DNA from: a virus
Virus record (IMG/VR): IMGVR_UViG_3300033064_003572
Coordinates: 1-30,252 of that record
Direction: 5' to 3' (one strand)
DNA length: 30,252 nucleotides
In this document: positions 1 through 30,252 of the stretch, piece after piece
Position numbering within the stretch: position 1 is the first letter of the stretch
Layout of the letters: every line of letters starts with the position of its first letter
Notes under the pieces: model-generated
The model's database searches: none
What the model saw: the letters and a program-made list of their open reading frames with translations, nothing else
What the model was told of the DNA's origin: nothing
Translations under genes and position numbers: made by a program

Positions 1-1
1 A

Positions 2-1660
2 GCTGCGGTAGTCACAGGCGGTTGTAACACCATCGTTGGTTCAATTGTGGGTACTGCTGGATTGTGTAACACAGTGGTATTAGCAGCTGGTACCACTGAA
101 AGATTGCGAGTTGATTCAACTGGGTTGACAATTAATGGAGCACCACTCACAGTGGCCGGCACATTCAATGTTTGTGGTACACGAAATATTGTGAGCTGTA
201 TCAGTGGTACAGGCAGCACCGGAACTGACAACTTCTTTGCTGGTAGCCTTGCTGGTTGTGCAAACACCACTGGCTGCTTCAACACCTTCATTGGTGTTGG
301 TGCTGGTTGCAGCAATACCTTCGGCAATAACAACACTTTTATTGGTATCTATGCTGGTCGCTGCAACACCACCGGCTGCGACAACTTTTTTGCTGGTTTC
401 TGTGCTGGTCTTCTCAATACCACCGGCTGCCACAACAACTTCTTTGGTCGAGAAGCTGGCAGATGTAACACCACTGGTAGCAACAACAATTTCTTTGGTT
501 TCAATGCTGGTCTCTCTAATACCAGTGGCAGCCTCAACTTCTTTGCTGGTCGCTGTGCTGGTCGCTGCAATACCGCTGGCTGTTACAACACCTTCATTGG
601 GTTCCGTGCTGGACACAACAACACCACCGGCAATGACAACACCTTCATTGGTCGTGGTACTGGTGGCAGCAATATCTCCGGCAGCTTCAACACGTTCATT
701 GGTCATTGTGCTGGTCAAGCCAATACTGTTGGCTGCCACAACACGTTCATTGGTCAGTGTGCTGGTTTCTGTACCACCAGCTTTAGCTTCAATAACAACT
801 TCTTTGGTCAGTGTGCTGGTTTCCGCAACAGCGGTGGCAGCAACAACAACTTCTTTGGTGTCTGTGCTGGTGGCTGCAACACCACTGGAAACGATAACAA
901 CTTCTTTGGTTTATATGCTGGTCGCAACAACTCCACTGGCTGCCACAACAACTTCATTGGAAGCTATGCTGGTCGCAACAACACCACCGGCATCAGCAAC
1001 ACGTTCATTGGTCAGTGTGCTGGTTTCTGCAACACCACTGGCAAACACAACAACTACTTTGGTGCCTGTGCTGGTTTGTTCAACACCACTGGCTGCTACA
1101 ACATGTTCTTTGGTTGCAATGCCGGTCGTGCTAACACCACTGGCATCGTCAACTTCTTTGCTGGTCGTTATGCCGGCGCCTGCAACACCACTGGCAGCAA
1201 CAATTTGTTCTTTGGATGTAGTTCCGGGGTAGGCACAGCAGGACTTGCAAACATTACTACAGAGTCAAATAGAATCATCATGGGCAATGATGCTCATACC
1301 TGTGCTCAGATTCAGATTGCCTTTACTGTGGTATCCGATGAACGTGACAAGTGCATATTTGGTGCTGTTCCACACGGTCGTGGATTCTTGCAACAAATCA
1401 ATCCGGTTAAATTTGCATTCAAAAATCGAAACACTGGCTGTTTGTCTGACGCAGTTGGCAAATATCGTTATGGATTTAAAGCACAGGAAATGCTGGCTGC
1501 TGAAGGTGACAAACCAGTCATAACCAGTGCTGACAATCCGGATAAATTACAACTAACCAGCGATTATCTAGTACCAGTTTTGGTAAATGCCATCAAAGAA
1601 CTCGGTGCAGAATTGGATGCACTGAAAGAAAGAGTAGCATTGCTAGAAATTAAATCTTGA
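2..1660 (+). CDS. Tail fibre protein with 17-residue repeats and C-terminal S74 chaperone domain (5' partial)
   Basis: The reading frame is open at the left window edge, so the true start lies upstream; the GTG at 47 is only the first start-like codon. After a short beta-rich lead-in come twenty tandem 17-residue units of the form NTTGxxNxFFGxxAGxx (212-1234), the kind of repeat seen in YadA-like trimeric adhesins and phage fibres. The last ~110 residues match the intramolecular chaperone of endosialidase family (peptidase S74): a SDERDK motif carrying the expected self-cleavage serine, the LQQINPVKFAFK segment, YGFKAQE, and a C-terminal coiled coil (ELGAELDALKERVALLE). Known role of the family: the chaperone drives trimerisation of the fibre and then cuts itself off. 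By inference this is a receptor-binding fibre or adhesin. The repeats are unusually rich in cysteine (about 26). A consensus sigma70 promoter begins at its stop codon. Confidence 0.85.
   Translation, partial: AAVVTGGCNTIVGSIVGTAGLCNTVVLAAGTTERLRVDSTGLTINGAPLTVAGTFNVCGTRNIVSCISGTGSTGTDNFFAGSLAGCANTTGCFNTFIGVGAGCSNTFGNNNTFIGIYAGRCNTTGCDNFFAGFCAGLLNTTGCHNNFFGREAGRCNTTGSNNNFFGFNAGLSNTSGSLNFFAGRCAGRCNTAGCYNTFIGFRAGHNNTTGNDNTFIGRGTGGSNISGSFNTFIGHCAGQANTVGCHNTFIGQCAGFCTTSFSFNNNFFGQCAGFRNSGGSNNNFFGVCAGGCNTTGNDNNFFGLYAGRNNSTGCHNNFIGSYAGRNNTTGISNTFIGQCAGFCNTTGKHNNYFGACAGLFNTTGCYNMFFGCNAGRANTTGIVNFFAGRYAGACNTTGSNNLFFGCSSGVGTAGLANITTESNRIIMGNDAHTCAQIQIAFTVVSDERDKCIFGAVPHGRGFLQQINPVKFAFKNRNTGCLSDAVGKYRYGFKAQEMLAAEGDKPVITSADNPDKLQLTSDYLVPVLVNAIKELGAELDALKERVALLEIKS
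212..1234 (+). repeat. Twenty tandem 51-nt (17-aa) coding repeats in the fibre gene
   Basis: Units follow NTTGxxNxFFGxxAGxx with a strict 51-nt period. One unit (773-826) has an extra residue and a diverged start (TTSFSF). Cysteines recur at unit positions 5, 13 and 17. The regular spacing suggests a repeated beta fold, one turn or strand pair per unit. Codon-level divergence between units shows this is an old coding repeat array, not a CRISPR or recent tandem duplication. The low-complexity composition creates long spurious ORFs in other frames. Confidence 0.9.
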
Positions 1661-1685
1661 CATTGGGTTTCCAAGACTATATAAT
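1657..1685 (+). promoter_or_regulatory. Consensus sigma70-type promoter for the glycan island
   Basis: TTGACA (1657-1662), exactly 17 nt spacer, TATAAT (1680-1685). Both hexamers are perfect. The -35 box overlaps the TGA stop of the fibre gene. The next ATG is at 1709, leaving a leader of about 17 nt. It should be read by unmodified host RNA polymerase, which suggests early expression of the downstream genes (inference). Confidence 0.8.
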
Positions 1686-1706
1686 CGTACTAGTCTTTTG
1701 GAAACC
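1666..1706. promoter_or_regulatory. Inverted repeat enclosing the -10 box
   Basis: Left arm 1666-1679 (GGTTTCCAAGACTA) pairs with right arm 1691-1706 (TAGTCTTTTGGAAACC), giving 14 bp with a 2-nt bulge. The 11-nt loop (1680-1690) holds the whole TATAAT box. There is no T-run after the right arm, so a classic terminator for the fibre gene is unlikely. It could be a repressor site on the promoter or a structured end for the fibre transcript. Confidence 0.55.
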
Positions 1707-1708
1707 TG

Positions 1709-2353
1709 ATGAAAAAAATATTAATTGCTACTCCGTGTCTTGACCAAAAGGTCGACGCTTACTTTGTACATAGCCTATGTGAATCTATCAAGCTGGGCAT
1801 CAAACACAACCTGGACATACGTTGTGTGTTTCTAGCAAACGAAAGCATTTTGCCCATGGCCAGAAATGAACTTTTTGCACTAGCATATAAAGAAAATTAC
1901 GACACAATGGTGTTTATTGATGACGACGAGAGCTGGGATGAAACTGCACTGATTGAAATCATACAATCTGAAAAAGATGTAGTTGCTTTACCAGTTGTTA
2001 ACAAAGGTGATAAAGATATCACTTTTAATGTTTGGTTAACCAAAGACACTAAAAAAGATGAATCTGACGGATACATAAAGATCAACAAATGCGGCACAGG
2101 TTTTTTAAAACTCTCAAGAAAAGTAATTGAGGATCTGTGGAACTCAAACACAGAGCTGGTTTTTAGAAATAAAAAAATAAAAAACATCTGCGAATATACA
2201 CAGGTCAACGGTGATTTTGTTGGTGAGGACATTACGCTTACTAGCAAAATCAAAGATCTTGGATACGATATCTGGCTGAACCCAAATCATACTGTGTCGC
2301 ATATAGGTAATAAAATGTATCGAGGCGACTTCAAGCTCAAGAACAATTTATGA
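1709..2353 (+). CDS. Glycosyltransferase, GT-A fold (GT2/Anp1-like)
   Basis: A 214-residue protein opening with a beta strand and sugar-nucleotide loop (KKILIATPCLDQ) and carrying the acidic FIDDDESWD motif at residues 69-77. This is the DxD metal/nucleotide-sugar site of GT-A glycosyltransferases. A second conserved-looking segment (NKCGTGFLKLSRKV) resembles the acceptor-side region of phage and bacterial GT2-like enzymes. Donor and acceptor cannot be read from sequence. It is the first gene after the consensus promoter and overlaps the next gene by 4 nt (ATGA), so the two are translationally coupled. No strong Shine-Dalgarno precedes the ATG (only GGAAAC). It probably transfers a sugar to a cell-surface or virion glycan. 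Confidence 0.75.
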   Translation: MKKILIATPCLDQKVDAYFVHSLCESIKLGIKHNLDIRCVFLANESILPMARNELFALAYKENYDTMVFIDDDESWDETALIEIIQSEKDVVALPVVNKGDKDITFNVWLTKDTKKDESDGYIKINKCGTGFLKLSRKVIEDLWNSNTELVFRNKKIKNICEYTQVNGDFVGEDITLTSKIKDLGYDIWLNPNHTVSHIGNKMYRGDFKLKNNL

Positions 2354-3699
2354 TTGACATCATCATTCCCACAATGTGGATGGCAAAAACTACCACGGAT
2401 GCAATACAAAAATATTGCAAAAATCCAAAAGTTAACAAAATCATCTTGGTGGACAATAATCGCAAGATGCGTCCCTCAGAATTTTCTAAAATCATATCCA
2501 ATCCCAAAGTTGAATATGTGTGTTACGGTAAGAACATATATGTTAATCCAGCCTGGAATGAAGGTTACTTTAGAAGCACCTCAGAAATTATTGCAATCAT
2601 CAACGATGACATCGTGGTTGAGGACGATATATTTGATCTAGTGTTAGATCACAATTTAAAATCTGGAGACTTGGTTGGAGTCAATCTCCGCGGATACCAA
2701 GACAATTACAAAATTGATGACCACATAGAAACCAAAGAAGAGATTGTCAAGTTGAACTATGATCGAACATCGCCCATTGGAGGACAGTTATGGGCGTTTG
2801 GTATATGTATGTTCATGCACAGAAGTACATACAAAATTATTCCTAGTTTGTATCAAATTTGGTACGGTGATGATTATCTTGCACAGAATGCAAAAAACGT
2901 GTACGGAATCAACAGCAATCGTATAAAGGGCAACATCTCAGAGACTCTTAAAAGATTTAACAATCCCAACGATGATGTTTCTAAAAGAATAGAATTGGAT
3001 TCAAAAAACTTTTTGAAGTTTAGTCATTTTTACAATGAAAAAAAGTGGGATCTGCCCAAAAATATGATTGAAAAGTATGAGAGTCAACGTAAATCTACTA
3101 AACACAACAAACAATATGTATTTGAAGTTGATCACCAACAAAAAACCACAACAAAACCCAACCAAGATGTATTTGAAGCTGAATATCAACGTGCAAAAAA
3201 AACATCAAGCGATATCAATCAAAACTTGCCTGTACTTTATGAATTGGCCAAAGAGTGTGGAACCATAGTTGAGATGGGAGTCAGAACTGGTGTAAGCACT
3301 CGTGCTTTTCTAAACACAGATGCTTCACTGATATCAATTGATATTCAAAAGAATGCAACAGTTGAAAAACTTTTTGCATTGGCCGATGCTGGTGGAAAAT
3401 CCTGCCAATACTGTATTGGGGATACGTTGAAGATTGAAATCGCAGAAACAGATCTACTGTTTATTGATACGCTACATACATATGAACAATTAACACAAGA
3501 GTTAAAACTGCATGGAAACAAAGCAAAAAAGTATTTGATTTTCCATGATACACACACATTTGGAACGGTGGGCGAGATTGGCATTGATAAAAGAGGGCTC
3601 ATGCCTGCTATTATTGAATTTGTAATTGCCAACCCGCATTGGGGATTTTATATCCATAAGACAAATAACAATGGTTTAACCGTTCTAAAACGTTCGTAA
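2350..3699 (+). CDS. Fusion: GT-A glycosyltransferase + SAM-dependent methyltransferase
   Basis: Residues 1 to ~230 look like a GT2-type glycosyltransferase: a start MIDIIIPTMW, VDNNR at 34-38, and an NDD metal motif at 85-87. After a linker with a loose internal duplication (VFEVDHQQK... and VFEAEYQRAK...), residues ~290-449 look like a class I methyltransferase of the Methyltransf_24/CmcI-like type: motif I IVEMGVRTGVSTRAF near residue 305, then LLFIDTLHTYEQ and a FHDTHTFG segment. The likely job is sugar transfer plus methylation of the same glycan. It overlaps the preceding gene by 4 nt. Substrates are unknown; the domain calls are from motifs only. Confidence 0.7.
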   Translation: MIDIIIPTMWMAKTTTDAIQKYCKNPKVNKIILVDNNRKMRPSEFSKIISNPKVEYVCYGKNIYVNPAWNEGYFRSTSEIIAIINDDIVVEDDIFDLVLDHNLKSGDLVGVNLRGYQDNYKIDDHIETKEEIVKLNYDRTSPIGGQLWAFGICMFMHRSTYKIIPSLYQIWYGDDYLAQNAKNVYGINSNRIKGNISETLKRFNNPNDDVSKRIELDSKNFLKFSHFYNEKKWDLPKNMIEKYESQRKSTKHNKQYVFEVDHQQKTTTKPNQDVFEAEYQRAKKTSSDINQNLPVLYELAKECGTIVEMGVRTGVSTRAFLNTDASLISIDIQKNATVEKLFALADAGGKSCQYCIGDTLKIEIAETDLLFIDTLHTYEQLTQELKLHGNKAKKYLIFHDTHTFGTVGEIGIDKRGLMPAIIEFVIANPHWGFYIHKTNNNGLTVLKRS

Positions 3700-3719
3700 A
3701 GCATTATAGCAAGGAAAAC

Positions 3720-4616
3720 ATGAAGTATAGCATTTTTCACCTTCAAGGTGGCATTGGAAAGCACGTTGCTGCCACAGCAGTAGCAAGAGTGATCAAAAAT
3801 AATCATCCAGATAGAAAGCTCATTGTGGTATGTGCATATCCAGATATTTTCATCAACTTACCTTTTGTTGACAGAGTATTTACTCTGGGCAATACCAGTT
3901 ATTTCTATCAAGAGTTTATACAAGATAAAGATAGTATCTTGTTCCATCACGAACCGTATTACACCACCAATCACATACACAAGAGAAAAAAACTAATTGA
4001 AAATTGGTGTGATATGTATGGGTTGAAATACAGTGGCGAAAAACCAGAATTGAAGTTCAACAAGTTACAATATGATATTTCCAAAAGTTTCTGGGGCAGA
4101 AAAAAACCCATAATGTTTTTTCACACCAATGGCGGCATGATGACAAATGATGCCAAACCATATGCATGGACACGGGATATGCCCGTAGATGTTGCACAGG
4201 AACTGGTTGACCATTACAAAAAAGATTATCATATATATCAGGTTACCAAACTCAACTCACCAAAATTACAAGGCGCTGAACACATCTTTGCCACACAGCA
4301 ACAATCACTGTCCTTGATGGAGTTGTTTAGTATTTTGCTTCATAGTAAGAAACGTATTTTGATTGATTCTTGTCTACAACATGCAGCAGCAGCAATGAAT
4401 CGCAAATCTACTGTGCTATGGAATGGAACAAGCCCTAAGGTATTTGGGTACGATTTGCATGAGAATATCTGTACAGATATACCTTATGACTTTAAACTTC
4501 CCGGAAGCTACTTATTTGACTTTGATTTCAACGGCAATGAAGTAGAGTATCCTTTTTCTGACAATGTCAAACTGTTTGACATAAATAAGATTATAGAGTC
4601 AGTTGACAAACAATAA
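3720..4616 (+). CDS. GT9-like (heptosyltransferase-type) glycosyltransferase, GT-B fold
   Basis: A 298-residue protein beginning HLQGGIGKHVAATAVARV, the N-terminal glycine loop typical of GT9/ADP-heptose:LPS heptosyltransferase-like proteins. The C-terminal half has IDSCLQHAAAAMNRKSTVLW followed by GTSPKVFGY, matching the family's D-S-x-x-x-H-A-A-A donor-binding segment and the G-T-S-P turn. Family members act on the inner core of lipopolysaccharide, but here the substrate is unknown. AAGGAA lies 6 nt before the ATG, a good Shine-Dalgarno. It sits between other glycosyltransferases and a sulfotransferase, consistent with one glycan pathway. Confidence 0.7.
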   Translation: MKYSIFHLQGGIGKHVAATAVARVIKNNHPDRKLIVVCAYPDIFINLPFVDRVFTLGNTSYFYQEFIQDKDSILFHHEPYYTTNHIHKRKKLIENWCDMYGLKYSGEKPELKFNKLQYDISKSFWGRKKPIMFFHTNGGMMTNDAKPYAWTRDMPVDVAQELVDHYKKDYHIYQVTKLNSPKLQGAEHIFATQQQSLSLMELFSILLHSKKRILIDSCLQHAAAAMNRKSTVLWNGTSPKVFGYDLHENICTDIPYDFKLPGSYLFDFDFNGNEVEYPFSDNVKLFDINKIIESVDKQ

Positions 4617-4628
4617 AGTGAGAAACAC

Positions 4629-5594
4629 ATGAAAGAAATGATTAAAGAAATTATCCGCGAGGAAATGATGAAGACCATGATGAAGAAATACTACTTCATG
4701 TCCGGGTTACCCCGGTCTGGTAGCACTTTGCTTTCTGCAATTCTAAATCAAAATCCCAGAATGCACTCTGGTCCAAGTTCACCTGTGGTGGGTATCATGC
4801 TCACCCTTGAGAATGCAATTGCCAATGATGAATTATTTTTAGCTTATCCAAAACCAGAACAGGCAGGCAAAATAATTAGCAATGTGATTGAAAACTATTA
4901 CTCGGACGTGGATAAACCAGTTATCATTGATAAAAATAGATCTTGGGTGAATCGTATGCATTACATCCCAGGATACTTTGGCGTTGAACCCAAGATCCTT
5001 TGCCCAGTCAGAAGCATTGATGAAATTTTGACATCATTCATTACTATGTATCGCAGAAATCCATTCAATGGCAACGGCAAAGTAAATTTCATGGATGAGA
5101 TGTTGATCAAGAGTAACATACCACTCAATGATGAAAACAGATGTGAATTGTTAGCCAGCCCCAATGGTATTCTTGGACAAAGTTACAATGGCATTCGTCA
5201 GGCGATCATGGAAGGCAGGGGAAAACAAATTCATTTCATTGAGTATGATGATTTGATGAACAATCCCAATGAGACCATGCGCAAGATTTATGAGTTCTTG
5301 GACGAAGAATATTTTGAACATGATTTTTCAAACATAAAAAATGTCCATAAAGAGCATGATGCAGAAGTATATGGTCTTGCAGACATGCACGAAGTACGTG
5401 AAATTTTACAAAAAGTTTCTGCTAATCCATCAGAAATTTTACCAGAATCAACCATTAAAAAATGTGAGAATGCAGAATTCTGGAGAACAATGGATGAAGT
5501 GTATGATGATACACAGGAGCTAGAGTTTGATGAAACATCAACAGATGTTGATGAATCTTTAGAACAAAATGACACAAAACTAATAGGAGAATAA
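4629..5594 (+). CDS. Sulfotransferase (PAPS-dependent, Sulfotransfer_3-like)
   Basis: Residues 21-40 hold YYFMSGLPRSGSTLLSAILN, the 5'-phosphosulfate-binding loop (GLPRSGST). CPVRSIDEILTSF further on matches the 3'-phosphate-binding region, with the usual Arg and Ser. The family moves sulfate from PAPS to a hydroxyl or amine of a sugar, lipid or peptide. The N terminus is a short amphipathic lysine/glutamate helix; the Met at residue 13 (4665), preceded by GAGGAA, is an alternative start. The C-terminal 25 residues are very acidic (many D and E). By inference it sulfates the glycan made by the neighbouring glycosyltransferases. The next gene starts 2 nt after its stop. Confidence 0.8.
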   Translation: MKEMIKEIIREEMMKTMMKKYYFMSGLPRSGSTLLSAILNQNPRMHSGPSSPVVGIMLTLENAIANDELFLAYPKPEQAGKIISNVIENYYSDVDKPVIIDKNRSWVNRMHYIPGYFGVEPKILCPVRSIDEILTSFITMYRRNPFNGNGKVNFMDEMLIKSNIPLNDENRCELLASPNGILGQSYNGIRQAIMEGRGKQIHFIEYDDLMNNPNETMRKIYEFLDEEYFEHDFSNIKNVHKEHDAEVYGLADMHEVREILQKVSANPSEILPESTIKKCENAEFWRTMDEVYDDTQELEFDETSTDVDESLEQNDTKLIGE

Positions 5595-5595
5595 T

Positions 5596-5862
5596 ATGTC
5601 AGACACACCAAGAACACTTGAGCAAATTCAAGGAACAATTCGTGCAGCACGCGACAGCGTTTGGGTGATCTCAGATGAGATTGAAAAACTAACCACAAGA
5701 GGTGAGTTAACCAATGAAGGTCGTGGAAATCTTGAACGAAATGTTGGTCATTTAAACCTAGTTGTTGCGGATACAGAGCTGGTGGCATCTGGTGAAGATA
5801 TTGCTGATCTACACAGTGCTATTGCAGCAGGTGAACAAGCCCTGGCAAACAATCCAGCGTAA
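5596..5862 (+). CDS. Small helical protein of unknown function
   Basis: An 88-residue, mostly helical, acidic protein without Cys, signal peptide or membrane segment. It has a strong Shine-Dalgarno (AGGAG) 6 nt before the ATG and starts just after the sulfotransferase stop, so it is very likely translated. I do not recognise a family. Its location inside the modification island suggests a role there, but nothing in the sequence shows one. Confidence 0.7.
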   Translation: MSDTPRTLEQIQGTIRAARDSVWVISDEIEKLTTRGELTNEGRGNLERNVGHLNLVVADTELVASGEDIADLHSAIAAGEQALANNPA

Positions 5863-5917
5863 TCGCCGATCACAACAGATTTAATTACATGTAAGTTGCA
5901 TCTGCATAAATGTATAT

Positions 5918-8545
5918 GTGACTACATCATTATCTCAACAAATCTATAAAAACGGGCTAGCCAAGCCCGTGATTGCTGCTGGCGGCAGTGTACATCCGCT
6001 GATCATTCCGGCTGATTTGTCAGGCACTGGCTTGATGAATCCTTCCATTTACGTGGACGGACAAACAATTTTGGTAAATCTACGCCATGTGAATTACACA
6101 TTATGGCATAGTGAACACAAAAAGTTTGAACACAGATACGGTCCACTGCAATATCTACATCCAGAGAACGACATTCACCTTCGCACATGGAACTACATGT
6201 GCATAATGAACCCTGATCTCACAATCAAACAAGTGACCAAAGTAGATACATCTGAGTGTGATAAAGAACCAATTTGGGAATTTGTAGGATTAGAAGATGC
6301 AAGATTGTTACGCTGGGATCACAAATTATGGCTGACTGGAGTACGTAGAGATACTACCACTCACGGTGAGGGGCGTATGGAACTGTCAGAGATCAATATG
6401 TTTCTGGATCGAGTAACAGAAGATAGCCGCAAGCGCATCCCTGCACCAGGAGATAACACTAGCTATTGCGAGAAAAATTGGATGCCGGTGCTGGATCAAC
6501 CGTTTACCTATGTCAAGTGGACTAATCCCACAGAAGTAGTAAAATACGATATTGACACTGGACAAACACATGTTATATTTGCTGACTCTAATCCTCGCAT
6601 ACCCGGTGTTCCAGACTTTCGTGGCGGCAGTCAAGTTATTCCCTACGGTGACAACTACATAGCCCTAGTGCATGAAACCAACTTGTTCAACAGTCCTGCT
6701 GGTAAAAAAGATGCCACATATAGACATAGGTTTGTGATGTGGGATAGCAGTTGGAAACTGTTGGCCTATACTGATGCATTTAGTTTTATGAATGCTGACA
6801 TTGAATTTTGTTGTGGTGCAGCTTGGTATGACGATCATTTGTTGTTGACTTTTGGATTCCAGGACAATTGTGCATTTGTCTTGAAGATGCCAAAAACATG
6901 TGTGGACGAATTTATCCAACAAGCAAACTATACCAATTTAGTTGTGCCAACTATAACTCACAATGGCACAACACACAAGTTTGATTGGGGGAGACTGACC
7001 AACAACCAACAGTTCCATAACACTGTTACCAATGAAATATTTGTAGACAACGCTTATCAGCGATTTGGTGAAGTTGTCGCCGGCGATGTTGTAGTAGACA
7101 TAGGTGCTAGTGCAGGACCGTTTACCTGGAGTATTGCATCTAAAAAGCCCAGCCGTGTGATCTGTCTTGAACCACATAAAGATTTATATCCTACCCTGGT
7201 AAAAAATGTCAGTAACACAGGCATATCTGTTGTTACCATAAACAAAGCAATAGGGCATTCAGATGGGCAAAACTATAGCTGCGGCCTATACAATGAGAAC
7301 AAAGTTGAACACAGTGACGGCACAGATGGAATTGTATTAGACACCATCAAATTCAGCACATTGATAGATGAACAAAAAATCACGCATATTGATTTTCTAA
7401 AGATGGATTGCGAAGGTGGGGAATATGATGTTCTCAACAATGAAAATTTTGACTGGATCATGAACAATGTGCGTAAGATTGCCATGGAAGTGCATCTTAC
7501 CACTCCTGCACTCAAAGAAAAATTTTGCAACTTTAGAGATACTTATTTGAAAAAATTCACAGACTTCCAGGTGCTTAGTCTTGATTATGTGGATATCAAA
7601 TGGGGATTATGGGACGACTGGTTTATTAAAAATTACGGCGCAATTATGATTTATATCAATAACCCAGTTGCGGGCCCAGTTAAACAAAAGTGGCAACACT
7701 ATCCAGCACCCACACTTGAAATAACTACAATTATTCCAGAAAAAGGCTGTGTGGTTGATTGTGTATTTTGTCCACAACGCACACTGGAGGAAGTTTACAA
7801 AGGTACTAGAATCCTAACTTTAGATGCATTCAAGACCATGATTGATAAAGTGCCCACAGATGTAAGGATCACGTTTGCTGGATTTACCGAACCTTGGATG
7901 AACAAATACTGCACTGACATGGTGGTATACGCACACGAACAAGGACATCCTGTGAGTATTTTTACCACTGGAGTTGGGGTGAGCGTGGAAGATATGGAAG
8001 CAATTGTAGATATACCATTTGCTGGCAATCCCAATGGCGGTTTTGTATTGCACTTGCCAGATGCTGAAATGCTAGCAAGACATCCTATCACTCCGGGATA
8101 TCTCAAAACACTAGAGTGGATTCGAGATAATCAACACAGAATACAAAACTTCTCTGTAATGAGCATGGGCAAAGAACTGCACCCCAGCATTCGACACATA
8201 TTTGATTGGGCACCCAGTTACGATATGTGGAGCAGAGCTGGCAATCTCATTAGAGAAAGTGTGGCCAAACCGCAATTGATTACCCTGCGCGATCGCTGGA
8301 ATGCTATCACACACACCGGACCTAAGACTTGTGGATGTGTTGAAGGACTGTATCATAATGTGCTGTTGCCCAATGGCGATGTGAGTCTATGCTGTATGGA
8401 TTACGGACTAGAACATATCATTGGCAACTTGAACACACAATCATACGAAGATGTTATACCACAAGATCAGACCTGTTACGACTTGTGTAACTTTTGTGAA
8501 AACGCTACAGATCCCAAAGAAAAAATTATAACCTTCCATCGGTAA
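5918..8545 (+). CDS. Three-domain fusion: GH130-like beta-propeller + FkbM methyltransferase + radical SAM/SPASM
   Basis: GTG start; an in-frame stop lies just upstream (5882-5884) and the first internal ATG would cut into a conserved-looking region. Residues 1 to ~370 look like a five-bladed propeller of the GH130 glycosidase/phosphorylase type (VGLEDARLLRW, RGGSQVIPYGDNYIALVHET, IEFCCGAAWYDDHLLLTFG). Residues ~380-585 are an FkbM-type methyltransferase: VVDIGASAGPFTW at about 391, FLKMDCEGGEYDVL at about 493, then MEVHL. Residues ~600-875 are a radical SAM domain with the 4Fe-4S triad C611-x3-C615-x2-C618, followed by a SPASM-like Cys set (C805, C807, C825, C826, C853, C857, C860) around LPNGDVSLCC. 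Likely roles are glycan or peptide modification using two SAM chemistries. The order and combination of domains are unusual. No frameshift is visible. The gene after it starts 1 nt past its stop. Confidence 0.8.
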   Translation: MTTSLSQQIYKNGLAKPVIAAGGSVHPLIIPADLSGTGLMNPSIYVDGQTILVNLRHVNYTLWHSEHKKFEHRYGPLQYLHPENDIHLRTWNYMCIMNPDLTIKQVTKVDTSECDKEPIWEFVGLEDARLLRWDHKLWLTGVRRDTTTHGEGRMELSEINMFLDRVTEDSRKRIPAPGDNTSYCEKNWMPVLDQPFTYVKWTNPTEVVKYDIDTGQTHVIFADSNPRIPGVPDFRGGSQVIPYGDNYIALVHETNLFNSPAGKKDATYRHRFVMWDSSWKLLAYTDAFSFMNADIEFCCGAAWYDDHLLLTFGFQDNCAFVLKMPKTCVDEFIQQANYTNLVVPTITHNGTTHKFDWGRLTNNQQFHNTVTNEIFVDNAYQRFGEVVAGDVVVDIGASAGPFTWSIASKKPSRVICLEPHKDLYPTLVKNVSNTGISVVTINKAIGHSDGQNYSCGLYNENKVEHSDGTDGIVLDTIKFSTLIDEQKITHIDFLKMDCEGGEYDVLNNENFDWIMNNVRKIAMEVHLTTPALKEKFCNFRDTYLKKFTDFQVLSLDYVDIKWGLWDDWFIKNYGAIMIYINNPVAGPVKQKWQHYPAPTLEITTIIPEKGCVVDCVFCPQRTLEEVYKGTRILTLDAFKTMIDKVPTDVRITFAGFTEPWMNKYCTDMVVYAHEQGHPVSIFTTGVGVSVEDMEAIVDIPFAGNPNGGFVLHLPDAEMLARHPITPGYLKTLEWIRDNQHRIQNFSVMSMGKELHPSIRHIFDWAPSYDMWSRAGNLIRESVAKPQLITLRDRWNAITHTGPKTCGCVEGLYHNVLLPNGDVSLCCMDYGLEHIIGNLNTQSYEDVIPQDQTCYDLCNFCENATDPKEKIITFHR

Positions 8546-8546
8546 T

Positions 8547-10457
8547 ATGAAAAATTTAGCTAACTTTATTGAAAACTCAGAAGATCCTGTAATCAACTTT
8601 GAGTTGGGGAAAGAATACGAAAGCATAGGCCAGACTGGCGCAGCTATCAGTTTTTATCTTCGCACAGCAGAACGCAGTTCAACCGACTTGCAACAATACA
8701 CAGCATTAATACGATGCTGTATCTGTTTGGAACAACAAAAAACTAGAGATGATACAGAAAAAGGCCTTTTGCTAAAAGCCATAGCATTGATACCAACTAG
8801 ACCTGAGGCATATTTCTTGCTGAGTCGTGTGCATGAACGTCGCACTGAATGGCAAGAAAGTTATAGTATGGCTGTGTTAGGCCTGGAACTGGCTGATTTC
8901 AGTACTGACTCTGTGAGTGCAGAAAATTATCCTGGATATTATGGATTGTTATTCCAGAAGGGAATGACCAGTTGGTGGGTAGGACTAACTGAGCAAAGTC
9001 GACAGATCATGCTGTTCCTTAAAGACTACTACAAGATGTTGCCAGTGTACGAAAATGCGGTAAACAACAATCTTAAAAATTGTGGGTTGCCAAAGATTCC
9101 GTTGCAAGAGAATCCCAAATGGAACACTGCCCCGGACACAGTGCCATTGTTTACTCACACTTATTATGAGTCAAATATGGTCAACAATATTCGATTGTGT
9201 TTTGATGGCATCGACGATATCAAGAAAAACTTCAGTCAAAGTTATCAGGACTTGTTTGTGTTGGCAGCAAACAAAGGCAAACGTAAAGGACAATATTTAG
9301 AAATTGGTAGTGCTGACCCTTTTTACGGCAACAACACAGCTTTGTTGGAAACAATGTTTGACTGGACTGGGCTGAGCATTGAATGCAATCAGGCCAAAGT
9401 CAAAGACTTTGAGCACAGCCGCAAAAACCCTGTGATATGTACAGATGCAACCACAGTGGACTATGCTGCAATTCTTGCTAGCAAAGGGTTCACTCGAGAT
9501 ATTGATTACTTGCAAGTTGATTGCGACCCACCAGAAGTTTCGTTTGGGATCTTAAAGAGTATACCATTTGATCAATACAGATTTGCTGTGATAACATTTG
9601 AGCATGATTATTACTGTAATCACAACGTAAGAGATCAAAGTCGAGAATTTCTCAAAAGCCACGGTTATGAACTCATGGTCAGCGATGTTGCTTATAATGA
9701 AGTCCACAGCTATGAAGATTGGTGGGTTCATCCTGAGCTAGTGGATGCAGCCACAAGAAATAGTTTAAGAGCAGTTGGCAACCACATAAAGTTTGCAACA
9801 GACTACATGTTCCCTCCACGTTTGCCAACCGCAGCAGTCTCAATTGTCACTAAATCAAATATTGCTCGCACTGCTTCCACGTTGATCAATCAGCAACCCA
9901 TGCCCGGTATATGGATAGTTGATAATTTTTATCAGAATCCCGACGAGATACGCAAGTTTGCATTGGCACAAGCATATGATCAAGGCGGATTTGATAAACC
10001 TTACATAGGTGATCGTACCAAACAACAATTCTTGTTTCCTGGACTTCGAGAAGAATTTGAATATATTATGAACCGCAAGATTGTGAACTGGGAGAGTCAT
10101 GCCATGAACGGTCGATTCCAAGTGTGCAAGGAAGGTGAGCCACTGGTGTATCACTGTGATGAACAAGCCTGGGCAGGCATGTTATATTTAACTCCAGGTG
10201 CACCGTATCACTCAGGCACATCCACTCATGCGCTAAAAGGCACAGACATAAGACACGTGGCTCATCCAGAGATTATGAAATGCTTTAGGCCTGGTAGTCG
10301 CAATCTAGATCGAACCATCTTTGAACCAGTGGACTCACTTGGTAATGTGTACAACCGCTTGGTTATATTCAATGCTGGATACATTCATTCAGCCACAGAT
10401 TATTTTGGATTCAACAACGAAAACTGTCGACTATGGCAAATGTTCTTTTTTGATTGA
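8547..10457 (+). CDS. Three-domain fusion: helical repeats + FkbM-like methyltransferase + 2OG-Fe(II) oxygenase-like (DUF6445-like)
   Basis: Residues 1-190 form TPR-like helical pairs (FELGKEYESIGQTGAAISFY and PTRPEAYFLLSRVHERRTEW). Residues ~228-400 resemble an FkbM methyltransferase: SQSYQDLFVL, then YLEIGSADPFYGNNTALLE at about 251 and YLQVDCDPPE. Residues ~450-636 resemble a 2-oxoglutarate/Fe(II) dioxygenase of the DUF6445 type: IWIVDNFYQNPDEIRKFA, then an iron site H536-x-D538, distal H614 (NAGYIHSATDYFG) and a possible 2OG-binding R628. A TPR scaffold joined to a methylase and a hydroxylase suggests modification of a glycan or peptide. It lacks a clear Shine-Dalgarno and is probably coupled to the gene before it. 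Its stop abuts the stop of the convergent Nudix gene with no space between. Confidence 0.7.
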   Translation: MKNLANFIENSEDPVINFELGKEYESIGQTGAAISFYLRTAERSSTDLQQYTALIRCCICLEQQKTRDDTEKGLLLKAIALIPTRPEAYFLLSRVHERRTEWQESYSMAVLGLELADFSTDSVSAENYPGYYGLLFQKGMTSWWVGLTEQSRQIMLFLKDYYKMLPVYENAVNNNLKNCGLPKIPLQENPKWNTAPDTVPLFTHTYYESNMVNNIRLCFDGIDDIKKNFSQSYQDLFVLAANKGKRKGQYLEIGSADPFYGNNTALLETMFDWTGLSIECNQAKVKDFEHSRKNPVICTDATTVDYAAILASKGFTRDIDYLQVDCDPPEVSFGILKSIPFDQYRFAVITFEHDYYCNHNVRDQSREFLKSHGYELMVSDVAYNEVHSYEDWWVHPELVDAATRNSLRAVGNHIKFATDYMFPPRLPTAAVSIVTKSNIARTASTLINQQPMPGIWIVDNFYQNPDEIRKFALAQAYDQGGFDKPYIGDRTKQQFLFPGLREEFEYIMNRKIVNWESHAMNGRFQVCKEGEPLVYHCDEQAWAGMLYLTPGAPYHSGTSTHALKGTDIRHVAHPEIMKCFRPGSRNLDRTIFEPVDSLGNVYNRLVIFNAGYIHSATDYFGFNNENCRLWQMFFFD

Positions 10458-10892
10458 TTATCTAATACAAGTGTGTTCAAGAGAAGTTATCTTCTTTTGA
10501 ATAGTATCTAAGTTTACTGTGTTCCATAACCCTGGATGCAAGGGCCGTGGCCAGCGTCCAGTCTCAATCCAGGCATAACCTATGTGTTCGTGATTTAATT
10601 TGGGAGTGAATTCACTATCTACTCTGCACCAGAACGTGTGATATTCAAATGCAGAGTCTGGACTAGTGAATTTTTCAATTGGAATCAGCTGCTGATATTG
10701 GGGCACAGATCCCAGCTCTTCGGCACATTCTCTCTCCATGGCAACAATCAATGTTTCACCGGCCTCTACTTTGCCGCCAACAAGTCCCCATGTGTCGGGA
10801 TATTTTGAATCGTTGCGTAATAGATATAGATATCTGTTGGTATTTACAGAATAAAACCAAACTCCCACGGCTCTTACAATACCAGATTCCAT
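10458..10892 (-). CDS. Nudix hydrolase
   Basis: The Nudix box is complete: G40, E46, R54-E55, E58-E59, G61 within GGKVEAGETLIVAMERE, preceded by LLRNDSKYPDTWGLVGG. Nudix enzymes hydrolyse nucleoside diphosphates linked to another group (NDP-sugars, damaged NTPs, RNA caps); the YPDTWG context resembles NDP-sugar/8-oxo-dGTP type members, but specificity cannot be set. I chose the ATG at 10892 (MESGIVRAVGVWFY), giving 144 residues and a 19-nt overlap with the gp15 gene; a longer frame from 10946 would overlap 73 nt and add a non-family-like N terminus. It is the last gene of the minus-strand late operon. Confidence 0.85.
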   Translation of the reverse strand: MESGIVRAVGVWFYSVNTNRYLYLLRNDSKYPDTWGLVGGKVEAGETLIVAMERECAEELGSVPQYQQLIPIEKFTSPDSAFEYHTFWCRVDSEFTPKLNHEHIGYAWIETGRWPRPLHPGLWNTVNLDTIQKKITSLEHTCIR

Positions 10893-12280
10893 GTGCCGCC
10901 GGTGTATAATCCATCTATGCTTTTGACCCACTTGGTGCCATTCCAATAGAATTGAATGCCGGTGGTCAAGTTGATTACATATTGTGCATCTGTAGTATCT
11001 CTACTGTTGAATGCAACAACCCATCGTGTGCCGTCGTACTCAATGATATCATTGGCATGTGCAATTAGTGATTGGCCAGAAATTCCCTCCCACGCCACAG
11101 GATTACTTGGATTGTCTGCATTGCCTGTACTGTCGTTTAGCAAGTATCTCTGACCAGTTGCAGCAGCAGGCAAGCCATCCCCAGGTGCAGCAGTTAGAGG
11201 ATTGATAACAGCATCCACAGGCGACAATGTGTTTTGTGGCGCAGTATCGGGATCAATATTGTAAATTAACAATCGATTATCAGCTGGATTCACAGCAATG
11301 GTGCCAATGATACTGGAATCAGGATCCCAGGGATTGTCTAGAGTGATATAGCTGATGCCCGGGCGTAGCACACCATACGCTCCAATCACTGTGGGCCAAG
11401 TAATCTGTGGACTTTCTACTAGAGGAAATGTAAACGGTGCCAAGCTGATACGATCTGGATTCACTGGTTGCGGAGGCTGTAACACTTGAAGTTGCCCATC
11501 CAGCAGCAACACTTGATAACCCCACGGCGTGACTTTGACTCGAGTACCTAGCAGCAAATCATTGTCAGTCAGTGCGTTAACTGCATCACCTTGTGCATCA
11601 AAGATACTGGCAATCACACGTTCCACCACACCCAACTTCTTGACTTTGGCTGGGCTACTGATCCAGATGGGCATGCTGAATGTCATGGTCATGATGTCAA
11701 TGGGATTTTCGGTGCCCACAGGAATAGATCTTGAACTCCACTTTACACTGTCAAGATTGCACACAGTGAGACTGGTCCAGTCAATGTAGTTATCTGTGGC
11801 TTGTATTTCCAAAGCAGGATTAAACAAGGTAGCAATTTGTTCAAACAACTGCATCTTTTGGTTGGTATTGCTGGTCCAGATGTCCAAATTTATAGTTAGC
11901 TTGTAAGGCACAGGCATGAGCCTTTCAATTTGAAATGCATTGCCTTGAGTGGTTTCGTAGCTTTCTGTACCTGCATCCCATGTGCGTTGACGCACAAACA
12001 TCTTGTTCACATGATACGGCTCTTGCATGCGTTCTCTATCATATGCCAAATCAGTAATGTAAAATGTCATCAGCGGAGTGGCATTCAATGAGTTGGCAGA
12101 GTTTTGATTTAATATGGTTTGTGCTTGTCTACTGGCATCGCCATAGCGAATGGGCACACGAATCAAGTCGGATGTACCTTGTTCATTACGGCCATATTCA
12201 ACTTCAAACAAGCTGAACATGCGTGTGAATTGCAGTAGATAGCGACGGATTTGTTCGTCGTAAAAGAAAAGTTGACTCAT
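10874..12280 (-). CDS. 15: T4 gp15-like proximal tail sheath stabiliser / tail terminator
   Basis: The N-terminal ~240 residues follow T4 gp15: LFFYDEQIRRYLLQFTRMFS, IRVPIRYGD, PVPYKLTINLDIWTSNTNQK and FSMPIWISSPAKVKKLG. gp15 caps the top of the contracted-tail sheath and tube and joins tail to neck. At 468 residues it is well over T4 gp15 (272). The extra C-terminal half has a beta-rich decoration region with two W-ending units (IIEYDGTRWVV and IQFYWNGTKWVK) like those in gp14 and the sheath. It overlaps the bilin reductase stop by 4 nt (ATGA). Confidence 0.8.
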   Translation of the reverse strand: MSQLFFYDEQIRRYLLQFTRMFSLFEVEYGRNEQGTSDLIRVPIRYGDASRQAQTILNQNSANSLNATPLMTFYITDLAYDRERMQEPYHVNKMFVRQRTWDAGTESYETTQGNAFQIERLMPVPYKLTINLDIWTSNTNQKMQLFEQIATLFNPALEIQATDNYIDWTSLTVCNLDSVKWSSRSIPVGTENPIDIMTMTFSMPIWISSPAKVKKLGVVERVIASIFDAQGDAVNALTDNDLLLGTRVKVTPWGYQVLLLDGQLQVLQPPQPVNPDRISLAPFTFPLVESPQITWPTVIGAYGVLRPGISYITLDNPWDPDSSIIGTIAVNPADNRLLIYNIDPDTAPQNTLSPVDAVINPLTAAPGDGLPAAATGQRYLLNDSTGNADNPSNPVAWEGISGQSLIAHANDIIEYDGTRWVVAFNSRDTTDAQYVINLTTGIQFYWNGTKWVKSIDGLYTGGTWNLVL

Positions 12281-12957
12281 AGTCTGTGCTCTGGATACAA
12301 TACTTCGTCAATAAACTTTTTAATTACATTTTCTTCTACACCCATGCTGATCATGCTGCGAGCAACATGTGGATTTAATTTGTTGTTGGCATTGTATCGA
12401 CTTTGAATTGGCCAGTAATCATGTTCAGACTGTGCAGTTTTGCCCACGTTGTCTAAATAGTAATTCAAGTTTGCTTCTGCCAGTTGGCACAAGTTTTCTA
12501 GTTCGGTTTCGTCGCTCACATTGCCAGCAGCCACAATGTTTGAACTGAAGATCTCAGATGCCCACTGTGGTAAGACTCTGGGTTTGTTCCAGGTCACATC
12601 TTTCACAGTTTCGGCAAAGTGTTTCATCATGAAGTGGTTGGGATCACCACCGTCGCTGAAGTCATGAAATGCTCCTGTGATTTTGTTTGGGCCGCACACA
12701 GCATCAAATCCCCAAATTGGACTGGGATCATTGTAATGCGGAAACACTGTGCAATGCAACACAAGAATCTTGTGACTAGCAGTTTTATCCACAATTTCAA
12801 CGTGTGCTCTGCGATATGCTGGACTGGTGTACAGTCGATTGTACCAGTCGTAGGATTCGGCCACATCCACAATAGGTGTGCCTGTTTGCTTAAAACGTGA
12901 TTCAAAGAACTCTGCTACTTTAAACACTCGTTGCCAAAGATTAGTGGTCATATTCAT
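12277..12957 (-). CDS. Ferredoxin-dependent bilin reductase (PcyA/PebS/PcyX family)
   Basis: 226 residues, the usual length for the family. The core AHVEIVD...VLHCTVFPHYNDPSPIWGFD carries E54, H68 and D85. By spacing these match Glu76, His88 and Asp105, the catalytic residues of PcyA (H-to-D distance is 17 in both; E-to-H is 2 longer here). GPNKITGAFHDFSD follows. The enzyme reduces biliverdin IXa, the product of heme oxygenase, with electrons from ferredoxin to give a phycobilin. Which bilin is made is not shown by sequence. The position of the second catalytic Asp of PebS seems to be Asn here (KLNPHVARSM). The gene overlaps the heme oxygenase by 17 nt. A phage bilin reductase (PcyX) next to a heme oxygenase has been described from uncultured marine viruses, and this arrangement fits it. 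Confidence 0.85.
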   Translation of the reverse strand: MNMTTNLWQRVFKVAEFFESRFKQTGTPIVDVAESYDWYNRLYTSPAYRRAHVEIVDKTASHKILVLHCTVFPHYNDPSPIWGFDAVCGPNKITGAFHDFSDGGDPNHFMMKHFAETVKDVTWNKPRVLPQWASEIFSSNIVAAGNVSDETELENLCQLAEANLNYYLDNVGKTAQSEHDYWPIQSRYNANNKLNPHVARSMISMGVEENVIKKFIDEVLYPEHRL

Positions 12958-13459
12958 TTAGTATTTGGATTGCCCAATCAAAGGCAATGTTGGCTTCATC
13001 CGCCATGTTGTCAGATAGTTTGTTTCTCATGGCTGCAATCAACACAGGAGTATCTAAAAAATCCAAACTGCTGTGTGGCCCATCCACAAGTTTTTTAATC
13101 ATCTGTCCACCAAACAAATCCCCCATGTGCCATGTGTACAAATGTGCCATGATTTGTGTGGGATTGGTCAGTGTTTGTATGTAGTTATGATATTCTAACA
13201 CCGCAGGTTTAAATTCACGAGCACCACCATCCATTTTTTTATAATCTTGTGCAAGTAATTGTGACCTGCGCATGGACTCTATATCACTCATCAGGCCGTG
13301 TTTGGCTGCTGCTGATTCAATTGTGCTGTAGAACAATGATTTTTGATAGATAAAGTCTACCCAATGGTCACGTGGCAGAGTCTTGGCAAACACTGCTTTC
13401 ATGAACTGTGTGGTCTCTGCCTGGCGATGTTTATCTGCTGTAAGGTCTTTAAGGCTCAT
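12941..13459 (-). CDS. ho1: Heme oxygenase (biliverdin-producing)
   Basis: 172 residues, shorter than typical cyanobacterial HO1 (~240). It opens with LKDLTADKHRQAE, in which H11 matches the proximal heme ligand of the family's T-x-x-x-H-x-x-A-E motif. TWHMGDLFGGQMIKK (109-123) is the distal helix G-D-L-x-G-G over the heme. The reaction is heme + O2 + reductant to biliverdin IXa, CO and Fe2+. It starts 2 nt after the gp14 stop and overlaps the bilin reductase start. The tight packing between two structural genes means it shares their late transcript. No good Shine-Dalgarno is visible, so it is probably translated by coupling. Confidence 0.9.
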   Translation of the reverse strand: MSLKDLTADKHRQAETTQFMKAVFAKTLPRDHWVDFIYQKSLFYSTIESAAAKHGLMSDIESMRRSQLLAQDYKKMDGGAREFKPAVLEYHNYIQTLTNPTQIMAHLYTWHMGDLFGGQMIKKLVDGPHSSLDFLDTPVLIAAMRNKLSDNMADEANIAFDWAIQILNEYDH

Positions 13460-13461
13460 AC

Positions 13462-14835
13462 TTAGCTGGATTTCTGGTAGGGTTGTGTTGGTGGATACGG
13501 ATTGGGTGGCAAATTACCACCTTGATCACCATTGGCTGCGTCTGGTAACAATGCTTCACTCAAGCTCTGACGGCTAGGTATGTTACCAAGGTCTGGGGTA
13601 TTCACAGTGTATGTATTGTTAACAAACGATGAGCGTAGAGTATCGTTGGCGGCACCTGGTGTGAGATTGGTTCTCACATTGCTTTCAATCTTGACCCAAC
13701 CTGATCCATTGTACCGGAACAGTCGATTGGGAAAGTAATCCAATCGTAATGCAAACTGTCCAGCAATGGGATTGGGTGGAAAATTAACACCTGCAGTGAC
13801 TGGCAATCCGTTGGGTGCTTGACCATCCCCAGTTAAGTAACCTGCGGTATAGCCATCACCTCTAGGCGAATTGCCATCATTGGCCAAGGTGCTGCTGGCA
13901 TTACTGATGGTGTAGTCAGCAGTGTAGGTGGCAGATTCAGGATTGGCAGGTGTGCCGTCGGAATTGGTTGCTACAATATAAAATTTCACAACATCAAATC
14001 CAGAGCGTGGTACTTCAGCTTCAGCCTGCACCAGGATAGCATCATTGATGGCCAAGTTTCGTGGACGTGTGCTTTGACGATCCTCAATGGTTTGTGGATT
14101 GGTTTTTTCTGTCCAGTATTCTGTATTGGCAATATCTGTACCTGGTGGAACATTTTTGTTTGATGTGTAATATTTGTCGCCATACAGCACTGTGACACCA
14201 CCTGGATAAAAATTGCCCGGATCCCAAATGTTAATGGGTTCAAACGGTTGTTTGGTAATTTGATCAAACTCTTGTGCATTGACCATGGGTGTGGCTTTCA
14301 CACGCCACAAGTGAGGTAACCAAGTTTGACTGAAACCTTCGCTGGCAAATGCAGCGTCTTGAATCACATACCACTTGGGCAAGGCCCTGGGTATGGTAGA
14401 ATCCAGTGGATTGTAGTCACGTAAATTGGGAAACTCTAGAACATCTCCGCTCATGAGTTTGCGACCCATGGTATCTAGCATGTCATTATAATGGAATGTG
14501 ATAAACACAGTGTCATTGTTCAAGAACAGACCAAACTGGGTGAGATCAAAGTCAATGTCCTGTGTTTTGTAAACACCACGCATGACATAGATATCCGGAT
14601 CATAGGTTCTGTCACGATTTTCTAACAGCAGTAAATCTTCAATAAACAGCGGATTAGTAGAATCATACTTGGGTAATGTAGCATCATTGTTACCGGTGTT
14701 GTCATTGATCTGCGGCCCAAGATATTTGTGCAGATACATGTCGGCTCCCCCAATCTGATACATTTCAGAGATGGTTCGGTCAAAGAATCGATAGTCGGCC
14801 GTTCTATTAGGCCTATACATGGAAAGTCTTGGCAT
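13462..14835 (-). CDS. 14: T4 gp14-like neck protein with C-terminal decoration modules
   Basis: The first ~200 residues resemble T4 gp14: LLLENRDRTYDPDIYVMRG, then a GDVLEFPNL turn (gp14 has GDLIYFPM), and an ALPKWYVIQDAAFASEGF / WRVKATPM end. gp14 forms the neck ring with gp13 below the portal. At 457 residues it is far longer than T4 gp14 (256). The extra part includes a CBM5/12-like module at 202-244 (Y-x-x-G-G-V...LYGDKYYTS...YW) and a RLFRYNGSGWVKI unit. The gene is head of the minus operon, preceded by a late promoter only 7 nt away, with no Shine-Dalgarno. Confidence 0.75.
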   Translation of the reverse strand: MPRLSMYRPNRTADYRFFDRTISEMYQIGGADMYLHKYLGPQINDNTGNNDATLPKYDSTNPLFIEDLLLLENRDRTYDPDIYVMRGVYKTQDIDFDLTQFGLFLNNDTVFITFHYNDMLDTMGRKLMSGDVLEFPNLRDYNPLDSTIPRALPKWYVIQDAAFASEGFSQTWLPHLWRVKATPMVNAQEFDQITKQPFEPINIWDPGNFYPGGVTVLYGDKYYTSNKNVPPGTDIANTEYWTEKTNPQTIEDRQSTRPRNLAINDAILVQAEAEVPRSGFDVVKFYIVATNSDGTPANPESATYTADYTISNASSTLANDGNSPRGDGYTAGYLTGDGQAPNGLPVTAGVNFPPNPIAGQFALRLDYFPNRLFRYNGSGWVKIESNVRTNLTPGAANDTLRSSFVNNTYTVNTPDLGNIPSRQSLSEALLPDAANGDQGGNLPPNPYPPTQPYQKSS

Positions 14836-14842
14836 AGTGTGT

Positions 14843-14850
14843 TATTTATG
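14843..14850 (-). promoter_or_regulatory. T4-type late promoter (CATAAATA) for gp14 operon
   Basis: On the minus strand CATAAATA lies 7 nt before the gp14 ATG (14835), close to the T4 late consensus TATAAATA. T4 late start sites lie about 6-8 nt downstream, so the transcript would begin at or next to the ATG. It is the only visible promoter for gp14, heme oxygenase, bilin reductase, gp15 and Nudix. It is back to back with a plus-strand sigma70 promoter. Confidence 0.65.
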
Positions 14851-14856
14851 CCCAGG

Positions 14857-14885
14857 TTGACTGGAAATGCCCAATCGATTATAAT
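14857..14885 (+). promoter_or_regulatory. Sigma70 promoter, leaderless arrangement
   Basis: TTGACT (14857-14862), 17 nt spacer, TATAAT (14880-14885). Only 6 nt separate the -10 from the ATG at 14892. The expected start site coincides with the A of ATG. Confidence 0.75.
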
Positions 14886-14891
14886 ACACAC

Positions 14892-15203
14892 ATGAAAGTT
14901 TTAAAGCTAAACCGCAGATATCAAATTTTTAAAGAACACGGGTACCAGGCTGGGTTGCGATTTGACACCTATGGCCAATCTGCTAGGATTATCGAGAAAA
15001 CCTGTAGTGAACGGCTAGGGTCCTCGGGCTATAGGTATAGCTGGCGGTCTGGCGGCCAACGCAGCTGGCATCCCGGTAGCAATTGGACTGGCTATTTTGG
15101 AAAAAGAAACGTATACGGCTCAACTCCGTATTTTATCATGTTTCAAAAAGAATCAGACTTGAGTTTTGTACTACTTTGTGCTGACTTGACCAAAAATGCC
15201 TAA
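14892..15203 (+). CDS. Small basic protein of unknown function
   Basis: 103 residues, rich in Arg, Lys, Gly, Ser and Tyr in the middle (SSGYRYSWRSGGQRSWHPG), with no known family that I recognise. It has no other in-frame Met until near the C terminus, so the ATG 7 nt downstream of a near-perfect sigma70 promoter is the start. This implies a leaderless mRNA. The position, an early-type promoter opposite a late operon, fits small host-takeover genes of phages (inference only). Confidence 0.65.
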   Translation: MKVLKLNRRYQIFKEHGYQAGLRFDTYGQSARIIEKTCSERLGSSGYRYSWRSGGQRSWHPGSNWTGYFGKRNVYGSTPYFIMFQKESDLSFVLLCADLTKNA

Positions 15204-15214
15204 TCTGCTATAAT
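15186..15214 (+). promoter_or_regulatory. Sigma70 promoter, leaderless arrangement
   Basis: TTGACC (15186-15191), 17 nt spacer, TATAAT (15209-15214), then 6 nt to the ATG at 15221. The -35 overlaps the end of the preceding gene. Confidence 0.75.
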
Positions 15215-15220
15215 TACAGT

Positions 15221-16384
15221 ATGACAACCACTAAAGCAAAACCCATGGTCCTAGCTGCAAAAGCCAATGTTAAATCATTGAACCCCCGTAGTCCAGACAC
15301 CAAGTATGTGGGCAATGAACCTGAATGGCTGGTGCAACCTGTGAGCAATCGCATCAGTAGACTGAGCCATGCGTTTGGGTGGTACAACTATTTCTACGGC
15401 AAAAAAGATGCCAAGGACTTTATTGCATTCTACTTGGATGCACACAATCGCAGCCGAGAAGCTAAGAAAATTCGTGCCCTGCCTGACAGCCAGATACACC
15501 TGACCACAGGTTGGTTGTGCCGCATGAGCACCATGGGTCTGGAACTGAGTGAGCCGGAGCAAGCCAAACTGGATGCATTCATTCAGAACGCATTGGCGGA
15601 ACAAGAAACAGACAAACCTGTAGCAAGTGCAGAAACCAAAGTGCCAGGACCTTCCATCCAGGATCGACTGCGAGAAAAAGCAAGTGAAGCAGCTGGTGAG
15701 CTTGAGGGCTTGTTCGATGACTTCATCACAGCAGGTTCAAAGATGTCTGCGCAGTTTCAACCCATCACAATAATTCGTGGACACAATATAGCACCACAGC
15801 TGATACATCAGATTCAACAGATCTGGAAACGTCATCTTGCAGAACTGGAAGCCGCGGTAGCAGGCAAAGATTCACAGTTGGTAGAAGGCTATGGCTATCT
15901 AACTAAAATTCAACTGAAACAACTGGTAAAGTTTGCTGAACAAGTGATTACTGATTGCAACAACTATGTGCAGATCAAGAAAGTTGAACGCAAGCCACGT
16001 GTCAAGAAAGCAGTGAGTCCAGAAAAAGTCACAGCCAAGTTCAAGTATCTCAAGACTTTTCCAGATCTCAAACTGGTGTCAGAACCTGCTGTGAAGCTGG
16101 TGAACGCAACAGAAGCGTGGTTGTACGACACTGTGAAGCGTAAACTGATCCATGTGGTTGGCGACACACACCGCGGCAACTTTACTGTAAAAAGTTCTGC
16201 TGTGATCGGGTTCGACACAGGCGCAAGTTCGCAGAAAACACTGCGAAACCCTGCAGCAACTATTCGAACACTGATGTCTGCAGGCAAGCCAGCCACACGC
16301 AAGATCTTCAAGGAACTGACCACAACCGAGACTCAATGGAACGGGCGTGGCAACCTTAATCTCATCATTCTCAAGGTGTGGTAA
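15221..16384 (+). CDS. Conserved-looking phage protein of unknown function
   Basis: 387 residues, soluble, mixed helical and basic. Central lysine/arginine-rich linker (QIKKVERKPRVKKAVSPEK) separates an N-terminal helical part from a C-terminal beta part (ATEAWLYDTVKRKLIHVV and FTVKSSAVIGFDTG). No catalytic motif stands out. It has its own sigma70 promoter and no Shine-Dalgarno, so translation from a leaderless mRNA is expected. It lies just before gp13. I cannot assign a role. Confidence 0.7.
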   Translation: MTTTKAKPMVLAAKANVKSLNPRSPDTKYVGNEPEWLVQPVSNRISRLSHAFGWYNYFYGKKDAKDFIAFYLDAHNRSREAKKIRALPDSQIHLTTGWLCRMSTMGLELSEPEQAKLDAFIQNALAEQETDKPVASAETKVPGPSIQDRLREKASEAAGELEGLFDDFITAGSKMSAQFQPITIIRGHNIAPQLIHQIQQIWKRHLAELEAAVAGKDSQLVEGYGYLTKIQLKQLVKFAEQVITDCNNYVQIKKVERKPRVKKAVSPEKVTAKFKYLKTFPDLKLVSEPAVKLVNATEAWLYDTVKRKLIHVVGDTHRGNFTVKSSAVIGFDTGASSQKTLRNPAATIRTLMSAGKPATRKIFKELTTTETQWNGRGNLNLIILKVW

Positions 16385-16387
16385 CGG

Positions 16388-16395
16388 GCTAAATA
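16388..16395 (+). promoter_or_regulatory. T4-type late promoter (GCTAAATA) for gp13
   Basis: GCTAAATA lies 18 nt before the gp13 ATG (16414), just after the stop of the preceding gene. It belongs to the same NTAAATA set seen before the sheath, tube, gp16-like and 27658 genes. Confidence 0.65.
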
Positions 16396-16396
16396 T

Positions 16397-16413
16397 CAGG
16401 GACGGAGTCCCTG
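16397..16413 (+). promoter_or_regulatory. 7-bp hairpin abutting the gp13 start, with the ribosome-binding site at its tip
   Basis: CAGGGAC (16397-16403), loop GGA, GTCCCTG (16407-16413): a perfect inverted repeat ending on the base before ATG. The only Shine-Dalgarno-like stretch, GGAG (16404-16407), lies in the loop and first closing base. It may tune translation of gp13. Confidence 0.6.
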
Positions 16414-17184
16414 ATGCAAGAACAACAACCCATAGACCTAGTAACACTCAAAAATAACTTGTTTGAGTACGTGCGCCTGATGTTGGGCCACCAGATCATT
16501 GACATTGAACTGGACCCAGCACACTTTGAAGCTGCATATCAAAAGACCATTGGCACTTACCGCCAACGTGCTAACAATGCATATGAAGAAAGTTACAGCT
16601 TCATGCAGCTGGTGAACCAGCAAAACATCTACACTTTGCCACAGGAAGTGCAGAGTGTTAGACAGATTTTCAAACGCAGCTTTGGTATAGCGTCGGGACC
16701 ATTTGGTTCAAACTTTGACCCGTTTAGCCAGGCACAAATGAATGTGTATCTGATCAACTTTAACCAATCAGGTGGTCTAGCCACTTACGATTTCTACAGT
16801 CAATACGTAGAGCTGGCAGCTAGAATGTTTGGTGGATTCTTAAACTACACCTGGAATCCAGTTACCAAAAAACTACAGTTGATCCGTAGCCCTGCAGGAG
16901 GAGGTGAAGTAGTGCTGTTGTGGACCTACAATCTCAAGCCTGAAATACAATTGCTAATCGACTTCCAAATTCAGCAATGGATCAAAGACTACCTAGTGGC
17001 GGCCTGCAAAATGATCATAGGTGAAGCAAGAGAGAAATTTGGCACTATCGCCGGACCCAATGGCGGCGGCACTCTCAACGGTGCAGCAATGAAAGGCGAA
17101 GCCAAAGCTGAGATGGAGGCGTTGATCACACAACTGGTGAATTATGTGGATGGCAGCGCTCCTCTTACTTTTGTGATTGGATAA
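16414..17184 (+). CDS. 13: T4 gp13-like neck protein
   Basis: 256 residues (T4 gp13: 309). N terminus (LKNNLFEYVRLMLGHQIIDIELDP) and C terminus (GGTLNGAAMKGEAKAEMEAL ... LTFVIG) follow T4 gp13, which ends with a similar helix and a G-I-L-V-G tail. Middle segments NYTWNPVTKKLQL and IQQWIKDYLVAACKMIIG also fit. gp13 and gp14 form the neck connecting head and tail. Here gp13 is on the plus strand, away from gp14 and gp15, which are on the minus strand upstream; T4 keeps 13-14-15 in one row. Confidence 0.8.
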   Translation: MQEQQPIDLVTLKNNLFEYVRLMLGHQIIDIELDPAHFEAAYQKTIGTYRQRANNAYEESYSFMQLVNQQNIYTLPQEVQSVRQIFKRSFGIASGPFGSNFDPFSQAQMNVYLINFNQSGGLATYDFYSQYVELAARMFGGFLNYTWNPVTKKLQLIRSPAGGGEVVLLWTYNLKPEIQLLIDFQIQQWIKDYLVAACKMIIGEAREKFGTIAGPNGGGTLNGAAMKGEAKAEMEALITQLVNYVDGSAPLTFVIG

Positions 17185-17196
17185 TTGACTAGCTTA

Positions 17197-17216
17197 CGGG
17201 CAGCATCTCGTGCCCG
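17197..17216 (+). terminator. Hairpin after gp13
   Basis: CGGGCA (17197-17202), 8-nt loop, TGCCCG (17211-17216). There is no U-run after it, so it is at best a weak terminator or an RNA-stabilising 3' end before the next promoter. Confidence 0.4.
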
Positions 17217-17235
17217 GTGTTCACTTATAATTCAT

Positions 17236-17264
17236 TTGACACCATCTGTTATTCGTAGTATAAT
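17236..17264 (+). promoter_or_regulatory. Perfect-consensus sigma70 promoter, leaderless arrangement
   Basis: TTGACA (17236-17241), 17 nt spacer, TATAAT (17259-17264), then 7 nt to the ATG at 17272. It drives the exonuclease, deoxyribonucleotidase and dNMP kinase. Confidence 0.8.
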
Positions 17265-17271
17265 TTTTAAC

Positions 17272-17793
17272 ATGAGTTCACTTATGTTTGATATTGAAAC
17301 ACTCGGGGTAGGACCTTCCGCTACCATTTTGACCATTGCTGCACAGAGTTTTGATCCGTTGGGAACAGGATATGGATCGCGGCAATACTATGCTAGAATC
17401 ACGTTAGAAAGTCAGGAAAATCGTAATATTGATGACAGCACAATTGCCTGGTGGGCAACTCAGCCCAAAGCTCAAGCAGAAGCCTTTGCCGATGATAATC
17501 GAATTCCTTTAGATCAGGCTCTGGATGAATTGGGTAAGCTAATATGGACTAGTAACTATTTGTATGCAAATGGTCCTACTTTTGACTGTACAATAATAGA
17601 ACACGCCTACAAGAGCTACAACAAGCCCATACCCTGGCAATATTACAAAGTAAGAGATACTCGAACCATATACAGTCTGTGGCCTGACTTACCAAAGCCG
17701 CCCACAAGTCACCATGCTCTTCAAGATTGCCGACGACAGATTGATATGTTACAAGCCACCCTTAAACATCTTAACATTGAAAGATTAGTATGA
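17272..17793 (+). CDS. dexA: DEDDh 3'-5' exonuclease (DexA/Rv2179c-like)
   Basis: 173 residues. Motif Exo I is FDIET (D7, E9), Exo II NGPTFDCTIIE (D105), Exo III SHHALQDCRRQ (H147-x4-D152), the RNase-H-fold DEDDh set. T4 DexA is a 3'-5' exonuclease of this type, 227 residues; the shorter Rv2179c-like family is also a fit. It degrades DNA or RNA from 3' ends, and may help break down host nucleic acid. I set the start at 17272 because a perfect promoter lies 7 nt before it and the catalytic D is at residue 7; a longer frame from 17185 would run through the promoter. Overlaps the next gene by 4 nt. Confidence 0.8.
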   Translation: MSSLMFDIETLGVGPSATILTIAAQSFDPLGTGYGSRQYYARITLESQENRNIDDSTIAWWATQPKAQAEAFADDNRIPLDQALDELGKLIWTSNYLYANGPTFDCTIIEHAYKSYNKPIPWQYYKVRDTRTIYSLWPDLPKPPTSHHALQDCRRQIDMLQATLKHLNIERLV

Positions 17794-18278
17794 AAATTTT
17801 TCTAGACATGGACGACGTGTTTGCTGACTGGATGCCTGCTGCAAGGGCAATTGTCAACCGCAACTGGGAGTATGGTGAACGTATTCCAGAAAGCGATTGG
17901 AACAAAGTCAAAGCCAAAGAACGATTTTATCGTGACTTGCCACTCAAACCGGGAGCACATGAGTTGGTTCAATTTTGCCGTGTTGCAGTAACCATTGGAC
18001 AAGCAGACGCACTTGCATTCTTGACAGCATTACCGCATGACTACAGTGTACCTTATGCTGCACAAGATAAGGTATGGTGGGCACACGAGCGTTTTGAAGG
18101 TATTCCAGTATTCTTTGGACCATTCAGTCATGACAAATGGCAACATTGTGCGCCAGGTGATATTTTGATCGATGACCGTACAAGCAATTGCGAAGAGTGG
18201 ATAAAAGCTGGCGGTCGGGCACACATTTACAGACAGTGGCCTGAGTGCCACACATGGTTGCAGGAAATTTTGAAATGA
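17790..18278 (+). CDS. 5'(3')-deoxyribonucleotidase, HAD superfamily
   Basis: 162 residues. HAD motif I LDMDDVFADW has D6 (nucleophile) and D8; motif II T79 in FLTALP; motif III K116; motif IV ILIDDRTSN with D128-D129. This is the NT5C-type family that removes phosphate from dNMPs. It overlaps the exonuclease by 4 nt and the dNMP kinase by 4 nt. Having a nucleotidase coupled to a kinase on the same substrates suggests balancing of nucleotide pools from degraded host DNA, or a different preferred base for each (inference). Confidence 0.85.
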   Translation: MKIFLDMDDVFADWMPAARAIVNRNWEYGERIPESDWNKVKAKERFYRDLPLKPGAHELVQFCRVAVTIGQADALAFLTALPHDYSVPYAAQDKVWWAHERFEGIPVFFGPFSHDKWQHCAPGDILIDDRTSNCEEWIKAGGRAHIYRQWPECHTWLQEILK

Positions 18279-18922
18279 TCATTGGCATTTGTGGCCTCAT
18301 CGGTGCAGGCAAAGACACTGCCGCAGATTATCTTGTGAATTTCCATGAGTTTAGACGAGACTCGTTTGCCAACACACTCAAAGATGCTGTGTCTGCTGTG
18401 TTTGGGTGGGATCGTGAATTGCTGGAAGGGCGCACTAAAGAAGCTCGTGAGTGGCGAGAACAAGTAGATCCGTGGTGGGCACAAAGACTAGGAATGCCTG
18501 CTCTAACTCCACGTTGGGTGCTGCAAAACTGGGGCACAGAAGTATGTAGAAATGCATTTCACAATGATATCTGGATTGCCAGTTTGGAAAACAAACTGCG
18601 ACGTAGTCGCAACAACACAGTGATTTCGGATTGTAGATTCTACAATGAAGTGGCAGCAATCAAGAATCAAGGCGGCCGAGTGATTTGGATTCAGCGTGGG
18701 ATAACTCCACATTGGTACAGTATTGCCACCCAGGCCAATCGTGGAGATTCAGCAGCACAACGTTGGCTAGAACAACAAGGAATTCATGCCAGTGAATACT
18801 CCTGGGCCGGCACTCAGTTTAATTACGTTGTGGAAAACAACAGTAGCATTGATAGTCTTTACAGTCAGCTCAATGATCTGCTTGTAACGGATTTGGCACC
18901 CACGGAACGTCAAGCCGCTTGA
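18275..18922 (+). CDS. 1: Deoxynucleoside monophosphate kinase, T4 gp1-like
   Basis: 215 residues from the coupled ATG at 18275 (ATGA overlap). Walker A is GLIGAGKDTAADYL at residues 7-20. LQNWGTEVCRN and DCRFYNEVAAIKNQGGRVIW match the T4 gp1 family. It phosphorylates dNMPs for phage DNA synthesis. The last 53 nt overlap the 3' end of the convergent HNH gene. It is the third gene of the sigma70-driven nucleotide operon. Confidence 0.85.
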   Translation: MIIGICGLIGAGKDTAADYLVNFHEFRRDSFANTLKDAVSAVFGWDRELLEGRTKEAREWREQVDPWWAQRLGMPALTPRWVLQNWGTEVCRNAFHNDIWIASLENKLRRSRNNTVISDCRFYNEVAAIKNQGGRVIWIQRGITPHWYSIATQANRGDSAAQRWLEQQGIHASEYSWAGTQFNYVVENNSSIDSLYSQLNDLLVTDLAPTERQAA

Positions 18923-19274
18923 CTTCTTCCACACAGTTCAAACACACGGTTCTAAGATTGGTCAACGAAACGTTTTGCATGTTACCGTCCATGTGATACA
19001 CTAGTGTTTGACTGGTCAATCTAGGGCGGAATCTGCAGCGATCGCATGTGGGTTTTTTCTTGTATCCTGCTTTTTTCCACAATGCTTCTGGTGGGCGAAT
19101 TTTCTTTTTTAGTTTGATACATCGATCACATCTTGATCTGTAATGCACAACATCATGTTTTCGATAGTTCACTGCTACCATTCGTTGATTACATACATTG
19201 CACATGGGTCTCATATGGTATTTAGCCCTAAACCTTTGCAAAGGTAGCCGCAACACCGTGACTTTTGGTGGCAT
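18870..19274 (-). CDS. Small HNH-like endonuclease with zinc-binding Cys pairs
   Basis: About 134 residues from the ATG at 19274 (a start at 19214 is also possible). Three to four Cys pairs (CNVC, CDRC, CDRC, CLNC) and an HNH signature: VYHMDGNMQN then LTNLRTVCLNC. This is the layout of small HNH nucleases common in T4-like phages. It runs against both neighbours: its 3' end overlaps the dNMP kinase by 53 nt and its 5' end is next to the sheath late promoter. A stand-alone homing nuclease or a DNA-packaging nuclease are both possible; no target is visible. Confidence 0.7.
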   Translation of the reverse strand: MPPKVTVLRLPLQRFRAKYHMRPMCNVCNQRMVAVNYRKHDVVHYRSRCDRCIKLKKKIRPPEALWKKAGYKKKPTCDRCRFRPRLTSQTLVYHMDGNMQNVSLTNLRTVCLNCVEEVKRLDVPWVPNPLQADH

Positions 19275-19276
19275 AC

Positions 19277-19284
19277 GATAAATA
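19277..19284 (+). promoter_or_regulatory. T4-type late promoter (GATAAATA) for tail sheath
   Basis: GATAAATA sits 27 nt before the sheath ATG, with an AAAGGAAA ribosome-binding site in between. The strongest match in the window to the T4 late consensus. Confidence 0.75.
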
Positions 19285-19311
19285 TCTGTAACTTGAAAAG
19301 GAAACCATAAC

Positions 19312-22300
19312 ATGGCTCTAGTATCCCCAGGCGTAGAAGTATCAGTAATTGATGAAAGTCAATATCTTCCAGCTGCCACCAACTCAGTACCGTATTTTCT
19401 TATAGCCACAGCACAGAACAAGGCGTCTGGCAGTGGTGTTGGTGTAGCAGCAGGCACACTCGAAGTCAATGCCAACCGTGTTTATCAAATTACCAGTCAG
19501 AGAGATCTTGCAGCTACATTTGGTAATCCGTTTTTCTATAAAACTACCATTGGTACTCCTATCAATGGATATGAACTAAATGAATATGGATTGTTGGCAG
19601 CGTACAGCGCATTGGGTGTTACCAATCGTGCGTTTGTTCAACGTGTGAATATTGACCTCACTCAGCTCACAGCCACATTGGTGCGGCCCACAGGTGAACC
19701 CGACAATGGTTCTTACTGGTTGAATACAGCAACCAGTCAATGGGGTATTTTTGAGTGGAATCAAGTCACAGGAGCATTCTCCAACCAGATTCCTTCAGTT
19801 ATCACTGACACTAGTGAATTGGTTAATGGTGTGCCGTTGCAAGATTATGGCACCATCAATGGTTATGCTATTGTTGCTACCAATGTTCAAAATCCACTGT
19901 ACTATAAAAATGGTGCAGTGGCCTCTGTTGGCAATGGTAACTCTGTTACATTGACCAACTTGTATAACAATTGGGTGCTAGTAGGCAGCGACGAATGGAA
20001 ATTGAGCCATCCTACAATTCAAGGTGCCAATGCTGTGACAACAGCACTCACATCCGGCAATACTATTGTGATCAACGGTACAAGCGTGGCAGTGCCTGGA
20101 ACTACTATACAAGGACTCAGCGGAGCTATCAATACTGCTGCAATTACCGGTGTATACTCAGCTGTGCTCAGCAACAAACTTTGCTTGTTTGCCGATAGTA
20201 CAGCCACAGCTGACGGATCAACTGGTGACGATGGTCTTATTGTTATAGATTCAACTGGATCAACACCGGCATTGTTGACTACCCTGGGTATTACAGCAAA
20301 TAAAGAATACTATGCTCCGGCACTGCAACAAAGTCCCAACTACACATTTCCACGTTGGTTGTCTACAGATGACACACCACGTCCTACAGGTAGTGTGTGG
20401 AACAAGATTACTCCGCAAAATCTGGGCACAAATATAGTAGTGCAAAAATACAGCACAGCATTGGGTAGCTGGGTAACACAAGCTGCTCCGGTGTACGAAA
20501 ATGACTGGTATGCCAATGCTGCATTGGATGCCACTGGCGGTGGAAAAAATATTGCTGCTGGCACAACCTATACACAATACAACGTGAATCCTGCTGTTAG
20601 TACCGTTGGTGCGTATCCATACAACAACACCTACACATTGCAGGTGTTTGAACGAGCCAGTCAAGGTGCTACAATTGTTACAGGTAGTGTGGCTGTTCCT
20701 ACGTTCGTGAGCGGTAATACATTTACTGTGACCACAAGCATTCCAAACTCTAACAATTTGACTTCTACTGTGACAGTGACCATTACGGGTACTGATGCAG
20801 CAGCATTTAATACTGCTGTGAGTTCAGCAGGTTTTTCAAATGTTGTGGCGTCGGTTAGTTCGGCTGGTGCAATTGTACTGACACAAACTCAGGGTGGTGT
20901 TATTCTGTTGCAAAACGTTACAGGAACTCCATTGGCAGCAGCTGGATTTACCACCAGCACCACTGGTTGCCGCAACATTGTTAATGATGATCAAACTGCT
21001 TATTTACAACTCAGCAACTGGGTTCCACTAAGCTACACAGCCAGTGCTGTGGCGCCAGACCAGGATCCTGCCAACGGGACCTACTGGTACTTTACCAGTC
21101 CTAGTCAAGTTGACATCATGATCAATGATGGATCTCAATGGGTGGGATATCAAAACGATACCAACGACACACGTGGTTTCAATCTAAGCAATACCAATCC
21201 AACTGGTCCTATTATTTCGGCCACAGCACCTACCACTCAAACAGATGGCACTGTGTTGGTATACGGAGACTTATGGGTAGATACCAGCAATCTTGAACTA
21301 TATCCATTGTTGAATCGTTGGCAAGCAGTGGATGGTGTAAATCAATGGGTGACTCTGGACAACACTGATCAACAAACCTCAAATGGTATTTTGTTTGAAG
21401 ACGCTCGTTGGAGCACAACAGGAACAGTAAATCCTATCACCGACAATCTGCCTTCAATCACCAGCTTGTTGACCAGCAACTACTTGGATGTAGATGCACC
21501 TGATCCTGCACTGTATCCCGATGGTATGCTGCTGTGGAACACACGCCGATCTGGCTACAATGTCAAACTTTTCCAAGTTGACTATTTTAATGCCAGCAGC
21601 TTCAGCTATGACTCATGGTCTAGTTCTACAACCTATGCAGTAGGCGATCAAGTATTGTATAACGCTGTGTTGTATGTGGCCATTCAAGCCGGCACTAATC
21701 AGAATCCAGAGACACAAACTTCATTCTGGGATGTGTTGGAAACCAATTCATGGGTAACTGCATCTGGCAACAGAGCTGACGGTTCACCGTATATGGGACG
21801 TTTTGCTCAACGTTCATTGATTGTGGCTGCATTGAAATCAGGTATTGATACCAGTATCACAGCACGTGAAGAACAAGCACAATTCAATTTGGTGGCGTGT
21901 ACTGCATACCCTGAATTGATTCCTAACATGGTAGCACTCAGCAATGAGCGCAACAATACCTTATTTGTAGTGGGTGATACGCCAATGCGATTGGAACCAA
22001 CTGGAACTGATATTGCTGCCTGGGCCACAAACAACAGTGGTAATGGAATATTTGCAGAAGATGGATTAACAACCAGTACTCCATATGCCGCAGTGTTCTA
22101 TCCAAGTTGCCAAACTACTGATCTTGGTGGCAGTGCTGTGGTTACTGCGGCTAGTCACATGATGGTACGTACTATTATCCGCAGTGATTCGGTCAGCTAT
22201 CCATGGTTGGCACCAGCTGGAACACGTCGTGGTGTGATTGACAATGCTGCTAGAATTGGTTATATCAATAGTATCACTGGTGAGTTTGTTACAATTGGTA

Positions 22301-22761
22301 ATAATCAAGGTCTGCGTGACGTTGAGTACCTGAACAAAATCAACCCAATCACATTCTTACCAGGTGTGGGTATTACCAACTTTGGTAACAAGACCATTTA
22401 CGGTGTTACCAGTGCATTGGATCGTATCAATGTAGCACGACTGATTGCGTTCATGCGTGGTCGTTTAGACGAAATTGGTAAACAATTCTTGTTTGAACCC
22501 AACGATCAAATCACTCGTAATGAAATTGCCAATGCAATAAATGGATTGTGTATTGATCTTGTGGCCAAGCGTGGTATCTATGACTTCTTGGTAATTTGTG
22601 ATGATTCCAACAACACACCTGCTAGAATTGATGCCAACGAGTTGTGGGTAGACATTGCTATCGAACCTGTAAAGGCTGTGGAATTTATCTATATTCCATT
22701 GCGTATCAAGGCAACTGGTGCCATTGCTGACTCACAGAGTACAACACAAGCTTCTATCTAA
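19312..22761 (+). CDS. 18: Contractile tail sheath protein, T4 gp18-like, with large decoration insert
   Basis: The N terminus (MALVSPGVEVSVIDESQY) and the C-terminal ~320 residues (PAGTRRGVIDNAARIGY, INPITFLPGVGITNFGNKT, LIAFMRGRLDEIGKQFLFEP, VEFIYIPLRIKATG) are canonical gp18. At 1149 residues it is far longer than T4 gp18 (659). Residues ~130-830 are a beta-rich, Thr/Asn/Ser-rich insert with repeating W-containing units (GDLWVDTSNLELYPLLNRW, GTYWYFTSP, PDGMLLWNT). At 766-808 is a CBM5/12-like module (YDSWSSSTTYAVGDQVLY...Y...FWDV). The insert would sit on the outer surface of the sheath. Strong Shine-Dalgarno and late promoter precede it; a strong terminator follows. Confidence 0.9.
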   Translation: MALVSPGVEVSVIDESQYLPAATNSVPYFLIATAQNKASGSGVGVAAGTLEVNANRVYQITSQRDLAATFGNPFFYKTTIGTPINGYELNEYGLLAAYSALGVTNRAFVQRVNIDLTQLTATLVRPTGEPDNGSYWLNTATSQWGIFEWNQVTGAFSNQIPSVITDTSELVNGVPLQDYGTINGYAIVATNVQNPLYYKNGAVASVGNGNSVTLTNLYNNWVLVGSDEWKLSHPTIQGANAVTTALTSGNTIVINGTSVAVPGTTIQGLSGAINTAAITGVYSAVLSNKLCLFADSTATADGSTGDDGLIVIDSTGSTPALLTTLGITANKEYYAPALQQSPNYTFPRWLSTDDTPRPTGSVWNKITPQNLGTNIVVQKYSTALGSWVTQAAPVYENDWYANAALDATGGGKNIAAGTTYTQYNVNPAVSTVGAYPYNNTYTLQVFERASQGATIVTGSVAVPTFVSGNTFTVTTSIPNSNNLTSTVTVTITGTDAAAFNTAVSSAGFSNVVASVSSAGAIVLTQTQGGVILLQNVTGTPLAAAGFTTSTTGCRNIVNDDQTAYLQLSNWVPLSYTASAVAPDQDPANGTYWYFTSPSQVDIMINDGSQWVGYQNDTNDTRGFNLSNTNPTGPIISATAPTTQTDGTVLVYGDLWVDTSNLELYPLLNRWQAVDGVNQWVTLDNTDQQTSNGILFEDARWSTTGTVNPITDNLPSITSLLTSNYLDVDAPDPALYPDGMLLWNTRRSGYNVKLFQVDYFNASSFSYDSWSSSTTYAVGDQVLYNAVLYVAIQAGTNQNPETQTSFWDVLETNSWVTASGNRADGSPYMGRFAQRSLIVAALKSGIDTSITAREEQAQFNLVACTAYPELIPNMVALSNERNNTLFVVGDTPMRLEPTGTDIAAWATNNSGNGIFAEDGLTTSTPYAAVFYPSCQTTDLGGSAVVTAASHMMVRTIIRSDSVSYPWLAPAGTRRGVIDNAARIGYINSITGEFVTIGNNQGLRDVEYLNKINPITFLPGVGITNFGNKTIYGVTSALDRINVARLIAFMRGRLDEIGKQFLFEPNDQITRNEIANAINGLCIDLVAKRGIYDFLVICDDSNNTPARIDANELWVDIAIEPVKAVEFIYIPLRIKATGAIADSQSTTQASI

Positions 22762-22768
22762 CAATATT

Positions 22769-22797
22769 AATAGGGTTAGAAATAACCCTATTTTTTT
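22769..22797 (+). terminator. Rho-independent terminator after tail sheath
   Basis: 10-bp stem AATAGGGTTA / TAACCCTATT with a GAAA tetraloop, followed by a T-run to 22797. It closes the sheath transcript. The last codons of the convergent homing endonuclease (stop 22788-22790) lie inside it. Confidence 0.85.
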
Positions 22798-24320
22798 GTC
22801 CAGGTCCATTTAGAACTACCACTGTCCCATATTCTTAGGTAACCTTGAATTCTTCGATTTTCAGCTTCAGTAAGTGATTGGTCATCGTTTTTATTTTTTC
22901 GCAATGAAAATCGATGTAATCGTTTAATAATATTTGCTTGTAAATACCAATAATTTGGGACACCGTTGCTAATTTTTTCAAAACCCAGTTGTTTATATAA
23001 TTCACCTGTGGACCATCGGTTGTCTGCGTAAGACACCACGGTTGCTGGTGATGTGTGTTTGAGAAAATATTTAAAAAGTTTACTAGCTCCGCCTATAATA
23101 GTAGTGTCCAATAGTGATGCAAATCTATTAATTTCCCATACTCCCACAAGTTTACGTGACAAATTATTGTTAGTAAAGGTCATCAAGGATACCAAGGTGT
23201 TATTATGATACAACCCAAATCTAAGATTGCTCCGGCCTTTGCCCATTAAATGATTTTGCTCACAAAATATTGATGCTTCTTTACTTGATACTTCTCTTAC
23301 CTGGCATTTCCTAGCATAAATGTATGTTGAGGTTTTGCCCAATATATTTGTTAATCTGCTTTTTACAATGTCAGATTTGTGTTCCCATTCATCCTCGAAC
23401 ACTTGAATTATGCGTATTCCTTTTGCAGCAAACATCTTTTGCTTTTGAAAATCAGTAGTTGGGGATTGATTATTAGCCAGCAAGGTTGATTCAGAATGCC
23501 AATATAATCCATTGAATTCAATTCCAAGATTTAATTCTGGTATAAAAATATCAATTTCTTTGCTGTGATATTTTTCTCGATATCCGGCTATGGCAGATGG
23601 CCATATGGTTTGTACAAAATTAAATAATTCAATTTCGCCTTTACTTTGTTTTATAGTCCGCGGATAACACCCGGGACACATTGATCTTTTAAATTTTGCA
23701 GGCGTAAAATATTGTTTAGTAAATGAAAAAATAGTGTTACATACATTACATGATAAATCTAATTTATGGTCACACACATTGTTGATTAGTGTTAGATCAA
23801 GTTCATGCAACTTAGTGATAATATTATTATCAGAATCTATGGTTTTTTGCTGAACTCGGGCACTTGCTGACTCTTTTATTTTGGTTCGAGTAGCGTCTGA
23901 ATGATTTTTCCCACGCATGGTACTGCCAAAATCGTATCCTTTTTTAATTTTTGTCTCTACTGCTTTTGCTGCCCGTAACTGCATTTTTTCTGGGTTTGCC
24001 GCGGCATAATTAATTGACCGGTTACTCAGAACCTGTTTTTGTTCAGCTGTTTTTGCCGTACCTCGTGTGAACTCACCGGATTTATATCGTTCTTCTCGTT
24101 TGTTGATACGTTCTTTATGATTGGCTAATTCAATTGGGTCGGTTATTTTTATTCCTTTGTTATGTGGCACCCTGGAAATGAATTTATCTAATGTTTCCTG
24201 ACTATATAGTGATCCAAACTTTTCTTTGTACATAGAGGTTGAAATATCATGCTGTGCGAGGTGTTGCCATGGGATAATTTTTTTAAATTCTGTTTTACAA
24301 AGTTGGCATATAATTGGCAT
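22788..24320 (-). CDS. Free-standing homing endonuclease, Vsr/EDxHD-like
   Basis: 510 residues. N-terminal zinc finger C5-x2-C8...H20-x3-H24 (CQLCKTEF...HLAQHD), then a helical DNA-binding linker, a second Cys cluster (C183, C191, C194, C215, C218), and a nuclease core at ~227-325: KGEIELFNFV (E229), KEIDIFIPELNLGIEFNGLY (D257, E268), H275, then GIRIIQVFEDEW. This is the Vsr-like EDxHD fold of phage homing endonucleases such as I-Bth0305I. The C-terminal part (FGLYHNNTLVSLMTFTNNN, IIGGASKLFKYF, VVSYADNRWSTGELYKQLGF) is often found with such nucleases and looks like an acyltransferase-type fold. It lies between sheath and tube on the opposite strand. CAGGAAC is a good Shine-Dalgarno. AT-rich relative to its neighbours. 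Confidence 0.8.
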   Translation of the reverse strand: MPIICQLCKTEFKKIIPWQHLAQHDISTSMYKEKFGSLYSQETLDKFISRVPHNKGIKITDPIELANHKERINKREERYKSGEFTRGTAKTAEQKQVLSNRSINYAAANPEKMQLRAAKAVETKIKKGYDFGSTMRGKNHSDATRTKIKESASARVQQKTIDSDNNIITKLHELDLTLINNVCDHKLDLSCNVCNTIFSFTKQYFTPAKFKRSMCPGCYPRTIKQSKGEIELFNFVQTIWPSAIAGYREKYHSKEIDIFIPELNLGIEFNGLYWHSESTLLANNQSPTTDFQKQKMFAAKGIRIIQVFEDEWEHKSDIVKSRLTNILGKTSTYIYARKCQVREVSSKEASIFCEQNHLMGKGRSNLRFGLYHNNTLVSLMTFTNNNLSRKLVGVWEINRFASLLDTTIIGGASKLFKYFLKHTSPATVVSYADNRWSTGELYKQLGFEKISNGVPNYWYLQANIIKRLHRFSLRKNKNDDQSLTEAENRRIQGYLRIWDSGSSKWTWTKK

Positions 24321-24341
24321 TGCAATAGTTCCTGTTTAATG

Positions 24342-24361
24342 TATTTACGCAAATATTTATT
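24342..24361 (-). promoter_or_regulatory. Two late-promoter-like boxes before the homing endonuclease
   Basis: On the minus strand AATAAATA (24361-24354) and CGTAAATA (24349-24342) stand 21-33 nt upstream of the ATG at 24320. Either could act as a late promoter. An 8-bp inverted repeat (ATTCAATT 24359-24366 / AATTGAAT 24379-24386) overlaps the first. Confidence 0.45.
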
Positions 24362-24469
24362 CAATTGTGTAAGTATCAAATTGAATTGTCAATGATCCCA
24401 TATAGCTATCTATCTAACTGTACTGCTAGACTACCAAATGGTGACCCTATTTCTTTTGGCCTCAACAGA

Positions 24470-24477
24470 GGTAAATA
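24470..24477 (+). promoter_or_regulatory. T4-type late promoter (GGTAAATA) for tail tube
   Basis: GGTAAATA lies 21 nt before the tube ATG with AGGAG (24485-24489) in between. Confidence 0.7.
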
Positions 24478-24498
24478 ACTGCATAGGAGATTACAAAT

Positions 24499-25116
24499 AT
24501 GGCCGTTTCATCATTAACCAGAATGACAGTGCCCTTGGCAAGCGATCAAAGCGCGAGCAACCAAGGCTTGCTCATGCCCAAACTCAGCTATCGCTTCCGA
24601 GTGATATTTGAAAACTTTGGAATAAGCACACCCCGAACAGAACTTACCAAACAAGTCATGGACTTCAAGCGTCCTAATTTGACTTTTGATCCCATCGTTA
24701 TCCCAATTTACAACAGTGAGCTAAAGCTGGCTGGCAAATACAAATGGGCCGATGTCACATGTAACCTGCGTGACGATGCGTCAGGTGCTGTGAGCCGCTT
24801 GGTTGGTGAACAATTACAGAAACAAATGGACTTCTTGGAAATGGCCAGTGCTGCAAGTGGTATTGACTACAAGTTTACCACTCGTTACGAAGTGTTGGAT
24901 GGCGGTAACGGTGCTGCCACACCAATTGTGCTAGAAACATGGGAACTGTATGGTTGCTATCTTTCAGGTGCGGATTACGGAACCAGTAGTTATGGTGAAA
25001 GCAAGCCCATGCAGATTGGTATGACTATTGTGTACGACAATGCCAACCAAGTGCCTAATGGAACTGGTATAGGCAGCACTATTGCTAGAACTGTCAACGA
25101 CGTAGTCACAGGATAA
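24499..25116 (+). CDS. 19: Tail tube protein, T4 gp19-like
   Basis: 205 residues (T4 gp19: 163). LSYRFRVIFENFGIS, ELTKQVMDFKRPNLTFDPIV, KYKWADVTCNLRDDASGAVS and the C-terminal LETWELYGCYLSGADYG ... MQIGMTIVYDNA all follow the gp19 hexamer-forming fold. It builds the inner tube through which DNA passes. Late promoter and AGGAG ribosome site upstream. The next gene begins 6 nt after its stop. Confidence 0.9.
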   Translation: MAVSSLTRMTVPLASDQSASNQGLLMPKLSYRFRVIFENFGISTPRTELTKQVMDFKRPNLTFDPIVIPIYNSELKLAGKYKWADVTCNLRDDASGAVSRLVGEQLQKQMDFLEMASAASGIDYKFTTRYEVLDGGNGAATPIVLETWELYGCYLSGADYGTSSYGESKPMQIGMTIVYDNANQVPNGTGIGSTIARTVNDVVTG

Positions 25117-25122
25117 TACCAT

Positions 25123-26319
25123 ATGGCCTGGGGAGAAGATTTCCTCAAAGGCTTTTTTGGTGGGCAAGGTCTTAAAGATTATGCTCACGCTTCAAAGACC
25201 TTTCGTAGTAATGGATACGAGTATGCACCGCGGAACAAATTCCTGTTCCATTGCTACTTCAATATCAACACGTCAATGATACCTGGCCTGGCTGCGATAT
25301 ACAACAGCACAGAAAAATCCACCATTGGACTCATGGTCAAGACTATTGGTTTACCCAAGTTCAAGATAGAAACTGAAACACTAAATCAATACAATCGCAA
25401 ACGGGTTATTCAAAAGAAGATTAACTATGAGCCGGTAACCGCTACGTTTCACGACGACGGCGGCGATTTAATACGCAGCATGTGGTATAACTATTACAGT
25501 TATTACTACAAAGACCCTAACCAAGCATATGGGCCACCGGCACAGAATGGCTCAATTGGGTCTATACAGACCCAGCCTGGGTTTAGCTACAATGATAGAG
25601 ATATCTATGCCAATGATCGAGTGGTCAACGACTGGGGATATGTTGGTGAAAGCTACACCCAAGGCAATGCTGGTAGCGGTGGAGTAGGATCGGGCGGAGA
25701 TCAAACTTCCGGCAAGCCGCCATTCTTTAGAGACATAACCATTTACGGTATGAACCAACACAAATGGGCCAGCTATACATTGATCAATCCATTGATCAGC
25801 AGCTGGGATCATGATACCTATAACTACAGTGAAGGTGGTGGTATCATGCAAAACTCCATGACCATTGCATACGAAACTGTGAAATATTTCACAGGTGCAA
25901 TCGGCAGAGTTAGACCTGATACCAACGTATTTGGATTTGCTGACCCTGCATACTATGATAATGTTCGTAGCAGTTTGGCTAGACCAGGTAGTACACAAAC
26001 TGTTTTAGGGCAAGGCGGATTGTTAGATGCTGGTATTGGTATCGTAGAGGATTTGCAGAGTGGCGGTGTTGCAGGTATCATTGGTGCTGTGCAAAAAGCA
26101 GGTACTGTCTACAACACTTTTAAAGATGCTCCTATACGATCAGTTGTAAATGAAGAAGCCAACGCTGCACTCAACAGTGTATTGAGAAGCAGTATTCCCG
26201 CCGCAGTAAGACAAGCTCAAAATAGTCCAGGCGGGTTTATTTTTCCAAGACCACCAGGCCCTAGATTAAATCCTGGGTTAGATCCCACAGGTGAGATCAA
26301 TAGGACTAGGACTAGATAA
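25123..26319 (+). CDS. Tail-tube-fold protein, candidate baseplate tube initiator (gp54-like)
   Basis: 398 residues. Two regions look like the gp19/gp54 tube fold: NKFLFHCYFNIN ... GLMVKTIGLPKFKIETETLN ... INYEPVTATFHDDGGDLIRS, and ITIYGMNQHKWASYTLINPL ... MTIAYETVKYFTGAIG. They are separated by a low-complexity Gly/Asn/Gln/Tyr stretch (~135-200), and a Pro-rich tail follows. In T4, gp54 and gp48 start the tube on the baseplate. This is my best guess, from fold-like motifs and position after gp19; a second tube or a tape/plug protein would also fit. Confidence 0.6.
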   Translation: MAWGEDFLKGFFGGQGLKDYAHASKTFRSNGYEYAPRNKFLFHCYFNINTSMIPGLAAIYNSTEKSTIGLMVKTIGLPKFKIETETLNQYNRKRVIQKKINYEPVTATFHDDGGDLIRSMWYNYYSYYYKDPNQAYGPPAQNGSIGSIQTQPGFSYNDRDIYANDRVVNDWGYVGESYTQGNAGSGGVGSGGDQTSGKPPFFRDITIYGMNQHKWASYTLINPLISSWDHDTYNYSEGGGIMQNSMTIAYETVKYFTGAIGRVRPDTNVFGFADPAYYDNVRSSLARPGSTQTVLGQGGLLDAGIGIVEDLQSGGVAGIIGAVQKAGTVYNTFKDAPIRSVVNEEANAALNSVLRSSIPAAVRQAQNSPGGFIFPRPPGPRLNPGLDPTGEINRTRTR

Positions 26320-26681
26320 TGGGCGGAACAGTAAATGCACTCAACACCAATGTAGATCTCACAGTTAGGATTTACGATAGATTCTATACTTACGAGACTT
26401 ATGTAAGTGCAGAAGAATATGATGTGGTATTCAGCTATATGAAATCTGTGTTTACCACAGATCTTGCTGCTGGTAACTTCACTGTGAGTTTGTTTAGAAT
26501 AGCTGATCAAACACGTACATCAGTACTGACTCTATTGGCAAACATACAGGGTCAAGATTCAATTCAACTCACACAAACACTATGCTATTATCTCAACAAC
26601 TTGAGAAGTGGCAGCACATTGTTGGGCATTGGTGCCAGTGTAACTCCCAACTATTATACCGCCAGGAATGTGTTAGCATGA
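26319..26681 (+). CDS. Small structural-context protein of unknown function
   Basis: 120 residues, overlapping the preceding stop by 1 nt (TAATG) and the next start by 4 nt (ATGA), so it is certainly part of this late operon. No family recognised. It has an aromatic-rich beginning (VRIYDRFYTYETYV) and beta and helix-forming segments. A minor tail or neck protein is likely from position only. Confidence 0.7.
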   Translation: MGGTVNALNTNVDLTVRIYDRFYTYETYVSAEEYDVVFSYMKSVFTTDLAAGNFTVSLFRIADQTRTSVLTLLANIQGQDSIQLTQTLCYYLNNLRSGSTLLGIGASVTPNYYTARNVLA

Positions 26682-27109
26682 GCCGATGGGCCAATGGCTT
26701 GTATGTGATCACTAACCCAGAAAAGTATGTGGGTAAAAATCAACCCAGATACCGATCGGGCTGGGAGCATTCTTTTATGAAATTTTGCGACAACAACAAA
26801 GCGGTATTGCAATGGGCATCAGAAAGCATAGCTATACCTTACAAGAATCCCATAACTGGCAAAAATTCTATGTATATTCCAGACTTCTTTATCACATATC
26901 AAACACGTGGTAATCAACAACGTGCAGAAATGATTGAGATCAAACCCAAGAATCAAAGTGTGATTGAAAGCAAAATGAACAGCAGAGATCGTGCTGTGGT
27001 AGCGGTGAACTATGCCAAATGGGCGGCCGCGCAGGCCTGGTGCAAACGAGCAGGCATACACTTCCGCGTAATTACAGAATCTGACATGTTTGCCAACGGC
27101 AAGGGATGA
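26678..27109 (+). CDS. 4: Head completion protein, T4 gp4-like
   Basis: 143 residues from the coupled ATG at 26678. PRYRSGWEHSFMKFCD, VLQWASESIAIPYKNPITGK, YIPDFFITY, EMIEIKPKNQ and a final helix WAAAQAWCKRAGIHFRVITE closely follow T4 gp4, which has a PD-(D/E)xK nuclease-like fold and completes the head after packaging. A longer frame from 26582 overlaps the previous gene and lacks family residues. Confidence 0.85.
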   Translation: MSRWANGLYVITNPEKYVGKNQPRYRSGWEHSFMKFCDNNKAVLQWASESIAIPYKNPITGKNSMYIPDFFITYQTRGNQQRAEMIEIKPKNQSVIESKMNSRDRAVVAVNYAKWAAAQAWCKRAGIHFRVITESDMFANGKG

Positions 27110-27113
27110 AGAG

Positions 27114-27139
27114 TTTACCGGGATTACAGATCCGGTAAA
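27114..27139. repeat. 8-bp inverted repeat before the gp16-like gene
   Basis: TTTACCGG (27114-27121), 10-nt loop, CCGGTAAA (27132-27139). The right arm overlaps the late promoter GGTAAATA. It may be a control element or a transcript end for the gene before it. Compare the hairpin before gp13. Confidence 0.55.
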
Positions 27140-27141
27140 TA
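27134..27141 (+). promoter_or_regulatory. T4-type late promoter (GGTAAATA), near-leaderless
   Basis: GGTAAATA ends 4 nt before the ATG at 27146. If T4 rules hold, the start site is at or just past the ATG, so either this box is not active for this gene or the mRNA starts at the next base pairs. Confidence 0.45.
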
Positions 27142-27145
27142 TGGT

Positions 27146-27637
27146 ATGAAGAAATTAGAAGAATTATTCGACTTACCGAGATCCGACGAATTAGAATCTG
27201 CAGAACACTCACTGAATATAGATGAAACCAAAATAGCATTAGCAGAAATTGACGACGTTATTGATAAAATAGATTCTGCATTGCCAATGGTTAGAGATTT
27301 ACAAGCGTCTGACGTAGAGATGGACGACTTGGCAAAAAAAGCAACTGAATCGTTTGACGAGTTGATGTCACTAGGGATGAATGTGGATTCACGATTTGCT
27401 GCTGAAATCTTCAGTGTGGCAGGCGCTATGTTAGGGCATGCACTCACAGCCAAGCAGGCCAAGTTGAATAAGAAGTTAAAAATGATTGATCTACAGTTAA
27501 AAAAAGCCAATCTAGATATGAAACAAGCTGATGGTGGTGAAGCAGCACCGCAGCCGGGCCAGGGACATGTGTTAACCCGCAATGAATTATTGGATAGATT
27601 GTTAGGCGATAGAAAGACAAATGCCAAAAAAGGCTAA
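27146..27637 (+). CDS. 16: Small terminase subunit candidate, T4 gp16-like
   Basis: 163 residues, as in T4 gp16 (164). It is helical: DELMSLGMNVDSRFAAEIFS, then VAGAMLGHALTAKQAKLNKK, resembling the central helices and the M-G-x-x-x-x-x-N-x-x-x-L-K pattern of gp16. gp16 recognises DNA and stimulates the large terminase. The large subunit gp17 is not in this window. The stop codon lies inside the following late promoter. Identification is moderately sure. Confidence 0.65.
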   Translation: MKKLEELFDLPRSDELESAEHSLNIDETKIALAEIDDVIDKIDSALPMVRDLQASDVEMDDLAKKATESFDELMSLGMNVDSRFAAEIFSVAGAMLGHALTAKQAKLNKKLKMIDLQLKKANLDMKQADGGEAAPQPGQGHVLTRNELLDRLLGDRKTNAKKG

Positions 27638-27640
27638 ATA
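27633..27640 (+). promoter_or_regulatory. T4-type late promoter (GCTAAATA)
   Basis: GCTAAATA lies 17 nt before the ATG at 27658, with ATAGGA as ribosome site. It overlaps the stop codon of the gp16-like gene. Confidence 0.65.
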
Positions 27641-27657
27641 TCACATAGGACACTGAT

Positions 27658-28266
27658 ATGAAAAAATTCCACCAATATCTCGCTGAATCAGAAAGAACAT
27701 ATGACTACAGGATCAAAATCCTGGGTGATGTGCCACCTACTTTTATCAAAGATCTCGAACAAAAACTCCAACAGTTTGACATAGTAAAAATGTCAGGTAA
27801 GAAAACTACCCCTGTGCAAAAATTGCTTAAGGATTTTCCTGACGCAGAAAATGACATGGTAACATCTGTTGATGTAAGTTTTCGTTATCCAGCTATTGAG
27901 CCACAAGTGCAGCAACTGGCTCAGCTGCTGGGGTTCAGTCCCAACAGAATACGTTTGTTAACACAATCATATTCAGACAGCATGGACAAAGAGATCACTG
28001 ACATCCGAGCACAGAACAAGGATCTGATCGCTGATACTGATTATCCTGCACCTGATGCGGAACAGCAAGCATTGAAGAAAGATTACTCTGGTAATCCTTA
28101 TCAGCATTCGGTATTGCAAAATGCATATCGTTCTGATTTCACAGTAGCCGGCGGCAAAACACCTCCAGCAAAAACCACAAACGACATCAAGCAGGACACC
28201 AAGAGTCCAATGACTGATATCAGACGCATGCCCCGGCCTGCCACTTTCGCAACACCAAGAGGATAA
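27658..28266 (+). CDS. Protein of unknown function, possible prohead-processed protein
   Basis: 202 residues. Starts MKKFHQYLAESER; the YLAE segment matches the (L/I)-x-E prohead-protease site of T4-like phages. N-terminal ~95 residues look like an alpha/beta domain (YDYRIKILGDVPPTFIKDLE, VTSVDVSFRYPAIEP), the rest is proline/lysine rich and probably disordered. No family recognised. It precedes another LxE-rich charged protein, so both could be head-internal proteins (inference). Confidence 0.65.
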   Translation: MKKFHQYLAESERTYDYRIKILGDVPPTFIKDLEQKLQQFDIVKMSGKKTTPVQKLLKDFPDAENDMVTSVDVSFRYPAIEPQVQQLAQLLGFSPNRIRLLTQSYSDSMDKEITDIRAQNKDLIADTDYPAPDAEQQALKKDYSGNPYQHSVLQNAYRSDFTVAGGKTPPAKTTNDIKQDTKSPMTDIRRMPRPATFATPRG

Positions 28267-28269
28267 ACC

Positions 28270-30252
28270 ATGAGCGATTATTTTTTCTATGATTTAAACA
28301 AAAAGATGGCCGACTTGGCTAGCAAACAGCAACTGACCGAGGATGCAGCCGCTGCTCCGGCTAAGCCTGTCAAAAGTCAACTCAATGAGCGTGACTTAGG
28401 CAAGCATAACAATGCTACCACTGGTTTTGCTGCATTGGCCAAGAAAACTGGCGGCGGCGAAAAAGGTGCTCGAATTGCTGGCGCACAGCTGGCAAAGATG
28501 CGAGCCAAAGGTCAAGTGAAAGAAAGCATGTGTTCTAAATGTGATTGCGATCCATGCAAATGCCACAGCATGGATGAAAGTGCATTACAAGCCGCTTTTG
28601 GTAAAAAGAAGTATGGTGAAAAAGGTATGCAGGCGTTGCAACAAGCAGGTCGTGAGCATGCTGGTAAAGAAAAAATGGTAAAGATTCGGCAACAGTATGA
28701 CCAGTATGATGAAAGCGTGACTGACGAAGGCAACGCCTTTAGCAAAGCAGTAGTTGACGCCAAGCGAGATGGTATTCAACCAGGTGAAAAAATTCGAGTT
28801 GGTGGCAAACAATATTCATTGCGAGAGCAAGGTGTGGCGGAAGGTATGGCTCCGATGAGTCCAGATGGTGCTACTGCACCTCCTGCAAAAGGTGCAGATG
28901 GGCAATATCCCGTTGTGACCTCAGGACCAAATAAAGGCAAACGTTGGAGTCCTAACACTCCTGGCCCAACTAATCCTGCAATGAAAGAAGCAGCCAAGTA
29001 TCGTGCTTCTAAATACAAAGATAAACTGTATACACAGAAACCAGGTGACAGTGATAGCTACGATAGCGTCAGTTATGGATACGACATCCCTGAGCGCCCA
29101 AAAAATGATCCAGGACAAAAACGCAAAATGGGCGGAGTTGGCGACGAGTATTCCAGAACAGATCCATTAGAAAAAGGATTTGGTCGTGGCAGCGCCTCAA
29201 CCAGTATCAACACACAAGGCAAGAGAAAAGGTTTACCATCGAGAGATCAAGTTACCGGACTGAAACAAAGTATCCGAGATGTTCTTGGTAAGCATACAGA
29301 GCCAAACTTGCCCGAAGGTGGTGTGCCGATGACCCCCAAGCAAAAGAGATTTGCTAAACTAGCACCTCCTGTGGACAAGATCACTTTTGCTGACAAGATT
29401 GTTGGCGCCAAGAAAGAAGTTGACGAAATGCTGGGCGATGTAGCAGCCAATGCCATGAAAAAAGCCGTGCGTGGCCGTAATCGTGACATGGAAGAAAGTT
29501 CGCTGTACGACACACCCACACGCCGCAAAAGTAGTAGCGGTGGTGAAATTGATACTGCCGAGCCAGGGGTCACCCGCCATCGTGCAGTAAAAGGCAACTA
29601 CAGCGGTGTTGGTCATGATGTTGGCTCCGATGATGATACACCAAGAAGTGGACAAGCAGGCCGCCGTAAAGTTGGTGCCGGAATGGGCACAAAGATTGGT
29701 GCCAAGATCAACACTGGCAAATCCAAATTAATGACCCGTGAAGGCAATATGGACCCCGGTGAGTACGACCAAGAAGGCGAAATGGCCAAAGACACTATCA
29801 AAACTGTGGTACGTCATGCACAGGCATTGGAAAAGATCCTAGGAGACAACGACAACTTGCCTGAATGGGTACAATCCAAGATGGCCAAGATTGAAGGCAT
29901 GATGACTGCTGTGGATGACTACATGCAGAATCAACAAGACGACCAAATGAAGATGGACGAAGAATCCACTAACAAACGTGACAATCGTGCTGAACGTGCT
30001 GGACGTCGAGTAGCCAAAGATATTGAATACGACGAAAAGAAAAAAGACGGTATTCGTGGTCAACGTCGAGGCAGCGAAGATATCAAAGCTGAACGTGCCG
30101 GTAAGAAAGTTGCCAAAGACATTGAGTACGACGAGAAAGTAAAAGAAGGTTCTGGACCAAAAGAAAAAGCACATAGCAAGTATGTTGATAGAAATAGTCC
30201 AGAATCAAAAGCAAAGCTACAAGCTGCTAGAGATAACATGGCTAAAAATACA
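28270..30252 (+). CDS. Long charged low-complexity protein, unknown function (3' partial)
   Basis: Open for 661 codons to the window end without a stop; the ATG is 4 nt after the previous gene's stop. It is lysine/glutamate/glycine/glutamine rich and largely disordered. It has a Cys-rich cluster (C88, C91, C93, C96, C98; MCSKCDCDPCKCH), several (L/I)-x-E type cleavage-like sites (QLTE, QLNE, LREQ, LPEG), and a 33-residue repeat near the end (AERAGRRVAKDIEYDEK and AERAGKKVAKDIEYDEK). Composition suggests a scaffold-core or packaged internal head protein; this is inference only. Four antisense ORFs over it are shadows. Confidence 0.7.
   Translation, partial: MSDYFFYDLNKKMADLASKQQLTEDAAAAPAKPVKSQLNERDLGKHNNATTGFAALAKKTGGGEKGARIAGAQLAKMRAKGQVKESMCSKCDCDPCKCHSMDESALQAAFGKKKYGEKGMQALQQAGREHAGKEKMVKIRQQYDQYDESVTDEGNAFSKAVVDAKRDGIQPGEKIRVGGKQYSLREQGVAEGMAPMSPDGATAPPAKGADGQYPVVTSGPNKGKRWSPNTPGPTNPAMKEAAKYRASKYKDKLYTQKPGDSDSYDSVSYGYDIPERPKNDPGQKRKMGGVGDEYSRTDPLEKGFGRGSASTSINTQGKRKGLPSRDQVTGLKQSIRDVLGKHTEPNLPEGGVPMTPKQKRFAKLAPPVDKITFADKIVGAKKEVDEMLGDVAANAMKKAVRGRNRDMEESSLYDTPTRRKSSSGGEIDTAEPGVTRHRAVKGNYSGVGHDVGSDDDTPRSGQAGRRKVGAGMGTKIGAKINTGKSKLMTREGNMDPGEYDQEGEMAKDTIKTVVRHAQALEKILGDNDNLPEWVQSKMAKIEGMMTAVDDYMQNQQDDQMKMDEESTNKRDNRAERAGRRVAKDIEYDEKKKDGIRGQRRGSEDIKAERAGKKVAKDIEYDEKVKEGSGPKEKAHSKYVDRNSPESKAKLQAARDNMAKNT
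29989..30150 (+). repeat. Tandem 99-nt coding repeat
   Basis: The codons for AERAGxxVAKDIEYDEKxKxG recur at 29989 and 30088, exactly 99 nt (33 codons) apart. They differ at many third positions, so the duplication is old or selected at protein level. Confidence 0.75.

Follow-up and report, generated by a model that had tools for sequence, protein, structure and literature searches.

A phage polypeptide with a GH130-like propeller, an FkbM methyltransferase and a radical SAM/SPASM domain: a probable enzyme for sugar assembly and tailoring

Radical SAM genes are common in aquatic phages, and their roles have been guessed; the authors of a Baltic Sea study themselves describe the role of the viral genes assigned to ahbD as speculative (PMC9301287). 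According to the available parts of two reports, phage glycosyltransferases and radical SAM genes are already known from the tail-fibre region of T4-like phages (PMC7029224, PMC5332604). Among the radical SAM enzymes, BtrN oxidises an aminocyclitol and holds one auxiliary cluster of four cysteines (PMC9012708). In the literature on cyanophages that we searched, nothing joined radical SAM with FkbM, or FkbM with a glycosyltransferase.

Here we analysed a stretch of 30,252 nucleotides of an IMG/VR virus record (IMGVR_UViG_3300033064_003572, positions 1 to 30,252), which is called the window below. Judging by its genes for a tail-sheath stabiliser, heme oxygenase and bilin reductase, the window is a fragment of a T4-like cyanophage. 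The bilin reductase gene (ferredoxin-dependent) and the heme oxygenase gene are adjacent on the minus strand at 12277-13459 and represent a cyanophage bilin pathway. A megablast search with the first 25 kb found no match among phage records, and an Rfam search gave no match.

We found that three genuine enzyme domains lie within a single chain of 875 aa, whose ORF starts with GTG (Table 1). The initial annotation had placed a propeller, an FkbM methylase and a radical SAM/SPASM domain in one polypeptide, and all three assignments hold when family models and structure prediction are used. In addition, the cysteines it had listed (C611-x3-C615-x2-C618 plus seven at the C-terminal end) are exact, and its "double-SAM modification machine" is borne out as anatomy, with two SAM-using domains whose motifs are both intact. 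We consider it probable that the protein assembles and tailors a glycan within a single polypeptide: a sugar would be added, O-methylated and oxidised by radical chemistry, with the virion as the probable site; the reactions, their order and the target are what we infer.

Table 1. Positions of the features in the window
Feature	Position	Strand	Basis
Propeller–FkbM methyltransferase–radical SAM/twitch-SPASM fusion, 875 aa	5918..8545	+	ORF call, Pfam, TIGRFAM-type models, same ORF elsewhere
Five-bladed propeller, aa 13-338, GH130/GT108 fold, beta-mannosyltransferase/phosphorylase-like	5954..6931	+	family matches, predicted structure, invariant residues
Less constrained linker, aa 336-365	6923..7012	+	w 0.11-0.45 vs four closest relatives
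FkbM SAM-dependent methyltransferase, aa 370-582	7025..7663	+	PF05050, TIGR01444, motifs
Radical SAM + C-terminal twitch/SPASM, BtrN-like fold, aa 595-866	7700..8515	+	Pfam, alignment, structural matches
CxxxCxxC radical SAM cluster motif, C611/C615/C618, invariant	7748..7771	+	alignment
Auxiliary Fe-S cluster cysteines C805, C807, C825, C826, C853, C857, C860	8330..8497	+	alignment
Next gene, 636 aa: TPR–methyltransferase-like middle–Fe(II)/2-oxoglutarate oxygenase (DUF6445-like), conserved partner	8547..10457	+	Pfam, alignment
C-terminal part of repeat-rich tail fibre/spike, candidate substrate	2..1660	+	
GT2-like gene, same strand block	1709..2353	+	weak, E 0.014
GT2 + Methyltransf_24 protein	2350..3699	+	Pfam
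GT9 (heptosyltransferase)-like protein	3720..4616	+	weak, E 0.003
Sulfotransferase	4629..5594	+	PF13469 E 4e-14

The same fusion, which the initial annotation had suggested seeking in other phages, was found as a single ORF in 47 fetched loci (42 complete and 5 cut by a contig end); the window and L149, which is a copy of it, are among the 47, and in some cases several loci are overlapping pieces of a single contig. Because the intact ORF recurs in these loci, the fusion is neither an assembly error nor a product of chance. Other arrangements were also observed. There were 28 loci with a split form, in which the propeller gene is followed by an X-FkbM-radical SAM gene, 6 loci with three adjacent genes in the order propeller, FkbM, radical SAM, and 6 loci with a propeller-radical SAM fusion lacking FkbM. 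The initial annotation had counted homologs split into unrelated genes against itself. The homologs are indeed often split, yet they stay adjacent and in the same order, which supports a functional link. Furthermore, the radical SAM domain almost never occurred without an upstream propeller (the exceptions are L017/L109, L110 and loci at contig ends), and the propeller was frequently present without a radical SAM domain.

The divergence of the domains was correlated (r = 0.77-0.85, 42-52 dereplicated loci; propeller against radical SAM, r = 0.83, 52 loci), and shared phage ancestry may contribute to this and explain part of it. Each of the three domains is under strongly purifying selection, which is weaker in the linker: against the four closest relatives, w was 0.036-0.139 in the domains and higher in the linker (0.11-0.45). 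The split form was also seen in the complete genome record of Synechococcus phage DSL-LC02, where it lies beside collagen-like and tail-fibre genes; in this record (OR032571.1) the propeller gene occupies 47489-48463 and the FkbM-radical SAM gene 48456-50609. A 405-kb viral contig carries the full three-domain fusion (L018, 6388-9051) downstream of several collagen-like proteins in a row, and very large phages thus have the module too. Among the viral structures that resemble the model are proteins of giant viruses whose annotations name sugar transferases or polysaccharide enzymes, a match that is not assigned to one domain.

Structure prediction, as proposed in the initial annotation, recovered the propeller with five blades of GH130 type, and on this ground it belongs to the GH130/GT108 fold. 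The propeller modelled alone from 42 phage sequences had a pTM of 0.89, and the full chain had a pTM of 0.47. Its top match in the PDB was the GH130 mannoside phosphorylase 5ay9 (Z 24.2 over 277 residues, rmsd 3.1), and the mannoside synthase Uhgb_MS (Z 20.9) and the Leishmania GT108 mannosyltransferases/phosphorylases MPT-2 and MPT-4 (Z 17.8 and 17.4) were also matched. Overall, the Z scores were 24.2-20.6 for GH130 and 16.9-17.8 for GT108, and further five-bladed families, GH43 among them, reached at most 17.4. At the level of sequence, the window propeller had no match to the GH130 model (PF04041), the curated cut-off not being reached; GH130 was weakly matched by 18 of the 43 family members (best E 1e-4), and none of these 43 phage proteins matched BMT (PF12141). 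Searches of PDB sequences with the propeller, both as a single sequence and as a profile, gave nothing relevant. The hhalign comparison with seven GH130 proteins was not significant, and only the last 100 residues aligned, weakly.

In the propeller alignment, N41, R56, E126-D127-R129, K186, K200, R235, H252, Y268 and D316 are invariant. E126-D127-R129 forms an ED-x-R motif with a putative catalytic Asp, and this motif is kept in bacterial relatives. Matched by motif, its counterpart in BT3780 is E141-D142 (PMC4599007). By motif and spacing, the invariant residues of the propeller would correspond to those that bind substrate and catalyse in BT3780; the profile comparison is weak. In addition, the invariant basic residues would fit an enzyme that binds phosphate or a nucleotide sugar, not a hydrolase (PMC4599007), and a possible link of K186, K200, R235 and H252 to the three phosphate-binding basic residues of GH130 is drawn from spacing and the weak hhalign match.

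The bacterial relatives of the propeller, found by profile search, mostly keep NPS, R-x-x-NYT, G-x-ED-x-R, KNWMP, RGG, HE, Y-x-HR and the terminal Asp. The propeller there forms part of a longer protein, either together with GT2, TPR and DXD transferase domains that bind sugar or together with FkbM, and one of these relatives (L186) matched the Pfam BMT beta-mannosyltransferase family with E 1.7e-7. In three such proteins (L186, 4119-6305; L188, 1-3495; L189, 1-3525), a propeller of this family is joined to GT2 and TPR; one has the BMT match and two also have Gly_transf_sug, and all three are candidate beta-mannosyltransferases.

Since the GH130-type active-site residues are invariant and the bacterial relatives match beta-mannosyltransferases, the propeller is more likely to carry out catalytic sugar transfer (or phosphorolysis) than to be a mere glycan-binding module. 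Thus, of the "glycan-recognising" propeller of the initial annotation, the GH130-like fold stands and the role of mere recognition does not. Because of its fold, its invariant active-site residues and its beta-mannosyltransferase relatives, the propeller would attach a hexose to a growing glycan, most likely mannose in beta linkage with GDP-mannose or mannose-1-phosphate as donor; the fold does not by itself prove this transfer chemistry. We considered it unlikely that the propeller builds no glycan and instead binds or degrades one (as a phosphorylase), bringing the two SAM domains to host polysaccharide. The best structural matches are phosphorylases, and K186, K200, R235 and H252 could hold phosphate, given their spacing from the putative catalytic Asp. 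However, the related propellers of bacteria share a chain with GT2, with TPR and with DXD transferase domains that bind sugar, one of these relatives matches the beta-mannosyltransferase family, and an energy-harvesting phosphorylase would be of little use when fused to two SAM enzymes.

A host origin of the propeller was also considered and rejected. A search of the phylum to which L166 belongs (cyanobacteria and kin) gave matches in 3 of 292 genomes, the only strong one being on a phage-like contig that also carries a portal gene. For the phylum that includes Acidisphaera, matches came from 3 of 299 genomes, and every one was inside a large multidomain protein. A genome of the cyanobacterial phylum (L185, 1084-14868) contains a phage-like stretch with a portal gene, a propeller gene flanked by collagen genes and a GT4-like gene.

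The FkbM domain was recognised by two curated models, PF05050 (residues 394-530, E 3.5e-12, 47.2 bits, cut-off 22.7) and TIGR01444 (residues 391-526, E 5e-21, 75.7 bits, cut-off 37.7), and it contains the motifs VVDIGASAG at aa 392 and KMDCEGGE at aa 495. In some relatives (L025, L026) the domain is duplicated. Judging by its family, the FkbM domain would act next and O-methylate a hydroxyl of the sugar.

For the C-terminal third, SPASM (PF13186) matched residues 807-849 with E 5e-6 and 27.1 bits, above the cut-off of 21.5, which makes the domain a member of this family. Radical_SAM (PF04055) gave E 4e-4 in the window protein, below its cut-off, and exceeded the cut-off in relatives such as L081 and L025; the invariant CxxxCxxC and the fold place the domain in the radical SAM superfamily, with BtrN and DesII among the structural matches. 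BtrN (4m7t) was the top radical SAM structural match (Foldseek 4.5e-7; Z 17.0 over 217 residues, covering residues 589-864, with 19% identity), and DesII was the next. When the profile of this domain was searched against the PDB, BtrN (E 0.083), cytosylglucuronate decarboxylase and DesII appeared without significance; cytochrome P450 matches in the same search were judged spurious. Six of the seven C-terminal cysteines are constant or nearly so in the alignment, and C853 is variable. From the cysteine pattern, one auxiliary cluster, twitch-like as in BtrN, seems likelier than the two of SPASM proper. Considering the fold and the cysteines, a 5'-deoxyadenosyl radical would abstract hydrogen from a sugar carbon, and the auxiliary cluster would accept a second electron to give a keto-sugar or an epimer, as BtrN does with its aminocyclitol.

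The bacterial relatives of the radical SAM domain mostly have 31-38% identity. Their neighbours encode GT2 (10 of 79), FkbM (3), GDP-mannose dehydratase (2) and polysaccharide synthesis or export proteins (2). Another sugar-linked radical SAM architecture, a fusion of GT8, radical SAM/SPASM and TupA ATP-grasp, was seen in a Gastranaerophilales MAG (L192, 604-3048).

The gene at 8547-10457 is a conserved partner of the module. In its oxygenase part, all 19 aligned sequences share H536-x-D538, H614 and R628; its methyltransferase-like middle was judged by eye and matched no model. In most loci with enough sequence, relatives of this gene lie directly 3' of the propeller or of the whole module, and in some of them the oxygenase part alone is left. 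The product would add a hydroxyl or a further oxidation.

A modifier of peptides or proteins seems quite improbable to us. Here, the radical SAM/SPASM domain would alter side chains (RiPP-like or of the tail fibre) and FkbM would methylate the product. It is true that many SPASM enzymes have peptide substrates (PMC9012708), that 18 of 42 loci (raw count) have collagen-like virion proteins nearby and that an Fe(II)/2-oxoglutarate oxygenase accompanies the module. Nevertheless, the nearest solved fold, BtrN, acts on an aminocyclitol, the domain travels with a mannosyltransferase-type propeller, and no peptide-recognition domain was seen. The initial annotation had pointed to a peptide substrate, including an 88-aa neighbour. 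This is not supported, for the 88-aa ORF has no Cys and, apart from the window, was found in a single fetched locus (L048), so a conserved RiPP-type precursor peptide was not found beside the enzyme.

Among the genes upstream of the module in the relatives, matches to tail-fibre families are the most frequent (up to 17 of 61 genes per family, raw count). In the window, too, glycosyltransferase, sulfotransferase and tail-fibre genes stand upstream of the module, company that favours a role in building glycans. Since the module adjoins tail-fibre genes in many phages, we take a phage surface protein (tail fibre) as the likeliest target, with modest confidence, and the host envelope as the second. 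With the envelope as target, the same chemistry would remodel LPS or O-antigen during infection and block superinfection by competitors, a reading that we find doubtful though worth weighing. In the available part of one report, glycosyltransferases of the pelagimyophage tail-fibre region, where radical SAM cassettes also occur, are read as superinfection-blocking envelope remodelling (PMC7029224). In addition, the bacterial relatives of both outer domains belong to polysaccharide loci or proteins, and GT9-like and GT2 genes are also present in the window. However, the adjacency to tail fibres in many phages makes a virion target at least as natural, and a late change of the envelope would be of less gain to a lytic phage.

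In the tail-fibre gene of the window, a 51-bp tandem repeat occupies 250-1203 with 18.6 copies and encodes 17-aa units of the type NTFIG-x2-AG-x2-NTTG. The gene at 19312-22761 encodes a tail sheath protein of 1149 aa with Phage_sheath_1C at its C-terminal end and a weak CBM5/12 match at residues 769-804. Could this segment be a sugar-binding insert?

Returning to the tail fibre as target, we suggest only tentatively that aquatic phages glycosylate their own tail fibres, some of them collagen-like, with a beta-mannose-type sugar that would be O-methylated, radically oxidised and hydroxylated, and that this equipment would be swapped between phages like the fibres it decorates. If the virion is the target, phages would have a new route to vary their surface, which would matter for host range and for how phages compete with one another. 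Moreover, fusion and gene order now connect a large set of radical SAM domains with an FkbM methyltransferase and a beta-mannosyltransferase-like propeller, which gives a concrete proposal for their function, the making of a modified sugar. The three-domain polypeptide also offers one-pot sugar chemistry.

Compared with the known systems, three features appear to be new, since none was found described in the literature searched: a propeller of mannosyltransferase type, the constant order of the three parts, and their fusion. The FkbM domain is a clear member of its family by both curated models, with SAM and DCEGGE motifs intact; it differs in sitting between two probable sugar-enzyme domains. 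The C-terminal third shares the fold, the CxxxCxxC and the short auxiliary-cluster domain with BtrN (radical SAM 2-deoxy-scyllo-inosamine dehydrogenase). However, the match in sequence is not significant, and the window protein has seven C-terminal cysteines, whereas the auxiliary cluster of BtrN uses four. With the GH130/GT108/BMT enzymes, the propeller shares five blades, the central ED, NPS, R, invariant basic residues and the terminal Asp, and a bacterial relative matches Pfam BMT; in contrast, its identity to solved members is about 9-16%, the window protein falls below the Pfam GH130 model, and the literature searched gave no case of such a propeller joined, as here, to FkbM and radical SAM. 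Finally, the available parts of the reports on the glycosyltransferase/radical SAM cassettes of T4-like marine phages do not describe the propeller or its oxygenase partner, nor a fixed order of the domains or any fused form, but our module resembles these cassettes in its genomic place beside the tail fibre and in its gene classes (PMC7029224, PMC5332604).

Follow-up and report, generated by a model that had tools for sequence, protein, structure and literature searches.

A heme oxygenase and bilin reductase pair in the virion operon of a jumbo-like freshwater myophage: a probable mobile auxiliary cassette at the gp14/gp15 junction

The DNA analysed here (hereafter the window) is a stretch of 30,252 nt, positions 1 to 30,252 of IMG/VR record IMGVR_UViG_3300033064_003572. 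It belongs to a jumbo-like freshwater myophage related to jumbo myophages of Pseudomonas and Rhizobiales. On its minus strand, a structural gene (called gp14), a heme oxygenase (HO), a bilin reductase (FDBR), gp15, and a NUDIX gene follow one another (Table 1), which raises the question of how genes for bilin synthesis came to lie within a virion operon and what they do there. HO-FDBR cassettes in marine and freshwater phages, their formation of phycocyanobilin (PCB), and their unclear role in hosts without phycobilisomes have been published (PMC11480375), and cyanomyoviruses are known to have taken up metabolic genes within their structural module (PMC2984593).

Operon anatomy and the late promoter box

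Table 1 Features of the operon that contains the HO-FDBR pair, in window coordinates
Feature	Position	Strand	Evidence or remark
Structural protein "gp14", first operon gene	13462..14835	-	PHROG_11591 "virion structural protein", E 5.4e-84
Heme oxygenase (HO), 172 aa	12941..13459	-	PF01126, E 1e-17
FDBR, 226 aa, PcyA-type triad	12277..12957	-	PF05996, E 7e-14; true start may be 12951
gp15, T4 tail sheath stabiliser family	10874..12280	-	PF16724, E 3.5e-29
NUDIX hydrolase, last operon gene	10458..10946	-	PF00293, E 5e-15
T4-type late box CATAAATA	14843..14850	-	7 nt before gp14-like ATG
Divergent sigma-70-type promoter TTGACT-17-TATAAT, opposite non-late genes	14857..14885	+	11/12 match

The original prediction placed the pair between a structural gene and gp15, with a gap of 2 nt between gp14 and HO, an HO/FDBR overlap of 17 nt, and an FDBR/gp15 overlap of 4 nt, and the coordinates confirm this arrangement; in the last overlap, the FDBR stop and the gp15 start share an ATGA. 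Alignment with relatives indicates that FDBR may start at its second Met, which would shorten the HO/FDBR overlap to 11 nt. Of the names proposed for the flanking genes, gp15 stands and gp14 is less secure. The gp14-like protein matches a family of virion structural proteins, but no match to the T4 neck family PF11649 was found at E ≤ 1 in the window or in a 157-kb relative (L001), while gp14 of Pelagibacter phage Mosig EXVC030M (MT647606) matches that family at 1.6e-35. An HH comparison of the gp14-like protein with Mosig gp14 gave no match, its fold model (pLDDT 36) is unusable for identification, and the name "gp14" is accordingly a weak one. Homologues of this gene are likewise located upstream of gp15 in phages PAC2 and Atu_ph07, and in PAC2 a NUDIX gene likewise follows gp15. 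Elsewhere in the window, an 1149-aa tail sheath protein (19312-22761) contains an internal CBM_5_12-like carbohydrate-binding module, and a FkbM methyltransferase-radical SAM/SPASM fusion lies beside a glycosyltransferase/TPR/minor-coat (DUF6445) protein (5918-8545 and 8547-10457). A relationship of this minor-coat/DUF6445 neighbour to the 2OG oxygenases of Mosig was considered and rejected, since the comparison gave no support.

The late box in front of the first operon gene is kept in relatives: a strict NATAAATA motif lies at most 35 nt upstream of the gp14-like gene in 50 of 58 of them, and in PAC2, a related jumbo phage, the homologous gene is preceded by GATAAATA. The number of boxes in the window is not above chance (4 observed vs 5.7 expected), and only their placement is non-random, all four being near gene starts. 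In the 157-kb relative, 9 of 19 boxes are found within 60 nt upstream of a gene start, compared with a background of 5%. Placement at gene starts was scored instead of a reversed-pattern control, because the box motif reads the same backwards. The proposal that the pair is part of a late-type transcription unit was supported as well: in nine carriers, the coding strand of the final 400 nt of gp14 and of HO contains neither NATAAATA nor a sigma-70-like site of at least 9/12, and an early promoter inside gp14 was rejected on these grounds. A sigma-70-like match on the minus strand (14905-14878) overlaps the -10 element of the divergent plus-strand promoter; relatives keep the plus-strand -10, and the minus-strand hexamer changes. 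We infer that late-phase transcription of the gp14-HO-FDBR-gp15 unit would be driven by the box in front of gp14. Because this box is so close to the ATG, a late transcript with a canonical start would have a leader of approximately 2 nt, making a near-leaderless mRNA possible. Almost every freshwater relative shows the 7-nt spacing from box to ATG; the PAC2 leader is normal and contains AGGAG.

Predicted enzymes and their product

The HO sequence passes the PF01126 cut-off, and alignment to the HmuO-type heme oxygenase 1iw0 shows that the proximal His (His11) and the GDxxGG distal helix (GDLFGGQ) are kept. By sequence, the best PDB match of FDBR is PcyX (5owg, E 1e-39). Its fold model is confident (pLDDT 91), and a fold search with this model was headed by PcyA, PcyX, and PebS structures, with PcyA first. 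The catalytic triad Glu54-His68-Asp85 is equivalent to Glu76, His88, and Asp105 of PcyA; where PcyX has Asp (Asp55) instead of Glu76, the window FDBR and all of its close kin have Glu. In a tree of 90 sequences, the window FDBR falls into a Glu-bearing phage clade, apart from both the Asp-bearing (PcyX) clade and the PcyA sequences of cyanobacteria and cyanophages. A PcyA-specific residue, Glu76 is required to reduce the 18-vinyl group (PMC10151467), and PCB formation has been demonstrated for the related freshwater enzyme of CB_2, in which the PcyX Asp55 is missing (PMC11480375). Since FDBR carries the Glu-His-Asp triad of PcyA, PCB is its predicted product.

Among known systems, the vhemO-vpcyA/X cassette of CB_2 is similar to the pair described here in being a freshwater phage HO with an FDBR that lacks the PcyX-specific residue (PMC11480375). 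CB_2 differs from the window in also having an ALA synthase. The three-gene cassette hemO-pcyA-alaS was not found here, as ALA synthase is absent from the 157-kb relative and present in CB_2-like contigs (L020-L022), all of these contigs being incomplete. The CB_2-like pairs are located near ClpS or ketoacyl synthase genes, whereas the window pair lies between gp14 and gp15. Cyanophage pcyA genes (P-SSM7, P-RSM4, and P-SSM3) resemble the window FDBR in being phage-borne and in encoding the same triad; however, their proteins are at most 24% identical to it and form a separate clade, and no HO gene is annotated beside them.

Both genes are under purifying selection, with dN/dS values of 0.11-0.17 for HO and 0.05-0.08 for FDBR, a substitution pattern that marks them as functional genes and rules out that either is broken or decaying. 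In L021, L022, L142, L143, L151, and L161, a tandem pair of FDBRs comes after HO; the leading one has Asp, as in PcyX, and the trailing one Glu, as in PcyA, so that one phage may make two bilin products. An FDBR clade in phages L119, L125, L154, L158, L162, L163, and L173 has Ser where PcyA has Glu76. Contigs L188 and L189, binned to Halobacteroidaceae and Neomarinimicrobiota MAGs and possibly phage contigs in those bins, also encode FDBRs of the PcyX clade.

Occupied, empty, and otherwise occupied junctions

A search of viral metagenomes, proposed as a check of the original prediction, recovered the gp14-HO-FDBR-gp15 order in related phages, namely in nine further IMG/VR contigs; five more end at contig edges. 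Among the best gp15 relatives, gp14 and gp15 are directly adjacent and without the pair in 63, often with the same 2-nt gap. These include the nearest kin of the window (L029, gp15 97% identical at the amino acid level), whose DNA aligns with the window right to the junction on both flanks (90% and 93% nucleotide identity). The HO-FDBR pair is optional in these relatives, and the gp15 tree requires at least four to five gains or losses of it. Relative to clade-B carriers, the window shows a synonymous divergence (dS) of 0.37-0.52 in HO and FDBR, compared with 1.07-1.48 in gp14 and 1.27-1.93 in gp15. The pair is thus two to four times less diverged than its flanks, a ratio that is approximate because dS values above 1 are near saturation, and therefore moved between phage backbones after these had diverged.

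A solitary FDBR in an unrelated phage neighbourhood (L010, 8001-8675), with no HO, has 88% DNA identity to the window gene, and the five bases past its stop codon (GTCAA) equal the start of gp15. This match, although short, hints that the L010 gene may have been transferred out of a gp14-gp15 operon.

The same junction is also used by other genes. In L045 (4510-5004) and L050 (4453-5004), it contains a GIY-YIG homing endonuclease that starts at the same 2-nt spacing, and a 94-nt stretch at the junction of L032 (4907-5000) resembles the start of such an endonuclease. In Atu_ph07, a lysin gene is located between the homologous gp14-like and gp15 genes. Homing endonucleases have been reported at the boundaries of phage gene exchange (PMC10448857), and they may open the gp14/gp15 site for cargo. 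Host-like metabolic genes within the structural module are likewise a feature of the hyperplastic region of cyanomyoviruses; that region spans g15 to g18, whereas the window phage uses the single gp14/gp15 junction. A second cargo position, before gp14, contains a polysaccharide deacetylase gene in L004, L045, L052, L060, and L098. NUMOD3 ORFs are present in L032 and L047.

Late boxes in other phages and the role of the bilin

The coupling of the pair to a late structural operon had been thought to set this phage apart from known ones, a contrast that did not hold. The hemO-pcyX pair of Mosig also overlaps and adjoins neck genes, with a late box (AATAAATA) directly before HO at a distance of 18 nt. 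It differs from the window pair in being directly upstream of gp13-gp14-gp15 and not inside the gp14-gp15 junction, in its PcyX-type FDBR (Asp at the catalytic site, a PEB-forming lineage, vs Glu), and in its Kyanoviridae backbone. Cyanophage pcyA is sometimes located in structural gene blocks too, between cpeT and gp5 in P-SSM7, where a late box precedes CP12-cpeT-pcyA, and just before gp17-gp18 in P-RSM4; no late box was found near pcyA in P-SSM3 and P-RSM4. Across 53 loci of other HO-bearing phages, the 1 kb preceding HO contains a late box on the coding strand in 38 and on the other strand in none, many of these loci being related and not independent events. The boxes cluster before HSP20, before ClpS, or directly before HO. 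Late placement of phage HO-FDBR cassettes thus looks common, not exceptional, as judged from the positions of these motifs. A recurrent neighbourhood in large freshwater phages (L119-L165, e.g. L019:6690-11314) consists of HSP20-ClpS-HO-FDBR, a variable ORF of 350-600 aa, and CsgF-CsgG, with late boxes before HSP20 and after FDBR. It is conceivable, but in our view quite improbable, that several aquatic phage lineages make bilin as a late-class function and that the repeated placement of HO-FDBR cassettes behind late promoters reflects an action of bilin on assembly, lysis, or released virions and not on energy metabolism during replication.

The explanation that we consider probable is that HO and a PcyA-type FDBR together form a laterally mobile auxiliary metabolic cassette, which sits at the gp14/gp15 junction and uses the late promoter of the operon for bilin metabolism in the late cell. 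The cassette would have been inserted exactly at the gene junction of a jumbo-like freshwater myophage, co-opting both the late promoter and translational coupling. HO would open heme to biliverdin, iron, and CO, and FDBR would reduce biliverdin to phycocyanobilin with host ferredoxin. The gain would most likely come from a metabolic effect that the reduced bilin has on the cell late in infection, heme turnover being a side effect, and candidate targets of the bilin include a host photoreceptor, a bilin-binding globin, and redox protection. This explanation assumes a supply of heme, ferredoxin, and a target for the bilin. A phage ferredoxin gene was found in Mosig only, and the 157-kb relative, a fragment of a probably larger genome, has no match to ALA synthase, PHY, GAF, phycobilisome, Photo_RC, or Fer2.

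FDBR is present without HO in two related loci, L010 and L017, although HO could sit elsewhere in those incomplete contigs, suggesting that the reduced bilin matters and not iron release alone. This weighs against the strongest alternative, iron supply, in which iron freed by HO from host heme at a late stage of infection would serve the virion or Fe enzymes and FDBR would only clear biliverdin; the L010 and L017 phages would release no iron. Such a function has been discussed for these cassettes (PMC11480375), its late timing would be compatible with virion assembly, and in Mosig four 2OG-Fe(II) oxygenases and a ferrochelatase lie beside the pair. However, mere clearance would not require the residues for PcyA regiospecificity, which are under strong selection in FDBR, and we regard iron supply as unlikely.

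The original prediction had also raised a virion role, with bilin or the two enzymes built into the particle or needed for neck and tail assembly. While the late box, the position between gp14 and gp15, and the adjacency of HO-PcyX to neck genes in Mosig are what such a role would lead one to expect, the 63 relatives that share the same gp14 and gp15 do without the pair, and most other phages have the cassette in an HSP20-ClpS neighbourhood. Seven phage records lack GAF and phycobilisome domains and the partial genome of the 157-kb relative has no PHY or other bilin-binding domain, so that this role now appears very improbable. Photosynthetic light harvesting, with the pair maintaining the antenna pigments of a phototrophic host as proposed for cyanophage ho1/pebS/pcyA (PMC11480375), is hardly credible for a phage whose kin infect Pseudomonas and Rhizobiales, whose FDBR falls outside the cyanobacterial/cyanophage clade, and whose 157-kb relative contains no Photo_RC or phycobilisome gene, Photo_RC being absent from the seven phage records as well.

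What the analysis adds is the jumbo-like lineage, a defined gp14/gp15 cargo site that may be empty or carry an endonuclease, and the regular occurrence of late boxes ahead of the cassette; a published figure may already contain parts of the marine arrangement. As a mobile cassette, the pair extends a known auxiliary function to a new phage lineage in which its mode of movement is visible, at one junction of a virion operon that may be empty or contain either the metabolic pair or a homing endonuclease. The tendency of phage HO-FDBR cassettes to sit behind late promoter boxes bears on what bilins do in phages of hosts that have no known need for them.

Follow-up and report, generated by a model that had tools for sequence, protein, structure and literature searches.

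The promoters of a clade of uncultured T4-like phages are very probably fused to start codons, in a host-sigma class and in a late class, such that their mRNAs would be leaderless and begin with 5'-AUG. As read from the DNA, many genes of this clade, early-type as well as late, appear to start at the first letter of their mRNA, and the arrangement appears to have been kept in evolution. The window, which is the whole stretch of phage DNA that was analysed (30,252 nt; IMGVR_UViG_3300033064_003572, positions 1–30,252), carries candidate junctions of both classes (Table 1).

Table 1. Promoters, genes and the divergent region discussed in the text, in window coordinates.
Feature	Position	Strand	Description
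Fourth strong promoter	1657..1708	+	TTGACA-17-TATAAT; 23 nt upstream of ATG 1709
Head and packaging protein gene (phrog_11591)	13462..14835	−	457 aa; predicted leaderless late gene
Divergent intergenic region	14836..14891		56 bp; two opposed predicted leaderless promoters
T4-type late box CATAAATA	14850-14843	−	Element 14836..14850; box, then 7 nt ACACACT, ATG at 14835
Gene 1 promoter	14857..14891	+	−35 TTGACT 14857-14862; 17-nt spacer; −10 TATAAT 14880-14885; discriminator ACACAC (6 nt), then ATG 14892
Gene 1	14892..15203	+	103 aa; predicted leaderless
Gene 2 promoter	15186..15220	+	−35 TTGACC 15186-15191; 17-nt spacer; TGC-TATAAT, −10 15209-15214; discriminator TACAGT (6 nt), then ATG 15221
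Gene 2	15221..16384	+	387 aa; phrog_11903 (unknown function); predicted leaderless in the window
Gene 3 promoter	17236..17271	+	−35 TTGACA 17236-17241; 17-nt spacer; −10 TATAAT 17259-17264; discriminator TTTTAAC (7 nt), then ATG 17272
Gene 3	17272..17793	+	173 aa; Rv2179c-like 3'-5' exonuclease (PF16473); predicted leaderless

Promoter–start junctions in the window and its relatives

Strong sigma70-type sites in the window were defined by an exact TATAAT, a spacer of 17 and at most one mismatch in the −35 box. Only four sites were found, all on the plus strand and each directly 5' of a gene. The first-pass annotation had described three near-perfect promoters followed by ATG after 6, 6 and 7 nt and lacking a Shine–Dalgarno (SD) sequence; all three read exactly so, and no SD was seen before the ATGs of genes 1, 2 and 3. 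The site at 1657 is a leadered contrast case located within a hairpin. The −35 box of the gene 2 promoter sits within the 3' end of gene 1. In 150 first-order Markov simulations, TTGAC-16..18-TATAAT occurred at a mean of 0.1 per simulated window and never with an ATG 5–8 nt further on.

The survey set comprised the window and 13 relatives (14 records), which gave 86 hits to the TTGACA/TATAAT pattern with a 16–18 bp spacer vs. 10 in reversed sequence. The first-pass annotation had suggested scanning the clade for the motif spacing. Among 78 unique strong promoters of the survey set, an ATG lay at exactly 6 nt 19 times, vs. a mean of 1.3 and a maximum of 6 in shuffles. The Markov simulations and shuffles rule out a chance origin of the promoter–ATG junctions. 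A second cluster of ATG distances was found at 29–31 nt. The promoter-offset surveys took ATG starts only, so AUG there is by selection. At several survey sites (G001:147733, G002:139128, G003:37234 and G003:15731), an SD-led start was also available or the ATG opened no long ORF.

Conservation and switching among homologs

Gene 1, for which no Pfam or PHROG family was matched, had a TANNNT −10 box 5–6 nt before the ATG in 34/34 distinct homologous contexts. Gene 3 is a predicted exonuclease (123.3 bits against PF16473, curated cut-off 27), and its −10 box lay 5–7 nt before the ATG in 97 of 102 contexts; two of the five contexts without a box by the rule used have a TACACT variant at 6 nt. SD four-mers were absent before the homologs of gene 1 (0/34) and gene 3 (0/102), and 13 control genes had a box at the leaderless distance in 0/528. 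In both families the −10-to-ATG distance and the absence of an SD persisted while flanks, and even −35 boxes, diverged; in many homologs of gene 3, a weak −35 is accompanied by a TGn extended −10 (88/97). This retention strongly supports the first-pass proposal that the starts are leaderless and selected. The base at −1 was a pyrimidine in 28/34 leaderless-type contexts of gene 1, 14/14 of gene 2 and 96/97 of gene 3, as would be expected if transcription starts at the A.

The start peptide MSSLM had nine codon spellings in 39 contexts, and MADLM had seven in 37. Judged by these synonymous spellings, the first codons after the proposed start (ATG1) are read as protein, and misread start codons were rejected on this evidence. 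The gene 3 frame is open upstream as far as a TTG at 17185, and conservation argues against that codon as its probable start. The PA5oct exonuclease gp244 was considered as a counterpart of gene 3 and rejected; it has TTGACA-17-TATAAT-7-ATG, yet is not alignable.

Gene 2 alternates between predicted leaderless and SD-led states among its relatives. Among 142 classified homologs, 72 have a promoter, leader and SD and 50 are leaderless, with five changes of the leaderless state on the gene tree, at least four of them forced. Homologs with longer leaders, which the first-pass annotation had named as evidence against its reading, were thus found for this gene, not for genes 1 and 3. As the leadered versions carry an SD, they are within-family switches and not counter-evidence to the leaderless state.

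The first-pass annotation had assigned the design to an early class only, which proved too narrow, as T4-type late boxes show the same arrangement. The predicted leaderless late start of the head gene was absent from it. The box CATAAATA differs from the TATAAATA type by one mismatch and is conserved in relatives. The 56-bp region has this late promoter on its minus side and the sigma70 promoter on its plus side, an arrangement retained in most gene 1 contexts. TAAATA lay 4–8 nt before the head gene ATG in 73/78 contexts. Where the head gene starts with ATG, as the window genes do, the late box was directly before it in 62/62 contexts and an SD in 0/62, so that all 62 are leaderless; the eight SD-led, leadered contexts start with AUU (seven) or GUG (one), never AUG. 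Late-box spacing is not fixed (4, 5 or 7 nt), and a leader of 1–3 nt is therefore possible for some late genes.

Across the 14 records, 132 late boxes lay 3–8 nt before an ATG, none with an SD, and 163 lay at 15–30 nt, 122 of them with an SD. A gp55-like late sigma gene (phrog_12791, E 1.5e-73) was present in 5 of the 13 relatives, several of the 13 being fragments; the 30-kb window fragment gave no gp55 match. The protein bS21, a conceivable helper, was found in 0/13 records, and A richness after late leaderless starts showed no difference (A 0.366 vs. 0.378). In the host search against genome contigs, query P0002 had no match, and query P0003 matched a single contig of 3.4 kb from a Legionella MAG, along with three distant hits; these were set aside.

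Probable mechanism and competing explanations

In the mechanism we propose, the RNA polymerase of the host, directed by its housekeeping sigma factor, would bind the TTGAC-17-TATAAT promoter and begin RNA at the A of the ATG, or 1–2 nt from it; 5' ends at the A are predicted from the box distances of 5–8 nt. Ribosomes would recognise the leaderless mRNA via its terminal AUG in place of an SD. The same design would operate on T4-type late promoters, where a gp55-like sigma of the phage would recognise the TAAATA box. Since it occurs on both promoter classes, part of the early-type and late units would be leaderless and the rest would have a leader of ~20–30 nt with an SD.

Translation could instead begin inside the genes, at Met5 of gene 3 and Met9 of gene 2, from real promoters with SD-less leaders of 12–24 nt. 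These Met codons are conserved (84/97 in gene 3; 12/14 leaderless-type contexts in gene 2), and some gene 2 relatives begin at the Met9-aligned position with an SD. However, the codons from ATG1 to the internal Met vary greatly and synonymously, every leaderless-type context has ATG1 in frame (by the selection rule), and, in zero-based numbering, [MI]xDxE stands at residue 3, 4 or 5. Moreover, Met9 in the window lacks an SD where relatives have AAAGGA, and gene 1 has no in-frame Met close to its start; we consider internal initiation very unlikely. It would be equally hard to credit translation mainly from longer transcripts begun upstream, with the ATG-adjacent promoter minor or accessory. 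Genes 1 and 2 are in tandem, 17 nt apart, so a gene 1 transcript spans gene 2. Even so, a read-through mRNA would offer these genes no SD, the head gene on the minus strand and gene 1 are transcribed away from each other so that neither feeds the other, and the conserved distance of 5–7 nt would go unexplained; we consider read-through most improbable.

The leaderless starts may also be real and a functionless by-product of genome compaction, with promoter and start codon drifting together, which we regard as quite possible though not probable. Leadered early promoters often have ATA or TTA at +1, 1–2 bases short of ATG, and 24/31 of them have an A as the third base counted from the expected start; gene 2 changes state repeatedly, and elsewhere in IMG/VR TATAAT-6-ATG opens an ORF in 82/129 among the matches listed. 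Against drift, genes 1 and 3 are near-invariant across diverged flanks, and the head gene couples the leaderless state strictly with AUG and an SD with AUU or GUG, which suggest that an expression property has been kept in those families.

If leaderless initiation is accepted, it may serve to keep translation weak or sensitive to IF3, or to keep the genome compact. In E. coli, IF3 disfavours leaderless AUG starts as well as AUU starts; the head gene swap may therefore preserve weak or IF3-gated translation, and hints at this rather than at the advantage for phage genes during takeover that the first-pass annotation had suggested. A general gate, with some early and late genes translated at a low level or in step with the ratio of IF3, or of free 30S, to 70S ribosomes as infection proceeds, is rather unlikely; if true, it would place a translational timing or dosage device within the promoter–start junction. 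Natural swaps in homologous genes between leaderless AUG, SD-led AUG and SD-led AUU offer a ready experiment on this purpose. If 5'-end mapping agrees, this would be a phage lineage with leaderless initiation as a recurrent genome-wide option, covering both host-sigma and gp55-type promoters, and start-codon callers requiring an SD would misplace these starts.

Comparison with known phages and leaderless systems

T4 late promoters (TATAAATA roughly one helical turn ahead of the start site, gp55-RNAP) share with the window's clade a TATA-type box without a −35, and the window's relatives have a gp55-like sigma; T4 boxes differ in lying mostly at 15–30 nt, compared to the 132 at 3–8 nt in the clade. 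Late boxes at 3–8 nt vs. 15–30 nt numbered 1 vs. 31 in T4, 0 vs. 18 in Syn9, 0 vs. 6 in phiM12, 1 vs. 9 in OspM_OC, 4 vs. 35 in PA5oct and 1 vs. 30 in AG-345-F15, which rules out a general T4-superfamily trait; Melnitz had 3 vs. 19. As T4 superfamily phages with cultured hosts are mostly without the arrangement, it is no general rule. For TerL of the relative G001, the nearest cultured match (51%) was in the PA5oct group. The Far-T4 phages of freshwater viromes resemble the clade in having T4 core genes and being uncultured, and no mention of promoters or gp55 was found in the accessible text of the paper describing them (PMC4360716).

Pelagibacter phage HTVC008M, also of the T4 superfamily, has late boxes directly before ATG as in the window's clade: 14 lay at 3–8 nt, 11 of these at exactly 5 nt, and 14/14 late-box starts were annotated CDS starts. 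It differs in its marine SAR11 host and its distance (late sigma ~31% identical), and leaderless early promoters are not marked in it. As a cultured phage, it is suited to checking the late leaderless class.

Lambda cI mRNA from PRM is leaderless, and infC has an AUU start codon. The latter is SD-led, as in the head gene relatives; here, AUU occurs in a phage head gene and alternates with leaderless AUG. Lambda cI and the leaderless Sinorhizobium meliloti mRNAs (lmTSS) share the features predicted here: transcription starts at a 5'-AUG or close to it, the start codon is always AUG, and there is no SD. The first-pass view that leaderless mRNAs are rare in most bacteria studied was not supported as a general statement; 171 have been mapped in S. 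meliloti (PMC3616915). Compared to both systems, the arrangement in the window's clade, predicted from sequence, recurs across many of its genes and in two promoter classes.

Promoter-to-start distance of the three genes with sigma70-type promoters

The window, a 30,252-base IMG/VR virus record, encodes T4-like structural proteins: tail sheath, tail tube, a head-tail adaptor and a head protein. Three sigma70-type promoters placed directly before ATG codons by the first-pass annotation matched its description exactly; the window has just four sites that combine an exact TATAAT with a 17-bp spacer and no more than one −35 mismatch, these three included. In 150 Markov simulations of the window, TTGAC-16..18-TATAAT occurred 0.1 times per run and never had an ATG 5–8 nt on.

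Features of the window, of its relatives (G001, G002) and of phage PA5oct
Feature	Location	Strand	Remark
Promoter TTGAC-17-TATAAT	14857	+	ATG of gene 1 (14892–15203) 6 nt on
Promoter TTGAC-17-TATAAT	15186	+	ATG of gene 2 (15221–16384) 6 nt on
Promoter TTGAC-17-TATAAT	17236	+	ATG of gene 3 (17272–17793, Rv2179c-like exonuclease) 7 nt on
Two opposed promoters, T4-type late and sigma70-type, predicted leaderless	14836–14891	divergent	entire 56-bp intergenic region
Head gene	13462–14835	−
ORF	2–1660		highly repetitive, NTTG..NTFIG-type repeats, fibre-like look
Perfect TTGACA-17-TATAAT promoter	1657–1709		within strong inverted repeat
gp55-like late sigma gene	G002:77813–78754	−	~310 aa; long N-terminal part unmatched by T4-type relatives
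TATAAT-6-ATG	G001:147733		opens 7-codon frame whose stop overlaps ATG of SD-led gene; possible leaderless upstream ORF
ATG in leaderless position	G002:139128	−	in frame with SD-led GTG start 21 nt on; both may be in use
TTGACA-17-TATAAT-7-ATG	PA5oct NC_071039:158206–158244		at annotated exonuclease start

The inverted repeat around the promoter at 1657–1709 folds as RNA at −23.5 kcal/mol (z −6.4) and is possibly an operator, a terminator or both.

Relatives were drawn from viral_contigs (7 loci for gene 1, 80 kept of 137 for gene 2 and 80 kept of 432 for gene 3). In the loci fetched we identified the homologs of 16 window genes and tallied their upstream contexts, taking each distinct one once. 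A −10 hexamer fitting TANNNT with no more than one mismatch stood 5–8 nt before the ATG in 34/34 contexts of gene 1 (59 hits, 2 unusable, the others duplicates) and 97 of the 102 contexts of gene 3 (160 hits, 1 unusable); for gene 2 the count was 13/52 (160 hits, 69 unusable). The thirteen other window genes gave 0/528. Shine-Dalgarno (SD) four-mers at −16 to −5 preceded gene 1 in 0/34 contexts and gene 3 in 0/102, and were found before the head-tail adaptor (86/87), sheath (67/67) and tube (36/36) genes; some control genes also had none (head gene 0/78, the gene at 27146 0/19). Among the 97 gene 3 contexts, the distance was 6 nt in 75, 5 nt in 19 and 7 nt in 3, with a TGn extended −10 in 88; the −35 elements and flanks were mostly unrelated. 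The leaderless reading is strongly supported by conserved distance and SD absence, and judged from sequence the starts at all three promoters are very probably leaderless.

That the ATG directly after the promoter is the start of gene 3 is supported by the DNA between it and the next Met, which varies in protein-coding fashion (MSSLM has 9 spellings in 39 contexts, MADLM 7 in 37). The preceding base was a pyrimidine in 96/97 contexts, as a transcription start at the A of ATG would favour. Gene 2 switches state: a fuller classification of 142 homologs gave 50 leaderless, 72 with promoter, leader and SD, 15 with SD only and 5 unresolved, and in five of the 50 an in-frame codon 24 nt on was also preceded by an SD-like four-mer. 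Mapped on a tree of 100 rows, the leaderless label has to change 5 times, and well-supported branches force at least 4 of these changes. The corresponding DNA in some relatives is a leader with AAAGGA, its start aligned to internal Met9 of the window protein. At one locus, L059, the leaderless ATG persists upstream of an SD-led start but in another reading frame; this locus is probably a recombinant.

Promoter anatomy beyond the three genes

From the window and 13 relatives we took 78 unique strong sigma70 promoters. An ATG lay at exactly 6 nt in 19 (shuffles 1.3, maximum 6) and at 5–8 nt in 27 (shuffles mean 5.3, maximum 16), a few of the latter opening no long ORF or having an SD-led alternative; a second ATG cluster lay at 29–31 nt. 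In 24 of 31 leadered promoters A occupied the third position from the expected start, so a leaderless start is often one or two bases away. Among the IMG/VR matches listed, TTGAC-18-TATAAT-6-ATG opened an ORF (≥60 codons or running off the contig) in 82/129, with SD in 0, and a 12-nt spacing control did so in 35/116, with SD in 10; the early arrangement therefore occurs beyond this clade too. The exonuclease of PA5oct, a cultured P. aeruginosa phage (locus L338), could not be aligned with the gene 3 protein.

Phage transcripts are described as 'often leaderless' in PMC5312081; the surrounding literature includes PMC3616915, PMC9004378, PMC7892883, PMC4360716, PMC3014915 and PMC4631060. Searches of the open-access literature, judged mostly from listings, turned up no account of a leaderless design in T4-like phages.

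Late promoters and the head gene

The leaderless reading extends to late promoters as well. Before the head gene, CATAAATA is followed by 7 nt and the ATG, and TAAATA lay 4–8 nt before the ATG in 73/78 contexts. Pooled with redundancy over all 14 records (the late-sigma genes of G002 and G005 are identical), TAAATA stood 3–8 nt before a candidate ATG in 132 cases, none with SD and one with an SD-led in-frame alternative as well, and 15–30 nt before it in 163 cases, 122 with SD; the reverse-complement control gave 6 at 3–8 nt. A gp55-like late sigma gene is present in five relatives, the G002 copy being so named by PHROGs. In PMC2988020 the late TATA box is placed roughly one helical turn upstream of the start site.

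In 70 distinct head gene contexts with alignment reaching the start, 62 began with ATG, with the late box at 3–8 nt in 62/62 and SD in 0/62; the 8 contexts with SD began with ATT (7) or GTG (1). AUU replaces AUG where SD is present in homologs from L012, L044, L059, L100, L109, G009 and G011. Other SD-led families start with ATG (dNMP kinase 85/86 SD contexts, tube 31/31). A 95-row tree, built by a quick method without bootstrap, held 84 leaderless, 10 SD-ATT and 1 SD-GTG rows and needs 7 changes of the leaderless label, at least 6 of them forced. The SD-ATT cassettes are similar to each other, so several of the changes may go back to recombination of a single cassette. IF3 in E. coli disfavours leaderless messages and AUU starts alike. 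Of all these results the AUU swap is the most unexpected, and also the one explained least well.

Late boxes in other phages

Late boxes at 3–8 nt versus 15–30 nt before ATG numbered 1 versus 31 in T4, 0 versus 18 in Syn9, 0 versus 6 in phiM12, 1 versus 9 in OspM_OC, 3 versus 19 in Melnitz, 1 versus 30 in AG-345-F15 and 4 versus 35 in PA5oct. HTVC008M resembled the window clade, with 14 versus 8; 11 of its 14 close boxes lay at exactly 5 nt, and all 14 of their starts were annotated CDS starts.
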